Shown here in pieces: positions 1 to 64,000 of a stretch of DNA of 64,000 bases (positions within the stretch are counted from its first letter, which is position 1; each line of letters starts with the position of its first letter). The notes beneath the pieces were generated by a model. The model did no database searches and was not told the origin of the DNA. It saw only the letters and a program-made list of their open reading frames with translations. Source of the DNA: Microbacterium aurantiacum (GTDB lineage Bacteria > Actinomycetota > Actinomycetes > Actinomycetales > Microbacteriaceae); the NCBI RefSeq assembly GCF_002872075.1, contig NZ_PGGU01000006.1:266322-330321 (forward strand), read 5' to 3'. The position numbers and the translations under genes are program-made.

Positions 1-1672
1 CCAGCGGCCCGGTCTTCGGCAGGAACAACTCCGGTGCCGAGGTGATCTCGAACTCGTCGTACCGCTGCTGATAGACCGCCTTCACATCGAAGACGGCATC
101 CGGGTCGGCATCCGCAGGAGTGAACCGGGCGAGCACGGGCGCGACGGCCTCGGCCCACGACCGGAGCGCGTCGCCCGACGCGTCGGCGAATGCGTAGATC
201 CGCCAGCGGCCGTCCGCCTTCGCGTGGTGCCCGAGATGCACGGCGTTGCCGTCGCACACCCGGGTGACCTCGACCGACTTGAAGCGCTTGCCGAGCGGGA
301 AGCCGGCGGCGAGCCCCTGGTGCTCGTCATCCGCCACGATCTCCGACCTGCCGTACTGCGTCATGAACCCCGACGGGAACTCCGCTGTGGCGAGGTAGTA
401 GGTCGCGAGGTCCTGCGGGTCGGAGATCTCCCCTGGCTTGCGCGCCATCAGCGCCGACCATTCCTTGTCGAAGTCGATGAGCTGCTGCGCCACCGGCTTG
501 CGCTCGGCGGAGTACGTCGCGAGCAGCGACTCCGGACTGCGTCCGGTGAGCACCGATCCCAGCTTCCAGCCGAGGTTGAAGCCGTCCTGCATCGAGACGT
601 TCATGCCCTGTCCGGCCTTGGCGCTGTGCGTGTGGCATGCGTCGCCGGTGAGGAACACGTGCGGGGTGCGCCCTGAGCCGTCGATCACATCGTCGAAGCC
701 GTCGGTGACCCGATGCCCGACCTCGTAGACGCTGTGCCAGGCGACCTGCTTCACATCGAGGGTGTATGGATGCAGGATCGCATTGGCCCTGCGGATGATC
801 TCGCCGATCGGCGTCTGCCGCACCCGATGGTTGTCATCGCCGGCGACCTCGCCGAGGTCGATGTACATGCGGGAGAGATAGCCGCCCTCGCGCGGGATGT
901 GCAGGATGTTGCCCGCCTCGGAATTGATCGCGCACTTGGTGCGCCAGTCCGGGAAGTCGGTGTTGACGACCACATCCATGACTCCCCAGGCATGCGCCGA
1001 GAAGGCGCCGACGTGCGTGCGTCCGATCGCGTCGCGGACACCGCTGCGCGCGCCGTCGCAGCCGACGACGTACTTCGCCCGCACGGTCCGCTCCTCGCCG
1101 GCGCGCTCGCCGGCCACATGCCGCAGGCGCACCTCGACCGGGTACTCGCCGACCTCGTGCACCACGAGACCGGCGAACTCCACGCCGTAGTCGGGGACGA
1201 TCCGGCCCGGTCCGTGCGCCGCCGCCTCGGCGAAGTAGTCGAGCACGCGCGCCTGGTTCACGATCAGATGCGGGAACTCGCTGATCTTCAGCGCGTAGTC
1301 CTCGGTCCGCGAGGTGCGGATGATGTTCTGCGTGTTCGCGGGATCCGGTGCCCAGAAGTTCATCCAGCCGATGTTGTACGCCTCGGCGACGATCCGCTCC
1401 GCGAATCCGAACGCCTGGAAGGTCTCGACGCTGCGGGGCTGGATGCCGTCGGCCTGGCCGAGGACGAGTCGTCCGTCGCGCTTCTCGATGATGCGGGTGC
1501 TGACATCCGGGTACTGCGACATCTGCGCGGCGAGGAGCATGCCGGCGGGGCCGGAGCCCACGATGAGCACGTCGAGCTCGTCGGGGAGGTCGGATGGGCG
1601 ATCGAGGCCGATGCCCGCGGCATCCTGCACGCGCGGGTCCCCGGAGACATAGCCGTGGTGGTGGAACTGCAT
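1..1672 (-). CDS. FAD-dependent aromatic hydroxylase (phenol 2-monooxygenase / 3-hydroxybenzoate 4-monooxygenase type), 3' end cut by window
   Basis: About 557 residues are visible and the gene runs off the left edge. The protein starts MQFHHHGY, has the FAD dinucleotide motif VGSGPAGMLLA near residue 37, the GCDGARS motif in the middle, and the second FAD motif TGDACHTHSAKAGQGMN, which is typical of the phenol 2-monooxygenase branch of flavin aromatic hydroxylases. The residues after it begin the thioredoxin-like C-terminal domain of that branch. Family knowledge: NADPH- and O2-dependent ortho-hydroxylation of a phenolic ring in the cytoplasm. The exact substrate cannot be read from sequence; a hydroxybenzoate or hydroxyphenylacetate fits the neighbouring ring-cleavage operon, but that is inference. 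The start is the ATG whose complement is at 1670-1672. It is divergent from the IclR gene at 1803, the likely regulator. Confidence 0.88.
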   Translation of the reverse strand, partial: MQFHHHGYVSGDPRVQDAAGIGLDRPSDLPDELDVLIVGSGPAGMLLAAQMSQYPDVSTRIIEKRDGRLVLGQADGIQPRSVETFQAFGFAERIVAEAYNIGWMNFWAPDPANTQNIIRTSRTEDYALKISEFPHLIVNQARVLDYFAEAAAHGPGRIVPDYGVEFAGLVVHEVGEYPVEVRLRHVAGERAGEERTVRAKYVVGCDGARSGVRDAIGRTHVGAFSAHAWGVMDVVVNTDFPDWRTKCAINSEAGNILHIPREGGYLSRMYIDLGEVAGDDNHRVRQTPIGEIIRRANAILHPYTLDVKQVAWHSVYEVGHRVTDGFDDVIDGSGRTPHVFLTGDACHTHSAKAGQGMNVSMQDGFNLGWKLGSVLTGRSPESLLATYSAERKPVAQQLIDFDKEWSALMARKPGEISDPQDLATYYLATAEFPSGFMTQYGRSEIVADDEHQGLAAGFPLGKRFKSVEVTRVCDGNAVHLGHHAKADGRWRIYAFADASGDALRSWAEAVAPVLARFTPADADPDAVFDVKAVYQQRYDEFEITSAPELFLPKTGPL

Positions 1673-1724
1673 CGTCGTCGATTCCTTCCGACTGCTTCGT
1701 CAGTCTTGCTTCCCCGAACCGCTT

Positions 1725-1759
1725 GTTCTATATTCGAACATGCCGTTCTACTATTGAAC
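1725..1759. promoter_or_regulatory. Two tandem palindromic operators between the hydroxylase and the IclR gene
   Basis: Two 15-bp sites of the form GTTC-N7-GAAC lie at 1725-1739 (GTTCTATATTCGAAC) and 1745-1759 (GTTCTACTATTGAAC), exactly 20 bp apart, so on the same face of the helix. The gap sequence is AT-rich, unlike its surroundings. Palindromes of this size between an IclR-family gene and its divergent target are the usual binding sites of that family; binding here is inferred. Confidence 0.7.
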
Positions 1760-1802
1760 ACATCGTATGCGCACACCCCTCTGAGCACAAGAGAGCGAAG
1801 CA

Positions 1803-2507
1803 ATGACTGAGCCCGGATCACCCGCCTCGCAGACCCTGAGTCGCGGCATCCGGATCCTCGAGATCCTCGCCGACGCGCGCGGCCCGCTGGCCATCGACGA
1901 GATCTCGACGCGTCTCGGGGTGCATCGTTCGATCGCCTACCGCCTGCTGCGGACCCTCGAGGATCATCGACTCGTCGGCCGCGACGCGGCCGGCGCCGTC
2001 AGCCTGGGTGCACGGATGGCCGCACTCGCCGCGGGCGTCGCACACGACCTCCAGGCCGAGGCGCTGCCCGAACTCACCGCGGTCGCCAACGACCTCGGCA
2101 TGACCTGCTTCCTCGCCGTGCTCGACGGCGAGGAGTGCATCACGCTCGCGAGCGTCGAGCCCCGGCACGCCGTCGCCAGCGTCGCGCAGCGCCCCGGCGC
2201 CCGGCATCCGGTCACCGCCGGCGCGCCCGGCAAGGCGATCCTCACGCAGATCCCGTCGTCGGACTGGAACGCGGATGTCGACGCGCGTCTGCGGGCAGAG
2301 GTCGAGACGACGAGCCGACGCGGCTACGCGACAAGTCACGACGAGGTGATCCCGACCGTGCAGTCCGTCGCCGTGCCGCTCGTGCTCCGCGGGCACCGAC
2401 CGGCCGCGATCGCCGTCGTCCACGTCGCCACCTCTCTCGACGACGCGGACATCGCCGCCCGCCTGCAGCGTTCGGCATCCGTCATCCGCGAGGCACTCGA
2501 CGGCTGA
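1803..2507 (+). CDS. IclR-family transcriptional regulator
   Basis: 234 residues, the normal length for the family. Residues about 10-70 form the winged helix-turn-helix (LSRGIRILEILADA, then IDEISTRLGVHRSIAYRLLRTLE). Residues about 80-230 form the ligand-binding domain, with the family signature GAPGKAILTQ and a C-terminal VAVPLVLRGHRPAAIAVVHV stretch. IclR proteins sense small aromatic or carboxylic acids and repress or activate catabolic genes. The gene is divergent from the aromatic hydroxylase, and the two GTTC-N7-GAAC palindromes between them are its probable sites, which would also give autoregulation. It ends before a strong hairpin shared with the convergent transporter gene. Effector and direction of control are unknown. 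Confidence 0.93.
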   Translation: MTEPGSPASQTLSRGIRILEILADARGPLAIDEISTRLGVHRSIAYRLLRTLEDHRLVGRDAAGAVSLGARMAALAAGVAHDLQAEALPELTAVANDLGMTCFLAVLDGEECITLASVEPRHAVASVAQRPGARHPVTAGAPGKAILTQIPSSDWNADVDARLRAEVETTSRRGYATSHDEVIPTVQSVAVPLVLRGHRPAAIAVVHVATSLDDADIAARLQRSASVIREALDG

Positions 2508-2525
2508 GCGGCCGCATCGGAGCCA

Positions 2526-2579
2526 GGGGGATGGATTCCGACGGTTCCGCAGCCCGCGGACCGGCGGAATCCATCCCCC
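2526..2579. terminator. Long perfect hairpin between convergent genes
   Basis: A 15-bp perfect inverted repeat (GGGGGATGGATTCCG at 2526-2540 and its complement at 2565-2579) has a 24-nt loop and no T-run. It sits between the IclR stop and the transporter stop and can serve both strands. Actinobacterial terminators often lack a U-tract. Confidence 0.7.
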
Positions 2580-2586
2580 GCCAGGC

Positions 2587-3966
2587 TCAGGCCCGCGACA
2601 TCCCGTAGATCGGGCTGACGGCCTGCTCCGCTTCATGGTCGGGGCCGAGCGGGATGCCGGAGCGGTCGCGCAGCAGCAGCGTCGCGATGAGGCCGAGCAC
2701 GGTCATCCCGGCGAGGTACCAGGTCACCGCGTCGGTCGAGCCCGTCGCCGCGACGATGGCCGTGGCGATCGTCGGAGCGAACGCACCGCCGGCGATCGCA
2801 CCGATCGCGTACGAGATCGAGACACCGGAGAACCGGATGGATGCCGGGAACAGCTCGGCGTAGAGCGCCGCCTGCGGCCCGTAGGTGAATCCGAGGCCGA
2901 TGGTGAGGATCGCGAGACCCGCGAACAGGGGCAGGATCTCGCCGGTGTTCACCAGCGGGAACAGGGCGAACACGCCGCCGAGCTGAAGGACCCAGCCGAT
3001 GATGTACGTCGTACGGCGTCCGATCCGATCCGAGATCCATCCGGCGAAGAGGGTCGAGATCAGCCACGTGACGGCCGATCCGGCGACCGCCCACAGCACC
3101 GGCCCGCGCTCGAGCCCGATCGAGCCCTCGGGGTTGGTGGCGTAGCCCTGGATGTAGCCGCCGGTCGTCATGTAGCCGACGGCGTTGTTGCCTGCGAACA
3201 CGAGCGCGGCGATGACCACGAGGAGCGCGTGCTTGGCGAAGAGCTGCACGATCGGCATCCGCGCCTTCTCCTTGCGCTCGGCGAGCTCCGCGAACACCGG
3301 GCTCTCCTCGACCTTGCGCCGCACGTAGTAGCCGACGAGGATCAGCACGACGCTGAGCAGGAACGGGATGCGCCAGCCCCAGGCGAGGAACTGGTCCCCC
3401 GGCGCGATGACCGTCATCAGGGCCATGACGCCCGAGGCGAGCAGCAGGCCGAGCGGCACGCCGATCTGCGGGGAGGCGCCGAAGACGCCGCGCTTCGCCT
3501 TCGGCGCGTGCTCGACGGCCATCAGCACCGCGCCGCCCCACTCGCCGCCCGCCGAGATCCCCTGCAGAATGCGCAGGAGCACCAGCAGGATGGGCGCCAT
3601 CATTCCGATCGCCTCGTAGGTCGGCAGCATGCCGATCAGCGCGGTCGCCGCGCCCATGAGGATCAGCGTCCACATCAGCACGGTCTTGCGTCCGAGCTTG
3701 TCGCCGAAGTGACCGGCGAGGAATGCCCCGAGCGGTCGGAACAGGAAGCTGACGCCGACGGTGGCGAAGCCGATCAAAGCGCTGTTCTGCCCGAGCGGGG
3801 CGAAGAAGAGCTGCCCGAACACGAGCCCGACGGCTGTGGCGTAGATGAAGAAGTCGTACCACTCCACAGTGGTGCCGACGACGGTGGCGAAGACGACGCG
3901 GCGACGATCGGCCGCGGTCGCGATGGTGCCGGTGGGAGTGAACCCACCCTGTGACTGCCCGCTCAT
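2587..3966 (-). CDS. MFS transporter of the metabolite:H+ symporter (MHS) family, probable aromatic acid importer
   Basis: 459 residues with twelve predicted membrane segments. The first cytoplasmic loop reads GHFGDKLGRKTVLMW after an RPLGAF motif, and the segment LLRILQGISAGGEWGGA follows; both are hallmarks of the MHS branch that includes ShiA, ProP and KgtP. MHS proteins import organic acids or betaines with protons. An AAGGAG ribosome site precedes the ATG at 3964-3966. It is transcribed away from the ring-cleavage operon from an apparently shared promoter region, so uptake of the hydroxyphenylacetate-type substrate is the natural inference. The substrate itself is not shown by the sequence. 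Confidence 0.9.
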   Translation of the reverse strand: MSGQSQGGFTPTGTIATAADRRRVVFATVVGTTVEWYDFFIYATAVGLVFGQLFFAPLGQNSALIGFATVGVSFLFRPLGAFLAGHFGDKLGRKTVLMWTLILMGAATALIGMLPTYEAIGMMAPILLVLLRILQGISAGGEWGGAVLMAVEHAPKAKRGVFGASPQIGVPLGLLLASGVMALMTVIAPGDQFLAWGWRIPFLLSVVLILVGYYVRRKVEESPVFAELAERKEKARMPIVQLFAKHALLVVIAALVFAGNNAVGYMTTGGYIQGYATNPEGSIGLERGPVLWAVAGSAVTWLISTLFAGWISDRIGRRTTYIIGWVLQLGGVFALFPLVNTGEILPLFAGLAILTIGLGFTYGPQAALYAELFPASIRFSGVSISYAIGAIAGGAFAPTIATAIVAATGSTDAVTWYLAGMTVLGLIATLLLRDRSGIPLGPDHEAEQAVSPIYGMSRA

Positions 3967-4019
3967 GGGGTGTCTCCTTATGGTTGTGACGGCGTTGTCA
4001 CGGCATGCGCATTCGGCGC

Positions 4020-4067
4020 TTGCCGAGGGATGACACGATGATATATGATTTCAAATACGACGCACAA
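4020..4067. promoter_or_regulatory. Mirror-symmetric divergent promoters with abutting -10 boxes
   Basis: Plus strand: TTGCCG (4020-4025), 18-bp spacer, TATGAT (4044-4049), leading to the catabolic operon. Minus strand: TTGTGC (complement of 4062-4067), 18-bp spacer, TATCAT (complement of 4038-4043), leading to the MHS transporter. The two -10 boxes touch, making ATGATATATGAT, and all four boxes are exactly symmetric about 4043.5. The imperfect palindrome TGATATATGATTTCA (4039-4053) lies across the centre and is a candidate site for the operon's GntR protein. Boxes are read by eye. Confidence 0.6.
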
Positions 4068-4097
4068 GGCGTCCCAGACGAGCGCGAGGAGGCGCCA

Positions 4098-5558
4098 GTG
4101 ACGGTTCCCGGTGAACGCCCCGGCAAGATCATCGCCATCCATCTGAGCTACGCCTCCCGCGCCGACCAGCGCGGCCGGCGCCCGGCCGCCCCCTCCTACT
4201 TCTTCAAGCCGGCAAGTTCCATCGGCATCACCGGCGGCACCGTCGAGCGGCCCGCCGGCACCGAGCTCCTCGCCTTCGAGGGCGAGATCGCCCTCGTCAT
4301 CGGCACCGCCGCGCGCCACGTCTCCCAGGCCGACGCCTGGGATCACGTCGGGTGGGTCACGGCATCCAACGACCTCGGCCTCTACGACCTCCGTGCGAAC
4401 GACAAAGGTTCGAACGTCCGCTCCAAGGGCGGTGACGGGTTCACCCCGCTCGGCCCTGAGTTGATCGACGCCCGCTCCGTCGCTCCGGATGCCCTGCGCG
4501 TGCGCGCCTGGGTGAACGGCGAGCTCCGCCAGGACGACACCACCGCCGGACTGATCTTCCCCTTGACGCAGCTGGTCGCCGACCTCTCCCAGCACTTCAC
4601 ACTGGAGCCGGGCGACGTCATCCTCACGGGAACCCCGGCCGGGTCGTCCGTCATCGTGCCCGGCGACGTCGTGGAGGTGGAGGTGGATGCACCGGATGCG
4701 CCGGGTGCGCCGACCTCAGGACGCCTCGTCACGACCGTCGTCCAGGGCGAGGTGCCCTTCGACCCGGAACTCGGTTCGCTCCCCGCCGTCGACGACCTGC
4801 AGCGCACCGAAGCCTGGGGGTCCCGTGAGGAGGCCGGGCTCGCCCCGCTCTCCGAGGAATCGGTCCTCTCCCCCGAACTCCGCGCGAAGCTGATGGAAGC
4901 GCCGACCGCCGGCCTCTCCGCCCAGCTGCGCAAGCGCGGTCACCACTCCTGCTTCATCGATGGCGTCGCGGCGAACATCCCCGGCAGCAAGATCGTCGGC
5001 ACCGCCAAAACCCTCCGGTTCGTGCCGTTCCGCGAAGACCTGTTCAAGACCCACGGCGGCGGCTACAACGCCCAGAAGCGCGCGTTCGATGCCGTGAACG
5101 AGGGCGAGATCATCGTGATCGAGGCCCGCGGCGACGCCAGCACCGGCACGCTCGGCGACATCCTCGCGCTGCGCGCCATGGCGCGGGGAGCCGCCGGCGT
5201 CGTCACCGACGGCGGCGTGCGCGACTTCGACGCCGTCGCGGAGATCGGGCTGCCTGTCTTCTCGAAGGGCGCGCATCCCTCCGTCCTCGGACGCAAGCAT
5301 GTGCCCTGGGACTTCGACGTCACCATCGCCTGCGGCGGCGCCAGCGTGCAGCCCGGCGACATCATCGTCGGCGACGGCGACGGCGTGATCGTCATCCCGC
5401 CCTCTCTCGCCGAGCAGGTCGTCGACGACACGCTCGCGCAGGAGGTCGAGGACGCCTGGATCGCCGAGCAGGTCGCCGCAGGCAACCCGGTCGACGGCCT
5501 GTTCCCGATGAACGCCGAGTGGCGCGCACGCTACGAAGCCGAGATGGGTTCGCGATGA
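4098..5558 (+). CDS. Fused fumarylacetoacetate hydrolase-family / RraA-like aldolase-decarboxylase protein (HpaG-like)
   Basis: 486 residues from a GTG that follows GAGGAGG (4086-4092) with good spacing; an in-frame upstream extension would run through the promoter and was not chosen. Residues about 1-225 are an FAH/HpaG domain: metal ligands in FEGEIAL (Glu61, Glu63) and SNDLGLYD (Asp92), then the LEPGDVILTGTPAG signature. Residues about 275-465 are an RraA/HMG-aldolase domain with the D-X20-R-D motif (Asp354, Arg375, Asp376 in TDGGVRD). HpaG decarboxylates 5-oxopent-3-ene-1,2,5-tricarboxylate and isomerises the product; RraA-type class II aldolases also decarboxylate oxaloacetate. The fusion may combine these steps in homoprotocatechuate breakdown, which is inference. 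It is the first gene of the operon; its stop overlaps the next start (ATGA). Confidence 0.85.
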   Translation: MTVPGERPGKIIAIHLSYASRADQRGRRPAAPSYFFKPASSIGITGGTVERPAGTELLAFEGEIALVIGTAARHVSQADAWDHVGWVTASNDLGLYDLRANDKGSNVRSKGGDGFTPLGPELIDARSVAPDALRVRAWVNGELRQDDTTAGLIFPLTQLVADLSQHFTLEPGDVILTGTPAGSSVIVPGDVVEVEVDAPDAPGAPTSGRLVTTVVQGEVPFDPELGSLPAVDDLQRTEAWGSREEAGLAPLSEESVLSPELRAKLMEAPTAGLSAQLRKRGHHSCFIDGVAANIPGSKIVGTAKTLRFVPFREDLFKTHGGGYNAQKRAFDAVNEGEIIVIEARGDASTGTLGDILALRAMARGAAGVVTDGGVRDFDAVAEIGLPVFSKGAHPSVLGRKHVPWDFDVTIACGGASVQPGDIIVGDGDGVIVIPPSLAEQVVDDTLAQEVEDAWIAEQVAAGNPVDGLFPMNAEWRARYEAEMGSR

Positions 5559-6241
5559 CCGACCTCGCCACTCTCAGCAAGTCCGAGCAGGCGTACGCCT
5601 GGATCCGCTCGCGCATCTCCGGGCACACGTTCGGGCCTGGATACCGGCTGGTCCTGGGACCGATCGCCGATGAGCTCGGCATGAGCGTCGTGCCCGTGCG
5701 CGAGGCCATCCGCCGGCTCGAGGCCGAAGGGCTCGTGACGTTCGAGCGCAACGTCGGCGCGCGGGTCACACTCGTGGACGAGACCGAGTACGCGCACACG
5801 ATGGAGACGCTCGGCGTCGTCGAAGGCGTGGCCACCGCGCTCTCGGCCCCGTTCCTCGACGAAGCGGCGCTCGACGCCGCCCAGGCCGTCAACGACCGGA
5901 TGGCGCGGCTGCTCGAGCACTTCGACGCGCACCTGTTCACCGAGCTGAACAGGCAGTTCCACTCCCTGCTCTTCGAGCCGTGCCCGAACCCGCACCTGCT
6001 CGACCTCGTGCACCGCGGCTGGTCCCGGCTCTCCGGCATCCGCGACTCCACCTTCGCCTCGGTTCCGGGCCGTGCCACGCACTCGGTCGCGGAGCACACG
6101 CAGATCCTCGACCTCATCCGATCCGGCGCCGACCCCCTCGAGATCGAACTCGCCGCCCGCAACCACCGCTGGCGCACCAAGGACGCATTCCTCGACGCAC
6201 TGCACTCCCGTTCCCGTCATTCCTCCGGAGGAGACTCATGA
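5555..6241 (+). CDS. GntR-family (FadR-like) transcriptional regulator within the hpa operon
   Basis: 228 residues starting at the ATG that overlaps the preceding stop by four bases. Residues about 8-75 are the winged helix (YAWIRSRISGHTFGPG, then VVPVREAIRRLEAEGLV), with the typical GntR PVREAIRRLEAEGL recognition helix. Residues about 85-220 are the all-helical FCD-type effector domain, where NRQFHSLLF and HTQILDLI supply the conserved metal- or ligand-binding histidines. FCD regulators bind carboxylic acids and usually repress. It is translationally coupled on both sides (ATGA at each end), so it is made together with the catabolic enzymes. Its probable target is the promoter region at 4020-4067, giving substrate-induced control of both transporter and operon. 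Confidence 0.92.
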   Translation: MTDLATLSKSEQAYAWIRSRISGHTFGPGYRLVLGPIADELGMSVVPVREAIRRLEAEGLVTFERNVGARVTLVDETEYAHTMETLGVVEGVATALSAPFLDEAALDAAQAVNDRMARLLEHFDAHLFTELNRQFHSLLFEPCPNPHLLDLVHRGWSRLSGIRDSTFASVPGRATHSVAEHTQILDLIRSGADPLEIELAARNHRWRTKDAFLDALHSRSRHSSGGDS

Positions 6242-7737
6242 CCGCTTCACGCATCCCCACTGACCTGCCCGACCACATCCAGCACTACATCGACGGTTCC
6301 TTCGTCGATTCGGTCGACGGTGACACGTTCGACGTGCTCGATCCGGTGACCAACAAGACGTACACGACGGCAGCGGCCGGCAAGAAGGCCGACATCGAGC
6401 TCGCCGTCGCCGCGGCGAAGCGCGCGTTCGAGGAGGGCCCTTGGCCTCGGATGCTGCCGCGCGAGCGCTCGCGGGTGCTGCACCGCATCGCCGACATCGT
6501 CGAATCGCGCGATGCCCGCCTCGCCGAGCTCGAGTCCTACGACTCGGGCCTGCCGATCACGCAGGCGCTCGGCCAGGCGCGTCGCGCCGCCGAGAACTTC
6601 CGCTTCTTCGCCGACCTGATCGTCGCGCAGGCCGACGACGCGTTCAAGGTTCCCGGCAAGCAGATGAACTACGTCAACCGCAAGCCGATCGGCGTCGCCG
6701 GGCTCATCACGCCGTGGAACACGCCGTTCATGCTCGAATCCTGGAAGCTCGGGCCTGCACTCGCGACCGGCAACACCGTCGTACTCAAGCCCGCCGAGTT
6801 CACGCCGCTGTCGGCATCCCTCTGGGCCGGCATCTTCGAGGAGGCGGGCCTCCCCCGCGGCGTCTTCAACCTCGTCAACGGCCTCGGCGAAGACGCCGGC
6901 GACGCGCTCGTGAAGCACCCGGACGTGCCCCTCATCTCCTTCACCGGCGAGAGCCGCACCGGACAGATCATCTTCGGCAACGCGGCCCCCTTCCTCAAGG
7001 GCCTGTCGATGGAGCTGGGCGGCAAGTCGCCCGCCGTCGTCTTCGCCGATGCCGACATCGAGGCCGCGGTGGATGCGACGATCTTCGGCGTCTTCTCCCT
7101 CAACGGCGAGCGCTGCACGGCCGGTGCCCGCATCCTCGTGGAGCGGTCGGTCTACGACGACTTCGTCGAGCGCTACGCGGCGCAGGCGAAGCGCGTGAAG
7201 GTCGGCTACCCGAACGACCCGGCCACCGAGGTCGGCGCCCTGGTGCACCCGGAGCACTACGAGAAGGTCATGAGCTACGTCGAGATCGGCAAGACGGAAG
7301 GGCGCCTCGTCGCCGGCGGCGGCCGCCCCAACGAGTTCCCCGAGGGCAACTTCGTGCAGCCGACGGTGTTCGCCGACGTCTCCCCCGACGCCCGGATCTT
7401 CCAGGAGGAGATCTTCGGCCCGGTCGTCGCGATCACGCCGTTCGACTCCGACGAGGAGGCGCTCGCGCTCGCGAACAACACGCGCTACGGCCTCGCCGCC
7501 TACATCTGGACGAACGACCTCAAGCGCGCGCACAACTTCGCCGGCGCCGTCGAGGCCGGCATGGTGTGGCTGAACAGCAACAATGTGCGGGACCTCCGCA
7601 CCCCGTTCGGCGGCGTGAAGGCGTCCGGTCTCGGCCACGAGGGCGGCTACCGCTCGATCGACTTCTACACCGATCAGCAGAGCGTGCACATCACGCTCGC
7701 GGCCCACTCGCACAACCCCACCTTCGGCAAGAACTGA
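6238..7737 (+). CDS. hpaE: 5-carboxymethyl-2-hydroxymuconate semialdehyde dehydrogenase
   Basis: 499 residues, usual for this aldehyde dehydrogenase subfamily. The start is the ATG overlapping the GntR stop. Visible motifs are the NAD-binding LITPWNTPFMLESWK segment, the general base in SMELGGKSP, and the catalytic cysteine in FSLNGERCTAGAR, whose context is characteristic of HpaE. The FGPVVAITPF motif follows. It oxidises the semialdehyde product of homoprotocatechuate 2,3-cleavage to the dicarboxylic acid with NAD+. Placement directly before the extradiol dioxygenase supports this over a generic aldehyde dehydrogenase. A long hairpin separates it from hpaD. Confidence 0.9.
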   Translation: MTASRIPTDLPDHIQHYIDGSFVDSVDGDTFDVLDPVTNKTYTTAAAGKKADIELAVAAAKRAFEEGPWPRMLPRERSRVLHRIADIVESRDARLAELESYDSGLPITQALGQARRAAENFRFFADLIVAQADDAFKVPGKQMNYVNRKPIGVAGLITPWNTPFMLESWKLGPALATGNTVVLKPAEFTPLSASLWAGIFEEAGLPRGVFNLVNGLGEDAGDALVKHPDVPLISFTGESRTGQIIFGNAAPFLKGLSMELGGKSPAVVFADADIEAAVDATIFGVFSLNGERCTAGARILVERSVYDDFVERYAAQAKRVKVGYPNDPATEVGALVHPEHYEKVMSYVEIGKTEGRLVAGGGRPNEFPEGNFVQPTVFADVSPDARIFQEEIFGPVVAITPFDSDEEALALANNTRYGLAAYIWTNDLKRAHNFAGAVEAGMVWLNSNNVRDLRTPFGGVKASGLGHEGGYRSIDFYTDQQSVHITLAAHSHNPTFGKN

Positions 7738-7750
7738 CCTCATACCACCC

Positions 7751-7809
7751 CTCCCGTCGCGAAAAAGCCCGGAATGACAGCCGGAAAGCGGGCTATTTCG
7801 CGACGGGAG
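7751..7809. repeat. Long intercistronic hairpin inside the hpa operon
   Basis: A 21-bp inverted repeat with one mismatch lies at 7751-7771 (CTCCCGTCGCGAAAAAGCCCG without its last base) and 7789-7809, with a 17-nt loop. It fills almost the whole gap between hpaE and hpaD. It has no T-run. It may attenuate, or mark an mRNA processing or stabilising site; alternatively it is a repetitive palindromic element. Confidence 0.75.
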
Positions 7810-7828
7810 CTCACGCAAGGATGCTGAC

Positions 7829-8995
7829 ATGACCGACAAGACTGCGAAGACGCTGACCTCCTCGGGCTACTACGTGTCGCAGGAGGCCCCCATCCGGGCC
7901 GACAACCCCGTCGCGACGCCTGCCGCCACACCCCCCGATGTCCTGCGCTGCGCGTACATGGAGCTCGTCGTCACCGACCTGGCGGCCTCACGCGTCTTCT
8001 ACGTCGACGTCCTCGGCCTGTACGTGACCGAAGAGGACGACGAGGCGATCTACCTGCGCTCCACCGAGGAGTTCATCCACCACAACCTGGTTCTGCGCAA
8101 GGGGCCGATCGCCGCCGTCGCCGCGTTCTCGTACCGCGTGCGCACCGCCTCGGACCTCGACCACGCCGTCGCGTTCTACACCGAGCTCGGCTGCGACGTC
8201 CGGCGCAACGAGACCGGCTTCGTCAAGGGCATCGGCGACTCGGTGCGCGTCGTCGACCCGCTCGGCTTCCCCTACGAGTTCTTCCACCAGACCGACCACG
8301 TCGAGCGGATGTCGTGGCGCTACGACCTGCACACCCCCGGCGAACTGGTGCGGCTCGACCACTTCAACCAGGTCACCCCCGACGTCCCGCGCGCGGTGAA
8401 GTTCATGCAGGACCTCGGCTTCCGCGTCACCGAGGACATCCAGGACGACGAGGGCACCGTGTATGCGGCATGGATGCGGCGCAAGCCCACCGTGCACGAC
8501 ACCGCCATGACCGGCGGCGACGGACCGCGGATGCACCACGTGTGCTTCGCCACGCATGAGAAGCACAACATCCTCGCGATCTGCGACAAGCTCGGCGCAC
8601 TCCGCCGCTCCGACGCGATCGAACGCGGCCCCGGCCGGCACGGCGTGAGCAACGCGTTCTACCTGTACCTGCGCGACCCCGACGGTCACCGCGTCGAGGT
8701 CTACACCCAGGATTACTACACCGGCGACCCCGACAATCCGGTCATCACCTGGGACGTGCACGACAACCAGCGCCGCGACTGGTGGGGCAACCCCGTCGTG
8801 CCGTCGTGGTACACCGAGGCATCCCTCGTGCTCGACCTCGACGGCAACCCGCAGCCCGTCGTCGCCCGCACCGATTCGAGCGAGATGGCCGTGACCATCG
8901 GAGCCGACGGCTTCTCGTACACGCGGCCCGACGAGGGCGAGGCGTCGATGCCCGAGTACAAGCAGGGCGAGTACAAACTGGGCCACCAGCTGTGA
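7829..8995 (+). CDS. hpaD: 3,4-dihydroxyphenylacetate (homoprotocatechuate) 2,3-dioxygenase, type I extradiol
   Basis: 388 residues in two vicinal-oxygen-chelate domains. All active-site positions of the Brevibacterium fuscum enzyme can be placed with constant offset: metal ligands His178 (LDHFNQV), His237 (MHHVCF) and Glu290 (HRVEVYTQ), acid/base His223 (PTVHDTAM), His271 (RHGVSN) and Tyr280 (FYLYL). It opens the ring next to the hydroxyls using Fe(II) or Mn(II) and O2, giving 5-carboxymethyl-2-hydroxymuconate semialdehyde. The residue match makes the homoprotocatechuate assignment much firmer than for a generic extradiol enzyme. Its TGA overlaps the GTG of hpaH. Confidence 0.95.
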   Translation: MTDKTAKTLTSSGYYVSQEAPIRADNPVATPAATPPDVLRCAYMELVVTDLAASRVFYVDVLGLYVTEEDDEAIYLRSTEEFIHHNLVLRKGPIAAVAAFSYRVRTASDLDHAVAFYTELGCDVRRNETGFVKGIGDSVRVVDPLGFPYEFFHQTDHVERMSWRYDLHTPGELVRLDHFNQVTPDVPRAVKFMQDLGFRVTEDIQDDEGTVYAAWMRRKPTVHDTAMTGGDGPRMHHVCFATHEKHNILAICDKLGALRRSDAIERGPGRHGVSNAFYLYLRDPDGHRVEVYTQDYYTGDPDNPVITWDVHDNQRRDWWGNPVVPSWYTEASLVLDLDGNPQPVVARTDSSEMAVTIGADGFSYTRPDEGEASMPEYKQGEYKLGHQL

Positions 8996-9780
8996 CGCTT
9001 CCCACCGAGACCATCGCTCAGATCGCGGCCGAGCTGGCCGAGGCCGACCGCGCGCACAGTGTGATCCCGCGCATCACTGCACGCTTCCCGGATGCGACCG
9101 TCGAGGACTCGTACGCGATCCAGGGCGTCTGGCGCGATTCGCAGATCGCGGCCGGCCGCCGGCTCGTCGGTCGCAAGATCGGTCTCACCTCGAAGGCGAT
9201 GCAGCAGGCGACCGGCATCTCGGAGCCGGATTACGGCGTGATGTTCGACGACACCGTGTACGAGTCGGGCGCCGAGATCCCGGTGGACCACTTCTCGAAC
9301 GTGCGTATCGAGGTGGAGCTGGCGTTCGTGCTGAAGCATCCGCTCGCAGGTCCCGACTGCACACTCGACGACGCGCTCGCCGCGATCGACTACGCCGTCC
9401 CCGCTCTCGAGGTGCTGAACTCGCACATCGAGCTCGAGGGCCGAACGATCGTCGACACGATCAGCGACAACGCGGCGTACGGCGCCATGGTGCTCGGGGT
9501 CGTGCACAAGCGCCCCGATGAGATCGACCTTCGCTGGGTGCCCGGCGTGCTCTCCCGCAACGGCGAGATCGAGGAGACCGGGGTCGCCGCCGGCGTGCTC
9601 GGCCACCCGGCCACCGGCGTCGCCTGGCTGGCGAACAAATTCCACCAGCACGGCGCGCGTCTGGAGGCCGGGGAGATCATCCTGGCAGGATCGTTCACGC
9701 GCCCGATGTGGGTGTCGCGCGGCGATGAAGTGCTGTGCGATTACGGACCGATGGGAACAATCCGATGCCGCTTCGTCTAG
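8992..9780 (+). CDS. hpaH: 2-oxo-hept-4-ene-1,7-dioate hydratase
   Basis: 262 residues from the GTG at 8992, which overlaps the hpaD stop (GTGA); this length matches enterobacterial HpaH (about 267). Family features are [14 protein letters not shown] near residue 60, the metal-binding [11 protein letters not shown], the [12 protein letters not shown] block and the C-terminal [12 protein letters not shown]. It hydrates 2-oxo-hept-4-ene-1,7-dioate, with Mg2+, to the 4-hydroxy compound that HpaI then splits. Related MhpD/DmpE hydratases share the fold; the neighbours decide the assignment. Its last 16 bases overlap the start of hpaI. Confidence 0.92.
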
Positions 9781-10568
9781 CCCCGTCGTTCCGCGAGCAG
9801 CTCGCGGGCTCCGGCCACCCCTTCGTCGGCATGTGGGTGTGCTCCGGCAGCCCGCTCCTGGCGGAGGTCGCTGCGGGATCCGGACTGGACTGGCTGCTGA
9901 TCGACATGGAGCACTCGGCGAACACGCTCGAGAGCGTGCAGCTGCAGTTGCAGGCCGTCGCCGCGTATCCGATCGTCCCGCTCGTCCGGGTGCCGTCCAA
10001 TGACGCCGTCGCGATCAAGCAGATCCTCGACCTCGGCGCGCAGAACCTCATCGTTCCGATGGTCTCGTCCGCCGACGAGGCGGGCACGGCGGTCGCCGCG
10101 ACCCGCTACCCCCCGGAAGGCGTGCGGGGCGTGGGCAGTGCACTCGCGCGCAGCGCGCGCTGGAACCGCGTCGACGGCTATCTGCAGGACGCCGCGCAGT
10201 ACACCTCGCTCACCGTGCAGATCGAGACGGCCGCCGGAGTGGATGCTGCCGCGGAGATCGCCGCGGTCCACGGCGTCGATGCGGTCTTCGTCGGCCCGTC
10301 CGACCTCGCAGCGTCGATGGGACTCCTGGGCAAGCAGACCCATCCCGACGTCATCGCCGCCGTCGAGCGGGTCTTCGCCGCGGTCAAGGCTGCCGGCAAG
10401 CCGGTCGGCGTGAACGCCTTCGACCCGGCCGCAGCCGACGCCTATCTCGAGGCCGGAGCGGACTTCGTGGCCGTCGGCGCCGATGTGGCGCTGCTCGCCC
10501 GGGCATCCGAGGCACTGGCGACCCGGTTCATTCCGGCATCCGACGGGGCAGACCGCGGCAGCTACTGA
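9765..10568 (+). CDS. hpaI: 4-hydroxy-2-oxo-heptane-1,7-dioate aldolase
   Basis: 267 residues from the ATG at 9765, inside the end of hpaH. HpaI/HpcH class II aldolase motifs are clear: LIDMEHS with His50, LVRVPSND, the metal-binding glutamate in VQIETAAG and VFVGPSDLAASMG. It cleaves 4-hydroxy-2-oxo-heptanedioate to pyruvate and succinic semialdehyde, closing the pathway. It is the last gene of the operon and is followed by a 20-bp hairpin. No HpaF-type isomerase, HpaBC hydroxylase or succinic semialdehyde dehydrogenase is seen in the window, so these must be elsewhere or replaced. Confidence 0.94.
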   Translation: MPLRLAPSFREQLAGSGHPFVGMWVCSGSPLLAEVAAGSGLDWLLIDMEHSANTLESVQLQLQAVAAYPIVPLVRVPSNDAVAIKQILDLGAQNLIVPMVSSADEAGTAVAATRYPPEGVRGVGSALARSARWNRVDGYLQDAAQYTSLTVQIETAAGVDAAAEIAAVHGVDAVFVGPSDLAASMGLLGKQTHPDVIAAVERVFAAVKAAGKPVGVNAFDPAAADAYLEAGADFVAVGADVALLARASEALATRFIPASDGADRGSY

Positions 10569-10579
10569 CGTTCGCCACT

Positions 10580-10638
10580 TTCGAAGAGCGCAAACGGCTG
10601 CATCCGGGCCCCATATCGAGCCGTTTGCGCTCTTCGAA
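10580..10638. terminator. 20-bp perfect hairpin after the hpa operon
   Basis: TTCGAAGAGCGCAAACGGCT at 10580-10599 is exactly complementary to 10619-10638, with a 19-nt loop. There is no T-run. Its position right after hpaI makes it the likely operon terminator. Confidence 0.72.
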
Positions 10639-10668
10639 CGCCGCGCGGCGCCATGACAGGATGGCAGA

Positions 10669-11934
10669 GTGATGCTCAGAAACGAGGCGCCGACGCCTGC
10701 GAGGCGCCTGGGCGCGATGCAGGACCGCAACTTCCGCTGGTTCTTCCTCGCCAGGGCGATCACGCTCATCACCGGCTCGATGTCGTCGATCGCTCTGGCA
10801 TTCGCCGTACTCGATATCGACAACGACGCACGTTCGCTCTCCCTCGTGCTCGCCGCCTTCACGATCAGCAACATCGTCTTCGTGCTCTTCGGCGGAGTCA
10901 TCGCCGACCGGCTGCCGCGGGCGCTGATCATCCAGTCCTGCTATGTCGTCGACATCCTCTCCATCGGGGCGATCGCGGCTCTGCTGTTCACCGGAACGGC
11001 GACGGTTCCGTCGATCGCGATCCTCGCCGCGGTCAACGGAGCATCCACGGCCTTCGTGCTGCCCGCGATGCAGGGACTCATCCCGCAACTGACCACGCCC
11101 GAGCACCTCCAGCAGGCGAACGCGATGCTGTCGTTCGTCCGCTCGATGGTGACCATCGGCGGGCCGATCATCGCCGGGGTGCTCGTCGCCACGGCCGGTC
11201 CCGCCTGGGCGATGGTCGTGCAGGCCGCCGGATGGGTGATCGCGATCCCGATCCTCGCCCTCGTGAAGCTGCCCCCTCCCGCGCACGGCGGCGGAACGAC
11301 CATGTTCCACGACCTGCGCATCGGCTGGCAGGAGTTCTGGAGCCGATCGTGGCTGTGGGTCATCGTGCTCGCCTTCATGGTGATGAACGCGATCCATGTC
11401 GGCGCCTGGGGCGTCGCCGGCCCGTACATCGCGAAGAACAACGATCTGCTGGGCATCAGCGGCTGGGGCTGGGTGGTCAGCGCCGAGGGCGTCGGCGTGC
11501 TCCTGATGACGCTGATCCTGATGTGGTTCCCGCTGAAGAAGCCGCTGCGCTACGGCATGATCGGCATGGCTGCCTTCGCCATCCCGCTCACGGTTCTCGG
11601 CGTGCATCCGGCGGTCGTGCTGCTCGCGATCGCGGCGTTCATCGCCGGAGCGGGCGCAGAGGTGTTCAGCACCGGCTGGAACCTCGCGATGATGGAGAAC
11701 ATCCCGGGCGAGAAGCTCTCCCGGGTCTCCAGCTACGACATGCTGGGCAGCTTCGTCGTGATGCCGATCGGCACGCTCATCTACGGCTGGCTGATCACGC
11801 ATGCGGATGCCGCAACTGTGCTGATCACATCGGGCATCGTGTACGCCGCGGTGGCACTGGCCACGCTGGTCGTGCCGAGCGTGTGGCGGATGGGGCGCCC
11901 GACGGATGCGGCGCCGGAGACCGCCGCCCGCTGA
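10669..11934 (+). CDS. MFS efflux-type transporter (MefA/EntS-like)
   Basis: 421 residues with about twelve membrane segments. The N-terminal RNFRWFFLARAITLITGSMSSIALAF and the loop GGVIADRLPRALII are typical of the drug-exporter branch that includes EntS and macrolide-efflux proteins. The substrate is unknown. The start is taken as GTG at 10669, since a CAGGAT box lies six bases upstream, as expected for a leaderless mRNA; ATG at 10672 is an alternative. The hairpin upstream separates it from the hpa operon, so joint function is not implied. Confidence 0.85.
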   Translation: MMLRNEAPTPARRLGAMQDRNFRWFFLARAITLITGSMSSIALAFAVLDIDNDARSLSLVLAAFTISNIVFVLFGGVIADRLPRALIIQSCYVVDILSIGAIAALLFTGTATVPSIAILAAVNGASTAFVLPAMQGLIPQLTTPEHLQQANAMLSFVRSMVTIGGPIIAGVLVATAGPAWAMVVQAAGWVIAIPILALVKLPPPAHGGGTTMFHDLRIGWQEFWSRSWLWVIVLAFMVMNAIHVGAWGVAGPYIAKNNDLLGISGWGWVVSAEGVGVLLMTLILMWFPLKKPLRYGMIGMAAFAIPLTVLGVHPAVVLLAIAAFIAGAGAEVFSTGWNLAMMENIPGEKLSRVSSYDMLGSFVVMPIGTLIYGWLITHADAATVLITSGIVYAAVALATLVVPSVWRMGRPTDAAPETAAR

Positions 11935-11985
11935 CGCGAGGCGAGATGCTGGCGCATTCATAGCGACGCGCGCCAGACTGGGGGC

Positions 11986-12714
11986 ATGACCTTCGCCGCA
12001 CTCCAGCCGCTCGCCGACCGGGCGATCCTGTTCACCTCGCTCCGCCAGGACGCGCTCTCCGCCGCCGCCGATGCGCTCGGCGAGCACCGCTGGGATGCAG
12101 ACATGCAGGCCGGCACGCTCACGTTCACCGCGAACGCCGACCCGAGCCGCCAGCTCGTCACGCGCGCGCACCTCATCGCCACGATCGCTCCCGGCCCGCG
12201 CTCGCTGCTCTGGGCGTGGGCGCACCCGCGTGGCGACGCCGGAGGTCTCGCCGCGCAGCTGCAGGCGTACGGCGCCCAGCACGGCGTCGCAGAACTCACC
12301 TCGCCCGAGCTCGCCTTCCCCGCTGATGTCGATGCCGACGTCGACGGCTGGATCTCCCGGGCCGCCCACACCGTCGGCGGCGTCGCCGTTGAGCTGACCG
12401 GCCGGTCGCCGTACTACTCCGCTCCGGTCGGCGGGGGCACCCGGGCCGTCTTCCTCCTCGATGCCCCGCTGCCGCCGCTCACCGTCGCCGATGCGATGAT
12501 CGCGCTCCCCCGCATCCTGTCCGGCCTCGCTCTGGCCGATGCACGGACCGCCGTCTGGGATCTCGCGCGCCTCGCGAGCTGGACGCTCACCTGGACCGAC
12601 GAGTCGTTCAGCGGCGCGACCGTCACCGATGCCACCGGATCCGCGACGTTCCGCTTCGACGAGCACGCACGCATCGCCGGCATCGAGAGCACGGTCGGCC
12701 CTCAGGCGCCGTGA
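11986..12714 (+). CDS. DUF6882-like protein of unknown function
   Basis: 242 residues, no signal peptide or membrane segment. It resembles the DUF6882 family: an N-terminal helical part, the core WAWAHPRGDAGGLAAQLQAYG, and a C-terminal beta-rich region ending in TWTDESFSGATVTDATGSATFRFDE cut here to its theme of an amphipathic strand. No catalytic motif is evident. CAGACT lies six bases before the ATG, which suggests a leaderless transcript. The downstream membrane protein follows closely, so the two may be co-transcribed. I recognise the family only loosely and assign no function. Confidence 0.7.
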   Translation: MTFAALQPLADRAILFTSLRQDALSAAADALGEHRWDADMQAGTLTFTANADPSRQLVTRAHLIATIAPGPRSLLWAWAHPRGDAGGLAAQLQAYGAQHGVAELTSPELAFPADVDADVDGWISRAAHTVGGVAVELTGRSPYYSAPVGGGTRAVFLLDAPLPPLTVADAMIALPRILSGLALADARTAVWDLARLASWTLTWTDESFSGATVTDATGSATFRFDEHARIAGIESTVGPQAP

Positions 12715-12742
12715 ACACGCCCGTCCAGATCAAGGAAGTCGC

Positions 12743-13291
12743 ATGAAGAACGCCATCGTCCGCTTCGCCTCGCTCTACGTCTTCAATGTCGCGGTGCTGC
12801 TGCTCATCGGGCTGCTGATGACGAACGTCCGCGTCGGATGGGACGCGCTCTGGGCCTCGGTGATCCTCACCCTGGCCGCACTCTTCGTGAAGCCGGCGCT
12901 GGCAGCGGTGTTCCGCCGGTCCGCCGCGAAGTCGTCCGCCAGCCGCACGCGCGTCGGCGAGAAGGTCGTGCAGTACGGGCTCGTCTACGTGGTCGAGCTG
13001 ATCATCTGGGTGCTGACGGTGTGGCTGAGCGGCGTCAGCGTCGCCGGATTCTTCTGGGGCTACGTACTGCCGCCGCTCGGCCTGCTGCTCGGCTGGGTGA
13101 TCTACGACCAGGTCGACGACCGGCTGCATGCGAAGGCGTCGGAGGTCTACGACACGGTCCAGTCGCGGGTGCAGGGATCCCGGAGCGGCTCCGCCACGCC
13201 TGCTCCGGAATCGCCGCAGACCGCTGCGGGGCGCGCCGAGCTGAACGACGGTCTCACCCCGGAACAGCGGCGGATGCTGGACGAGCTCTAG
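12743..13291 (+). CDS. Small integral membrane protein, function unknown
   Basis: 182 residues, starting at the ATG that follows AAGGAAG. Four hydrophobic segments are visible: about residues 6-28 ([16 protein letters not shown]), 34-57 ([15 protein letters not shown]), 77-97 ([18 protein letters not shown]) and 103-125 ([19 protein letters not shown]). The last 55 residues are polar and cytoplasmic, ending [11 protein letters not shown]. The arrangement is reminiscent of small holin-like actinobacterial proteins, but no family is assigned. Its TAG stop lies within a CTAG that also forms the stop of convergent folD. Confidence 0.75.
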
Positions 13292-14181
13292 TCGCGACCG
13301 GAGGCCACGAGCCGCTCGGCGGCCTCGACCACGTTCGTCATGAGCAGCGCGACCGTCATCGGGCCGACCCCGCCGGGGTTCGGCGAGATCCACCCAGCCA
13401 CCGACGCGACGTCGGGATGCACATCGCCGAAGACCAGGCTCTTGCCCGTCTCGTCATCCGCTTCCCGCGTCACGCCGACATCGAGCACGGCCGCGCCGGG
13501 CTTCACGTCTTCGGCGCGGATGAGGTGCTTGACGCCGGCCGCCGCGACGATGACGTCGGCTTCACGCAGGTAGCGAGGCATGTCGACGGTACCGGTGTGC
13601 GTGAGCGTGACCGTGGCGTTGATGTCGCGGCGGGTCAGCAGCAGGCCGATCGACCGCCCGATGGTGACGCCGCGTCCGACGACGACGACGTGCTTGCCCT
13701 TGAGGTCGTAGTCGTTGCGCAGGAGCAGTTCGATGACGCCGCGCGGGGTGCACGGCAGCGGCGTGTGGATCGGCGCGTTGACGTTGAGCACGAGCCGGCC
13801 GAGGTTGGTCGGATGCAGGCCGTCGGCGTCCTTCGCCGGATCGATCCGCTCGAGGATGGCGTCGGTGTCGATGTGCTTCGGCAGCGGAAGCTGCACGATG
13901 TAGCCGTGGCAGTCGGGGTCGGCGTTGAGCTCGTCGATGAGCGCCTCGACGTCAGCCTGCGTGGCATCCGCCGGCAGCTCGCACTGGATCGAGTTCATCC
14001 CGATCGCCTCGGATTGCCGGTGCTTCATGCCGACGTAGAGCTGCGACGCCGGATCGGCGCCGACGAGCACCGTGGCGATACCGGGGATGATGCCAAGCGC
14101 ACGCAGTGCTGCCACGCGCTCGGTGAGCTCGGCCTTGATGGACGCGGCTGCGGCCTTGCCATCGAGGATCTTCGCGGTCAT
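13288..14181 (-). CDS. folD: Bifunctional methylenetetrahydrofolate dehydrogenase / methenyltetrahydrofolate cyclohydrolase
   Basis: 297 residues from the ATG complement at 14179-14181, preceded by AGGAAGAG. Family marks are the catalytic [14 protein letters not shown] segment (Tyr and Lys of the YxxxK motif), [11 protein letters not shown], and the dinucleotide site [14 protein letters not shown]. It interconverts methylene-, methenyl- and formyl-tetrahydrofolate in the cytoplasm. It lies downstream of glyA on the same strand, so the ZTP riboswitch ahead of glyA may control both, although the complex hairpin array between them could end or reduce read-through. Its stop codon shares CTAG (13288-13291) with the convergent membrane protein gene. 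Confidence 0.96.
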
Positions 14182-14212
14182 GTCGTTTCTCTTCCTACTG
14201 GTCCCCACGCGC

Positions 14213-14307
14213 CGAGTGCACGACTTGGCACCGAGTGCACGGCTTCTTCACGTCGAGAAGCCGTGCACTCGCCGCGATCCCGTGCACTCGACGCGGCGGG
14301 ATCGCGG
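14213..14307. repeat. Nested dyad of four CGAGTGCACG copies plus a competing inverted repeat
   Basis: CGAGTGCACG occurs at 14213-14222 and 14232-14241, and inverted at 14262-14271 and 14281-14290; all four are exactly symmetric about 14251.5, with 19-bp spacing in each arm. The inner copies extend to a 16-bp perfect stem (14232-14247 with 14256-14271, 8-nt loop). A second, mutually exclusive stem pairs CCGCGATCCCG (14272-14282) with 14297-14307. It fills the glyA-folD gap. Candidate terminator, mRNA switch or protein site. Confidence 0.75.
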
Positions 14308-14314
14308 ATGCTGC

Positions 14315-15589
14315 TTACTGCTGCAGGTCGGGGTACAGCGGGAACGCCGCGGCGAGCGCGTCGACACGGGCGCGGAGCGCCTCGACGTCTGCGCCCGGCA
14401 GAAGCGCCAGGGCGATGACGTCGGCGACCTCTGTGAACTCGGCGTCGCCGAAGCCACGCGTGGCGAGCGCCGGGGTGCCGATGCGCAGGCCCGAGGTCAC
14501 CATCGGCGGACGCGGGTCGTTCGGGACGGCATTGCGGTTCACGGTGATGTGGATCTCGTGCAGGAGGTCCTCGGCCTGCTTGCCGTCGATCTCGGCGTCA
14601 CGCAGGTCGACGAGCACCAGGTGCACGTCGGTGCCGCCGGAGCGCACGCCGATTCCGGCGTCCTTCACATCCTGCTGCGACAGGCGCTCGGCGATGAGCG
14701 AGGCGCCGCGCAGTACGCGCTCCTGACGCTCCTTGAACTCCGGGGTGCCGGCGAGCTTGAACGCGGTCGCCTTGGCCGCGATCACGTGCATGAGCGGGCC
14801 GCCCTGCTGGCCCGGGAACACGGCCGTGTTGATCTTCTTCGCGAGGTCGGCGTCGTTCGTGAGGATGAAGCCCGAACGCGGGCCGCCGATCGTCTTGTGC
14901 ACCGTCGAGGAGACGACGTGCGCGTGCGGCACCGGGTTCGGGTGCAGACCCGCGGCGACCAGGCCGGCGAAGTGCGCCATGTCGACCCAGAGGAGCGCGC
15001 CGACCTCGTCCGCGATCTCGCGGAAGGCGGCGAAGTCGAGCGTGCGCGGGTAGGCCGACCAGCCGGCGATGATGACCTTCGGCTTGTGCTCGACGGCGAG
15101 GCGACGAACCTCGTCCATGTCGATCGTCGAGGTCTCGGGGTCCACTCCGTAGGCGACGATGTTGTAGAGACGGCCGGAGAAGTTGATCTTCATGCCGTGG
15201 GTGAGGTGGCCGCCCTGGTCGAGGGAGAGGCCGAGCAGGGTGTCACCGGGGCGCGCGATCGCGTGCAGCACGGCGGCGTTCGCGGTGGCGCCGGAGTGCG
15301 GCTGCACGTTCGCGAACTCCGAGCCGAAGAGCTCCTTGGCGCGGGCGATCGCCAACTCCTCGGCGACGTCGACCTCTTCGCAGCCGCCGTAGTAGCGGCG
15401 GCCGGGGTAGCCCTCGGCGTACTTGTTGGTGAGCACCGAGCCCTGCGCCTGCAGGACGGACACGGGAACGAAGTTCTCGGATGCGATCATCTCGAGGAAC
15501 GTCTGCTGACGCTTGAGTTCGCGGTCCAAGACCTGGGCGATCTCCGGATCGACCTCGGAAAGGGGGGCGTTGAAGTAACGATCGGTCAT
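14315..15589 (-). CDS. glyA: Serine hydroxymethyltransferase
   Basis: 424 residues from the ATG complement at 15587-15589, with GAGGAG upstream. Clear SHMT features are [14 protein letters not shown] near the N-terminus, the [10 protein letters not shown] segment, and the PLP lysine in [15 protein letters not shown]. It converts serine and tetrahydrofolate to glycine and 5,10-methylene-tetrahydrofolate, feeding FolD downstream and purine synthesis. A longer upstream start would run into the riboswitch leader and is rejected. A ZTP riboswitch in the 5' leader implies induction when the purine intermediate ZTP/ZMP rises, that is, when one-carbon units are short. Confidence 0.97.
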
Positions 15590-15630
15590 GACGTGCTCCT
15601 CTGACAACGGATTCGAAAGGGTGGTCCTCA

Positions 15631-15717
15631 TCGGCCCAGGCGCGCGGTCGAATTCCGTGGTCAGCCGCTCCCCGGTGGTAGTCCACCCAGACGCCAGTCG
15701 CGACGGTTACGAGCATA
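15631..15717 (-). ncRNA. ZTP (pfl) riboswitch and -10 box ahead of glyA
   Basis: On the minus strand the leader shows the conserved pfl-motif blocks in order: GCGACTGGCG, a GGGTGG/CCACC stem, CCGGGGAGCG, then after a variable joint the CGCGCCTGGGCC block. glyA and folD are among the commonest targets of this class, which binds ZTP/ZMP. A TATGCT -10 box (complement of 15712-15717) lies just upstream, so transcription would begin at the first riboswitch base. The blocks match from memory of the motif; covariance scoring was not run. Confidence 0.85.
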
Positions 15718-15752
15718 GCGGATTCCTCCAGCGCGTCTGGCCCGGCGCAGGG

Positions 15753-15764
15753 TAGGTTTTGTTC
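15753..15764 (+). promoter_or_regulatory. -10 box TAGGTT with 6-nt gap to the GH20 start
   Basis: TAGGTT (15753-15758) fits TANNNT and is followed by exactly six bases and then ATG, so transcription would begin at the A of the start codon. This supports ATG 15765 over the upstream TTG. Confidence 0.6.
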
Positions 15765-17282
15765 ATGGTCCTTACCCATTCCCTTCCGCTCGTCCCCGTG
15801 CCCGCATCCGCCGCCGCCGGAGACGGACGGATGCCGCTCACCGACGCAGCGCGAGTGCACGGCGACTCCCCCGCCGCGGCTCAATTGATCGATGCCATCG
15901 AGCGCCGCACCGGCATACGCCCCTTCCCCGGCGATGGCACCACGAAACCAGGCGACATCACGTTGCGGATCGACCCGACCGCCGCAAAAAGTGAGGGCTA
16001 CACCCTCCACGTCGGCGACCGCGCCGAGATCGTCGGCGCCGACGAGGCCGGTCTCTTCTACGGCGTCCAGACTCTCCTGCAGCTGCTTCGTGAAGAGGAC
16101 CAAGGCTGGAGCCTCCTCCAGGCCGACATCTCCGACGCTCCGCGATTCGGCTACCGCGGCGTGATGCTCGACGTCGCCCGGCACTTCTTCGGCGTCGACG
16201 ACATCAAGAAGTACATCGACAGCACGAGCGCCCTGAAGTTCAACCACCTGCACCTGCACCTCAGCGATGACCAGGGGTGGCGCATCCAGATCGACTCCTG
16301 GCCCCTGCTGACCGAGCGCTCCTCGAGCACCTCGGCGAACGGCGACCCCGGCGGCTTCTACACGAAGGACGACTACCAGCAGATCGTGGAGTACGCGGCA
16401 TCGCGCCACATGATCGTCGTCCCCGAGATCGACCTGCCCGGTCACACCCACGCGATCGGCGTCGCCTACCCCGAGCTCGTCGAGGCCCCGGTGATGAACG
16501 ACGAACTGATCGCCGACTCCGAGCGCCTCGGGCAGCCGCTGCCCGTCGCGGGCGAGAGCTACCTCGGCTGGGGCGTCGGTCACTCCAGCGTGCGCATCCA
16601 CGAGGAGCGCACCTACGACTTCGTGCGCGACGTCGTCCGCGAGCTCGCAGAGATGACTCCCGGCCCCTACATCCACGTCGGCGGCGACGAGTCGCACGGC
16701 ACCTCCCAGCAGGACTTCGACCATTTCGTCGCACGCGCCACGGCGATCGTCGTCGAAGCGGGGAAGGTCCCGGTCGCGTGGCACGAGGTCGGCGCCGCTG
16801 CCGGCATCGCCGAGGGAACCGTCGGCCAGTACTGGGGCATGACCGTGCCCCAGGGATCCCACGCCGCCGAGGCGGCGCACTTCGTCGAGCGCGGTGGGGC
16901 GCTGATCCTGTCGCCGGCGAACGTCGCCTACCTCGACATGAAGTACAGCGCAGACTTCCCGTTCGGACTCGCGTGGGCCGGCCTCGTCGATGTCCGCACG
17001 GCGTACGAGTGGGAGCCCGCGTCGGTCCTCGACATCCGCGATGATGCGATCCTCGGCGTCGAGGCGCCCCTGTGGAGCGAGACGACCCGCACGATGGCAG
17101 AGGTCGAACAGCTCGTCTTCCCTCGCGTCGCGGCGCAGGCCGAGATCGCCTGGTCGCCGAAGGATGCTCCGGAACGCGCCTGGGAGTCCTTCCGCGTGCG
17201 CGTCGGCTCGCTCGCCCCGCTGTGGAAGGCTGAGGATATCGCGTACCACCCGGCCGCCGAGATCCCCTGGAGCGAGCGATGA
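15765..17282 (+). CDS. GH20 beta-N-acetylhexosaminidase, no signal peptide
   Basis: 505 residues. An N-terminal GH20b-type domain (about 1-120) is followed by the GH20 barrel beginning FGYRGVMLDVARHFF, then HLHLHLSDDQGWR, and the catalytic Asp308-Glu309 pair in IHVGGDESH. It removes terminal N-acetylglucosamine or N-acetylgalactosamine by substrate-assisted catalysis. No export signal or lipobox is seen, so it should act on imported chito- or muro-oligosaccharides in the cytoplasm. The stop overlaps the start of nagA (ATGA), so the released sugar, after phosphorylation, would feed NagA. A leaderless start is predicted from the TAGGTT box. Confidence 0.93.
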   Translation: MVLTHSLPLVPVPASAAAGDGRMPLTDAARVHGDSPAAAQLIDAIERRTGIRPFPGDGTTKPGDITLRIDPTAAKSEGYTLHVGDRAEIVGADEAGLFYGVQTLLQLLREEDQGWSLLQADISDAPRFGYRGVMLDVARHFFGVDDIKKYIDSTSALKFNHLHLHLSDDQGWRIQIDSWPLLTERSSSTSANGDPGGFYTKDDYQQIVEYAASRHMIVVPEIDLPGHTHAIGVAYPELVEAPVMNDELIADSERLGQPLPVAGESYLGWGVGHSSVRIHEERTYDFVRDVVRELAEMTPGPYIHVGGDESHGTSQQDFDHFVARATAIVVEAGKVPVAWHEVGAAAGIAEGTVGQYWGMTVPQGSHAAEAAHFVERGGALILSPANVAYLDMKYSADFPFGLAWAGLVDVRTAYEWEPASVLDIRDDAILGVEAPLWSETTRTMAEVEQLVFPRVAAQAEIAWSPKDAPERAWESFRVRVGSLAPLWKAEDIAYHPAAEIPWSER

Positions 17283-18466
17283 GCGTCCATTCCACCGAGA
17301 CCGGTTCGCTGGTCATCCACTCCGCCCGCGTCGTCGATCGCGGCGAGCTTGTCGAAGACGCCTGGGTGCGCTTCGAGGACGGCCGGATCGTGGCGCGCGG
17401 CACCGGTTCGGATTGGTCGACAGCCGACGAGGTCGTCGACGCGACCGAGGTCGCCGGAAGCGGCGCGCTGCTCACACCCGGCTTCGTCGACATCCACGGA
17501 CACGGCGGCGTCGGCGCCGCATTCGACGACGGCGTGGACGCCATCCGCACCGCTCGTGCCCTGCATCGCGCGCACGGCACCACCCGCGCCGTGGTCTCCC
17601 TGGTCACCGCTTCACTCGACGACCTCGCCCGCAGCGTCAGCGAGATCGCCGACCTGATGACGACGGATGCCGACATCCTCGGCTCGCATCTGGAGGGTCC
17701 GTTCCTCGACCCCGGACACCAGGGCGCGCACGAGCCCACGCTGCTGCGCGCACCGGCACCGGCAGACGTCGCACGCCTGCTCGAGGCCGGTCGCGGCACC
17801 GTGCGGCAGGTGACCATCGCCCCCGAACTGCCCGGCGGGCTGGACGCGATCCGGCAGATCGTCGCGGCCGGCGCGGCGGCTGCCGTCGGTCACACCGACG
17901 CGGATGCCGAGATGGCTCAGGCGGCCTTCGACGCCGGCGCCTCGATCCTCACCCACGCGTTCAACGCTATGAACGGCATTCATCACCGCGCCCCCGGCCC
18001 CGTGCTCGCAGCGGCGGCCGACCACCGCGTGGTGCTCGAGGCGATCGCCGACAACGTGCACCTCGCCCCCCACGTCATCAAACTGGTCTTCGACGCGGCG
18101 CCGGATCGGGTCGCCCTCGTCACCGACGCGATGGCGGCGGCGGGCGGCGCCGACGGGCACTACGACCTCGGCGCCGTGAGCGTCACGGTCACCGACGGCA
18201 TCGCCCGCACAGACGACACCGGTTCGATCGCAGGCTCCACCCTCACGCAGGACGTCGCGCTGCGACGCGCGGTGCAGGCGGGTGCCGGGCTGATCCCGGC
18301 GATCCGGGCGCTCACCGAGACCCCGGCGAGGGCGATCGGGCTCGACGATGAGATCGGCTCGCTGCGGAACGGCTTCGTGGCCGATGCCGTGCTGCTGGAT
18401 GAGCAGCTGAACGTCGCACGGGTCTGGGCGGGCGGGCGCCTCTCGCGCGGGAAGGGCAAGGCTTGA
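17279..18466 (+). CDS. nagA: N-acetylglucosamine-6-phosphate deacetylase
   Basis: 395 residues, translationally coupled to the hexosaminidase. Amidohydrolase features are GFVDIHGHGG, the metal glutamate in GSHLEGPFLDPG, the metal histidines in AAVGHTDA and LTHAFNAMNGIHHR, and the catalytic aspartate in ALVTDAMAAAG. It converts GlcNAc-6-phosphate to glucosamine-6-phosphate and acetate, the step before NagB, which is encoded at 23164. The split of nagA and nagB by about 5 kb of unrelated genes is unusual. No regulator-like palindrome is obvious at its start. Confidence 0.95.
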   Translation: MSVHSTETGSLVIHSARVVDRGELVEDAWVRFEDGRIVARGTGSDWSTADEVVDATEVAGSGALLTPGFVDIHGHGGVGAAFDDGVDAIRTARALHRAHGTTRAVVSLVTASLDDLARSVSEIADLMTTDADILGSHLEGPFLDPGHQGAHEPTLLRAPAPADVARLLEAGRGTVRQVTIAPELPGGLDAIRQIVAAGAAAAVGHTDADAEMAQAAFDAGASILTHAFNAMNGIHHRAPGPVLAAAADHRVVLEAIADNVHLAPHVIKLVFDAAPDRVALVTDAMAAAGGADGHYDLGAVSVTVTDGIARTDDTGSIAGSTLTQDVALRRAVQAGAGLIPAIRALTETPARAIGLDDEIGSLRNGFVADAVLLDEQLNVARVWAGGRLSRGKGKA

Positions 18467-18832
18467 GGCCGCCGTTCCCCAGACGGCGACCTCATTCCCC
18501 CCTTGCGTAGAGCGAGGGGCCCGGTGAGTTCCTCCCCCGAGGCTCCCGGACCGCCTCGACCGGCGGGATCGCTCCCGGCACGGCGCCACGGCTCCGCCCC
18601 CCGGTGGAGCCGTACTGGCTGTCTCTACCTGATGAGACGACGCGGTCCGCCGTTCATTACGCGACTTCGAGGATTTCTTTTCCCGAGATCGCGTTTCGAG
18701 GTGGACGACACCGAGTTCCAAACTGGGGTAGCCAGGCTGGGAGTTTCGGGAGAGAATGGAAAATACGCGTGATGCGGACAGCTTCTGCGCGTCTCTTCAA
18801 GTGAGAGGGCTCCTGCCCCTCACGACAGATGG
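18467..18832. other. 366-bp gene-free stretch ahead of the sigma-factor gene
   Basis: It begins with GC-rich sequence holding an 8-bp hairpin (ACGGCTCC at 18588-18595 with 18606-18613), a possible nagA terminator. The last 190 bp are less GC-rich than the surroundings (for example ATTTCTTTT near 18671). A small hairpin (GTGAGAGGG near 18801 with CCCCTCAC near 18816) precedes the start codon. I find no convincing promoter or gene; a ten-codon frame at 18771 lacks a good ribosome site. Confidence 0.5.
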
Positions 18833-20983
18833 ATGATTGTGCCCTACGACAACACCTCCCCCGGCGGCGAAGCCACCGCCGACGCCGACCTGGTCCTGCG
18901 CACCCGCTCAGGAGACACGGAGGCCTTCGGCGAACTCTGGCGACGACACTATTCGGCCGGGATGTCGGTGGCACGCTCGTTCACGTCGTCCATCGACGCC
19001 GACGACCTGGTGCAGGAGGCGTACACGCGCATCTATCAGGCGATCATCAAAGGCGCGGGACCCAACGGCTCCTTCCGGGCGTACCTCTTCACCAGCATCC
19101 GCAACACCGCCGCGGCCTGGGGCCGTTCCCGGCGCGAGACCGCGATCGACGAGCTCGACTCGGTCGCCGACCCCGACAGCAGCGAGCAGGCGGCGGGCGA
19201 AGCGCTCGATCGCAGTCTGACCGCCCATGCCTTCCGCAGCCTGCCTTCACGCTGGCAGGAGGTGCTCTGGTACACCGAGATCGAGCAGATGAAGCCGCAG
19301 GAAGTGGCGCCGCTCCTCGGCATGAAGTCGGGTGCGGTGTCGCAGCTCGCCTTCCGCGCTCGCGAAGGCCTGCGCGAGGCATGGATCCAGGCGCACCTGC
19401 GCAGCGCCGACCCCGGCTCCGACTGCCAATGGACCATCGAGCACCTGGGCGCGTACTCGCGCGGCAACCTGGGCACCCGTGATCACAAACGTCTCGAGCT
19501 GCACCTCGACGAGTGCGCCCGATGCATCATCGTCGCCGCCGAGGCGAAGGATGTCTCCACGCGCCTCGCTCTGGTGCTCCTTCCGCTCGTGCTCGGGGTC
19601 GCCGGCTCCACCGGCTATCTCGCCACGCTGCAGGGCGGTGTACCGGTCGTCGCACTGGCGGCGATGCCGTCCAGCGTCTTCGGCGGCGCTGTCGTCGTCG
19701 GATCCGGCACTGCATCGGCCGGCACGACGGGCGGTTCGGTCGGCAGCGGTTCAGCCGCTGGCGGTACGACCGCCGGCGGAGGTGGAAGCGCCGGAGGCGT
19801 GTTCAGCGGAGTGGGCGCTCTGATCGGAGCCGGCTCGGCCGCTCTCGTCGTCGCCGGCGTCGTCGCCGCAGCGACCACCATCCCCGGAATCGTAGGTGCT
19901 GTGCCGGCATCGTCACAACCCAATGCGGGCGACAGCGACCCGTCGTCGATATCCGCGGAAGTCAGTCCAGATTCGACCATGGCGCTCGACGAACCCATGA
20001 TCATCGAGCTGCCGGCCCCGGTCGAGCCGACCACGGAGCCGACCCCGAAACCGAAACCGAAACCGACCGAGCCCGCGGACTCGAAGCCCGACGAAGCCGC
20101 CTCAGTGGTTTCGCCGCCGACACAGGACCCGAAACCGGAGCCCAGTATCGCTCCTGAACCATCCCCGACTCCCACTCCGACTCCCACTCCCACACCGACT
20201 CCCACACCGACTCCCACTCCCACACCGACTCCCACTCCCACTCCCACACCGACTCCCACACCGACTCCCACTCCCACACCGACTCCCACTCCCACTCCCA
20301 CACCGACTCCCACACCGCCTGTTCAGATCCCAGGCCTCCCGGGCGGGACACCGACCGCCGTTTCGACGGTTGTCAGTTGCGAGGAATCCGACTCCCACAT
20401 CTTCTGGGTCACTCGCTATCGTGTGGAGGTCCAGGGCGCGCCGGATGCCCAAGTGCAGCCGTTCCTGAATGGCTCGACTGGAGGCACGTCCAGCGCGGTT
20501 CTCGACGAGAACGGTGTTGGCTTCGTGGAACTGCGTCCGTCCGCGCTTCAGATCATCTTCAATGCAGATGTCACCTTCCAGTACGTCTTCGAAGCTCAAG
20601 TGGGCCCGCTCACCGATCCGATTGCGCTAAGGGATCTCCCCGCCCAGTCCGGACAAGACTGCCGGCCCCGTTTCCCGCTCTCGGCTGAGACCGCATCCGA
20701 CGAGCAGCAGACCGAGGAGGCTGTCGTTCCGGCAGCGCCAATCGACGGCGGCGAGACCGAACCCGCCCCCGTCGGCCCCGCAGCGCCTGTCGACGAGTCC
20801 CTCCCTGGCGAGACGCCGCCCGTCCAGGATGATGCCCCGGCCACTCCCGCCCCCGAGTCCCTCGATCCCTCACAGATCCCCGCGACACAGGAGCAAGGGC
20901 TTTTCGGCCCCGTCATAGACACTGTGGACATCGACGACGACGCCACTGCTCCCCCGGCCGAGGAACCCGCGCCCGCCGAATAG
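18833..20983 (+). CDS. ECF-type sigma factor fused to a ZAS anti-sigma motif, membrane segments and a Pro-Thr stalk
   Basis: 716 residues. About 20-100 is sigma region 2 ([36 protein letters not shown]). About 133-186 is region 4 ([18 protein letters not shown], then [17 protein letters not shown]). Residues 218-231 hold the zinc anti-sigma motif HX3CX2C (His224, Cys228, Cys231) with an extra His218. A hydrophobic segment follows at about 244-264, then Gly/Ser-rich sequence and a second hydrophobic stretch (about 330-360). About 25 Pro-Thr pairs (445-495) form a stalk. The end (about 500-716) is an unknown domain with two cysteines and an acidic tail. Sigma-plus-membrane-extension proteins are known among actinobacterial ECF groups; ligand and regulon here are unknown. 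Release by proteolysis would be one way to act (inference). Confidence 0.85.
20168..20317 (+). repeat. In-frame Pro-Thr hexamer tandem array
   Basis: About 25 six-base units (ACTCCC, ACTCCG, ACACCG variants) encode alternating Thr and Pro in the sigma-fusion protein. A higher-order pattern of about 30 bp recurs. Gain or loss of units keeps the frame, so stalk length could vary between strains. Confidence 0.9.
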
Positions 20984-20992
20984 ACTGGGTCC
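20981..20992 (+). promoter_or_regulatory. -10 box TAGACT overlapping the sigma gene stop, 6 nt before the next start
   Basis: TAGACT (20981-20986) includes the TAG stop of the sigma gene; GGGTCC and ATG follow. It predicts a separate leaderless transcript for the DUF2568 gene. Confidence 0.55.
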
Positions 20993-21364
20993 ATGCCCCA
21001 GGATTCCGCACCAGTACCGGGCGTCGATCGTCCCGTCGTCACCGCTCTCGATGTCGTCCGCGTGATCGTCCTGGTCCTCGCCATGGCCTCCCTGGCCCTG
21101 TGGGGATTCGCCGCCTGGCCGCTGCCGTGGAACGTCGTCCTCGGTCTCGGCGCACCGCTGCTCGTGCTCCTGGTGTGGGCGCTCTTCCTCTCGCCCCGGC
21201 CGGTTCTGCGGTTGCATCCGTTCCTGCGGGCAGCCGTCGAGCTGCTCATCTACGCCGGCGTCACCGTCGCGTGGTGGTCGATGGGGCAGGGCCTGATCGG
21301 CTCCGCCTTCGCCATCGTCGCCATCGGCGCGGGCCTCGCCGCCGGTCGCCGCACCGTTTCATAG
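20993..21364 (+). CDS. DUF2568 (YrdB-like) small membrane protein
   Basis: 123 residues with four hydrophobic segments: about 18-38 (VVRVIVLVLAMASLALWGF), 46-66 (WNVVLGLGAPLLVLLVWALF), 78-96 (AAVELLIYAGVTVAWW) and 100-117. The WALFLSPRPVLRLHPFLRAAVELL block is characteristic of the YrdB/DUF2568 family. Function is unknown. It lies nine bases after the sigma-fusion gene and 10 bases before the GlcD-like gene, with its own predicted -10 box at 20981, so it may be expressed independently of either. Confidence 0.85.
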   Translation: MPQDSAPVPGVDRPVVTALDVVRVIVLVLAMASLALWGFAAWPLPWNVVLGLGAPLLVLLVWALFLSPRPVLRLHPFLRAAVELLIYAGVTVAWWSMGQGLIGSAFAIVAIGAGLAAGRRTVS

Positions 21365-21374
21365 GCTCTCCGTC
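21362..21374 (+). promoter_or_regulatory. -10 box TAGGCT with 7-nt gap to a GTG start
   Basis: TAGGCT (21362-21367) overlaps the end of the DUF2568 gene; seven bases separate it from GTG 21375. Predicts a leaderless mRNA. Confidence 0.5.
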
Positions 21375-22739
21375 GTGAGCGTTCTCGCAGAGCTCCAGGC
21401 AGCGCTCGGCGCGCTCGTCGACATCGGCGAAGAGACCCTCCAGCTCGCCAGAGCAGACCGCTCAGGGCACGCCGCGGCCGGTCGTCCCCTGGCCGTCGTG
21501 CACGCCGAGACCGTCGAGCACGTGCAGCAGACGCTGCGCATCGCGACGGCCACCCGCACCCCGGTGGTGGTGCGCGGCGCAGGCACCGGCCTCGCCGGCG
21601 CCGCCAACGCAGGCGACGGCGAGATCGTGCTGTCGACTCTGCGCATGACCGCGGTCAAGGAGATCCGTCCGGACGACCTCCTCGCCGTGGTCGAACCCGG
21701 CATCCTCAACGCCGACCTCAACGACATTCTGCGCGAGCACGGTTTGTGGTGGGCACCCGATCCTGCGAGCAGGGCGATCTCGACGGTGGGCGGCAACATC
21801 GCCACGGGCGCCGGCGGACTGCTGTGCGCGAAGTACGGCGTGGTCCGGGATGCGGTCCTCGGCGTGGACCTCGTGCTCGCCGACGGCCGTCTTCTGCATC
21901 TCGGTCACCGCAGCGTGAAGGGCGTGACCGGACTCGATCTGACTTCACTCGTGATCGGATCCGAGGGCACCCTCGGCGTCGTCGTCGGCGCCACGCTGAA
22001 ACTGCGGCGACTGATCGTCGGAACCACCTGCACGGTGATCGCTTCCTTCCCCGGGGTCGGGGCGGCAGCGGCGGCATCCGCAGCGGTGACCGCCGCCGGG
22101 ATCCAGCCCGCGATCATGGAGCTGATGGATGCCCCGAGTCTCGCAGCCGTGCATCGTCATCTCCGCCTGGCGGCGCCTGCGGCGGGAACCGCACAGCTCA
22201 CCATCCAGACGGACGGACCGGCCGCGATCACGGAAGCGGAGGCCGTCGCAACGATCCTCCGTGCTCTCGGGGGCGAGATCTCCGTCTCAGAGGACCCCGA
22301 GGAGGGCGAGCGCCTGCTCGCGATCCGCCGAGCCATGCACCCGGCGATGGCGGCTCTCGGCACCACTCTCATCGAAGACGTCTCGGTGCCGCGCAGTGCG
22401 ATGCCCGCGATGTTCGACGAGATCGCCCGCATCGAGAAGGCGTACGGCCTGAGCATCCCCACCGTCGCGCACGCCGGCGACGGCAACCTGCACCCGAACT
22501 TCATCTTCGAGGGCGCGGAGGTGCCCGAGCGCATCTGGGCGGCCGCCGACGAGCTGTTCCGCGCGGCGATCGCGCTCGGCGGCACGCTCACCGGCGAGCA
22601 CGGCATCGGCGTGCTGAAGCAGCGCTGGCTCGCCGACGAGCTGGGCGAGGACCAGTGGGAACTGCAGAGACAGATCACCCGGGTCTTCGATCCCCTCGGC
22701 ATCCTGAACCCCGGCAAGGTGTTCCCCGCCGATGCCTGA
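21375..22739 (+). CDS. FAD-linked oxidase, GlcD / D-lactate dehydrogenase family
   Basis: 454 residues. The PCMH-type FAD domain is clear: VVVRGAGTGLAGAANAG, then STVGGNIATGAGGLLCAKYG and LVIGSEGTLGVV. The C-terminal FAD-oxidase C domain carries the conserved VAHAGDGNLHPNF and TGEHGIGVLK blocks with metal-binding histidines. Enzymes of this family oxidise D-2-hydroxy acids such as D-lactate or glycolate and pass electrons to the membrane. Neighbours do not fix the substrate. The partner subunits GlcE/GlcF are not in the window. Its end overlaps the Nudix start by eight bases. Confidence 0.9.
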   Translation: MSVLAELQAALGALVDIGEETLQLARADRSGHAAAGRPLAVVHAETVEHVQQTLRIATATRTPVVVRGAGTGLAGAANAGDGEIVLSTLRMTAVKEIRPDDLLAVVEPGILNADLNDILREHGLWWAPDPASRAISTVGGNIATGAGGLLCAKYGVVRDAVLGVDLVLADGRLLHLGHRSVKGVTGLDLTSLVIGSEGTLGVVVGATLKLRRLIVGTTCTVIASFPGVGAAAAASAAVTAAGIQPAIMELMDAPSLAAVHRHLRLAAPAAGTAQLTIQTDGPAAITEAEAVATILRALGGEISVSEDPEEGERLLAIRRAMHPAMAALGTTLIEDVSVPRSAMPAMFDEIARIEKAYGLSIPTVAHAGDGNLHPNFIFEGAEVPERIWAAADELFRAAIALGGTLTGEHGIGVLKQRWLADELGEDQWELQRQITRVFDPLGILNPGKVFPADA

Positions 22740-23139
22740 CATCCACGTCAGCGCGGCGGTGATCGTCGACGAGAACGACCGCGTGCTCGTCGTCCGCAAG
22801 CACGGCACCACCCGATTCATGCAGCCCGGTGGCAAGCCCGAACCCGGCGAGTCGGCCGCGCAGACACTGGTCAGGGAACTCGACGAGGAACTCGGCGTGC
22901 GGCTGGACGAGGGAGACCTGCGCCCGCTGGGCACGTTCATCTCAGCAGCCGCCAACGAGCCGGGCCACCGTGTCGTCGCCGTCGCCTTCGCCGCCACGAT
23001 CGACCCGGCCACTGTGTCCGTGCAGGCCGAGCTGGCAGAGCTCCGCTGGATCTCAGTCGCCGATGTACCCGGCCTGCCGCTCGCGCCGCTCAGCGTGGAG
23101 CACCTGCTGCCGCTGGCCTGGCCGGGGCGCACCTTCTGA
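22732..23139 (+). CDS. Nudix hydrolase
   Basis: 135 residues. The Nudix box GX5EX7REUXEEXGU is complete at about residues 37-59 (GGKPEPGESAAQ... LVRELDEELGV). The N-terminal IHVSAAVIVDENDRVLVVRK strand pattern and the C-terminal ELRWISVADVP motif are typical. It hydrolyses a nucleoside diphosphate linked to another moiety; the substrate cannot be told from sequence, and MutT-like clean-up is a common role. Translationally coupled to the oxidase gene, and convergent with nagB. Confidence 0.92.
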   Translation: MPDIHVSAAVIVDENDRVLVVRKHGTTRFMQPGGKPEPGESAAQTLVRELDEELGVRLDEGDLRPLGTFISAAANEPGHRVVAVAFAATIDPATVSVQAELAELRWISVADVPGLPLAPLSVEHLLPLAWPGRTF

Positions 23140-23163
23140 CGCACCCGCCGGTCCGGCTCGAGT

Positions 23164-23943
23164 TCAGATGCCCTGCCAGGCCGGCTTGTTCGCGTAGGTG
23201 TACCGGTAGTAGTCGGCGAGCTTGAGCCGGGATGCCGCCGCCTCGTCGACCACGACTGTCGCGTGCGGATGCAGCTGGATGGCGGAACCGGGCAGGAACG
23301 CGGTGAGGGGCCCCTCGACCGCATCGGCGACGGTCTGCGCCTTGCCTTCGCCGAACGCGAGCAGGACCAGGTGCCGGGCGCGGAGGATCGTGCCGAGTCC
23401 CTGCGTGATGCAGTGAAGCGGCACGTCGTCGATGGAGTCGAAGAAGCGGGCGTTGTCCTCGCGGGTCTGCACGGTCAGCGTCTTCACGCGGGTCTGCGAC
23501 GCGAAGGAGGAACCGGGCTCGTTGAACCCGATGTGACCGTCGGTGCCGATGCCGAGGATCTGCAGATCGACGCCGCCCGCCGCCTCGATCGCGGCCTCGT
23601 AGTCGGCGCCGGCGCGTTCGATGGTGGCGACCGCCCCGTTGGGGACATGGATGCGCTGCGGGTCGAGGCCCAGCGGCTCGACGACCTCTCGCGTGATCAC
23701 CGAACGGTAGCTCTCCGGATGGGCGGGATCGAGGCCGACGTACTCGTCGAGCGCGAATCCGCGCACCCGTGACACGTCGACGCCGGCGAGTCGCGTGCGC
23801 AGCGCCTGGTACACGGCGAGCGGCGTCGAACCGGTCGCGAGCCCGAGCACCGCGTCGGGGCGCGCCTCGATGAGCTCGGCGATCTCCTGCGCGACCAGAG
23901 CGCCCGCGGCGTCCTTGTTCTCGACGATGACGACTTCAGCCAT
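23164..23943 (-). CDS. nagB: Glucosamine-6-phosphate deaminase
   Basis: 259 residues. Marks of the family are VLGLATGSTPLAVYQAL for phosphate binding, GFALDEYVGLDPAHPESY with the catalytic Asp, and GIGTDGHIGFNEPGSSF. It isomerises and deaminates glucosamine-6-phosphate to fructose-6-phosphate and ammonia, completing amino-sugar entry to glycolysis. It is the last gene of the salvage unit; its start overlaps the end of the ROK kinase gene by eight bases. E. coli-type allosteric control is not discussed, as the shorter actinobacterial protein may lack those sites. Confidence 0.96.
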   Translation of the reverse strand: MAEVVIVENKDAAGALVAQEIAELIEARPDAVLGLATGSTPLAVYQALRTRLAGVDVSRVRGFALDEYVGLDPAHPESYRSVITREVVEPLGLDPQRIHVPNGAVATIERAGADYEAAIEAAGGVDLQILGIGTDGHIGFNEPGSSFASQTRVKTLTVQTREDNARFFDSIDDVPLHCITQGLGTILRARHLVLLAFGEGKAQTVADAVEGPLTAFLPGSAIQLHPHATVVVDEAAASRLKLADYYRYTYANKPAWQGI

Positions 23944-24901
23944 GGGCCATGATCTCCTTCTCTGGTGCGGATGCTCCGACGACCGCGGCGCCGAAGGCAG
24001 CAGCCGGCGAACCTGCGGCGAGCAGTTCGATTCTCGCGTCCAGGTGGAGCGAGCTCATGAACGGCGACTTCTCGGCCTCATCCCGGAGGGTGGCTCGGAT
24101 GCCGTCCTCGAGGCGCGCGCCGAGAGAGGTGATCCCGCCGCCGATGATGACCTTCTCCACGTCGGCCGACAGCACGAGGACGCGTACCGCGGCCGCAGCG
24201 CCGTGGATGAGGTCGGCCTTGAGGGCCATCGCATCGGCGTCGCCCGATTCGGCGGCGTCGAAGATGTCGCGGACCGGTAGCGCACCGGGGCGTCCCCAGG
24301 CGCGGGCGAGAGCGCCGCCGCCGCAGAAGGTCTCGATGCACCCGCGCTGACCGCAGCCGCAGAGTCTGCCCCGCGGATCGACCGAGATGTGGCCGACCTC
24401 GCCGGCCGTGCCTGTGGCTCCCCGCCAGATCCGGCCCTCGACGACGATGCCGGCCGCGACGCCGGTGCCGAGGTTCAGGTAGGCCATCGACCCGGTGACG
24501 CCGCGCAGCACCGCCGCCCCCAGCGCCGCGGCCTTCACGTCGTTCTCGACCCGGAAGGGGATGCCCATCTCCGCCTGTGCGCGTGGCGCGAGATCGAGCG
24601 ATTCGACGCCGAGGTTCACGGCATGCAGCACGCGGCCGGAACGGGCGTCGACGAGTCCGGGGATTCCGACGCCCACCGAGCGGACCTCGGCCATCGGATA
24701 GCCGATCTCGTCGGCGAGGGCCGTGACGGCGTCGACGATCCCTGCGAGAACGGCATCCTCACCCCAGCCGGTGGGGCGGCGAAGGCGTCCGAGGATGTCT
24801 CCCTCCGAAGAGACGGCGACGGCGTCGATCTTCGTACCGCCGACATCCAGGCCCACGCGAATGTGCCGACCGTCGAGGTCGGCGTCGTCTGCACCCGTCA
24901 T
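23936..24901 (-). CDS. ROK-family sugar kinase, probably N-acetylglucosamine kinase
   Basis: 321 residues. Phosphate-binding GLDVGGTKIDAVAV at the start, ENDVKAAALGAA and LNLGTGVAAGIVVEG in the middle, the GHISVDPRGRLCGCGQRGCIE zinc motif (kept here to its theme: a His plus three Cys) and the adenosine-binding VIIGGGI near the end. It phosphorylates a hexose or N-acetyl hexosamine with ATP. Being between nagB and a ROK repressor, GlcNAc is the best guess; a plain glucokinase is possible. Together with the cytoplasmic hexosaminidases it would supply GlcNAc-6-phosphate to NagA. Confidence 0.9.
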   Translation of the reverse strand: MTGADDADLDGRHIRVGLDVGGTKIDAVAVSSEGDILGRLRRPTGWGEDAVLAGIVDAVTALADEIGYPMAEVRSVGVGIPGLVDARSGRVLHAVNLGVESLDLAPRAQAEMGIPFRVENDVKAAALGAAVLRGVTGSMAYLNLGTGVAAGIVVEGRIWRGATGTAGEVGHISVDPRGRLCGCGQRGCIETFCGGGALARAWGRPGALPVRDIFDAAESGDADAMALKADLIHGAAAAVRVLVLSADVEKVIIGGGITSLGARLEDGIRATLRDEAEKSPFMSSLHLDARIELLAAGSPAAAFGAAVVGASAPEKEIMAHG

Positions 24902-24950
24902 CGGATGGCGCTCCTGCGTGTGGTCGAGGTGGTCTGGCCTGCGCAGCGGA

Positions 24951-26138
24951 TCACGAGACTCCCAGCTGGCCGGACAGCACCATCACCGCGGCACCGCGGA
25001 GCACGATGTCGTCCTGGGTGGTGAGCCGGATGGCGACGTCTTCGAAGACCCCTTCCAGCGTCCGCGCGTGCAGGGTCTCGATGGCGGCGTCGATGAGGAT
25101 CCCGTCGAGCATCTCGGCGGGACCGGACAGCACGACCTCGGACAGGTCGAGGGCGGCGACGATGGGGGCGATGGCGATCGCCATCCGCGTGCCCGCATCC
25201 CGGAGGATGTCGTCGCGACCCTCGGGATTCTCGGCGATGGCCGCGCGGAGGCGGGTGATGCTCAGCCACGCCTCGAGGCATCCGTCCTTGCCGCACGCGC
25301 ACCGCGGTCCGCCGTCGGTTCCGACGACGACGTGACCGATCTCACCCGCCGCGTAACGGCTGCCCACGAGCGGCTGACTGCCGGTGATCAGGCCGGCGCC
25401 GACGCCCTTGCCGATCTTGATGAGCATGAAGTCCGTCTTGGCGTCGCCGAAGGTGTACTCGGCGAGCACGGCGGCGTTGGCGTCGTTGCGGGCCAGCGCG
25501 GGGAGCCCGAGATCCGCGCCCAGCTTCGCCTCGAGCGGGAAGTTCGCCCAGCCGAGGTTCGGAGAGCTCAGTACGACCCCGTCCGGGCGGACCACGCCGG
25601 GCGTGCCGATGCCGACGCCGAGCAACGGCCGGGTGGAGAGCTCGACGAGGCCTCTGGCGAGCGCGAGCGTGGCCGCGTACGCCGCCTCGCCGTCCGGCAA
25701 CTCGGGGCGGGATACTTCCTGGCGTTCGAGCACTTCGCCGTCGAGGCTCAGTACGGCGCCGGAGAAGGCGTTCGGACCGGAGAGATCGAGCCCGATGATC
25801 TGGTGCCCGGCGCGGTCGATGTCGATGAGGATCGGGGGCTTCCCCGGGCCGGCCACGGCTCGCACGCCCATCTCGATGACGATGCCGTCCGCGACGAACT
25901 CGGCGACGAGATCGGAGATGGTGACCCTCGTCAGTCCGGTCTCGCGCGAGAGGTCGGCCCGGCTCATGGCGCCGGCGTGGAAGAGCGTCTGCAGGACGAG
26001 CGCGCGGTTGTGTCCTCTGGCGTGCTCGGGCAGCACCTTGGAGCGGGAGCGCAGGTGGCGGCCGGGGCCGAAGGCGTGCGTGTTCGCACCGGCGTGGGCA
26101 GACGGCGATGCGGAACGCGACTCATCCAATGCGGACAT
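24951..26138 (-). CDS. ROK-family transcriptional repressor (NagC-like)
   Basis: 395 residues. Residues about 42-100 are the winged helix (HNRALVLQTLFHAGAMSRADLS, ETGLTRVTISDLVAEF). The rest is the ROK sugar-binding domain with GVGIGTPGVV, ARNDANAAVLAEYTFG, IKIGKGVGAGLI, and the zinc motif in GPRCACGKDGCLEAW. Sugar or sugar-phosphate binding usually releases such repressors from DNA. It is in the salvage cluster, upstream of the kinase and nagB. The palindrome TTTGTTAG-N5-CTTACGAA directly before its start is the likely autoregulatory site. The nature of its inducer is not visible. Confidence 0.92.
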   Translation of the reverse strand: MSALDESRSASPSAHAGANTHAFGPGRHLRSRSKVLPEHARGHNRALVLQTLFHAGAMSRADLSRETGLTRVTISDLVAEFVADGIVIEMGVRAVAGPGKPPILIDIDRAGHQIIGLDLSGPNAFSGAVLSLDGEVLERQEVSRPELPDGEAAYAATLALARGLVELSTRPLLGVGIGTPGVVRPDGVVLSSPNLGWANFPLEAKLGADLGLPALARNDANAAVLAEYTFGDAKTDFMLIKIGKGVGAGLITGSQPLVGSRYAAGEIGHVVVGTDGGPRCACGKDGCLEAWLSITRLRAAIAENPEGRDDILRDAGTRMAIAIAPIVAALDLSEVVLSGPAEMLDGILIDAAIETLHARTLEGVFEDVAIRLTTQDDIVLRGAAVMVLSGQLGVS

Positions 26139-26139
26139 G

Positions 26140-26160
26140 TTTGTTAGTAGACCTTACGAA
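26140..26160. promoter_or_regulatory. Probable ROK-repressor operator
   Basis: TTTGTTAG (26140-26147), N5, CTTACGAA (26153-26160) form an imperfect palindrome (6 of 8 pairs) two bases before the repressor start. The half-site TTGTTAG recurs, as its complement CTAACAA, at 30735-30741 in the promoter of the D-serine dehydratase-like gene. Confidence 0.6.
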
Positions 26161-26166
26161 CATGAT

Positions 26167-29100
26167 TTACGCAAGCCCGGCCCCGCGGCTTGCGGGGAGG
26201 GTTACCGAAACGTTATGCGTCTCGGGTGGGTGCCCATCATATGGCTTCGCGCGCTCCAGGAGCACGCTGACGAGGCCCGCCACGATCTCCTCGCGCGCCG
26301 CGATCGTGAGCGGCTTGCCGGGTATTCCTGGGCGCCGCTGATCCGGCGTCGGACCGTCGAGCGGGCGGTAGGCGACACCCGCGACGGCGAGCCGGCGCAG
26401 ATGCACCTGCAGCCGTCGTGCGAAGTCGTCGAACGCCCCGGGCTCGCCGCCGTCCCACAGCCGCTCGGCCGTCGCCGCGAGGCGCGGGAACATCGCGAAG
26501 TCGACCCTTTCGCGGGTCGGCAGATGCTCGGTCCAGACGTTCGCCTGGCCGCCGAGCGCGCCCTCCTCCACACGCAGCGAGTATGCGCGTTCGATCGTCA
26601 GCGGCGGCCCGACGCGAATCGGCTCTTCGGCGGAGTCGGATTGCGGGTAGTCGAGATACACCTGGAGGTCAGGGCAGGCGATCACCGGGATGCCTCGGCG
26701 CAGCGCCTCCCGCATGGCCACAGGGCCCCGCCAAGCGAGGATCCGCACGCCATCGGGAACATCGCCCTCCAGCACCTCGTCCCAGGCGAGGGCGGTGCGG
26801 CCGCGAGCGCGCACGTGCGCGGCGAAGTGCGCGGTGAACCACGGCTGGATCTCGTGCGGCGACGAGAGGCTGAGCTGCCGCATCCGCTCCGCCGCGGCCG
26901 GGCTCTGCTGCCACTCGGTCACCGGCACCTCGTCGCCTCCGATCCCGATCCACTCCGAGTCGAACAGGTCGCACAGCGCGTCGATGGCCGCCCGGCCGAA
27001 CGCCAGCGAGGCCTCGGTCAGCGCGAGCGTCCGCGGGTTGACGCCGAACCGCTCCCACGGGGTCGTGGCGGGCTCGGCCGCGTCGAGATTGCCCAGCTCC
27101 GGATAGGCGGCGAGAGCGGCCTGCACATGCCCAGGCAACTCCACCTCGGGTACCAGCGTGACGAAGCGCTCGGCGGCGTAGGCGACGAGCTCGCGCAGCT
27201 CGGCATCCGCGTAATGGCCCTCGTGCACACCCTGCTCGACGGTCGCCCGCTCGCCGTGCCCCCGTTGCGTCGCATCGCGGCGAGCACCGATCTCCGTCAG
27301 GCGCGGGAACCCGGGAACCTCGAAACGCCATCCCTGGTCGTCGCTGAGATGCAGGTGGAGAACGTTCAGGTGGTGGTCGGCCAGCAGGTCGACGATGCGG
27401 CGGATGTCGGCTGCCGGGCGGAAGTGGCGCGCGACGTCGAGCATGACGCCGCGCCAGCCGTACGCCGGCGCCCCCTCCCACACTCCGGCGGGGATACGCG
27501 CCTCGGTGTCCTCCGGTGGGCGGAGCTGGCGGAAGACGGTGGCGCCGCGGAAGATCCCGGCGGCCGTCGCACCGCGGATCTCGACGCCGTCGGCCGCGAC
27601 CGTCACCCGGAACGCCTCTGCACCGGAGCGAGCTCGGGCGAAAGCCGCATCGGCGAGTCCCGCGTCGAGCACGAGGGTGATCGCGGGGGCACTGTCAGCG
27701 GGGGCACTGTCAGCGGGCGTGGGGTCCGTGCCGCCACCGAGTATCGCGACCGTGCCCGCCAGTTCGGCGCCGGCCGGCTCGGCGCCGGCGACGATCGGCG
27801 TCCGCGGCGTCCAGACGAAGCCATCGGAATCGTGGATCACCGCGTCGATGCGGGGCAGTGTCGCCCGGTGCGCCGGTGGCGGCATCCGCAGGGCGCGCCC
27901 AGCCGTCGTTCCGGTGACCGCCCCGTCCTCGACGACCGTGACTCCGCCGACCAGTACCTCGATGATGCCCACCGGCGGTGAGTGCGGGGCGTCGAAGGTC
28001 GCCCCTGCCGCGACCGTCTCGGGGTCGAAGAGCACGAGGTCGGCTGTCGCTCCGACGCGGATCACGCCACGCGGCGCGTCGCCTCGATGCAGCCCGAGAC
28101 GCTCGGCCGGGGTGCCGGAGAGGTGCCGCACCGCCTCTTCGAGCGTGAGCACGCCCAGGTCTCGCACGTAATGCCCGAGGTAGCGAGGGAAGGTGCCGCG
28201 TGCGCGCGGATGCGGCCGTGCGCCGATGAGGATGCCGTCGCTGCCGCCGGTGTGGCGCGGATGGCGCATGATCGCCCTGACGTTGCCCTCGTCGCCGACG
28301 TGCATGAGGATGCTGGTCGCCCCGGCATCCCGAACGATCGTGTCGAGCACGACGTCCACCGCACGCCGACCGCTGTCCTCGGCGATCTCGGCGATCGTAC
28401 GCCCGACGAGCGTTCCGAGGGCGGGGTCTCCGGTGCCGGCGATCTGGATGCTGTCCCAATCGGCCCGTTCGCCGTGGAAGCCGTCGCATCCGATGCCCTC
28501 CAGCTCGACGCGCACGCGCTCGCGGGCCTCGGCGTCGAGGCCGGCGATCACGCCCAGGAGGTCGCCGCTCTCCGCGAGGCGGCTGGGGAGCAGTGACGCG
28601 AGCGTCGTCGAACCCGGCAGGTACGGATAGGTGTCGAGCGTCACGTCGACCCCCTCTGCGATCGCCTCATCGATGAGCGCGAGCAGGTCGTCGGCGCGAC
28701 CCCGGTTCGGCGCGAAGTTCATCGTCGCGTGGGTCAGGTGGATCGGGCAGCCCGTGCGCCGGCCGATGTCGAGCACCTCCCGGTACGCCGAGAGAGCGGC
28801 ACCGCCGTAGCTGCGGGTGTGCGGCGCCCAGTACCCGCCGCGTTCGGCGACCACCCGGCAGAGCGCCTCCAACTCGGCGATGTCCGCGTGCATCCCCGGC
28901 GTGTAGGTCAGACCGCTGGACATTCCGAACGCCCCCGCATCGAGCGCCGCACCGAGGAGGCCGCGCATCGCCTCGATCTCCTCGGCCGTCGCCGGCCGGT
29001 TCTCGTGCCCGACGACGATCATGCGCAGGTTGCCCTGCGGGACGAGGACTGCTGCGTTCCCCACGGTCGCGACATCGATCGCATCGAGGAGATCGTCCAT

Positions 29101-29526
29101 CGAGCGCCAGGGCACCGCGGCCGGCGTTCCGTTCCAGCCGGCGATCTGTGCAGGGATGACGGATGCTGCGGCATCGTCGAGCGGCGCGTAGCCGAGCCCG
29201 TCCTGCCCGAGCACCTCGGTCGTGACGCCCTGCAGGATCTTCGCGTCATGAGCTGCGCCGGTCAGCACAGCGAGGTCGCTGTGGGCGTGCATGTCGATGA
29301 ATCCGGGCGCGAGGACGACGCCTGCGGCGTCGACCTCGACGGCGCCGTCCGGCAGCTCGAGCGTGTCGGCGGCTGGAGGGTCCGTGAGGGGCAGCACCGC
29401 GACGATCCGCGCCCCCTCGACGGCGACGTCGGCACGGTACCGGGGCGCGCCGGTGCCATCGACGACCGTCGCCCCTCGGTACACGCGCACGCGCCCCGCG
29501 GCGGCCTGCTCAGCGCTCAGAAGCAT
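26167..29526 (-). CDS. Fusion of N-acyl-D-amino-acid deacylase and GH20 beta-N-acetylhexosaminidase
   Basis: 1119 residues from ATG 29526. Residues 1-550 form a D-aminoacylase amidohydrolase: His80/His82 in FIDMHAHSD, the family signature GLTYTPG (206-211), metal histidines in APHTRS (236) and IHLTHA (263/266), and Asp430 in GGSDG; it ends with TAGRALR, where free-standing members stop. Residues about 560-1119 form a GH20 enzyme: GWRGVMLDVARHF, LHLHLSDDQGWRF and catalytic Asp865-Glu866 (GIGGDEVP). No signal peptide. One domain frees D-amino acids from N-acyl forms, the other releases N-acetylhexosamine; both bonds occur in murein fragments. The linker has a 15-bp tandem duplication (ADSAPADSAP). 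Its start overlaps the upstream gene by ten bases. No internal stop separates the domains. Confidence 0.88.
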   Translation of the reverse strand: MLLSAEQAAAGRVRVYRGATVVDGTGAPRYRADVAVEGARIVAVLPLTDPPAADTLELPDGAVEVDAAGVVLAPGFIDMHAHSDLAVLTGAAHDAKILQGVTTEVLGQDGLGYAPLDDAAASVIPAQIAGWNGTPAAVPWRSMDDLLDAIDVATVGNAAVLVPQGNLRMIVVGHENRPATAEEIEAMRGLLGAALDAGAFGMSSGLTYTPGMHADIAELEALCRVVAERGGYWAPHTRSYGGAALSAYREVLDIGRRTGCPIHLTHATMNFAPNRGRADDLLALIDEAIAEGVDVTLDTYPYLPGSTTLASLLPSRLAESGDLLGVIAGLDAEARERVRVELEGIGCDGFHGERADWDSIQIAGTGDPALGTLVGRTIAEIAEDSGRRAVDVVLDTIVRDAGATSILMHVGDEGNVRAIMRHPRHTGGSDGILIGARPHPRARGTFPRYLGHYVRDLGVLTLEEAVRHLSGTPAERLGLHRGDAPRGVIRVGATADLVLFDPETVAAGATFDAPHSPPVGIIEVLVGGVTVVEDGAVTGTTAGRALRMPPPAHRATLPRIDAVIHDSDGFVWTPRTPIVAGAEPAGAELAGTVAILGGGTDPTPADSAPADSAPAITLVLDAGLADAAFARARSGAEAFRVTVAADGVEIRGATAAGIFRGATVFRQLRPPEDTEARIPAGVWEGAPAYGWRGVMLDVARHFRPAADIRRIVDLLADHHLNVLHLHLSDDQGWRFEVPGFPRLTEIGARRDATQRGHGERATVEQGVHEGHYADAELRELVAYAAERFVTLVPEVELPGHVQAALAAYPELGNLDAAEPATTPWERFGVNPRTLALTEASLAFGRAAIDALCDLFDSEWIGIGGDEVPVTEWQQSPAAAERMRQLSLSSPHEIQPWFTAHFAAHVRARGRTALAWDEVLEGDVPDGVRILAWRGPVAMREALRRGIPVIACPDLQVYLDYPQSDSAEEPIRVGPPLTIERAYSLRVEEGALGGQANVWTEHLPTRERVDFAMFPRLAATAERLWDGGEPGAFDDFARRLQVHLRRLAVAGVAYRPLDGPTPDQRRPGIPGKPLTIAAREEIVAGLVSVLLERAKPYDGHPPETHNVSVTLPASRGAGLA

Positions 29527-30734
29527 GTCGCCACCGCCCCGATCACGCGTGGATCGGCGGCATCCGGATCGTCGATCACCGCGACGACCCGCCATTTGTC
29601 GAACGCCGTGCACGGATGCGAGAGTCCGAGCCGCACCACGTCGCCGACGTTCACGGTCGAACCCGGGGCGAGGGCGAGGAAGGCGTGCTGATCGTTGAGA
29701 GCCGTGATCCGGCCCGGCACAGTCTGCGGCGCGGGCAGGTCGATGTCGAAGGGCACGTCGCGCCGGCCGGCATCGAGCAGCGCGAGCCCCTCCTCCGGCT
29801 GCGAGACCACCCTCGCCCAGGCATGCATCGCGGAGCGCAGGGGCGGCGTGCCGAGCAACGGGCCGAACGGCGACATCCGTGAGTAGAAGCCGTCATCATG
29901 GATCTGGAAGGCCCCCGAGCGCAGCACCAGGTCGGCGTCGTCGCCGTGCGCGCCGAGCACCGCGGCCACGCGATCGGGGAAGGAGCTCCCCCCGGCGGTC
30001 AGGACCGGACGCATGCCGTCGGGATAGTCGAGTCGCTGATGCAGGTCGACGAGTGTGTGCAGAAATGCGTCGACGGCGGCCACGGAATCCGCGGAGCGGT
30101 CGGGTCCGAACGGACCCTCGTACCCCGCGACGCCGGCGAGGCGGAGCCCCGGGGTCGCTGAGATGGCCGCGGCGATCCGTTCTCCTTCGGCGATGGTGCG
30201 CGCTCCGGTACGGCCGCCCGTTCCACCGAGCTCGACGAGCACGTCGAGGGGACGGCCGGCGCCGACGAGCGCATCGGCCAGAATCCCGACCGTGGCCGGC
30301 GAGTCGGCCCAGCACAGGATGCGCAGCTGCGGATCCGCGTCCAGCAAAGCCCCGAGCCGCCTCGCGGCCGCACGATCGACGACGGCGTTGGCGATGAGCA
30401 CGGTCGGCACGCCCGCCTCGACGGCCACCTCGGCCTGCCACGGCGTGGCCACCGAGATCCCCCAGGCGCCGGCGTCGAGCAGTCGTTGCCAGAGGGCAGG
30501 CGCCATCGTGGTCTTGCCGTGCGGGGCGAGGAGGATCCCCTGGCTCGCGGCCCAGGAGAACACCGTCGCCTCGTTGTGCGCCATCGCGGATTCCTGCACC
30601 GTGAGCACGGGGGACACCAGATCGGAGAGGCGCAGTCCGGCCCCTGCGATATCGGAGAGGCGCATCCCGGCGACGTGGGCCGGAAAGCCCTTCGTCCGCA
30701 CGCCGAGAACCGGATCCGGAATTTGTAGAGGCAT
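29517..30734 (-). CDS. D-serine dehydratase-like / D-threonine aldolase-family PLP enzyme
   Basis: 405 residues. The fold-type III PLP site is at LLAPHGKTTMAP (lysine of HGKT), followed by an alanine-racemase-like barrel (VLVELGGTGGRTGAR, GVAGYEGPFG). The C-terminal domain has the zinc HxC motif in LSHPCTAFDKW, as in eukaryotic-type D-serine dehydratase and D-threonine aldolase. It would deaminate or cleave a beta-hydroxy D-amino acid. It is co-directional with, and overlaps, the D-aminoacylase fusion, and divergent from RidA, which hydrolyses the reactive enamines such enzymes release. Substrate is inferred from this context. A leaderless start is predicted (TAGCGT, six bases, ATG). Confidence 0.88.
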   Translation of the reverse strand: MPLQIPDPVLGVRTKGFPAHVAGMRLSDIAGAGLRLSDLVSPVLTVQESAMAHNEATVFSWAASQGILLAPHGKTTMAPALWQRLLDAGAWGISVATPWQAEVAVEAGVPTVLIANAVVDRAAARRLGALLDADPQLRILCWADSPATVGILADALVGAGRPLDVLVELGGTGGRTGARTIAEGERIAAAISATPGLRLAGVAGYEGPFGPDRSADSVAAVDAFLHTLVDLHQRLDYPDGMRPVLTAGGSSFPDRVAAVLGAHGDDADLVLRSGAFQIHDDGFYSRMSPFGPLLGTPPLRSAMHAWARVVSQPEEGLALLDAGRRDVPFDIDLPAPQTVPGRITALNDQHAFLALAPGSTVNVGDVVRLGLSHPCTAFDKWRVVAVIDDPDAADPRVIGAVATCF

Positions 30735-30769
30735 CTAACAACGCTACTAGGCTGACGACATGACTGCGA
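30723..30769. promoter_or_regulatory. Back-to-back leaderless promoters with -10 boxes one base apart
   Basis: Only 25 bp separate two divergent start codons. Plus: TAGGCT (30748-30753), six bases, ATG 30760. Minus: TAGCGT (complement of 30741-30746), six bases, ATG 30734. One base lies between the -10 boxes. Candidate -35 boxes are TTGTAG (30723-30728, 19-bp spacer) and TTCGCA (complement of 30764-30769, 17-bp spacer), each inside the opposite gene. Confidence 0.65.
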
Positions 30770-31164
30770 AGACCCGCGTTTCCACTGAGGCCGCACCGGC
30801 TCCCGCCCACACCTTCTCGCAGGGCGTCCGCAAGGGGCCGATCGTCCAGATCTCGGGCCAGGGCCCCGTCGATCCTGTGACGAACGAGTACCTCCACCCC
30901 GGCGATGTCGCCGCGCAGACCACGCGCACGCTGGAGAACGTGAAAGCGATCGTCGAGGCATCCGGTGCCACCTTCGACGATGTCGTGATGCTCCGCGTCT
31001 ACCTCATCAAACGCGAGGACTTCGCGATCATGAACGAGGCATACGGCGCCTTCGTCGCCGCGCACACCCCGAGCGGGGTACTCCCCTCCCGGACCACGGT
31101 GATGACCGGACTGCCCCGCGAAGAGATGCTCGTCGAGATCGACGGCCTCGCCGTCGTCGCCTGA
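30760..31164 (+). CDS. ridA: RidA-family enamine/imine deaminase
   Basis: 134 residues, the normal size. Family features are FSQGVRKGPIVQISGQGPVDP, QTTRTLENVKAIVEASGATFDDV and the substrate-binding arginine in LPSRTTVMTG. RidA proteins form trimers and hydrolyse 2-aminoacrylate and related enamines to keto acids, protecting PLP enzymes. It sits head to head with the D-serine dehydratase-like gene, a source of such intermediates, which fits. The two starts are 25 bp apart and their promoters overlap. Some family members have other roles in catabolic operons. Confidence 0.93.
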   Translation: MTAKTRVSTEAAPAPAHTFSQGVRKGPIVQISGQGPVDPVTNEYLHPGDVAAQTTRTLENVKAIVEASGATFDDVVMLRVYLIKREDFAIMNEAYGAFVAAHTPSGVLPSRTTVMTGLPREEMLVEIDGLAVVA

Positions 31165-31220
31165 GTACGCACGGCGCCGGAGCCCCAGCGACCTTTACCT
31201 CCCCGTTACCTGCCATCCCG

Positions 31221-31226
31221 TATCAT
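31221..31226 (+). promoter_or_regulatory. Candidate -10 box TATCAT for the L,D-transpeptidase gene
   Basis: TATCAT sits 42-47 bases before the chosen GTG; no good -35 box is at normal spacing. AAGGAG follows at 31227-31232, too far from GTG 31268 to be its ribosome site. Confidence 0.4.
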
Positions 31227-31267
31227 AAGGAGACAGGACACGTTATGTGAACCGGGGGGTGATGTGC

Positions 31268-32755
31268 GTGACCGATCTGATTTCCGCGCCTGATGCGAAG
31301 GCTGGGGCGCCCGGCGATACGCCCGCACCCACCGAGGTCCTCACCTCGATCGATGGCGCACCGCCCGCGGACGGCACTCAGTCGCTCGCCTGGGTACCCG
31401 TCGAACCGAAGCCGAAGAAGAAGCGCCTCGCGCTCTGGATCGGCATCGGACTCGGCGTCTTCGCCCTGGGCGCAGGTGCGGCGTCCGCGATCCTCATCGC
31501 GCCCGGCACGACCGTCGCCGGCATCCCCGTCGGGTGGCTGACACCCGGCGCGGCCGCCGACGCCGTCGACGCGCATCTCGCCGGCACGGAGATCACGCTC
31601 ACCGGAGACGGTGAAGGAGCGGTGCTGACCGGCGCGGACCTCGGGGCGAGCATCGACGCCGCCGCTCTGGCCGACAAGGCCTTCGCAGAGCGCCCCCTGT
31701 GGAACCTCGGGGCGTGGATGGGCGACCCCATCGCCGCCGACATCACCCTCGACCCGGCCAAGGCCGAGAGCGCCCTGCGGGCCGCCGTGCCGTCGAGCTT
31801 CGATGACCCGGTCGACGCCGGCGTCTCGTTCGACGCGACGAGCGGAACCTACGTGATCACGCCCGGCGAAGCCGGTACGGCGATCGACATCGAGGCGCTG
31901 ACCGCCGCGATCGTCGGCACCGTCGCCGATGGCCGCAAGAACCTGGACTTCCCCGGCGGCCCCGCCGAGGCTCTCCCCGCCGTCTCCGACGACGACGCCA
32001 CCGCGACCGCCGGCACCCTGAACTCGATGCTCACGACGATCGGCTTCTACGTCGGCACCGAGCGCACCGTGCCCGTCGCACCGGCCGTCGCCGCCACCTG
32101 GCTCAAGGTCATCGATGTCGACGGAAAGCTGGTGATCGAGGCCGACCGGGCCGCGATCCAGGCCGCCGTCGACGGTCTCGCCCCGCTGATCCATCGCCCA
32201 CCTGTGAACGCGCAGGCGGTCGTCAACTCGTCCGGCTCCGTGCTGGAAGAGCTCACCACAGGCGTCACCGGTCGCGATCTCGGAGACGTCTCCGGAGCGG
32301 CCGACGACTTCGCGGAGTTGCTGGAGGGCGGTGAGGCGGTCTTCACCGTCCCGGTCACCGAGACCCCGTTCGTCACGGCCACCCTGCATCGCCGGATCGA
32401 CGTCAACCTCAGCAACCAGACCGTCACGGTGCTGGAGAACGGTGCCGCGGTCGACTCCTGGGAGGTCTCCTCCGGGGCGGGCGAGTTCGCCACCCACACC
32501 GGTTCGTTCGCGGTGGGATGGAAGACGACGAGCCAGAACATGGGCAACCGCGACCTCACGCAGGCGCCGTTCTACTTCCAGCCCGACATCAAGTGGGTCA
32601 TGTACTTCAACGGCGACGAGGCCTTCCACGGCGTCTACTGGCACTCCAACTGGGGCACTCCGATGAGCCACGGTTGCGTCGGAATGCCCGAGTGGCGCGC
32701 CGCCTGGCTCTTCGACTGGGCCCCTGAGGGCACCGAGGTCAACGTCCACTACTGA
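31268..32755 (+). CDS. L,D-transpeptidase (YkuD domain) with peptidoglycan-binding-like domain
   Basis: About 495 residues. A single membrane anchor follows a basic stretch (PKPKKKRLALWIGIGLGVFALG). The middle (about 75-330) holds two VanW-associated repeats (AAADAVDAHL.., DITLDPAKAESALRAAV). The C-terminal 120 residues are the YkuD domain, starting RIDVNLSNQTVTVLENGA, with the catalytic block VYWHSNWGTPMSHGCVGM (His and Cys). It makes 3-3 crosslinks in murein, outside the membrane. GTG 31268 is preferred for its GGGGGGTG upstream; GTG 31247 and ATG 31262 are in frame. A bidirectional hairpin ends the gene. Confidence 0.9.
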   Translation: MTDLISAPDAKAGAPGDTPAPTEVLTSIDGAPPADGTQSLAWVPVEPKPKKKRLALWIGIGLGVFALGAGAASAILIAPGTTVAGIPVGWLTPGAAADAVDAHLAGTEITLTGDGEGAVLTGADLGASIDAAALADKAFAERPLWNLGAWMGDPIAADITLDPAKAESALRAAVPSSFDDPVDAGVSFDATSGTYVITPGEAGTAIDIEALTAAIVGTVADGRKNLDFPGGPAEALPAVSDDDATATAGTLNSMLTTIGFYVGTERTVPVAPAVAATWLKVIDVDGKLVIEADRAAIQAAVDGLAPLIHRPPVNAQAVVNSSGSVLEELTTGVTGRDLGDVSGAADDFAELLEGGEAVFTVPVTETPFVTATLHRRIDVNLSNQTVTVLENGAAVDSWEVSSGAGEFATHTGSFAVGWKTTSQNMGNRDLTQAPFYFQPDIKWVMYFNGDEAFHGVYWHSNWGTPMSHGCVGMPEWRAAWLFDWAPEGTEVNVHY

Positions 32756-32790
32756 GCGCGGCCCGCATGCCGGGCCGGACAGTGGAACGA

Positions 32791-32824
32791 GAAGAGGGTG
32801 GATGCCGTGGCATCCACCCTCTTC
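32791..32824. terminator. Bidirectional hairpin between L,D-transpeptidase and icd
   Basis: GAAGAGGGTGGATG pairs with its complement (outer positions 32791 and 32824) around a short CCGTGG loop region. GGATGC and GCATCC lie in the two arms. A T-rich tract follows on the plus strand. Confidence 0.82.
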
Positions 32825-32836
32825 CTGTTCTGTCGA

Positions 32837-35056
<2,220 letters not shown>

Positions 35057-35151
35057 CTGGAGGTTCTCCGTTCGCGAGGGCAAATTGTCTCGACTCCAAG
35101 ATACCTGAGGCGTTGTCTCGACGTTTGCGTGTGCACTTCGCCGGTAGGGGT

Positions 35152-35163
35152 TAGCCTGGGAGC
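35152..35163 (+). promoter_or_regulatory. -10 box TAGCCT, 6 nt before the GNAT start
   Basis: TAGCCT (35152-35157), GGGAGC, ATG 35164. Predicts a leaderless transcript. Confidence 0.55.
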
Positions 35164-35622
35164 ATGTCCGAACTGCGCATGGTCGAACTCTCCGCTGCGA
35201 CGATCGTCGCCGTGAACAACCTGTCGCTCAAGCCCGGGCAGGAGCAGTACCTCGCTCCCGTGTCCTACGGGATTGCGGCGACTGTCATCAATCCGCAGAC
35301 GTCCTGGCAGCGGGTCGTGCTCGATCGCAACGAGGTCGTCGGCTTCGTGAGCGCGAGCTTCGATCCAGATGCCCCGGAAGAGCACTTCAGCTCGGTGCTG
35401 TGGCGGATCAACGTCGACGCCGACGATCAGGGGCGCGGGGTCGGCCGGTTCGCCGTCGAGAGCCTGATCGAAGAGGCGCGCACGCGCGGCGTCGATCACG
35501 TCAACGTCATCTACGAGGCCGGCGACGGCGGCCCCGAGGCCTTCTTCCACCGTGTCGGTTTCACGCCGGTGGGCGAAACCGAGTACGGCGAGATCATCGC
35601 CGAGATCCGTCTCGCCGACTAG
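35164..35622 (+). CDS. GNAT-family N-acetyltransferase
   Basis: 152 residues. The acetyl-CoA-binding motif A is [20 protein letters not shown], kept here as the Q/RxxGxG/A pattern QGRGVG near residue 90, with the expected beta strand before it and the [13 protein letters not shown] motif B after it. The N-terminal part resembles spermidine/aminoglycoside-like acetyltransferases, but the acceptor is unknown. It is divergent from icd and ends at a clear Rho-independent terminator, so it is a single-gene transcript. Confidence 0.88.
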
Positions 35623-35678
35623 AGCGGCGGCGGGGTCTCGAATCCCCTCCCCCATCGAGACCTCGTCGCCTTAGTCCC

Positions 35679-35715
35679 AGCCCCCGACGTGCTCCGTGCA
35701 CGCCGGGGGCTTTTT
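35679..35715 (+). terminator. Rho-independent terminator after the GNAT gene
   Basis: AGCCCCCGaCGTG pairs with CACGcCGGGGGCT around a short loop and is followed by TTTTT (35711-35715). It is the only classical stem-plus-T-run terminator I found in the window. Confidence 0.9.
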
Positions 35716-35736
35716 GTCGGCGCCCGCAACAAAAGT

Positions 35737-35766
35737 TTGCACATCGGCTCGGACTCGGCCTATCAT
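35737..35766 (+). promoter_or_regulatory. Promoter of the xyloside ABC operon
   Basis: TTGCAC (35737-35742), 18-bp spacer, TATCAT (35761-35766). The start of transcription would be near 35773, about 120 bases before the first gene. Confidence 0.65.
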
Positions 35767-35783
35767 CGATCTCAGTTCGCGTA

Positions 35784-35797
35784 TCGAAGCGCTTCGA
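35784..35797. promoter_or_regulatory. LacI-family operator in the xyloside operon leader
   Basis: TCGAAGCGCTTCGA is a perfect 14-bp palindrome with the central CG typical of LacI-family sites. It lies just downstream of the predicted transcription start, a repressing position. No LacI-family gene is in the window. Confidence 0.78.
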
Positions 35798-35893
35798 CAC
35801 TCCTGGATCCGACCAGGACGAAACGTCCGCGAAGGCGTCACCCGACCCACCGAAGTGTCCGGCCTCTGGGCCACCGAGAAAGGAGTGCCGACG

Positions 35894-37198
35894 ATGGCAC
35901 GAACAATCCGCAAGACGAAGATGCTGGCGACGGCCGCGGTGCTCACCGTTGCCGGCCTCGCACTGAGCGGCTGCGCAGGCGACGGCTCCGAGACCGAAGA
36001 CGGCAAGACCCTCAAGCTCTGGCACTACGAAGGCGCCGACAGTGCGATGGGCAAGGCCTGGGCCGAGGCGATCAAGATCTTCGAGGAGGAGACCGGCGCG
36101 AAGGTCGAGTTCGAGGAGAAATCCTTCGAGCAGATCCAGAAGACGGCGAGCCAGGTGCTCGATACAGACGCGGCACCGGACCTCATGGAGTTCAACAAGG
36201 GGAACGCGACGGCCGGGTTCCTCGCGTCGACCGGCCTGATCACCGACATCTCCGACGCCGTGGCCGAGTACGGCTGGGATGAGAAGCTCGCTCCGTCCTT
36301 GCAGACCACCGCCAAGTACAGCGAAGACGGCGTCATGGGCGGCGACACCTGGTACGGCATCCCGAACTACGGCGAGTTCGTCGGCGTGTACTACAACGAG
36401 GATGCCTTCGCGGCGGCCGGGCTCGAGATCCCCGCCACCTACGACGAGTTCGTCAGCGTCCTCGACGCATTCGTCGCCAAGGGCATCACACCGCTCGCGG
36501 AAGCGGGTGCGGAGTACCCCCTGGGCCAGCTCTGGTACCAGCTCGCTCTCCTCGAAGGCGACCGCGGGTTCGTCGACGACTATCAGCTCTACAAGAACCC
36601 GGTGGACTGGCAGGGGCCCGAGGTCACGTCCGCGACCGAGACCCTGAAGGAGTACGTCGACAAGGGGTACATCGCCTCCGACGTCTCCTCGGTCAAGGCG
36701 GAGGACGCGGGTGTCTCGTTCATCAACGGCACCTCCCCGATCTTCGTCTCCGGCTCCTGGTGGTTCGGCCGCTTCGTCACCGAGGCCACCGGCTTCGACT
36801 GGACGATGAACGCCTTCCCCGGCGCGGATCTGTCGCTCGGCTCGTCCGGAAACCTCTGGGTCGTTCCGGAGAACGCCGCGAACAAGGAACTCGCCTACGA
36901 GTTCATCGACATCACGATGCGCCCCGAGATCCAGGCGATCATCGGCAACAACGGCGGTCTGCCCGTCGCCGTCGACCCCGCCGACATCACCGACGAGAAG
37001 AGCGCCGAACTGATCGAGACGTTCAACGGCGTGCTCGATGCCGACGGTCTCTCGTTCTACCCCGACTGGCCGGCGCCGGGCTTCTACGACGTTCTCGTGC
37101 AGGAACTGCAGGGCCTCGTCACCGGCGTGCAGGACGTGAAGACCACGAACACGAACCTCGGCGAGCAGTACGACGAAGGCACCGCGGACTTCCGTTGA
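35894..37198 (+). CDS. ABC sugar transporter, substrate-binding lipoprotein
   Basis: 434 residues from ATG 35894, with AAAGGAG upstream; GTG eight bases earlier is possible. A lipoprotein signal (RKTKMLATAAVLTVAGLALSGC) has its lipobox cysteine near residue 27. The mature part is a type-1 solute-binding protein of the CUT1 class: TLKLWHYEG, DLMEFNKGN, VYYNEDAFAAAGLEIPATYDEF and VSGSWWFGRF. It captures an oligosaccharide at the outer face and delivers it to the two permeases that follow. The alpha-xylosidase at the operon end suggests xylosylated sugars such as isoprimeverose. The ATPase subunit is not in the operon and is probably a shared MsiK-type protein. Confidence 0.93.
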   Translation: MARTIRKTKMLATAAVLTVAGLALSGCAGDGSETEDGKTLKLWHYEGADSAMGKAWAEAIKIFEEETGAKVEFEEKSFEQIQKTASQVLDTDAAPDLMEFNKGNATAGFLASTGLITDISDAVAEYGWDEKLAPSLQTTAKYSEDGVMGGDTWYGIPNYGEFVGVYYNEDAFAAAGLEIPATYDEFVSVLDAFVAKGITPLAEAGAEYPLGQLWYQLALLEGDRGFVDDYQLYKNPVDWQGPEVTSATETLKEYVDKGYIASDVSSVKAEDAGVSFINGTSPIFVSGSWWFGRFVTEATGFDWTMNAFPGADLSLGSSGNLWVVPENAANKELAYEFIDITMRPEIQAIIGNNGGLPVAVDPADITDEKSAELIETFNGVLDADGLSFYPDWPAPGFYDVLVQELQGLVTGVQDVKTTNTNLGEQYDEGTADFR

Positions 37199-37252
37199 TC
37201 CATCGCGGGGGCGGCTCGGTGGCCGCCCCCGCACCCTCCTGGAGATGAACCC

Positions 37253-38215
37253 ATGTCACTCGCCACCCGCGGCGGCCGCACGAAGCTGCCACCCGAACAG
37301 CCGTCCATCCCGCAGCGCAGCGGCGGGACCGGGGCTTACTGGATGTACCTGCTTCCTGGCTTCGTGCTGCTGCTCGTCGTCGTCATCGTGCCGCTCATCT
37401 GGAACGTGTACCTCACCTTCACGAAGTGGAAGGGAGTGCGCGCGCCGGAGTTCATCGGACTCGAGAACTGGCAGAAGATCCTCACCGACAGCGACTTCTG
37501 GACGTCCTTCACCAACTCGGTGTGGATGATCCTGGCCATGGTCGTCGTGCCGACGATCGTCGGCCTCATCGTCGCCGCCCTCCTGTTCGACGTCGTCGGA
37601 CGCAAGTTCGGCGGCAAGGTCGGCAGCTTCCTGCGGGCCACGTACTACCTCCCGCAGATCCTCCCCATCGCCGTGGCCGGCATCGTGATCGGATGGATCG
37701 TGCGTCCGGGCGGAGACGGCGCCCTGAATCAGATCCTCGGCGCTTTCGGCCTCCCCGCATACGACTGGCTGGGGCAGATGCCCTCCGCCCTCATCGTGCT
37801 CATGCTGGTCATGGTCTGGGTGCAGCTCGGCTACCCGGTCGTCGTGTTCATGGCGGCCCTGCAGCGCGTCGATCCGGAGCTCTACGAGGCGGCAGAGCTC
37901 GACGGCGCGAACTGGCTGCAGCGGTTCTCCGCCATCACGATGAGCATCATCCGACCGGAGATCTTCGTCGTGACCCTCACCTGCACGATCGCGGCCCTCA
38001 AGCTGTTCGGTCCCGTCTACATCATCACGCGCGGAGGGCCTGCCGGCTCGACGCTGGTGCCGGCCTACTACGCATATCAGGAGTTCTTCACCAAGCGGAA
38101 CGTCGGCTACGGCGCGACGATCGCCACCGTGCTCACCATCGTCGTGGTCATCGTGTCGATCGTGTTCATCCGTGTGCAGAACTCCCTCGAACGGAAAGAG
38201 AGGGCGGGACTGTGA
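37253..38215 (+). CDS. ABC sugar transporter permease, MalF/UgpA type
   Basis: 320 residues with six membrane segments after a basic N-terminal tail. The segment YWMYLLPGFVLLLVVVIVPLIW opens the family pattern, and the EAA loop that contacts the ATPase is EAAELDGANWLQRFSAI near residue 212. It forms the channel with the next gene product. Its stop overlaps the start of the second permease (TGATG), so the two are made in equal amounts. Confidence 0.95.
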   Translation: MSLATRGGRTKLPPEQPSIPQRSGGTGAYWMYLLPGFVLLLVVVIVPLIWNVYLTFTKWKGVRAPEFIGLENWQKILTDSDFWTSFTNSVWMILAMVVVPTIVGLIVAALLFDVVGRKFGGKVGSFLRATYYLPQILPIAVAGIVIGWIVRPGGDGALNQILGAFGLPAYDWLGQMPSALIVLMLVMVWVQLGYPVVVFMAALQRVDPELYEAAELDGANWLQRFSAITMSIIRPEIFVVTLTCTIAALKLFGPVYIITRGGPAGSTLVPAYYAYQEFFTKRNVGYGATIATVLTIVVVIVSIVFIRVQNSLERKERAGL

Positions 38216-39102
38216 TGCACGCCACCACCGCCATCGTCACCGGGAAGCCGTCGAAGAGCCGGCCTCGGGGCGGCATGACGAAGAAGCGACCCGTCGACTG
38301 GCTGCTGCTCGCCCTGGTCGTCGTGGGTGCGCTGCTCGTCATCGCCCCCTTCTATCTCGTGCTGGTCAACTCGTTCAAGTCGCCGGTCGACTACGCGAAC
38401 TCCGGCCCCCTCGCCTTCCCGGAGATGCTCGACTTCGGCGGGATCATCAAGTTCTGGGAGCGCGTGAACTTCCCAGAGAAGGTCTGGAACTCGATCTTCA
38501 TCTCGGGCATCGTCGCCGTGCTGGCGGTGGTGATCTCGATGCTCAACGCCTTCGCGATCGGCATCGGCCGCATCCGCGGGCGCAGCTGGATCGTGCTTCT
38601 GTTCCTGATGGCCAACCTGCTGCCGCAGGAGGCCCTGCTCTACCCGCTGTACTACATGTTCAAGTCGGTCGGTCTCTACGACAACGTCTGGGCCGTGATC
38701 ATCGTCTTCACCGTGATCCAGGCCGCGTTCGGCACGTATCTGCTCTCCTCGGTGTACGGAACGTTCCCCAAGGAGATCCTGGAAGCAGCATCCCTGGACG
38801 GTGCCACCCGCTGGCAGATCCTGTGGCGCGTGATCTTCCCGATCAGCCGGCCGACGCTCTCCGTGCTGCTCATCTTCTTCTTCATCTGGACGTGGAACGA
38901 GTTCCTCATCCCGTTGACCTTCCTCGCGTCCAATGCGAATCAGACCGTCCCTGTCGCGATCAGCGTGCTGCAGGGCGACCGCCTGATGGACGTCACGACC
39001 ACGAGCGCCTCCGCGCTTCTCGGCATCATCCCGACGCTCATCTTCTTCCTCATCTTCCAGCGCACGCTGACCCGCGGCATCACAGCAGGAGCAGTCAAGT
39101 AA
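38215..39102 (+). CDS. ABC sugar transporter permease, MalG/UgpE type
   Basis: 295 residues from ATG 38215; GTG 38212 is in frame directly before. Six membrane segments; the EAA loop is LEAASLDGATRWQILWRVIFP near residue 190. The WTWNEFLIPLTFL segment is typical of CUT1 inner permeases. It pairs with the upstream permease for uptake of the xyloside. The stop overlaps the start of the alpha-xylosidase gene by one base (TAATG), indicating tight coupling of transport and hydrolysis. Confidence 0.95.
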   Translation: MHATTAIVTGKPSKSRPRGGMTKKRPVDWLLLALVVVGALLVIAPFYLVLVNSFKSPVDYANSGPLAFPEMLDFGGIIKFWERVNFPEKVWNSIFISGIVAVLAVVISMLNAFAIGIGRIRGRSWIVLLFLMANLLPQEALLYPLYYMFKSVGLYDNVWAVIIVFTVIQAAFGTYLLSSVYGTFPKEILEAASLDGATRWQILWRVIFPISRPTLSVLLIFFFIWTWNEFLIPLTFLASNANQTVPVAISVLQGDRLMDVTTTSASALLGIIPTLIFFLIFQRTLTRGITAGAVK

Positions 39103-41336
39103 TGAAGTTCACCGATGGTTTCTGGCAGCTCCGCCCCGGCGTCGCCGCCCTCTACGCCCAGGAGGCGTATGACATCGACGCGACCGACGACACCCCTGAC
39201 GGACCCGGCATCGTCGTCACGGCGCCCACGGCGGTCATCGCCAGACGCGGCGACGTCCTGAACCGGGCCACGCTGACGACCACGCTCTCCTCCCCCGCCG
39301 AGGGAGTCATCCGAGTGCGCATCGCGCACCATTCGGGCGGTCGCCGGCACGGCGGTTTCCCGCTTCCGGGCGCGGGGACAGGCACCCCATCCGTTTCCGT
39401 GTCCGATGCCGGCGGGGTTCTGGATGCCGGTTCGCTGGTGGCACGGATCGCACCAGGCGCGCCGTGGGACCTGTCCTTCGAGGTCGACGGGCGTCGCGTG
39501 ACGGGCAGCGGCCACAAGGCCCAGGGGTACATCCGCCTCTCCGCGGATGCGGCGGTCGACGCCGGCGTCGTGGGCAACACGCAGTACGACGCCGGGATAC
39601 CCGCGGCGTCCGCCTTCGTGCACGAGCAGCTCGATCTCGGGGTCGGCGAGCTCGTCTACGGCCTCGGCGAACGCTTCGGACCGCTGGTGAAGAACGGCCA
39701 GTCCGTGGACATCTGGAACGCCGACGGCGGCACGTCCAGCGAGCAGGCGTACAAGAACGTGCCGTTCCACCTCTCGAACCGCGGCTACGGCGTGCTCGTG
39801 AACGACGCGGGTCACGTGTCGTACGAGATCGGCTCCGAGGCGGTCGAGCGGGTGCAGTTCTCGGTCACCGGCGAGGTGCTCGAGTACTTCGTCTTCGCCG
39901 GCCCCACGCCGAAGGAAGTGCTCGGCCGCTACACCGCGCTGACCGGCCGCCCGCCCGTCGTTCCGGCCTGGTCCTACGGCCTCTGGTTGTCGACGAGTTT
40001 CACCACCGACTACGACGAGCAGACCGTGACGTCGTTCATCGACGAGATGGCGGCCAGAGAGCTGCCGGTCTCGGTGTTCCACTTCGACTGCTTCTGGATG
40101 CGCGAGTTCAACTGGTGCGACTTCGAGTGGGACGCCCGGGTCTTCCCGGATCCGGACGGGATGCTCGCCCGCCTCCACGACAAGGACCTCCGGGTCTGCG
40201 TCTGGATCAACCCGTACATCGGGCAGCGCTCTGCCCTCTTCCGCGAGGCGGCCGACCAGGGGTTCCTGGTCGCCCGACCGGACGGTTCGGTGTGGCAATG
40301 GGACCTGTGGCAGGCGGGGATGGGACTGGTCGACTTCACGAACCCGGATGCCACGGCCTGGTATCAGGCGAAGCTGCGCGCACTCGTCGATCAGGGCGTC
40401 GACTGCTTCAAGACCGATTTCGGCGAACGCATCCCCACCGATGTCGTGTGGGCCGACGGCAGCGACCCCGAGCGCATGCACAACCTCTACACCGATCTCT
40501 ACAATCGCGCCGTGCACGACGTGCTGGTCGACGCTCGCGGCGCAGGCGAGGCCGTGCTGTTCGCCCGCTCGGCGACCGCGGGAGGCCAGAGCATGCCGGT
40601 GCACTGGGGAGGCGACTCGACCTCCACCTTCTCCTCGATGGCGGAGACGCTCCGCGGCGGTCTCTCCCTCGCGCTCAGCGGCTTCGCGTTCTGGAGCCAC
40701 GACATCGGCGGCTTCGAGGGCACACCGGATGCCGGTGTGTTCAAGCGCTGGACCGCATTCGGCATGCTCGGGTCGCACTCCCGATTCCACGGCTCCAGCT
40801 CCTACCGGGTGCCGTGGGCCTTCGATGAGGAGGCCGTCGACGTCACCCGCCTGTTCACTCACCTGAAGATGCGCCTGATGCCCTACCTGTACCAGCAGGG
40901 TCTGGATGCCGCGCAGACCGGCGTGCCGCTGATGCGCCCGATGGCACTCGAGTTTCCGGACGATCCGGCGACCGGCCATCTGGACCGTCAATACATGCTC
41001 GGCTCCGAGCTGCTCGTCGCCCCTGTGTTCAGCGAGGACGGCACCGTCGACTTCTACCTTCCGGCCGGTGAATGGACCTCACTGCTCAGCGGCGAGACCG
41101 TCACCGGCGGCACCTGGCGCCGCGAGACGCACGGCTTCGATTCGCTGCCGCTGTACGCCCGTCCCGGTGCCGTGCTGCCGTGGGGCGCGCGCAGCGATCG
41201 GCCGGACTACGACTACCACGACGGACTGCGCCTGCGGGTGTTCCCCGGCGGTACCGGGGTCGCGACCGTGACGGTCACGGCTCCCGGCGGCGTTGCCACG
41301 ACCTACACGGTCGACCGCGCTGAGGTCACGGGATGA
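39102..41336 (+). CDS. GH31 alpha-xylosidase (YicI-like)
   Basis: 744 residues. The GH31 barrel begins around residue 285 (VPAWSYGLWLST), and the nucleophile is Asp439 in KTDFGERIPTD; the acid/base is Asp505 in GGDSTSTF, 66 residues later, exactly the spacing in E. coli YicI (416/482). VFHFDCFWMREFNWCDFEWD, reduced to its theme FHFDCFWM, is also characteristic of alpha-xylosidases rather than glucosidases. No signal peptide, so it cleaves imported xylosides such as isoprimeverose in the cytoplasm to xylose plus glucose. Xylose then feeds XylA/XylB encoded 2 kb downstream. Confidence 0.94.
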   Translation: MKFTDGFWQLRPGVAALYAQEAYDIDATDDTPDGPGIVVTAPTAVIARRGDVLNRATLTTTLSSPAEGVIRVRIAHHSGGRRHGGFPLPGAGTGTPSVSVSDAGGVLDAGSLVARIAPGAPWDLSFEVDGRRVTGSGHKAQGYIRLSADAAVDAGVVGNTQYDAGIPAASAFVHEQLDLGVGELVYGLGERFGPLVKNGQSVDIWNADGGTSSEQAYKNVPFHLSNRGYGVLVNDAGHVSYEIGSEAVERVQFSVTGEVLEYFVFAGPTPKEVLGRYTALTGRPPVVPAWSYGLWLSTSFTTDYDEQTVTSFIDEMAARELPVSVFHFDCFWMREFNWCDFEWDARVFPDPDGMLARLHDKDLRVCVWINPYIGQRSALFREAADQGFLVARPDGSVWQWDLWQAGMGLVDFTNPDATAWYQAKLRALVDQGVDCFKTDFGERIPTDVVWADGSDPERMHNLYTDLYNRAVHDVLVDARGAGEAVLFARSATAGGQSMPVHWGGDSTSTFSSMAETLRGGLSLALSGFAFWSHDIGGFEGTPDAGVFKRWTAFGMLGSHSRFHGSSSYRVPWAFDEEAVDVTRLFTHLKMRLMPYLYQQGLDAAQTGVPLMRPMALEFPDDPATGHLDRQYMLGSELLVAPVFSEDGTVDFYLPAGEWTSLLSGETVTGGTWRRETHGFDSLPLYARPGAVLPWGARSDRPDYDYHDGLRLRVFPGGTGVATVTVTAPGGVATTYTVDRAEVTG

Positions 41337-41362
41337 CGGTGGGCCGGCAGCGGTCCGGCTGA

Positions 41363-42166
41363 TCAGTCGTTCTTGCCGGGGCGGCTGCGGTTCGTCCACG
41401 CGGCGATGGCGGATGCGGCGGCGCCGGCTGCTCGATCGAGGGCCTCGGCCGAGCGGCTGAGAACGTCCTGCGCCGCGTCCTGCCAGGCGGGGGCGGGCGG
41501 CGCTTCGCCCGCCTGCACCTTCGCGGCGTGCTCAGCGACCTCGAAAGCGCGCTCGAGGTCGGCGACCGCGTCCCGATAGGCGGCGAACTCGGCAGGGGTG
41601 ACCTTCCCGGTGGCCGCGCGACGCAGCTCGACGGCATGCGCTGCCGCGCGGAGGTACGACGCCGTCGCCGGCCGCTTCACATCGGTCATCGCCGGGTACG
41701 CGATCTGTCGCGCGGCGTCGGTCTCGTACTGCATCCACCGGGCGGTCACCGCATCATGGGCGGCGTGCAGGCGCTCCAGCGGACGTGGACCGGATGCGGC
41801 GGGGATCTCGGCGCGGGCCGCGGTCAGCCGTGCCTGTCTCGCGCGCACTTCGGCCGCCGCGGTCTTCGCGTCGCGCTCGGCCTCCCGGAGCATCCGCTTC
41901 GCGCTCGCGACCTGCTCCGGCGTCGCCCGCTGCGCTGCCCGCTGGGCCGTGACGTGTACGAGATCGGCCCGTGCCACCTTGAGCGCCAGGCGGCGCTCCG
42001 TCGCGGTCTGCTTCGCCGCCTTCAGGTCCTGGCGCGCAGCGTCGAAGGCGAGACGCCGCCCGCTCGAACGCCCGCGTCCGCGAACACCCATCACGCCGAT
42101 CGCACCCGCGCCGGCCGCGGTCGGCGCGATCCACCACCACTCGGCCATCAGCAGCAACGGATCCAT
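41363..42166 (-). CDS. Membrane-anchored coiled-coil protein, function unknown
   Basis: 267 residues. A hydrophobic N-terminal segment (WWWIAPTAAGAGAIGVMGV) is followed by a long Ala/Arg/Glu-rich helix (about 35-125: RQDLKAAKQTATERRLALKV and similar), likely a coiled coil. The rest is helical and basic. No family is recognised. The start is supported by TAGCAT six bases before ATG. It is convergent with the alpha-xylosidase and divergent in function from its neighbours; a role in the xylose pathway is not implied. Confidence 0.72.
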   Translation of the reverse strand: MDPLLLMAEWWWIAPTAAGAGAIGVMGVRGRGRSSGRRLAFDAARQDLKAAKQTATERRLALKVARADLVHVTAQRAAQRATPEQVASAKRMLREAERDAKTAAAEVRARQARLTAARAEIPAASGPRPLERLHAAHDAVTARWMQYETDAARQIAYPAMTDVKRPATASYLRAAAHAVELRRAATGKVTPAEFAAYRDAVADLERAFEVAEHAAKVQAGEAPPAPAWQDAAQDVLSRSAEALDRAAGAAASAIAAWTNRSRPGKND

Positions 42167-42178
42167 GACTCGATGCTA
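42167..42178 (-). promoter_or_regulatory. -10 box TAGCAT, 6 nt before the coiled-coil gene start
   Basis: Minus strand TAGCAT (complement of 42173-42178), CGAGTC, ATG 42166. Predicts a leaderless transcript. Confidence 0.55.
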
Positions 42179-42195
42179 CCGACGACGACGCGACA

Positions 42196-42249
42196 GCGGT
42201 TCAGGCGTCAGGGTTCGCGGTTCAGGCGTCGGTGTTCGCGGTTCCGGCG
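42196..42249. repeat. 21-bp tandem repeat containing the ROK gene's stop codon
   Basis: Two full copies (42196-42216 and 42217-42237, three mismatches or fewer) and a partial third (42238-42249) of GCGGTTCAGGCGTC plus seven bases. Each full copy encodes, on the minus strand and in frame, Thr-Ala-Asn-X-Asp-Ala-stop. Confidence 0.85.
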
Positions 42250-43406
42250 AGCGGATCGGCGAGGAGCGACGCGAACGCGATCTCGGCCGCTCCGATGAGC
42301 AGGCGGTCATCGCCCAGAGCCGCCGGGAGGATCATCACGTCGGCGACGGGGTCGGACATCGCCTGCGCGCGCACCGCCGCGACGAGTGCATCGGCGTCGT
42401 GGGTGAGGATCATGCTGAGGAATCCGCCGAGCACCACCGCCGAGGGGTTGAGGACGTTGACCGCGCTCGCCAGGGTCGGGGAGAGGATGCGCCTCTGCCT
42501 CGACACCTCCTCGAACACGTCCGCGTCCGTCGCCGCGGCGAGGGCATCGGCGAGCGCCACGTCATCAGCGGCAGCGAGTCCCAGCACACCCAGCAGTCGA
42601 CTGCGGGACACTTCGTCCTCGAGCACCCCTTCGCCGGCACGCCGGTCGGCCGGAGCCAGGATCACGGGGCGGTTCTGCCCCCATTCGCCTGCATAGCCGC
42701 CGGAGCCGCCGACAAGCCTGCCGTCGACGATGAGACCGCCGCCGATGCCGCTCGCACCGCCGTTGAGGTAGACGACGTCGAGATGCCCGACAGCGGCGCC
42801 GAAGAGATGCTCGGCCATCGCGCCGAGGCTCGCGTCGTTTCCGACCGCCACCGGCAGACCCGTCGCCTCCTGCACCAGGGCGCCGACGGAGGCATCCCGC
42901 CAGCCGAGATGGGGGGCGTACCGCACCACCGCATCGGTGGCGCGGACGAGGCCCGGCACCGCGATGCCGACACCGACCACGCGGAGGCCGGCCAGCTCAC
43001 CGGCGCGCCACTCCCTGAGCGTCCGCGCCACCGATGCCGCAGCCTCCTCAGGGGTGATCAGCCGGTCCAGTTCCTCGCGCACGCGTGCGCGGACCTCTCC
43101 GTTCAGGCCGACCGCTGCCATCTCGATCGCGTCGACCTCGGGGTTGACTGCGAACGCGACGACGTCACCGCTCGCCGCGACGACAGGAGAGGGACGGCCG
43201 ACGCGGCGGGTCTGATCGGGCTCTCGTTCGACCACGAGGCCCGCATCGGCGAGGGTCGTGACGAGATCCGCCACCGTGGAGCGATTCAGGCCGGTGGCCG
43301 CCGTGAGCCGTGCGCGGGACTGCGGCCCGCCCTCGTGCACCAGCCGGAGCATCTCGCCGAGGTTGCGACGACGCACACCCTCCACGCTCCTCGCGCCGTC
43401 CGCCAC
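42222..43406 (-). CDS. xylR: ROK-family transcriptional repressor, XylR-like
   Basis: 394 residues from GTG 43406, which follows GGGGAG; a longer start at 43466 would overlap the promoter. Residues about 10-70 are the winged helix (RRRNLGEMLRLVHEGGPQSR, ATGLNRSTVADLVTTLADAG). The ROK domain has GVGIAVPGLV and GNDASLGAMAEHLFG; the cysteine zinc cluster of ROK kinases is absent, as in many regulators. It is divergent from xylA, and a palindrome close to the Bacillus XylR operator pattern lies before xylA. Expected to repress xylAB until xylose binds. A stop-containing tandem repeat marks its end. Confidence 0.9.
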   Translation of the reverse strand: MADGARSVEGVRRRNLGEMLRLVHEGGPQSRARLTAATGLNRSTVADLVTTLADAGLVVEREPDQTRRVGRPSPVVAASGDVVAFAVNPEVDAIEMAAVGLNGEVRARVREELDRLITPEEAAASVARTLREWRAGELAGLRVVGVGIAVPGLVRATDAVVRYAPHLGWRDASVGALVQEATGLPVAVGNDASLGAMAEHLFGAAVGHLDVVYLNGGASGIGGGLIVDGRLVGGSGGYAGEWGQNRPVILAPADRRAGEGVLEDEVSRSRLLGVLGLAAADDVALADALAAATDADVFEEVSRQRRILSPTLASAVNVLNPSAVVLGGFLSMILTHDADALVAAVRAQAMSDPVADVMILPAALGDDRLLIGAAEIAFASLLADPLAGTANTDA

Positions 43407-43449
43407 GGATGCTCCCCTCTCGCCGGGGGCACCCCCGGACCGCTCGTTC

Positions 43450-43485
43450 AGCCTAGCCAGTCCCATTCGACCCGAATGGGGCTGG
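43450..43485 (-). promoter_or_regulatory. Promoter and inverted repeat of the ROK repressor gene
   Basis: TAGGCT (complement of 43450-43455) is a -10 box giving a leader of about 37 bases. Directly upstream an inverted repeat, CCAGTCCCATTCG (43457-43469) with 43473-43485, one mismatch, spans the spacer region. Possible autoregulatory site. Confidence 0.5.
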
Positions 43486-43504
43486 ACAGGCCGACGATCA
43501 TGTC

Positions 43505-43527
43505 ATAAGTTGTTGTTGCCAACTTAT
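43505..43527. promoter_or_regulatory. XylR-type operator before xylA
   Basis: ATAAGTT (43505-43511), N9, AACTTAT (43521-43527) is a perfect 7-bp inverted repeat; the GTTGTTGCCAAC core resembles Bacillus XylR sites. It lies 25 bases before the xylA start. Confidence 0.75.
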
Positions 43528-43552
43528 CCGATCTTCCCCGCTGGAGCCTCCC

Positions 43553-44740
43553 ATGACAACCCCCACCCGCGACGACAAGTTCTCCTTCGGCCTGTGGACC
43601 GTCGGCTACAACGGAGCCGACCCCTTCGGCGGCCCCACCCGACCGGCGCTCGATGTCGTGCACGCCGTCGAGAAGCTCGCCGAGCTCGGCGCTTACGGCC
43701 TCACGTTCCACGATGACGACCTCTTCGCCTTCGGGTCGACCGACGCCGAGCGGCAGACGCAGATCGACCGCCTGAAGGGCGCTCTGGCCGACACCGGCCT
43801 GATCGTGCCGATGGTCACCACGAACCTCTTCAGCGCCCCGATCTTCAAGGACGGCGGATTCACCTCGAACGACCGCGACGTGCGCCGTTTCGCCCTGCGC
43901 AAGGTGTTCCGTCAGCTCGACCTCGGCGCCGAGCTCGGCGCGAAGACCTTCGTCATGTGGGGCGGCCGCGAAGGGGCGGAGTACGACTCCGCGAAGGACA
44001 TCCGCGCCGCACTCGAGCGCTATCGCGAAGCCGTGAACCTGCTCGGCGACTACGTCACCGACAAGGGATACGACATCCGCTTCGCCATCGAGCCGAAGCC
44101 GAACGAGCCGCGCGGCGACATCCTGCTGCCCACTCTCGGTCACGCGATCGCTTTCATCGACTCGCTCGAGCGCCCCGAACTGGTCGGCGTCAACCCCGAG
44201 GTCGGCCACGAGCAGATGGCCGGGCTCAACTTCGCCGCAGGCATCGCGCAGGCGCTGTTCCACGGCAAGCTCTTCCACATCGACCTCAATGGCCAGCGTG
44301 GCATCAAGTACGACCAGGATCTGGTGTTCGGACACGGCGACCTGCACAACGCGTTCGCGCTCGTCGACCTGCTCGAGAACGGCGGCCCCGGCGGCGTGCC
44401 CGCCTACGACGGCCCTCGACACTTCGACTACAAGCCCTCGCGCACCGAGGACGAGAAGGGCGTCTGGGACTCGGCCGCCGCGAACATGCGCACCTACCTG
44501 CTGCTCAAGGAGCGCGCGGCCGCGTTCCGCGCCGACCCCGAGGTGCAGGAGGCGCTTGCCGCCGCACGTGTCGACGAACTCTCCGTCCCCACGCTCGGAG
44601 ACGGCGAGTCGTACGAGGACTTCCTCGCCGACCGTTCGGCCTACGAGGACTTCGACGCGTCGACGTACTTCGGCGGCAAGGGCTTCGGGTTCGTCCGTCT
44701 GCAGCAGCTCGCGACCGAGCACCTTCTCGGCGCGCGCTGA
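43553..44740 (+). CDS. xylA: Xylose isomerase
   Basis: 395 residues, the short actinobacterial class. Active-site positions can be placed: His53 and Asp56 (TFHDDD), Glu180 and Lys182 ([12 protein letters not shown]), Glu216 and His219 ([11 protein letters not shown]), Asp244, Asp254, Asp256 and Asp292. It isomerises D-xylose to D-xylulose with two divalent metals. GGAG precedes the start. First gene of xylAB, controlled by the operator just upstream and the divergent ROK repressor. Confidence 0.98.
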
Positions 44741-44742
44741 TC

Positions 44743-46035
44743 ATGCCCCTCGTTCTCGGGGTCGACTCCTCGACCCAGTCCTGCAAGGCACTCGTCGTCG
44801 ATACCGCGACGGGAACCGTCGTGCGGTCGGGGCGCGCCGCGCACCCCGACGGGACGGCGGTCGACCCCGAGGAGTGGTGGCGAGCACTGAACACCTCCAT
44901 CGAGGAAGCCGGTGGCCTCGACGACATCGAGGCGTGGTCGATCGGCGGCCAGCAGCACGGCATGGTCGCGCTGGCCGCTGATGGCACGGTGATCCGGGAC
45001 GCGCTGCTGTGGAACGACACCCGTTCCGCCGGCGCCGCGGCGGATCTCATCGCCGAGTTCGGCGCGGAGACGCTGGCGGCGCGAACGGGTCTCGTCCCGG
45101 TGGCGTCGTTCACGATCACGAAGCTGCGGTGGCTGCGCGACAACGAACCGGAGAACGCGGCGCGTGTCGCCGCTGTCGCGCTGCCGCACGACTGGCTGAC
45201 GTGGCGTCTGCGCGGCTACGGCCCGGAGAATCCGGCGCTCACCGAACTCGTCAGCGACAGATCCGACGCCTCGGGCACGGGGTACTGGAACCCGGCGACG
45301 GGCGAGTACGACCGTGAGCTGCTGGCGGCTGCGCTCGGCCACGATGCGGTCCTCCCCCGCGTACTGGGTTCCGACGAGGCGGTCGCCGATGCGGACGGTC
45401 GTCACGTCGGCCCCGGCGCCGGCGACAACGCGGCCGCTGCACTCGGGCTGGACACCCGCCCCGGCGACGTCGTCGTCTCGATCGGCACGTCGGGCACCGT
45501 GTTCGCGATCAGCACGGAGCGCGTCGAGGACCCGACGGGCACCGTGGCGGGCTTCGCCGATGCCTCGGGCCGGTTCCTCCCCCTGGTGGCGACGTTGAAC
45601 GCGGCGAGAGTCCTGGACGTCACGGCGGCCCTCCTGGGCGTCTCGCTCGACGAGTTCAGCGATCTCGCCCTGCAGGCGTCTCCCGGGGCGGGCGGCATCA
45701 CGCTTCAGCCCTACTTCGAGGGCGAGCGCACCCCGAACCTTCCCGATGCGACGGCGACGCTGTCTGGTCTGACCCTAGCCTCGACGACCCGCGCGAATCT
45801 GGCTCGGGCGGCCGTAGAGGGGATGCTGCGCGGCCTCGGCGCCGGACTCGACGCGCTGCGCGATCTCGGCATCCCGCTCGAGCGCGCTCTGCTCATCGGC
45901 GGCGGAGCGCAGTCCGAGGCCGTAAGGCGGATCGCTCCCGAGGTGCTCGGCCTGCCGGTCGACGTGCCGGAGATCGCGGAATACGTCGCCCTCGGCGCTG
46001 CCCGCCAGGCTGCACGGCTGACCGTCGACGCCTAG
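44743..46035 (+). CDS. xylB: Xylulokinase
   Basis: 430 residues, somewhat shorter than the usual 480. FGGY kinase features are [17 protein letters not shown], the IGGQQHGMV motif, the catalytic Asp in [21 protein letters not shown] and [10 protein letters not shown]. It phosphorylates xylulose to xylulose-5-phosphate. It starts two bases after the xylA stop. The missing length appears to come from the C-terminal lobe loops rather than from a break; all motifs are present. The operon ends at a 22-bp hairpin. Confidence 0.96.
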
Positions 46036-46040
46036 CCCGT

Positions 46041-46088
46041 CAGATGAGAAAGGCCCGCACGGCGAACCGTGCGGGCCTTTCTCATCTG
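46041..46088. terminator. 22-bp perfect hairpin between xylB and the ABC exporter
   Basis: CAGATGAGAAAGGCCCGCAC and two more bases (46041-46062) pair perfectly with 46067-46088 around a CGAA loop. It contains A-rich and T-rich arm sections, so it can terminate both convergent units. Confidence 0.88.
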
Positions 46089-46092
46089 CGGC

Positions 46093-47907
46093 TCAGACCA
46101 GCGTCTCCTGCCAGGCGGCGTGCAGCTGCGCGAACTTGCCGGTGCCGCCGATGAGCGCGGCCGGGGTGTCGTCCTCGATGATCCGTCCGTGCTCCATCAC
46201 CAGCACCCGGTCGGCGATGGCCACCGTCGACAGGCGGTGCGCGATGATGATCGCGGTCCGGTCGGCGAGCAGCGTCTGCAGAGCATCCTGGATCAGCCGC
46301 TCCGAGGGGATGTCCAGCGACGCCGTGGCCTCGTCGAGGATCAGCACAGACGGATCCGCGAGGAACGCCCGGGCGAACGAGATCAGCTGACGCTGTCCCG
46401 CCGACACCCGGCCGCCGCGCTTGTTCACGTCAGTGTTGTACCCGTCCGGCAGCGATGAGATGAACTCGTCCGCTCCCACCGCTCGCGCGGCCGTCCGGAT
46501 CTCGTCGAGCGTGGCATCCGGCTTTCCGAGCGCGATGTTGTCGGCGACGGTTCCGCTGAACAGGTACGCCTCCTGAGTGACCATCACGATCGCCCGGCGC
46601 AGGTCCTTCGGATGCAGCTTCCGCAGATCGACTCCGTCCAGGGTGACGCGACCGATCGTGGGGTCGTAGAACCGCGAGATGAGCTTCGCCAGCGTCGACT
46701 TGCCCGCGCCGGTGGTTCCCACGAGCGCGATCGTCTGACCGGCGGGGATGTCGAGTGAGAAGTCCGGCAGGATCGTGGTCTCGCCGTTGTAGCCGAATGT
46801 GACGTCCTCGAAGCGGATCGCACCGCGCGATTCCCACAGGTCGACGGGCTTCTCGGGGTCGGGGACGGTCGGCTGCTCTTCCAGCACACCGGACACCTTC
46901 TCCAGCGCCGCCGTCGCCGACTGGTAGGAGTTCAGGAACATCGCGATCTCCTGCATCGGCGCGAAGAAGTTGCGCACGTACAGCACAGCGGAAAGCAGCA
47001 CACCGACGGTGAGCGCACCGGTGGAGACCCGGATGCCGCCCCAGAGCACGACGGCACCGAGGGTGAGCGCGGCGACGCCCATCAGCCCGGGTTCGAACGT
47101 GCCGAACAGCAGCATCGAGCGCCGGTTGATGTCCCGGTAATCGCCCGCCACCTTCTGGAAGGTGACGTCGTTGCGGGGCTCCTTGCGGAAGGCCTTGACG
47201 GCGCGGATGCCGGTCATCGTCTCGACGAACTGCACGATCACCTTCGCGCTGATCACGCGGGATTCCCGGTAGACGAGCTGCGAGCGCGAGTAGAACCAGC
47301 GCATCAGCATCATCAGCGGGATGCCGGCGAGCGCAAGGATCACGCCCGACTGCCAGTCCCAGACGACGAGGGCGATGAAGGTGAACGCACCGAAGAGAAC
47401 ACCGGAGACGAGGTTGTTCAGACCGCCGTCCAGGAGCTCCCGGATCGAGTCGAGGTCGCTCGTCTGGCGCGAGATGATTCGACCGGACGTGTACGACTCG
47501 TGGAACTCGAGGCTCAGCTTCTGCGTGTGCAGGAAGATGCGCTTGCGCAGATCCAGCAGTACCGCCTGGGTGATCCGGGCGGCGATCATCACGTACCAGG
47601 CGATGAGCACGGCAGCGGCCGCACCCGCGAACAAGTAGACGAAGCCGATCGCGAAGGTCGGCATCCAGTCCGCGCGCTCGAGCACGGCCGGCAGCGCCTG
47701 GTCGAGTCCGATGCTGATGAGGATCGGCCCCGCCACCTGCAGTGCCGTCGAGATGACGAGCACCGCGGCCGCGAGGATGACCTGCGGTCGCAGCGGCCGG
47801 ATCAGCGAGCCCAGCAGGCGCAGCGACCGCTGACGGATCTCCCTGCTCTCCGCGCGGGTGTAGTCGGAACGGTCCTCGTTCTGCGTACCGGTGATGTCGG
47901 AGCTCAT
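46093..47907 (-). CDS. ABC exporter half-transporter with consensus ATP site (second subunit)
   Basis: 604 residues: six membrane segments (about 30-320) then an ATPase domain. Walker [11 protein letters not shown]-loop in [11 protein letters not shown], Walker [14 protein letters not shown] with the catalytic Glu, and switch His in IIAHRLSTV are all intact. The signature reads VSAGQRQ, not SGGQ. Together with the partner, whose Walker B ends in Asp-Asp, this gives one normal and one degenerate ATP site, the pattern of heterodimeric multidrug exporters such as BmrCD, LmrCD and TM287/288. Its start overlaps the partner's stop (ATGA). The transported drug is unknown. Confidence 0.92.
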
Positions 47908-49814
47908 GCCTGCACCTCCTCTTCGATGGCCAGTTCTTCGTCGGGCAGATCGCCCTCTTCGTCGTCTTCGGCGGTATCTCGGATGATCGGGATCGAGCCG
48001 GTCCTGGCCGCCTCCTCCGCCTCGAGGCTGGAGATCACGTGCCGGTAGTGCCTGCTCGACTGCAGCAGCTCGCTGTGCGTGCCGACCGCCGTCACGCGTC
48101 CGCGTTCGAGCAGCGCGACCCGGTCCGCGAGGGCCACGGTCGAAGGGCGGTGCGCCACGATCAGCGCCGTGGTCTCGGCGAGCACGTGCCGCAGCGCCTC
48201 CTCGACGAGCGCCTCGGTGTCGACATCCAGAGCCGAGAGCGGATCGTCGAGCACGAGGACCCGCGGGTTCGCCGCGACGGCACGGGCGAGCGCGAGACGC
48301 TGGCGCTGTCCGCCGGACAGGCTGAGTCCCTCCTCGCCGATGATCGTCTCCACGCCCTCAGGGAGCGCGTCGACGAACCCGGCCTGGGCGACGTCCAGCG
48401 CCTCGCGCAGCACGCGTTCGGCCTCGTCGCTGTGCACGTCGAGCTCGGCCCGGCCCAGCAGCACGTTCTCCCGGACGGATGCCGAGAACAGCGTCGCATC
48501 CTCGAATGCCATCGCGATGTGCTGGCGCAGATCGGCGAGGGTCAGGTCGCGCACGTCCACGCCGTCGAGCGTGACCCGGCCGCCGGTGACGTCGTAGAGA
48601 CGGGCAGGCAGCGTCGTCAGCGTGGTCTTGCCGCTGCCGGTGAGTCCCACCAGCGCCATCGTCTCACCGGGGCGCAGCACCAGGTCGATGCCGTCCAGCA
48701 GGTCGCGTTCCTGCGCGCCGGCATCCTGGTAGCGGAAGTGGGCGTTCTCGAACGCCAGCTCTCCGCGCGGGTTCTCGATGCGCACCGGGTTCGCGGGGTC
48801 CGTGATCGTGTTCGTCTCGGAGAAGATGTCGAACACGCGGTCGGTCGCCGTGCGCGCATCGAGCATGAACGAGAAGAGGAAGCCGATCGACTCGATCGGC
48901 CAGCGCAGCACCGTCGCCATCGCGAAGAAGGCGAACAGCTCGGGCAGATCGATGGCGCCCTGCGAGATCAGCCAGATACCCGTCATCAGGCTGAGGCCGA
49001 ACGCGATCTGCGGCATCAGGTCGAGCCAGAACCAGATCGAGGCGATCGCCCCGGCCTTGCTCATCTCGGTCTCGCGCAGCGTCTCGGCCTGGCGGCTGAA
49101 GCGGCTGAGCGCGTGCTTGCCTCGTCCGAAGGCCTTCAGCACGCGGATGCCGTGCACGCTCTCCTCGACGCTGGTCGCGAGGTCGCCGGCCTGGTCCTGG
49201 CTGCGTCGCGTGAGCGCGCCGTAGCGCTTCTCGAACAGATAGCCCCGGATCCACAGCGGAATCGCCGTGACGAGGAAGATCGTTCCGAGCAGCCAGTGCC
49301 AGCGGAACAGCAGCACAGAGCCGATGATGATCGTGAGCACGTTCACGACCAGAAGCACCAGGCCGAAGGCGAGCCAGCGGCGGATGAGACCGATGTCCTG
49401 CATCATCCGGCTGAGCAGCTGTCCGGACTGCCAGCGGTCGTGGAACGACACCGGCAGCGTCTGCAGGCGCGAGTAGAGGTCGGTCCGCATGCGGTACTCG
49501 ACCTCGGTCGCCGGGTTCAGCACGAACCAGCGGCGCAGCCAGATCATGGCCGCTTCGCCGACGGCGAGGCCGAAGACGGCCAGCGCGCCCCAGGCGATCG
49601 CGCCGATCTCACCGGACCGGACGGGGCCGCTGATGATCTGCTCCAGCACGAGCGGGATCATCAGCGCGATGACGGCCGCGACGAGTGCGCTGGCGGCGCC
49701 GCCGACGAGTCGCCAGATGACCGGCTTCACGAACGGCTTGAGCCGCCAGAGCGCGGCGGGGGTGGAGAGAGTGGAGGAGGGTGAAGTGTTCTGCGAAGAA
49801 GGCGAGGAAGACAT
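47904..49814 (-). CDS. ABC exporter half-transporter with degenerate ATP site (first subunit)
   Basis: 636 residues: six membrane segments and an ATPase domain with an acidic C-terminal tail ([18 protein letters not shown]). Walker [10 protein letters not shown] and signature LSGGQRQ are normal, but the catalytic Glu after Walker B is Asp ([12 protein letters not shown]) and the Q-loop reads [11 protein letters not shown] without Gln. This is the degenerate partner of the downstream subunit. The start codon has only a weak GAGAG ribosome site, 118 bases after a leader-peptide gene and an attenuator-like hairpin. In Bacillus, bmrCD is induced by ribosome-targeting drugs through the leader BmrB; the layout here is alike, which is inference. 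Confidence 0.92.
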
Positions 49815-49860
49815 GTCTCTCAGACGAGTTTCGTATGGAAAGCGGTTGCTGAAAAGGGAA

Positions 49861-49896
49861 CGGACACAGGAACGGACTCTCAGAGTCCGGTGTCCG
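49861..49896 (-). terminator. Attenuator-like hairpin between leader peptide and exporter genes
   Basis: On the minus strand CGGACAC-CGGACTC pairs with GAGTCCG and GTGTCCG; a five-base bulge (TTCCT) interrupts the 3' arm, giving 14 bp in all and a TGA loop. TTCCCTTTTC follows. The heptamer GGACACC of the 5' arm is repeated over the leader's ribosome site (49998-50004), so the 3' arm GTGTCC could pair with either. Consistent with a terminator/anti-terminator switch. Confidence 0.65.
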
Positions 49897-49931
49897 AAAC
49901 AGAGGGCGCGGAGCGACCCGCGGCGGTCGGT

Positions 49932-49997
49932 CTAAGGGAACAGGCGCACCGGGGTCGAGCCGAGAGCTGCGATCTGCGCGCTGGCGATCGTGGTCAT
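49932..49997 (-). CDS. 21-residue leader peptide upstream of the ABC exporter
   Basis: ATG at 49995-49997 with a near-perfect GAGGAGG ribosome site (AGGAGG, complement of 50003-50008) at six-base spacing. The peptide begins MTTIASAQ and ends TPVRLFP, then TAG. The ribosome site is far better than that of the exporter gene it precedes. Its position (about 45 bases after a predicted transcription start, 117 bases before the exporter, with a hairpin in between) is that of a regulatory uORF. The RLFP end recalls the MRL/RLF-type nascent peptides that interact with macrolide-bound ribosomes; this is a resemblance only. Stalling in the presence of a drug would alter folding of the downstream hairpin. 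Confidence 0.72.
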   Translation of the reverse strand: MTTIASAQIAALGSTPVRLFP

Positions 49998-50049
49998 GGT
50001 GTCCTCCTCAGAGCTCGGCTGTGTCGTCCGGTCGGTGCGACAGCCCATC

Positions 50050-50079
50050 AGCCTATTGCTGTGAACCGGCTGATCGCAA
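50050..50079 (-). promoter_or_regulatory. Promoter of the leader-ABC exporter unit
   Basis: Minus strand TTGCGA (complement of 50074-50079), 18-bp spacer, TAGGCT (complement of 50050-50055). Transcription would start about 45 bases before the leader peptide. Confidence 0.62.
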
Positions 50080-50114
50080 GACTCATTCCCGAATTCTTCC
50101 GGCCGGTCTCGTGG

Positions 50115-51161
50115 TCAGCGTGCGGCCGCGCCGAGCTCCGCGCGGAAGAGCCGCTGCATGTTGCCACCGAGCACGGCGACGATGTCGGCGTCGCGCCAAC
50201 CGCGGCGAAGGAACGCCTCGGTGATCAGCGGCAACCCTGAGGGGCCCTCGAGGCCAGGAAGGTACTCGTCGGCCGGAACGCCCTCGACCATGGCCTCGAC
50301 GCAGCACGGCGCGGTGGTGTCGGCCATGACCTCCTGCATGAAATCCGCGCCGATGCCGACGTGCTCGATGCCGGCCACCGACACCAGGTGCTCGAAGTGG
50401 TCGACCAGCCGGTCGATCGTGTAGTCGCCGGCATCGAGGTAGGGCGCGAAGAAGTTGACGCACACCACGCCGCCACCGGCCGCGATGCCCGCGGCCTGGG
50501 CGTCGGTGAGGTTGCGGTGATGGTCGAAGAGCACCCGGGACGACGAGTGCGTGGCGATCAGCGCGCGCGTGGAGAGCTCGAGCACGTGATCCACGCCGGC
50601 GGCGCCGAGGTGGCTGAGATCGAGCATCATGCCGATGCGCTCCATCTCGGCGACGGCACGGACGCCCAGGCGGGTGAGCCGGCTGCCGGCTCCGTCTTCC
50701 CCGCTGCCATCCGCGAAGGCGCTGCGGCCGAAATGCGCGAGGGAACCGATCCGCACGCCGAGCCTGTGCACGGTCTCCAGAAGCTCGACGTCTTCACCGA
50801 TCCCCGGCATCCCCTCGAGCGCGAGCACGAGGGCGATACGACCTGCTTCGAGTGCGCGATCGATATCGGCGCCGTCGGCGCAGAGCGTGACGGTATCCGC
50901 GTTGCCCTCGGCGATCCTGTGGGTGGCTTCGATCATCTGGAAGGTGCGCCTCAGCGCGCCTTCCGGTCGATAGACGGCGTCGATGAACACCGGAAGCACC
51001 TGGATGTTCACGCCGCCCTCCTGCAGCTGCGGCAGCCACTGCAGCCGGAAGAACTCGGACCACTGCTCCGGAGGGCGGCTGGCGACCGCGCAGAGCAGGT
51101 CGTTGTGCGCATCCGCGACGACAGCGCGCCGGTGCAGTTCGGCGGCCCTGGTTTCGCTCAT
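50115..51161 (-). CDS. Membrane dipeptidase-like hydrolase (renal dipeptidase family, M19)
   Basis: 348 residues from ATG 51161, six bases after a CAGGAT box. Zinc ligands are visible in VVADAHNDLL (HxD near residue 20), LALEGMPGIG (Glu), ATHSSSRVL (His), and the HHRNLTD pair. The C-terminal GIGADFMQE block is typical. M19 enzymes cleave dipeptides, often with a D-residue at the C-terminal side, and some act on cell-wall or antibiotic-derived peptides. There is no signal peptide, so a cytoplasmic role is likely. Adjacent genes do not point to a pathway. Confidence 0.9.
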   Translation of the reverse strand: MSETRAAELHRRAVVADAHNDLLCAVASRPPEQWSEFFRLQWLPQLQEGGVNIQVLPVFIDAVYRPEGALRRTFQMIEATHRIAEGNADTVTLCADGADIDRALEAGRIALVLALEGMPGIGEDVELLETVHRLGVRIGSLAHFGRSAFADGSGEDGAGSRLTRLGVRAVAEMERIGMMLDLSHLGAAGVDHVLELSTRALIATHSSSRVLFDHHRNLTDAQAAGIAAGGGVVCVNFFAPYLDAGDYTIDRLVDHFEHLVSVAGIEHVGIGADFMQEVMADTTAPCCVEAMVEGVPADEYLPGLEGPSGLPLITEAFLRRGWRDADIVAVLGGNMQRLFRAELGAAAR

Positions 51162-51275
51162 GTGCCCATCCTGCGCGCTGCGCAGGCCGGAATGCGGTCG
51201 CCACGCGCAGGTGCGAGCCGCCATCGGGAACGAATCCTGCGCTCCTGTGCCCGCCTCCACAATCGTGCTGCGCGC

Positions 51276-51776
51276 TCACGCCGGAGAGACGCCCTCGCGC
51301 GCCAGCAGACGCTCCTTCACGTCGAGACCCCAGGCGAATCCGCCGAGGCTGCCGTCGGAGCGCAGCACCCGGTGACAGGGGACGAAGAGCGCGGGGGCGT
51401 TCCGGGCGCAGATGGATGCGGCAGCGCGCACGGCGCTCGGGTTGTCGAGGACGGCGGCGAAGCCCGTGTACGTCAGCGGTGCACCCGCGGTGATGCGTCG
51501 GAGCGCGGCCCAGCCCGCGAGCTGCAGAGCAGTTCCGGTCTGCTTCACGGCGACGGCATCGATCGCAGCGAGGTCGCCGGCGTAGTAGGCCAGGGCGGCA
51601 GCGGCCGCATCCGTCTCACCCTCGCGGACCTCCGCCGGCCGTGCGGCGGCCGAGAGGCGGTCGAGGATCTCCTGATGGTCCGTCGTCCATCCGGAGGACA
51701 GCACGCGCTGCCGGTCGTCGACGAGGATCGTGAACGGCCCGTCTGGGGTGTCCAGGGTCTGGATGAGTGCGGTCAT
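51276..51776 (-). CDS. ogt: Methylated-DNA-[protein]-cysteine S-methyltransferase
   Basis: 166 residues. The acceptor is Cys134 in [21 protein letters not shown], here cited as PCHRV; the helix-turn-helix arginine-finger part and the [20 protein letters not shown] segment precede it. It removes alkyl groups from O6-alkylguanine by a single-use transfer to the cysteine. Its start overlaps the stop of the Ada-AlkA gene (ATGA), making a two-gene alkylation-repair operon. The usual helix-turn-helix word TSYGELA is less clear here, so it is a diverged member. Confidence 0.94.
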
Positions 51777-53299
51777 GATTGCTCCTTCGAAGTCGTGGCC
51801 TTTGTGGCTGTTCGGCGGGCGGATGCGGTTCGCACCGGTGCCGCGCGCCAGAGGTGGGCGGTGAGGTAGCTGCGCCAGGGTGCCGTGCGCTCGGCCCAGG
51901 CCGTGAGCGGAGCGGGCTCCGCGGGGAGGCCGGATGCCGCGGCACCTGCCCGCACGGCGACGTCGCCGGGCAGGAACACATCAGGGTCGCCGAGCACGCG
52001 CATCCGCACGTAGTCAGCCGTCCACGGGCCGATGCCGGGCATCGCGAGCATCGCCCGGCGCTGGTCGGCGCCATCGTCGCCGACCGTAAGGGTCAGCGAG
52101 CCGTCGGCGAGTGCCTCCGCGGCGCCGGTGATCGCCCGGATGCGGGCTGCGGGTCCACGGAGCACGTCGACTCCCCGCTCGGCGATCGCCTGCATCGTCG
52201 GGAAGAGCAGACCGCCGTCCGCCGTCCGCTCTCCCAGCGCATTCGCCAGCGCGGTCAGCGCCGTGCGCGCGGCCACCACAGTGATCTGCTGCCCGACCAT
52301 CGCACGGATCAGCATCTCGTGCGGATCGGCCGATCCGGGGACTCGGATGCCGGGGGTCCGCGCGACGAGAGGGGCGAGCTCGGGGTGTGCAGCCAGAGCG
52401 TCGTCGACGGCGAGCGGGTCGGCGTCGAGATCGAAGATCCGCCGGACGGTGCCGACGAGCGGTGCGAGGTCGCCGAGTCCGGTGACCCTGGCTCGCAGGT
52501 GGAGCCGCTCGTCGTCTTCCTGCCGCACTTCGAACCACGTCGGTCCGCCGGCCATGCGCAGGTGACGACGGAACGAGGCGGCAGTCGTCTCCTCGACGCC
52601 GGGGAGTGCACGCGCCGCCATCCACGCGAAGACGCCATCGGCGTCCAGCGGACCGCGGTACGGCAGGACGAGGTCGATCGCGCCGGGGGCGTCGAGCCCT
52701 TCCGCGCCCGCGCGTGGGCCTGGCGTGGGGCGGCGGCGCGCCCTGAGCTCACCGGGAGTGAGACCGAACACCTCGCGGATCGTGTCGTTGCACTGACGGA
52801 TGCTCGCGAAGCCGGCGGAGAAAGCGACCGCCGAGATCGGCATATCCGTGCCGACGAGGAGCATCCTCGCGGTGTGCGCGCGGTGGGCCCTGGCGAGCGC
52901 GAGCGGACCCGCGCCCAGCTCGGTGCTGAGCAGCCGGGTCAGGTGCCTGCTCGAGTAGCCCAGGCGTGCGGCGAGTCCGGTCACACCCTCACGCTCGACG
53001 ACGCCGCTTGCGATGAGGCGCATCGCCCTGGCCGCCGTATCACCGCGCAGGTTCCAGGCCGGCGAACCCGGAGCCGCCTCCGGGAGGCACCTCTTGCAGG
53101 CGCGGTATCCGGCCTCGTGGGCGGCCGCGCTGGTCGGGTAGAACGTCACGTTCTTCTGCATCGGGGTGCGTGCGGGGCAGCTCGGACGGCAGTAGATCCC
53201 CGTCGAGCGGACGGCGGTCACGAACTGCCCGTCGAAGCGGGTGTCGCGGGCGCTGATCGCGCGGTATCGCTCGTCGAAGTCGGTGATGGGGAAGCTCAT
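51773..53299 (-). CDS. Ada regulatory domain-AlkA fusion: AraC-type activator with DNA-3-methyladenine glycosylase
   Basis: 508 residues. Residues 1-75 are the Ada zinc domain with Cys37, Cys41, Cys68 and Cys71 ([13 protein letters not shown]); one cysteine takes methyl groups from DNA phosphotriesters. About 85-185 is the AraC-type DNA-binding part ([41 protein letters not shown] as theme). About 205-490 is the AlkA glycosylase with a helix-hairpin-helix ([16 protein letters not shown]) and the catalytic Asp in PGDVAVRAG. It senses alkylation damage and excises alkylated bases. The start has a CAGAGT box six bases upstream. Fusion in this order is common in actinobacteria. Confidence 0.95.
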
Positions 53300-53497
53300 G
53301 TCTCCACTCTGACACGCTCCACGGACACCGGCTGGCGGAAATCGGACATCGCTGTGACCCGGGTGTACGTGCTCGGACACGGCCCGAACGTCAGGTCCGC
53401 CGCGACCTCGAGCCATACCCCCTGGTGTGCGATCGCGGCGCGCGTGATACTGGACGCTGACGGCTCCCTGTCCGTTTCGTGGCAGAAGGAGGGCATC

Positions 53498-54787
53498 GTG
53501 CGCCGACCTCGGACCATCGCCGCTCTGGGTGCGGTCGCGGCGCTGCTCCTCTGCGGCTGTTCGGGCCCGGCATCCACCGCTCCGTCTGCGACGCCTTCCA
53601 CCGGCGACACGTCGTCGCACGAGTCGTCCTGTGTCGCCGATCCTGAAGCGGTGATCGCAGCGCGCCTGCCGGAGGCCGCCACGGATCCGATGCCTCCGGA
53701 ACTGTCTTCGCAGATCGACGCCGCGGCGGTGGCATCCTTCGCCGTGGCTGCCGCGCCCGGCGCGATCGTCTTCGTGCAGACCCCGGAGGGAACCTTCAGC
53801 AAGGCCTACGGCGTGGCAGACCCGACGACGGGTGCGCCGATGACGACGGACATGTACCAGCGCGTCGGCTCCGTCACCAAGACCTTCACGGTCACACTGA
53901 TCCTGCAGCTGGCCGAAGAGGGAGCGGTCTCTCTCGACGATCCGATCGGGAAGTACATCGACGGGGTGCCGAACGGCGACGTCGTCACCTTGCGCCAGCT
54001 GTCGGACATGACCAGCGGGGTCGCCAGTTACACGTTCGACGACGCGTGGCTGCAGGCCTTCATGAGTGACCCCGGACGTGTGTGGGATCCCCAGGAGCTC
54101 GTCGACATCGGCATCGCGCTGCCACCGCTGTTCGAGCCGGGAACGGAGTTCGACTACTCCAACACCAACACCGTACTCCTCGGCCAGGTCGTCGAAAGAG
54201 TGACGGGACAGGACGTCGCGGACGTGTTCGCCGAGCGGATCTTCGAGCCGCTCAGCCTGACGGGTACGTCCGACCCAGGAGCATCCGCCGCCTTCCCCGA
54301 GCCGCACCCGCGCGGGTACACCCTGCAGTCCCCCACCGCCACCCCGGAGGACCCCACGGACGCGACCGACTGGAACCCGTCATGGGGATGGACGGCGGGC
54401 CAGCTGATCTCGAACGGCCGGGACATGTTCGTCTATGCTCGCGCCCTGGGCACCGGTCAGGGTCTGCTCGACGCCGAGTCGCAACTCGAGCGGCTCACCT
54501 CGTTCCCCGGCGCGGCGGGCTACGGCCTGGGAATGGGATGCAGCAGCGGCTGGGTCGGGCATGCCGGCGAACTCCCCGGTTTCAACAGCTCCGTCTTCTA
54601 CGACACCTCCAGCGACAGCACCGTGATCACGATGACGAACAGCGACATCGCCTCGGGCGACTGCGCGCAGTCGCCGACCCTCCTCGACAACCCGACCGGC
54701 GAGGTGTGCTCCAGCCCTGCGACGCGGATCTTCGTCGGGATCTCCGAGGCCCTCGGCAATCCGTTCGTCCCCGCGCCCAAGCAATGA
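53498..54787 (+). CDS. Serine hydrolase lipoprotein of the class C beta-lactamase / D,D-peptidase family
   Basis: 429 residues from GTG 53498, which follows GAAGGAGGG. The signal peptide ends LLLCGCS, a somewhat atypical lipobox. Active-site motifs are SxxK in GSVTKTF, YxN in DYSNTN, and HAG in place of KTG (VGHAGELPG). Four cysteines in the C-terminal part could form disulfides. The family includes D,D-carboxypeptidases, esterases and beta-lactamases; which applies cannot be told. A second member follows 19 bases later, so they form an operon of paralogues. Confidence 0.9.
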
Positions 54788-54806
54788 CCGGCTGATCGGA
54801 GCCATC

Positions 54807-56408
54807 GTGCACAGACACCCCGCCCTGATCGCCGGCATCGCGCTGGCCGTGACCGTGCTCACCGGCTGCAGCGCTCCACCGGAGGAGCAGCAGGTGGAGG
54901 TCGAGCTCGGAGATTCGCCCAACCAGGACGTGCTCGCCCTCCCCGACGGCAGTCTCGATTCAGCACTCGAGAAGCTGCCGGAGATCGTGGAGTCGGCGAT
55001 GGAGCAGAGTGGAGTGCCGGGCATCGCCGTCGCGGTGGTGCACGGCGACGAAGCCGTCTTCGCGGAGGGCTACGGCGTGCGGACGAAGGGAGAGGATGCC
55101 GTGGTCGACGCCGACACCGTGTTCCAGATCGCCTCGCTCTCGAAGCCGGTGGGGGCGACGGTCGTCGCGACACAGGTCTCGCAGGGCGTCGTCGACTGGG
55201 CGACGCCGGTCATCGATCACCTGCCCGATTTCACGCTGGCCGACCCGTGGGTCACCCAGCATGCGACCATCGGGGACTTCTACTCGCACCGCACCGGTCT
55301 GCCGTTCGCGGCGGGCGACCTGCTCGAGGACATCGGCTACGACCGGGCCTATGTGCTGGATCGTCTGGCGCTCCAGCCGCTCGCGCCGTTCCGCGCCAGC
55401 TACGCCTACGCGAACTTCGGGATCACCGTCGGCGCCGAGGCTGTCGCCGCGGCCGCCGGCACCGACTGGGCGACGCTCTCCGACGAGCAGCTCTACGGCC
55501 CGCTCGGGATGGGCTCCACCAGTTCCCGTCATGAGGACTTCCTCCAGCAGGAGAACAGGGCCGCCCTGCACGCTCTGATCGGCGAGGGCGACTTCGAGCC
55601 CCGTTTCGAGCGCGACCCCGATGCGCAGTCGCCCGCCGGCGGTGTCTCCTCGAGCGTGAGCGACCTGGCGGAGTGGATGCGGCTCGTGCTCGCCGGCGGC
55701 ACGTACGCGGGTGAGGAGATCATCGCCGAAGCGGCCCTGCAGCCGGCGCTCAGTCCGCAGAACGTGTCTTCGCCACCACACGCGCTGGACCAGCGGGCGG
55801 GTCAGTACGGCTTCGGATTCGGGGTGGGGATGCAGCCGAGCGGTCGCGTGACCCTGAGTCATTCCGGCGCGTTCATCCTCGGCGCCGCGACGAACGTCCA
55901 GCTGCTGCCGTCTGCCGACGTCGGGATCGTGGTGCTGACAAACGGCGCTCCGATCGGCGTTCCGGAGGCGATCGCCGCCGAGTTCCTCGACCTGCTGCAG
56001 TTCGGGTACAGCACGCGCGACTGGCTGAGCGACTACGGGCACGCCATGGCGGGATACCACCAACCCGCCGGCGACCTCACCGGAGAGACCCCGCCCGCGG
56101 ATCCGGCGCCTGCCCAGCCCCTGTCCGCGTACGCCGGCACGTACGCCAACGACTACTACGGCGCAGCGGTCGTCTCCGAGGAGGACGGCGTGCTCACACT
56201 CGCCGTGGGGCCCGACGGCGGTTCCACCGCGCAACTCGACCCCTGGGACGGCGACACCTTCGCATTCATACCGCTCGGCGAGAATGCACCGGCGGGATCG
56301 CTGTCTTCAGCGGTGTTCACGATCGCCGGCGGCGCCGCCGCCTCGATGACCCTCGACTTCTTCAATGCGGAGCCCGGGCTCCTCGGAACCTGGACGCGGG
56401 TACCGTGA
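54807..56408 (+). CDS. Serine hydrolase lipoprotein, second paralogue, with C-terminal beta domain
   Basis: 533 residues. Lipobox VLTGCS near residue 21. Active-site motifs are SLSK (IASLSKPVG), YAN (SYAYANFG) and HSG (TLSHSGAFI). From about residue 425 a separate beta-rich domain (LSAYAGTYANDYYGAAVV onward) resembles the DUF3471 tail found on esterase-like members. It is anchored outside the membrane and may trim peptides or hydrolyse esters; a direct beta-lactamase role is not supported by any special motif. It diverges strongly from its neighbour outside the motifs. Confidence 0.9.
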   Translation: MHRHPALIAGIALAVTVLTGCSAPPEEQQVEVELGDSPNQDVLALPDGSLDSALEKLPEIVESAMEQSGVPGIAVAVVHGDEAVFAEGYGVRTKGEDAVVDADTVFQIASLSKPVGATVVATQVSQGVVDWATPVIDHLPDFTLADPWVTQHATIGDFYSHRTGLPFAAGDLLEDIGYDRAYVLDRLALQPLAPFRASYAYANFGITVGAEAVAAAAGTDWATLSDEQLYGPLGMGSTSSRHEDFLQQENRAALHALIGEGDFEPRFERDPDAQSPAGGVSSSVSDLAEWMRLVLAGGTYAGEEIIAEAALQPALSPQNVSSPPHALDQRAGQYGFGFGVGMQPSGRVTLSHSGAFILGAATNVQLLPSADVGIVVLTNGAPIGVPEAIAAEFLDLLQFGYSTRDWLSDYGHAMAGYHQPAGDLTGETPPADPAPAQPLSAYAGTYANDYYGAAVVSEEDGVLTLAVGPDGGSTAQLDPWDGDTFAFIPLGENAPAGSLSSAVFTIAGGAAASMTLDFFNAEPGLLGTWTRVP

Positions 56409-56442
56409 GACTTCTCCCGAAATCGGGTCGTGTGGTCTGAGC

Positions 56443-56802
56443 ATGGCGGCGATCGAAGACGTGCGGGCTCTGGGCACCGAGTTGGAGCGCTCCTACCCGG
56501 TGCGTGTACGCGGAAGGTTGAAGTTCCGAGTCGGTCAGCTCGTGTACGTCGCGTTCTCCCTCGACGAGAGCGTGATGGGGTTCGCGTTTCCGAAGGAGGA
56601 GCGCGAGGCGCTGGTCGGAGGAGATCCGCGCAAGTTCCAGATGCCTTCGACGTCGGACCTGCGATTCAACTGGGTGCACGCGGAACTGCTAGCTCTGGAA
56701 CCTGCGGAGGCTCGCGAGCTCGTCGTCGATGCGTGGCGAATGGTCGTCCCGAACAAGCTCGCTCGTGCGTACGATCTCGCTCATCCGGGTGGCCCGGGTT
56801 GA
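56443..56802 (+). CDS. MmcQ/YjbR-like small protein
   Basis: 119 residues from ATG 56443. The pattern GRLKFRVGQLVYVAFSLDES, VMGFAFPKEEREALVGGDP, a middle FNWVHAEL block and the ending RELVVDAWRMVVPNKLA fits the YjbR (double-wing) family, which has been linked to DNA binding. No catalytic residue is apparent. It is followed by a repeat-rich gap, and precedes a broken HNH gene. Family match is moderate; function is unknown. Confidence 0.75.
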   Translation: MAAIEDVRALGTELERSYPVRVRGRLKFRVGQLVYVAFSLDESVMGFAFPKEEREALVGGDPRKFQMPSTSDLRFNWVHAELLALEPAEARELVVDAWRMVVPNKLARAYDLAHPGGPG

Positions 56803-56853
56803 GAACTCGTCCGGTCGGTGCGCGGCTTGCGCCCCGCTGATGCTTGCTCACGT

Positions 56854-57001
56854 CGGGTCTCCGCGAGACGAAACGCGTGGCCTCTCCTCGTCGTTGAACG
56901 GGCGGAGCGAGACGAAACGTTGCCCCCTCCCGTTCGCTCGTTGAGCGATGCTTCGACTCGCTGGCGCTCGCTCAGTGCGGGTCTCCGCGAGACGAAACGC
57001 G
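56854..57001 (+). repeat. Three-copy GCGAGACGAAACG repeat cluster upstream of the HNH gene
   Basis: Two identical copies of a 24-bp unit (CGGGTCTCCGCGAGACGAAA plus CGCG) lie at 56854-56877 and 56978-57001; the 13-bp core also occurs at 56907-56919. Between them are inverted words such as CGCTCGTTGAGCG. I recall similar repeats near DUF222/HNH genes in Microbacteriaceae. The 293-bp gap holds nothing else I can support. Confidence 0.85.
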
Positions 57002-57095
57002 CCATGATCCACTCGACTCCGAGAACGTTGAAAAGTTTGTCTGATCTGCTTCTTTTCGGCCTCTGAATGTCGGTGGCCCTCCGCAGAATAGAGGT

Positions 57096-58566
57096 ATGAA
57101 CAACCCCGTGGCTCTCCTCGATCAGGTCGTCTCCGACCTGGATCAGGTGCTGGGTGCGGATGCTCTCGCGTCGCTGTCGGATGCCGACCGGATGCATGTT
57201 CTTCGCGTCGCCGGGGAGGCGTTCCGCCGCATCGAGGCGGTCGTCGGGGAGACGACGTCCGGGGCAGAGCCTGGGTTTCCGGAGGAGTTCGGATGCCGGA
57301 ACATGAACGAGCTTCTGCAGCGGGTGCTACGGGTCGATGCGCCGGGCGCTGCCCGGGTCGTGAAGACCGCGGATCTGCTGCACCGAGATGTCGAACTCAC
57401 CTCGGGTGCCCGGTTGCCCGCGAGGTGGCCGTCGTTGCGTGGCGCGATGCTGGACGGGGCGATCGGGATCGCCGGGCTGCTGGCGGCGACCGGTCCGATC
57501 GAACAAGCCCGAGGTCGGATCGGAGCGGCTGATCGGTTGCGGGCGGATGCCGAACTCGCCGGCCAGGCCCGCGGCTACGTCCTCGCCGATGCCGATGCCG
57601 ATGAGCGGGCGGATGCCGATGCTGTGGTCGCCGATGTGGCGCCGCCGGCGACGCCAGAAGATCTGAAGCAGTTCGCGCAACTGATCGCGCTGTATCTGGA
57701 CCCGGACGGATCCGCGCCGACCGAGGCGGAGGCGTCGCAGTCCCGGTCGTTCACGATCGGGAGGCTCCGCAACGGCACCTACCCGGTCCGCGGGAACATG
57801 CTGCCCGAGGTCTACGCGCAGATGCAGCTCATCTTCGACGCGCAACTGAACCCGAAAACCGACGGACCCGAGGATCTCGGCGTGACGTTCCGCCCGTCCG
57901 ATGAGATCGACAGTCACGATGACGGCGCAGACGGCACAGATCCGTTCAACTCCGACCCGAGGAATGTGATCGAGCCGCGCACCCGCGCCCAGAAGCAGCA
58001 CGACGCCCTCGCCCGCAGCACTGGGCATCGCGGCCCGCCACAACGAGATGCCCAGCCTGGGCGGCGCGGCGCCGACCCTGGTCGTGCACGTCGACGCGGC
58101 CGACTACGCATCCGGATCATCGGCCGGATGGGCGACGATCCCCGGCATCGACGCCCCGATCTCGGCATCCGTCGCCTCCCACACCGCGTGCACGGGCACG
58201 ATCCAACGGGTGCTGTTCGACGAGGGCCGCATCGTCGGCATCAGCGTCACCGACCGGGTCTTCACCGTCCACCAACGCCGCGCGATCATCGCCCGCGACA
58301 AGGAATGTCTGATCCCGGGATGCCATGTCCCAGCGTCCTGGTGCGAGATCCATCATGTGACCGAACACGCCCGCGGCGGACCCACCCACACCGACAACGG
58401 GGTGCCATTGTGCTGGCATCACCACCGCACCCTCGACAGGTCCGGATGGGAGATCCGCATGATCGGCGGCATCCCACAGATCCGCGGACCCGGATGGTGG
58501 GACCCCGACCAGCGATGGCGCACACCACGCGCCACCCTCGACACACTCACCCGCACCCGCGTCTGA
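57096..58566 (+). pseudogene. Frameshifted DUF222-HNH endonuclease gene
   Basis: The N-terminal part (about 305 codons from ATG 57096) is a DUF222 domain, with LRVDAPGAARVVKTADLLHR and ARLPARWPSLRGAMLDGAIG. At the CCC run 58012-58014 one extra C shifts the frame after QKQHDALA; in the next frame the protein continues as ALGIAARHNEMPSLGG and runs to 58566 with an HNH motif (CLIPGCHVPASWCEIHH, then PLCWHHHRTLD). The original protein would have had about 490 residues. Such genes are multicopy in this group and their role is unknown. A sequencing error in a homopolymer would give the same picture. The start has CAGAAT six bases upstream. Confidence 0.85.
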
Positions 58567-58681
58567 CGGCGCACCTGGGCACGCTCACCGACCCCAGGAC
58601 ACCTCAGAGAATGAGTTTGATCGGGCTCAGCAACGGCGCGTCAGCTGCAACCGCGAAAGGCTCGTGCAGGCTCCGCCGGAC

Positions 58682-60289
58682 TCAGTGGAAGAAGTGGCGC
58701 TCCCCGGTGAAGAACATCGTGACACCGGCCTTGCGGGCGGCATCCACGACCTCTCCATCGCGCACCGAGCCGCCGGGCTGCACGATCGCCGAGATACCCG
58801 CATCGATCAGCACCTGCGCGCCGTCGGCGAAGGGGAAGAACGCGTCGGATGCCGCGACCGAGCCGGCCGCCCGGTCGCCCGCGCGCTCGACGGCCAGGCG
58901 GCACGAGTCGACTCGGTTGACCTGTCCCATTCCGACACCGACCGTGGCGTTCCCGCGGGCGAGGACGATCGCGTTCGACTTGACGGCACGACAGGCCTTC
59001 CACGCGAAGACGAGGTTCTCCATCTCCTCATCGCTCGGACGCTCACCGGAGACCAGCTCCCAGTTCGTCGAGACCGAGGCGATGTCATCGGGGAAACGGT
59101 CCGCGTCCTGCAGCAGCAGGCCGCCCGAGACGAGGCGCACGTCCATCCGCTCCTGCTGCCAGTCCTCTGGGAGCTGCAGCAGACGCAGGTTCTTCTTCGC
59201 CTTGAAGACCTCGAGAGCGGCGGGCTCGAACGACGGCGCCACGATGACCTCGGTGAAGATGTCCTTGAGGTTCTCCGCCATCTTCAGCGTGACGGTGCCG
59301 TTGGCCGCGATCACTCCGCCGTAGGCCGAGACCGGGTCGCACTCGTGCGCCCGCAGGTGGGCACTGGCGATGGGGTCGAGCGCGTTGGGCGCCGTCGTCG
59401 CGATTCCGCACGGGTTCGCGTGCTTGATGATCGCCACGGAGGGCAGCACCATGTCGTAGGCGGCGCGCAGGGCGGCGTCGGCGTCGACGTAGTTGTTGTA
59501 CGACATCTCCTTGCCCTGCAGCTGCGTGGCCTGGGCGATGCCGTGCCCGCCGACGCGCGAGTAGATGGCAGCTCGCTGGTGCGAGTTCTCTCCGTATCGG
59601 AGGGTGGCGAGGCGCTCGGCCTGGATCGTGAGGTGCGCGGGCAGATCGCCGGGCTCGTTCAGGGTGCCCTCCGCGAACCAGGAGGCGACGGCGGTGTCGT
59701 ACGCGGCCGTGTGCGCGAAGGCGCGAGCGGCGAGCTCGCGGCGCTGCGCATGGGTGGTGCCACCCGAACGGATCGCGTCGATCACCGCGGGGTACGAGGC
59801 AGGAGAGACGACGATCGCGACATTGGCGTGGTTCTTCGCCGATGCGCGGACCATGGCGGGTCCGCCGATGTCGATCTGCTCGACGACGACATCCCCCACA
59901 GCGCCGGAGGCCACCGTCTCGACGAACGGATACAGGTTCACGACGACGAGCTCGAACGGCTCGATGCCCAGGTGCTCGAGCTGCCCCTCGTGATCCTCCA
60001 GCCGCAGGTCGGCGAGGAGGCCGGCGTGCACGGCCGGGTGCAGGGTCTTCACGCGGCCGTCCAGCATCTCGGGAACCCCGGTCACGGCCGAGACGTCGGT
60101 GACGTCATAGCCGGCCTCGCGGATCGCGGCGGCCGTCGAACCCGTCGAGACGATCTCGGCGCCGGTCTCGGCGAGGGCCGCGGCGAGCACCAGCAGGTCG
60201 GTCTTGTCGCTCACCGAGATGAGCGCCCGGCGGATCGGCACCGCATCGCGATCGCGGTAGAGCGAGGGGTCGTGACGGGGGCCGGCCAT
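58682..60289 (-). CDS. purH: Bifunctional AICAR transformylase / IMP cyclohydrolase
   Basis: 535 residues. The N-terminal MGS-like cyclohydrolase domain ([51 protein letters not shown] in theme) is followed by the transformylase domain with [10 protein letters not shown] and [13 protein letters not shown]. It carries out the last two steps of IMP synthesis using 10-formyl-tetrahydrofolate. AAGGAG precedes the start. It follows purN by 36 bases. ZMP, its substrate, is the ligand class of the riboswitch at 15631, linking this operon to glyA control. Confidence 0.97.
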
Positions 60290-60325
60290 GGTGGGCTCCT
60301 TCAGCGTGGGACGTGCGAGGGGTGA

Positions 60326-60925
60326 TCAGGAAAGGGTGGAGGATGCGGTGTTCAGCGGAAGCTCGCCGGTGGCGATGCGACGGACGACATCGATGAGGAG
60401 ACGGCGTTCGACGGGCTTGATGCGATCGTGCAGGCTGTGCTCGCTGTCGTCGGGGAGGACGGGCACCCGTTCCTGCGCGAGTATCGGCCCGGAGTCCACT
60501 CCGTCGTCGACGACGATGACGCTGGCGCCGGTCTCGGTCACACCGGCGGCGAGCGCGTCACGGACGCCATGGGCACCGGGGAACTCGGGCAGGTATGCCG
60601 GATGCGTGTTGATCAGTCGCGGCGAGTACTCGGCGACCAGCGCCGGTGGCAGCAGACGCATGAGTCCGCTGAGCACCACGAGATCAGGCGTCCAGACGGC
60701 GAGCTGGCGTCCGAGCTCCTCGCCCCAGGACTCGCGGCTGTCGTGCTCGTGCCACGGAACGGTGAAACTCGGGATGCCGAACTCCTCGGCGTGCGCGAGC
60801 CCGTCGGCGTCGCGGTCGGCGCCGACGACGACCACCCTGGCGGGGAAATCGGGGTGACGAGCGGCCTCGAGGAGGGCACGAAGGTTCGAGCCGGTGCCCG
60901 AGATGAGAACGGCGACCGTGAGCAC
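60326..60925 (-). CDS. purN: Phosphoribosylglycinamide formyltransferase
   Basis: 199 residues. Motifs are [31 protein letters not shown], the active-site [15 protein letters not shown] with Asn and His, and [13 protein letters not shown] with the catalytic Asp. It transfers the formyl group to GAR in purine synthesis. GTG start; a TAGACT box, which includes the perM stop codon, lies six bases upstream, so it may have its own leaderless transcript in addition to read-through from perM. Confidence 0.97.
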
Positions 60926-60937
60926 CCGCCCAGTCTA
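60926..60937 (-). promoter_or_regulatory. -10 box TAGACT overlapping the perM stop, 6 nt before purN
   Basis: Minus strand TAGACT (complement of 60932-60937), GGGCGG, GTG 60925. Identical box and layout to 20981-20992. Confidence 0.55.
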
Positions 60938-62305
60938 CCGGGGCGGGAACGCCGGCCCGTCCGGCTTCTCGAACCCGGGCAGGCGGTCCAGCGGGACGGT
61001 CTCGTGATCGGCATCCACGATCAGTGCCGCCGCATCCGCACCGACAGCCGCATCGGATGCCGCCATCTCAGCCATCCAGCGGTCGGTGCGCTCCTCCGCC
61101 AGTTCGTCCCGATGGCGGGGCGACAGCAGCAGGATGGCCGCACCGATCAGCACCTCGACGCCGATGGCCAGTGCGAACGGCCCGACAGCGGGTCCGGCCT
61201 CCGCCAGACGGCCCGGCCCCATCGATCCACCGGCCAGCACCGCGGCCAGCGCCGCGACTCCCGACGCGAGTCCGGCGATACCCCCGGCGATGACGGCTCG
61301 CGGCCCGATGCGCAGAGGCGTGCCCTCCCAGACCAGGCGCGAGCGCACGGCCCAGCCTGCGACCGCGCCGGCGGCGATCGGCACGATCACGACGATGAGC
61401 ATCCAGATGGAGCTGTTCTCCGGCAGCAGCCCCAGCACCGGGATGCCGGGAACGACGCCGAGCTGAGTGCCGGCGGGAGACACAGCCGTGCCGGCGCCGA
61501 CCGAGAACCCGGGACCGGCCAGCCACGATGCCGCCCAGACGATCAGCGTCGGCAGGTACGCGAGATGCCCGAGCGCGAGCACCGTCACCCCGAGGAGATC
61601 CACGCGCGCCGCCTCGAAGAGCGCGACGACCTCTCCCCCGCGCAGCAGCACCATCACGGCGACGGCCAGCGCCGACGCGCCGGTCACGGCGACGACGACG
61701 AACGCCGCACCGCGCACCGCAGCCGCCGGCACGGTGCCCCAGTCGCCCCAGCCGTCGACGATGTCGTGCAGGCGATCCAGCATCCCGCCGTCGCCGTCAT
61801 CCCAGGCCACGCGGATCGCGCCACCGAGAGCGCCGGCGAGGTACGCCGCCGACGGCAGCAGGATCGACAGCAGCAGCGAGGTCTCCGCAGCCTGCATCCG
61901 GGAGGTGAGGGCGACCCCCGTCGCGATGAGGGCGAAGACCGTCGTCCCCGACAACGACCCCAGCAGCCAGGCGCCGGATCGCGCCGCGCGTCCCCCGGAC
62001 CGAGCCGCGAACAGGAGCGTGAACAGGAGGAATGCCAGCGGGGTGACCGAGACCACGAAGGAAGCAGCCTCCTGGGCTATGCCGGCCGCGACGATCACGT
62101 CCTTCGGCACGGTGATGTCCAGCGGGACGCCGTGCCCGAACTGCCAGAGCGTTCCGGTGAGGGGCCAGAGCGCGCCCCAATCCGCGGCCGTCCCGAAGGC
62201 GATGGTCCAGAGCAGGGTCAGCGGAGCCAGCAGCACGGCGAGGCCGACGCCTGCCGCAATGGCAGCGTCGACGGCGGCCAGAAGCGCGACGAGGAGGCGT
62301 TGCAT
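60935..62305 (-). CDS. perM: DUF6350 integral membrane protein, PerM homologue
   Basis: 456 residues with about ten to twelve hydrophobic segments, starting AAIAAGVGLAVLLAPLTLLW, then large Ala/Gly-rich helices. The tail (last 45 residues) is soluble. The order perM-purN-purH is the same as Rv0955-Rv0956-Rv0957 in Mycobacterium tuberculosis, where PerM is a membrane protein linked to cell division under stress. Assignment rests on size, topology and this synteny. The purN promoter box overlaps its stop. TAGTCT lies nine bases before its ATG. Confidence 0.85.
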   Translation of the reverse strand: MQRLLVALLAAVDAAIAAGVGLAVLLAPLTLLWTIAFGTAADWGALWPLTGTLWQFGHGVPLDITVPKDVIVAAGIAQEAASFVVSVTPLAFLLFTLLFAARSGGRAARSGAWLLGSLSGTTVFALIATGVALTSRMQAAETSLLLSILLPSAAYLAGALGGAIRVAWDDGDGGMLDRLHDIVDGWGDWGTVPAAAVRGAAFVVVAVTGASALAVAVMVLLRGGEVVALFEAARVDLLGVTVLALGHLAYLPTLIVWAASWLAGPGFSVGAGTAVSPAGTQLGVVPGIPVLGLLPENSSIWMLIVVIVPIAAGAVAGWAVRSRLVWEGTPLRIGPRAVIAGGIAGLASGVAALAAVLAGGSMGPGRLAEAGPAVGPFALAIGVEVLIGAAILLLSPRHRDELAEERTDRWMAEMAASDAAVGADAAALIVDADHETVPLDRLPGFEKPDGPAFPPR

Positions 62306-62396
62306 ATCGAATCGAGACTACGACGAGAATCCCTGCTCCTCCTGTGGGCGCGCGCGTCGCCCGCCACACGATAACGTCATCATCGGAGGTTCCCCC

Positions 62397-63875
62397 ATGA
62401 CAGCTGCCCCGCCCACCGTCCGTACTCCCGCAGAGCCCGCCGGCGCTCTCGACCGCTTCTTCGAGATCACCACGCGCGGCTCGACGATCGGCACCGAGAT
62501 CCGAGGCGGCGTGGTGACTTTCGTCACCATGGCCTACATCGTGATCCTGAATCCGATCATCCTGTCCGGCAAGCCCGATGTCGCCGGGAACATGCTGGAC
62601 TTCAACGCGGTGGGAGCCGCGACGGCGCTCACCGCCGGTGTCATGACGATCCTCTTCGGTCTCGTCACGCGCCTGCCCTTCGCCTTCGCCGCCGGCCTCG
62701 GCATCAACGCCTTCGTGGCATTCTCCGTGGTCGGACAGGTCACCTGGCCCGAAGCGATGGCACTGGTGATGATCAACGGCGTCGTCATCGTGCTGTTGGC
62801 TGCCACCGGCCTGCGGAAGATGATCTTCGACGCGGTGCCGTTCCAGCTCAAGATCGCCATCACCGTCGGCATCGGCCTGTTCATCGCCTTCATCGGCTTC
62901 GTCAACTCGGGCTTCGTCACCGCGACAGGGGCTTCCTCGCCTCCTGTGGGTCTCGGCGTCGACGGCTCGGTCGCGACGATCCCGAGCCTGCTCTTCGTGA
63001 TCACGCTCATCCTGACCGGCATCCTGGTCGCCCTGCGCATCAAGGGCGGCATGCTGACCGGCCTCATCGGCGGCACGGTGCTCGCCGTGATCGTCGAGGC
63101 GATCTGGCACATCGGCCCGCGCGCGTTCGACGACGAGGGGAATGTGGTCAACGCCGGCGGCTGGGGTCTCACCGTCCCCGCGCTCGACGGCTCTCCCGTG
63201 AGCTTCCCCGACCTCAGCCTCGTGGGTGCCGTCGACTTCACCTTCGACTTCGGCAAGGTCGGCCTGGTCGCCATCGTGATGATCGTGTTCACGCTGCTCT
63301 TCACGAACTTCTTCGACGCGATGGGCACCATGACGGGCCTCGCCAAGGAGGCCGACCTCGCCGACGACAACGGCGACTTCCCGCGCATCAAGTCGGCGCT
63401 CGTGGTCGAGGGCGTCGGCGCGATCGCGGGCGGCGCGACCTCGTCGTCGTCGAGCACCGTCTTCATCGAGTCGGGCTCCGGCATCGGAGAGGGCGCCCGC
63501 ACGGGGCTCGCGAACGTGGTCACCGGGTTGCTGTTCCTGATCGCGATGTTCCTCACGCCGCTGACCTCGATCGTCCCGACCGAGATCGCGGCTGCGGCCC
63601 TCGTCATCGTCGGAGCGATGATGATGGCGCAGATCCGCTTCATCGACTTCGCGGACTTCCGCGTGCTGCTGCCGGTGTTCCTCACGGTCACGGTGATGCC
63701 GCTCACCTACTCGATCGCGAACGGCATCGGTGCGGGCTTCGTCAGCTGGGTGCTCATCCACGCCTTCTCCGGCAAGGCGAAGAGCATCAGCCCGCTGCTC
63801 TGGGTCGTGGCGGCCGGGTTCCTCGTCTTTTTCGCCCGCGGTCCGATCGAGGCGTTGTTCGGCGTCGGCATCTGA
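62397..63875 (+). CDS. NCS2-family purine permease (AzgA-like)
   Basis: 492 residues from ATG 62397, with GGAGG upstream. About fourteen membrane segments. Family features are the amphipathic opening ALDRFFEITTRGSTIGTEIRGG in part, VTFVTMAYIVILNP, FAAGLGINAFVAF, the substrate-site FTNFFDAMGTMTGLA and ALVVEGVGAIAGGATSSSSSTVF in theme. AzgA-type proteins import adenine, guanine or hypoxanthine with protons. It is divergent from perM-purNH, pairing purine uptake with synthesis. No purine riboswitch is recognisable in the 91-bp gap. Confidence 0.93.
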   Translation: MTAAPPTVRTPAEPAGALDRFFEITTRGSTIGTEIRGGVVTFVTMAYIVILNPIILSGKPDVAGNMLDFNAVGAATALTAGVMTILFGLVTRLPFAFAAGLGINAFVAFSVVGQVTWPEAMALVMINGVVIVLLAATGLRKMIFDAVPFQLKIAITVGIGLFIAFIGFVNSGFVTATGASSPPVGLGVDGSVATIPSLLFVITLILTGILVALRIKGGMLTGLIGGTVLAVIVEAIWHIGPRAFDDEGNVVNAGGWGLTVPALDGSPVSFPDLSLVGAVDFTFDFGKVGLVAIVMIVFTLLFTNFFDAMGTMTGLAKEADLADDNGDFPRIKSALVVEGVGAIAGGATSSSSSTVFIESGSGIGEGARTGLANVVTGLLFLIAMFLTPLTSIVPTEIAAAALVIVGAMMMAQIRFIDFADFRVLLPVFLTVTVMPLTYSIANGIGAGFVSWVLIHAFSGKAKSISPLLWVVAAGFLVFFARGPIEALFGVGI

Positions 63876-63884
63876 TCCGCAGAT

Positions 63885-63930
63885 CGAGGAGGGAGGGGCG
63901 GATGCTGCAGCATCCGCCCCTCCCTCCTCG
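63885..63930. terminator. 46-bp perfect palindrome after the purine permease
   Basis: The left arm (63885-63907, beginning CGAGGAGGGAGGGGCGG) is perfectly complementary to 63908-63930 with no spacer; in RNA a small loop at CTGCAG would form. GGATGC and GCATCC lie in the arms. It stands between two convergent genes. Confidence 0.85.
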
Positions 63931-63939
63931 GCGTGCACC

Positions 63940-64000
63940 TCAGCCGGTGTAGGCCGCGGCGAACTCGGGAGACGGCTCGATCGGCTCGATGACGTCGATG
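63940..64000 (-). CDS. C-terminal end of a gene entering from the right edge
   Basis: On the minus strand an open frame runs in from the edge and ends IEPSPEFAAAYTG, then TGA (complement of 63940-63942), just before the palindromic terminator. Codon use is like that of real genes here. Only about 19 residues are visible, so no family can be named. Confidence 0.5.
   Translation of the reverse strand, partial: IDVIEPIEPSPEFAAAYTG

Follow-up and report, generated by a model that had tools for sequence, protein, structure and literature searches.

How might expression of the ABC exporter operon in this window (the whole stretch of DNA analysed, 64,000 nt from Microbacterium aurantiacum) be controlled, given that a small reading frame and a hairpin lie between its promoter and its first gene? 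The answer we prefer, with confidence slightly better than even, is that the minus-strand locus combines a uORF, a conserved stem and a weakly initiated exporter, and that the progress of ribosomes along the leader would set the exporter level.

The exporter operon and its upstream elements

The operon and all of its upstream elements were read directly from the window sequence and lie on the minus strand. Subunit 1 of the exporter (636 aa, 47904–49814, minus strand) and subunit 2 (604 aa, 46093–47907, minus strand) are encoded by genes that overlap by 4 nt, and both proteins contain the ABC membrane and ATPase domains (Pfam PF00664 and PF00005). The NBD of subunit 1 carries LDDPLSALD, with a degenerate catalytic Glu, and its D-D-P was invariant in all 17 of 17 aligned orthologues; the NBD of subunit 2 has the canonical Glu. 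One degenerate and one canonical ATP site is the pattern of heterodimeric ABC exporters, and the operon encodes a pair of half-transporters, each a TMD-NBD fusion, of which one lacks the catalytic Glu. The Pfam domains and the NBD pair bear out the heterodimer-type exporter that an earlier note had placed downstream of the leader. Neither subunit scored above a curated NCBIfam cut-off among the matches listed, hence no drug-transporter name was obtained and the word "multidrug" in that note is presumptive. Relatives with solved structures included TM_0288, YheI/YheH and a pair named multidrug resistance ABC transporter, and the top-scoring structure chains were eukaryotic ABCB proteins.

Upstream of the operon, the features first described are confirmed as genuinely present in the window sequence: the promoter TTGCGA-N18-TAGGCT, a 21-codon frame with a strong ribosome site, and a 14-pair hairpin followed by a weakly initiated ABC gene. 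The -35 element TTGCGA (50074–50079, minus strand) and the -10 element TAGGCT (50050–50055, minus strand) are separated by 18 nt, and their TTG and TA were conserved in 94–100% and 100%, respectively, of 135 anchored relatives (135 of 142 distinct relatives could be anchored; 7 were left out). Because the anchor itself contained the CT that follows the -10 core, as well as a GCT at +7, the conservation of these two positions proves nothing. A sigma-70 consensus scan did not call a promoter at the leader locus. From the -10 spacing, the transcript probably starts at about 50046, and the start carries a conserved GGGCTGTCG in the 135 anchored relatives, the GCT of which belonged to the anchor.

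The promoter spacer was conserved as well, with two CAG about 11 bp apart (consensus CTCAG...CAGG; window 50050–50079, minus strand; 135 anchored relatives), and this sequence could be a regulator site. WhiB7 was considered as the regulator and set aside: the RGR hook marks WhiB7, and by eye neither of the two Whib-domain proteins found has it. Nor did the window's genome yield a further copy of the cassette: the promoter word, with up to 3 mismatches allowed, occurred there once.

The leader ribosome site GAGGAGG (50003–50009, minus strand) was invariant in the 31-row alignment described below. It precedes the leader frame MTTIASAQIAALGSTPVRLFP and its stop (49932–49997, minus strand), which runs for 21 codons from the ATG at 49997 to the stop ending at 49932. 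A C-rich, G-poor spacer of 117 nt (49815–49931, minus strand; 43 C and 28 G) separates the leader from the exporter ATG at 49814, which stands behind the weak ribosome site CTGAGAGAC. The word GGACACC is present twice in the window's locus: one copy lies at the ribosome site of the leader, the other in the 5′ arm of the hairpin. Elsewhere in the window, a ZMP/ZTP riboswitch was detected at 15627–15711 (minus strand; 49.5 bits, above the Rfam gathering score).

The leader frame among relatives

We searched 172 Microbacterium regions upstream of the exporter (92 plus 80, the latter drawn from 135 matched; near-copies from overlapping collections are included, and 156 of the 150-nt ends are distinct) for a leader with a strong ribosome site, an ATG or GTG start and a length of 15–36 codons, lying no farther than about 340 nt from the exporter. 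The rule found a leader in 87 of 92 and 70 of 80 regions (157, with 15 misses), and four of the misses (L012, L220, L263 and L267) carry a leader farther upstream or with a weaker site. The leader expected ahead of the exporter in relatives was present in 161 of the 172 regions; two were masked (L050 and L223) and nine had none (L103, L105, L108, L215, L222, L239, L245, L261 and L268). In these nine leaderless relatives, M. oryzae (L105) among them, the -10 element lies 51–102 nt ahead of the exporter ATG. Since nine of 172 regions do without it, the leader is dispensable. A tree of 95 subunit-1 proteins, made by a quick method, with long branches and with the masked L050 scored as present, requires at least two separate changes for its three leader-absent rows. 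Regions with too little upstream DNA (L053 and L101) were left out of the counts, and L106, L107 and L110, from other genera, were excluded from the Microbacterium tallies. The spacer between leader and exporter was extended to 324 nt in L263, through CCGCGCCACCG-like repeats, and to 271 nt in L267. The exporter of L087, a record titled Planococcus sp. APC 4015, groups within Microbacterium in the subunit-1 tree; the record is a mislabelled or mixed assembly.

Subunit 1 was matched in 129 of 150 genomes from other Microbacteriaceae genera. Under a stricter rule that also required a -10-like word, a leader was found in 35 of 80 regions, representing 28 of 57 genera (the 80 were taken from the 129 matched genomes, one or two per genus), and further regions hold the frame without a -10-like word. 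These frames occur in other genera despite an unrelated leader RNA. None of five stretches upstream of paralogous ABC genes contained a uORF. By eye, a comparable leader was not seen at the six nearest order-level outgroup loci (L018–L023), and the rule reported two short frames with partial ribosome sites in L020 and L021.

The window's clade was defined as 31 distinct sequences with the exporter site GAGAGAC. The leader had 21 codons in 30 of the 31 and 22 in one, and the spacer after it had 14 different lengths in all three phases. Leader pN/pS was 1.15, 1.13, 1.12 and 0.95 in four subgroups (n = 35, 11, 7 and 6, respectively), and across 16 loci it was 1.13, compared with 0.10 for the exporter (180 codons, 16 loci). 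The in-frame value of 1.13 was not below that of the +1 frame (1.15; +2 frame, 0.66), so coding is not proven by substitutions alone. The pS of the leader (0.17) was lower than that of the exporter (0.31; 16 loci each), indicating that the bases of the leader are constrained rather than its residues. Codon-position G+C of the leader (0.70/0.62/0.84) was part-way toward that of the exporter (0.69/0.46/0.91).

A pN/pS near 1 that is similar in a wrong frame favours the explanation that the region is a structured 5′ UTR with an incidental frame, whose helices influence the stability of the RNA, pausing or the initiation of the exporter with no sensing ribosome. We nevertheless consider this explanation unlikely, because the frame keeps a constant length in all but one of the clade members beside an indel-rich spacer, begins with ATG in 141 and GTG in 1 of 142 leaders (the strong ribosome site being part of the search rule), and recurs in genera whose leader RNA is unrelated. 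Two properties of the hairpin given below count on the side of the incidental frame.

The earlier note had likened the VRLFP end of the peptide to peptides that respond to macrolide-bound ribosomes, and had advised a check for a conserved peptide end. The results showed that VRLFP is the C-terminal end of 1 of 157 leaders and that no residue pattern is conserved across leader groups; as far as the aligned sequences indicate, the leader peptide is not conserved in the subgroups compared. The R/K-X-R/K motif is associated with macrolide arrest. Among 67 non-redundant leaders, R/K content climbed from 4% to 19% along the peptide, and R/K-X-R/K occurred in the last ten residues of 19, compared with 11.3 in shuffled peptides (7 of 2000 shuffles as high), with no R/K-pair excess in this set at spacings 3 to 5. 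These values suit a drug-specific arrest peptide that stalls the ribosome near the leader end, as in the macrolide-induced erm/msrD leaders. However, the motif excess vanished in a stricter set of 23 peptides (4 of 23 versus 2.6 expected, p = 0.24), 22 of the 87 leaders found in the first 92 Microbacterium regions contained the motif at any position and the window's leader did not, and no peptide-level selection was found. A conserved arrest sequence of the erm/msrD type was not found in these leaders, and we regard a drug-specific arrest peptide as quite improbable and the proposed macrolide-responsive end as unsupported by the comparison.

The frame might also encode a small trans-acting peptide, a cargo or partner of the exporter, and a small variable frame does adjoin the exporter operon in most members of the genus. 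Against this, there is no conserved residue pattern across groups, bases are held more than residues, and Pfam found no peptidase domain in either ABC subunit, which makes a trans-acting peptide the least probable of the alternatives weighed here, and a very improbable one.

Codon usage was also examined as a possible signal and rejected. Rare codons made up 15.1% of the leader versus 4.4% with the two exporter genes as reference, and the excess shrank to 6.2% versus 4.7% with the window's other genes as reference. Over their first 24 codons, the genes of the window reach 11.2% rare codons.

The hairpin, the spacer and predicted pairings

The stem-loop between leader and exporter (49861–49896, minus strand) has 14 pairs and a 5-nt bulge on its 3′ side, and in the window it is followed by the tail TTCCCTTTTC. 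We counted its pairs in 28 of the 31 clade sequences (25 distinct rows); L034, L038 and L195, which have stem inserts, were left out here and retained in the 31-row counts. The results demonstrated pairing in 97.4% of cells, compared with 24–42% when the strands were slid, and four pairs change on both sides, a number that 2 of 500 shuffles attained (shuffle value, 1.2). Covarying stems, which the earlier note had named as a check, are thus borne out in the window's clade. The 117 nt of RNA from leader stop to exporter start had a fold z of -1.70 (11 of 200 shuffles equally good), and z reached -2.8 once the last 8 nt were removed (60 shuffles).

Across the 31 clade members, the hairpin lies 40–47 nt from the exporter start (SD 1.4) and 16–50 nt from the leader stop (SD 6.8); its spacing is steady to the former and not to the latter, so the hairpin belongs with the exporter start. 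This placement, together with the retention of a GGATGCC-GGCATCC stem ahead of the exporter in the leaderless L222, favours an incidental frame as discussed above.

The hairpin and its pyrimidine tail had been taken for an intrinsic terminator, with the two GGACACC copies allowing the 3′ arm of the hairpin to pair instead with the leader ribosome site. Both copies are indeed in the window, and its hairpin is followed by CCCUUUU. Of the 31 clade members, however, one has a run of at least 4 U within 15 nt after the hairpin. A hairpin without a U-tract argues against a textbook intrinsic terminator. GGACACC stands at the leader ribosome site in 23 of 31 members and the hairpin arm matches that site in 1 of 31, the only member sharing the heptamer between the two being the window's own genome; a conserved competing partner for the hairpin was not found in the clade. 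A switch between terminator and GGACACC pairing is accordingly improbable, marginally more so than an arrest peptide. As far as sequence comparison can tell, the frame and the hairpin are upheld and the wiring first proposed for them is not.

A second stem of 6 pairs (49907–49922, minus strand) follows directly after the leader stop, with the tail CCCTCTGTTT. It was the sole call of a terminator scan at the locus (1 found, 0.3 expected), which did not call the 14-pair hairpin. By eye, this stem is not conserved and falls where the spacer is rich in indels.

The composition of the spacer was shared widely. All 142 distinct Microbacterium spacers had more C than G, at a median ratio of 1.89, as did all 35 spacers from other genera. 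The 120-mers of the window had a median C/G of 1.0 and a 95th percentile of 1.44, and 14 control upstream regions of the window had a median of 1.07, with none at 1.89. The window's own spacer, at 1.54, was equalled by 2 of these 14 controls.

We next describe the pairings predicted for the leader RNA. In a consensus fold of the 31 sequences, the 5′ UTR strand GCACCGACCGGACGACACAGCCGAG (50014–50038, minus strand) is the predicted partner of leader codons 12–18 (CTCGGCTCGACCCCGGTGC; 49946–49964, minus strand), which would form the 3′ strand of the helix. This helix paired in 97.2% of cells, compared with 29–46% after sliding of the strands. Changes on both sides were seen at one pair (8 cells), which is A-U in 8 sequences, G-C in 17, G-U in 5 and broken in one; it falls in leader codon 17, so that the peptide alternates between V and A in step with the 5′ UTR. 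A simple covariation scan ranked this pair 181 of 5166 and two hairpin pairs 4th and 53rd (zero-based). Between the transcript start and the leader stop, the RNA folded no better than shuffles in the clade (mean z +0.18), and the mean z of this leader half was -0.65 over 140 sequences, with a control value of -0.26 (2 of 142 sequences were left out of this measure and of exporter-site openness).

Leader codons 11–15 are also complementary to the exporter site CUGAGAG, with one shared position for the predicted duplex in 26 of 31 sequences of the clade. The duplex averaged -15.4 kcal/mol (z -0.82) in the window's clade, in which its pairs showed no covariation; four other groups gave no signal for such a duplex (z +0.07 to +0.41), and the leaders of another group paired with this clade's exporter site nearly as well (-14.5). 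The predicted openness of the exporter site was nearly static, at 0.38 for the free RNA and 0.46, 0.42 and 0.37 with a ribosome on the leader, and the outer pairs of the hairpin likewise moved little, from 0.83 to 0.77, when a ribosome was placed there. Thermodynamic unmasking of the exporter site was therefore rejected, blocking the leader having no effect. Given the weak z, the lack of covariation and the steady openness, the switch named below is a proposal for the window's clade and not a result.

Two other pairings were discarded. That of the transcript 5′ end with the exporter start (columns 2–8 with 275–282) is broken, by eye, by the GTCATG start of a sister clade, and within the window's clade all of its pairs are invariant and provide no test. 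The other, noted by eye in different clades, would join GGATGCC of the leader site to GGCATCC close to the start of the exporter; these words are common in the window, with 79 copies over both strands against 11 for the mean word.

A further element was observed in the clade with the exporter site AAGGATC, where GGCATA occurred in 27 of 49 non-redundant spacers, compared with 0.2 expected from shuffles. In 36 of 142 distinct regions, between the leader stop and the exporter, an interval of exactly 16 nt separates GGCATA from a downstream CGTT or close variant of it, with L007, L009, L010, L017, L058, L060 and L087 among the carriers; 35 of 38 GGCATA-to-CGTT gaps between 8 and 25 nt equalled 16. 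The element was absent from 80 regions of other genera and from the window's leader. Across 59 genomes the exact pattern gave 34 matches, compared with 14 for a reversed control, and 14 of the 34 lie at this exporter as judged by coordinates. The near-fixed spacing resembles a two-part promoter, and we assume a likeness to an ECF-type sigma site. GGCATA also favours small stems (mean 3.9 pairs versus 3.1 shuffled, 0 of 300 as high), and GGCATA-N16-CGTT is a possible second promoter or RNA element.

Proposed control and known systems

On the evidence above, the locus is likely an attenuator with a translated uORF, one that would respond to translation as such and not to a particular peptide. 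We infer its translation, ribosome sensing, choice of pairing, termination, inducer and output step. The ribosome would be the sensor and the leader would serve as RNA occupied by ribosomes, so that any slow-down of translation would be a signal; ribosome-targeting drugs are likely included, and no specific arrest peptide would be needed. In the window's clade, leader codons 11–15 would pair with either the 5′ UTR or the ribosome site of the exporter, CUGAGAG. With a ribosome kept on the leader, the exporter site would stay open, and normal translation of the leader would expose the C-rich spacer and the unused start to premature, probably Rho-type, termination. Rho-type termination of untranslated C-rich RNA would fit the spacer composition, and the premature-termination step is the weakest of the proposed mechanism.

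A broader reading is that the cassette is a general translation-stress sensor on a drug-type exporter: frame length and RNA would be kept and the peptide not, any stall would be sensed, the leader would be lost in some lineages, and another clade would have a candidate bypass promoter in GGCATA-N16-CGTT. We put this forward tentatively and rate it as rather doubtful, if a little less so than an incidental frame. If the proposal is right, the kind of ribosome-monitored control that Bacillota are known to exert on heterodimeric exporters reaches a large actinobacterial family, and intact leaders, unrelated peptides and leader-loss relatives make up a natural series for peptide-independent sensing.

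The comparisons that follow draw on parts of the cited papers. In Bacillus subtilis, bmrCD is preceded by the 53-codon bmrB, which has an intrinsic terminator inside the frame, and induction was shown (PMC4191407). As judged from that part, both loci place a small translated-type frame before a heterodimeric ABC exporter operon, with a hairpin between promoter and exporter, and a translatable frame with a ribosome site stands ahead of the exporter here as in the bmrB type. In contrast to bmrB, the leader here has 21 codons, the hairpin follows the stop of the leader and keeps its spacing to the exporter start, and a U-tract is absent from 30 of 31 relatives, whose longest U-run after the hairpin is below 4. 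The patAB pair of Streptococcus pneumoniae, an ABC exporter pair with a Rho-independent terminator (PMC4319486), is alike in that an attenuator stem precedes the exporter genes, whereas the text of PMC4319486 consulted mentions no leader frame for patAB.

In Escherichia coli, the toiL uORF lies upstream of the toxin-antitoxin pair topAI, and pairing of the leader RNA was probed (PMC12121999). According to the portion used, the RNA of the uORF is able to pair with the ribosome site downstream, what is sensed is occupancy by ribosomes and not one peptide, and the output is possibly through Rho, all of which resemble the proposal made here. The leader/exporter-site pairing here is, unlike that of toiL, predicted, in one clade and without covariation, and an exporter rather than a toxin-antitoxin pair lies downstream. 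The actinobacterial whiB7/wblC uORF is reported to respond to several ribosome-targeting antibiotics (as cited in PMC12121999; listed in PMC13236596); going by these mentions, a regulator gene is controlled there, whereas the uORF here stands directly on the exporter operon.

No description of such a cassette in Microbacteriaceae was found in the open-licence PMC papers searched; the cassette is widespread, undescribed in that literature and of a known regulatory kind. In its logic, as read from the sequence, the window's leader appears bmrB- or toiL-like, without thereby counting as a member of either system.
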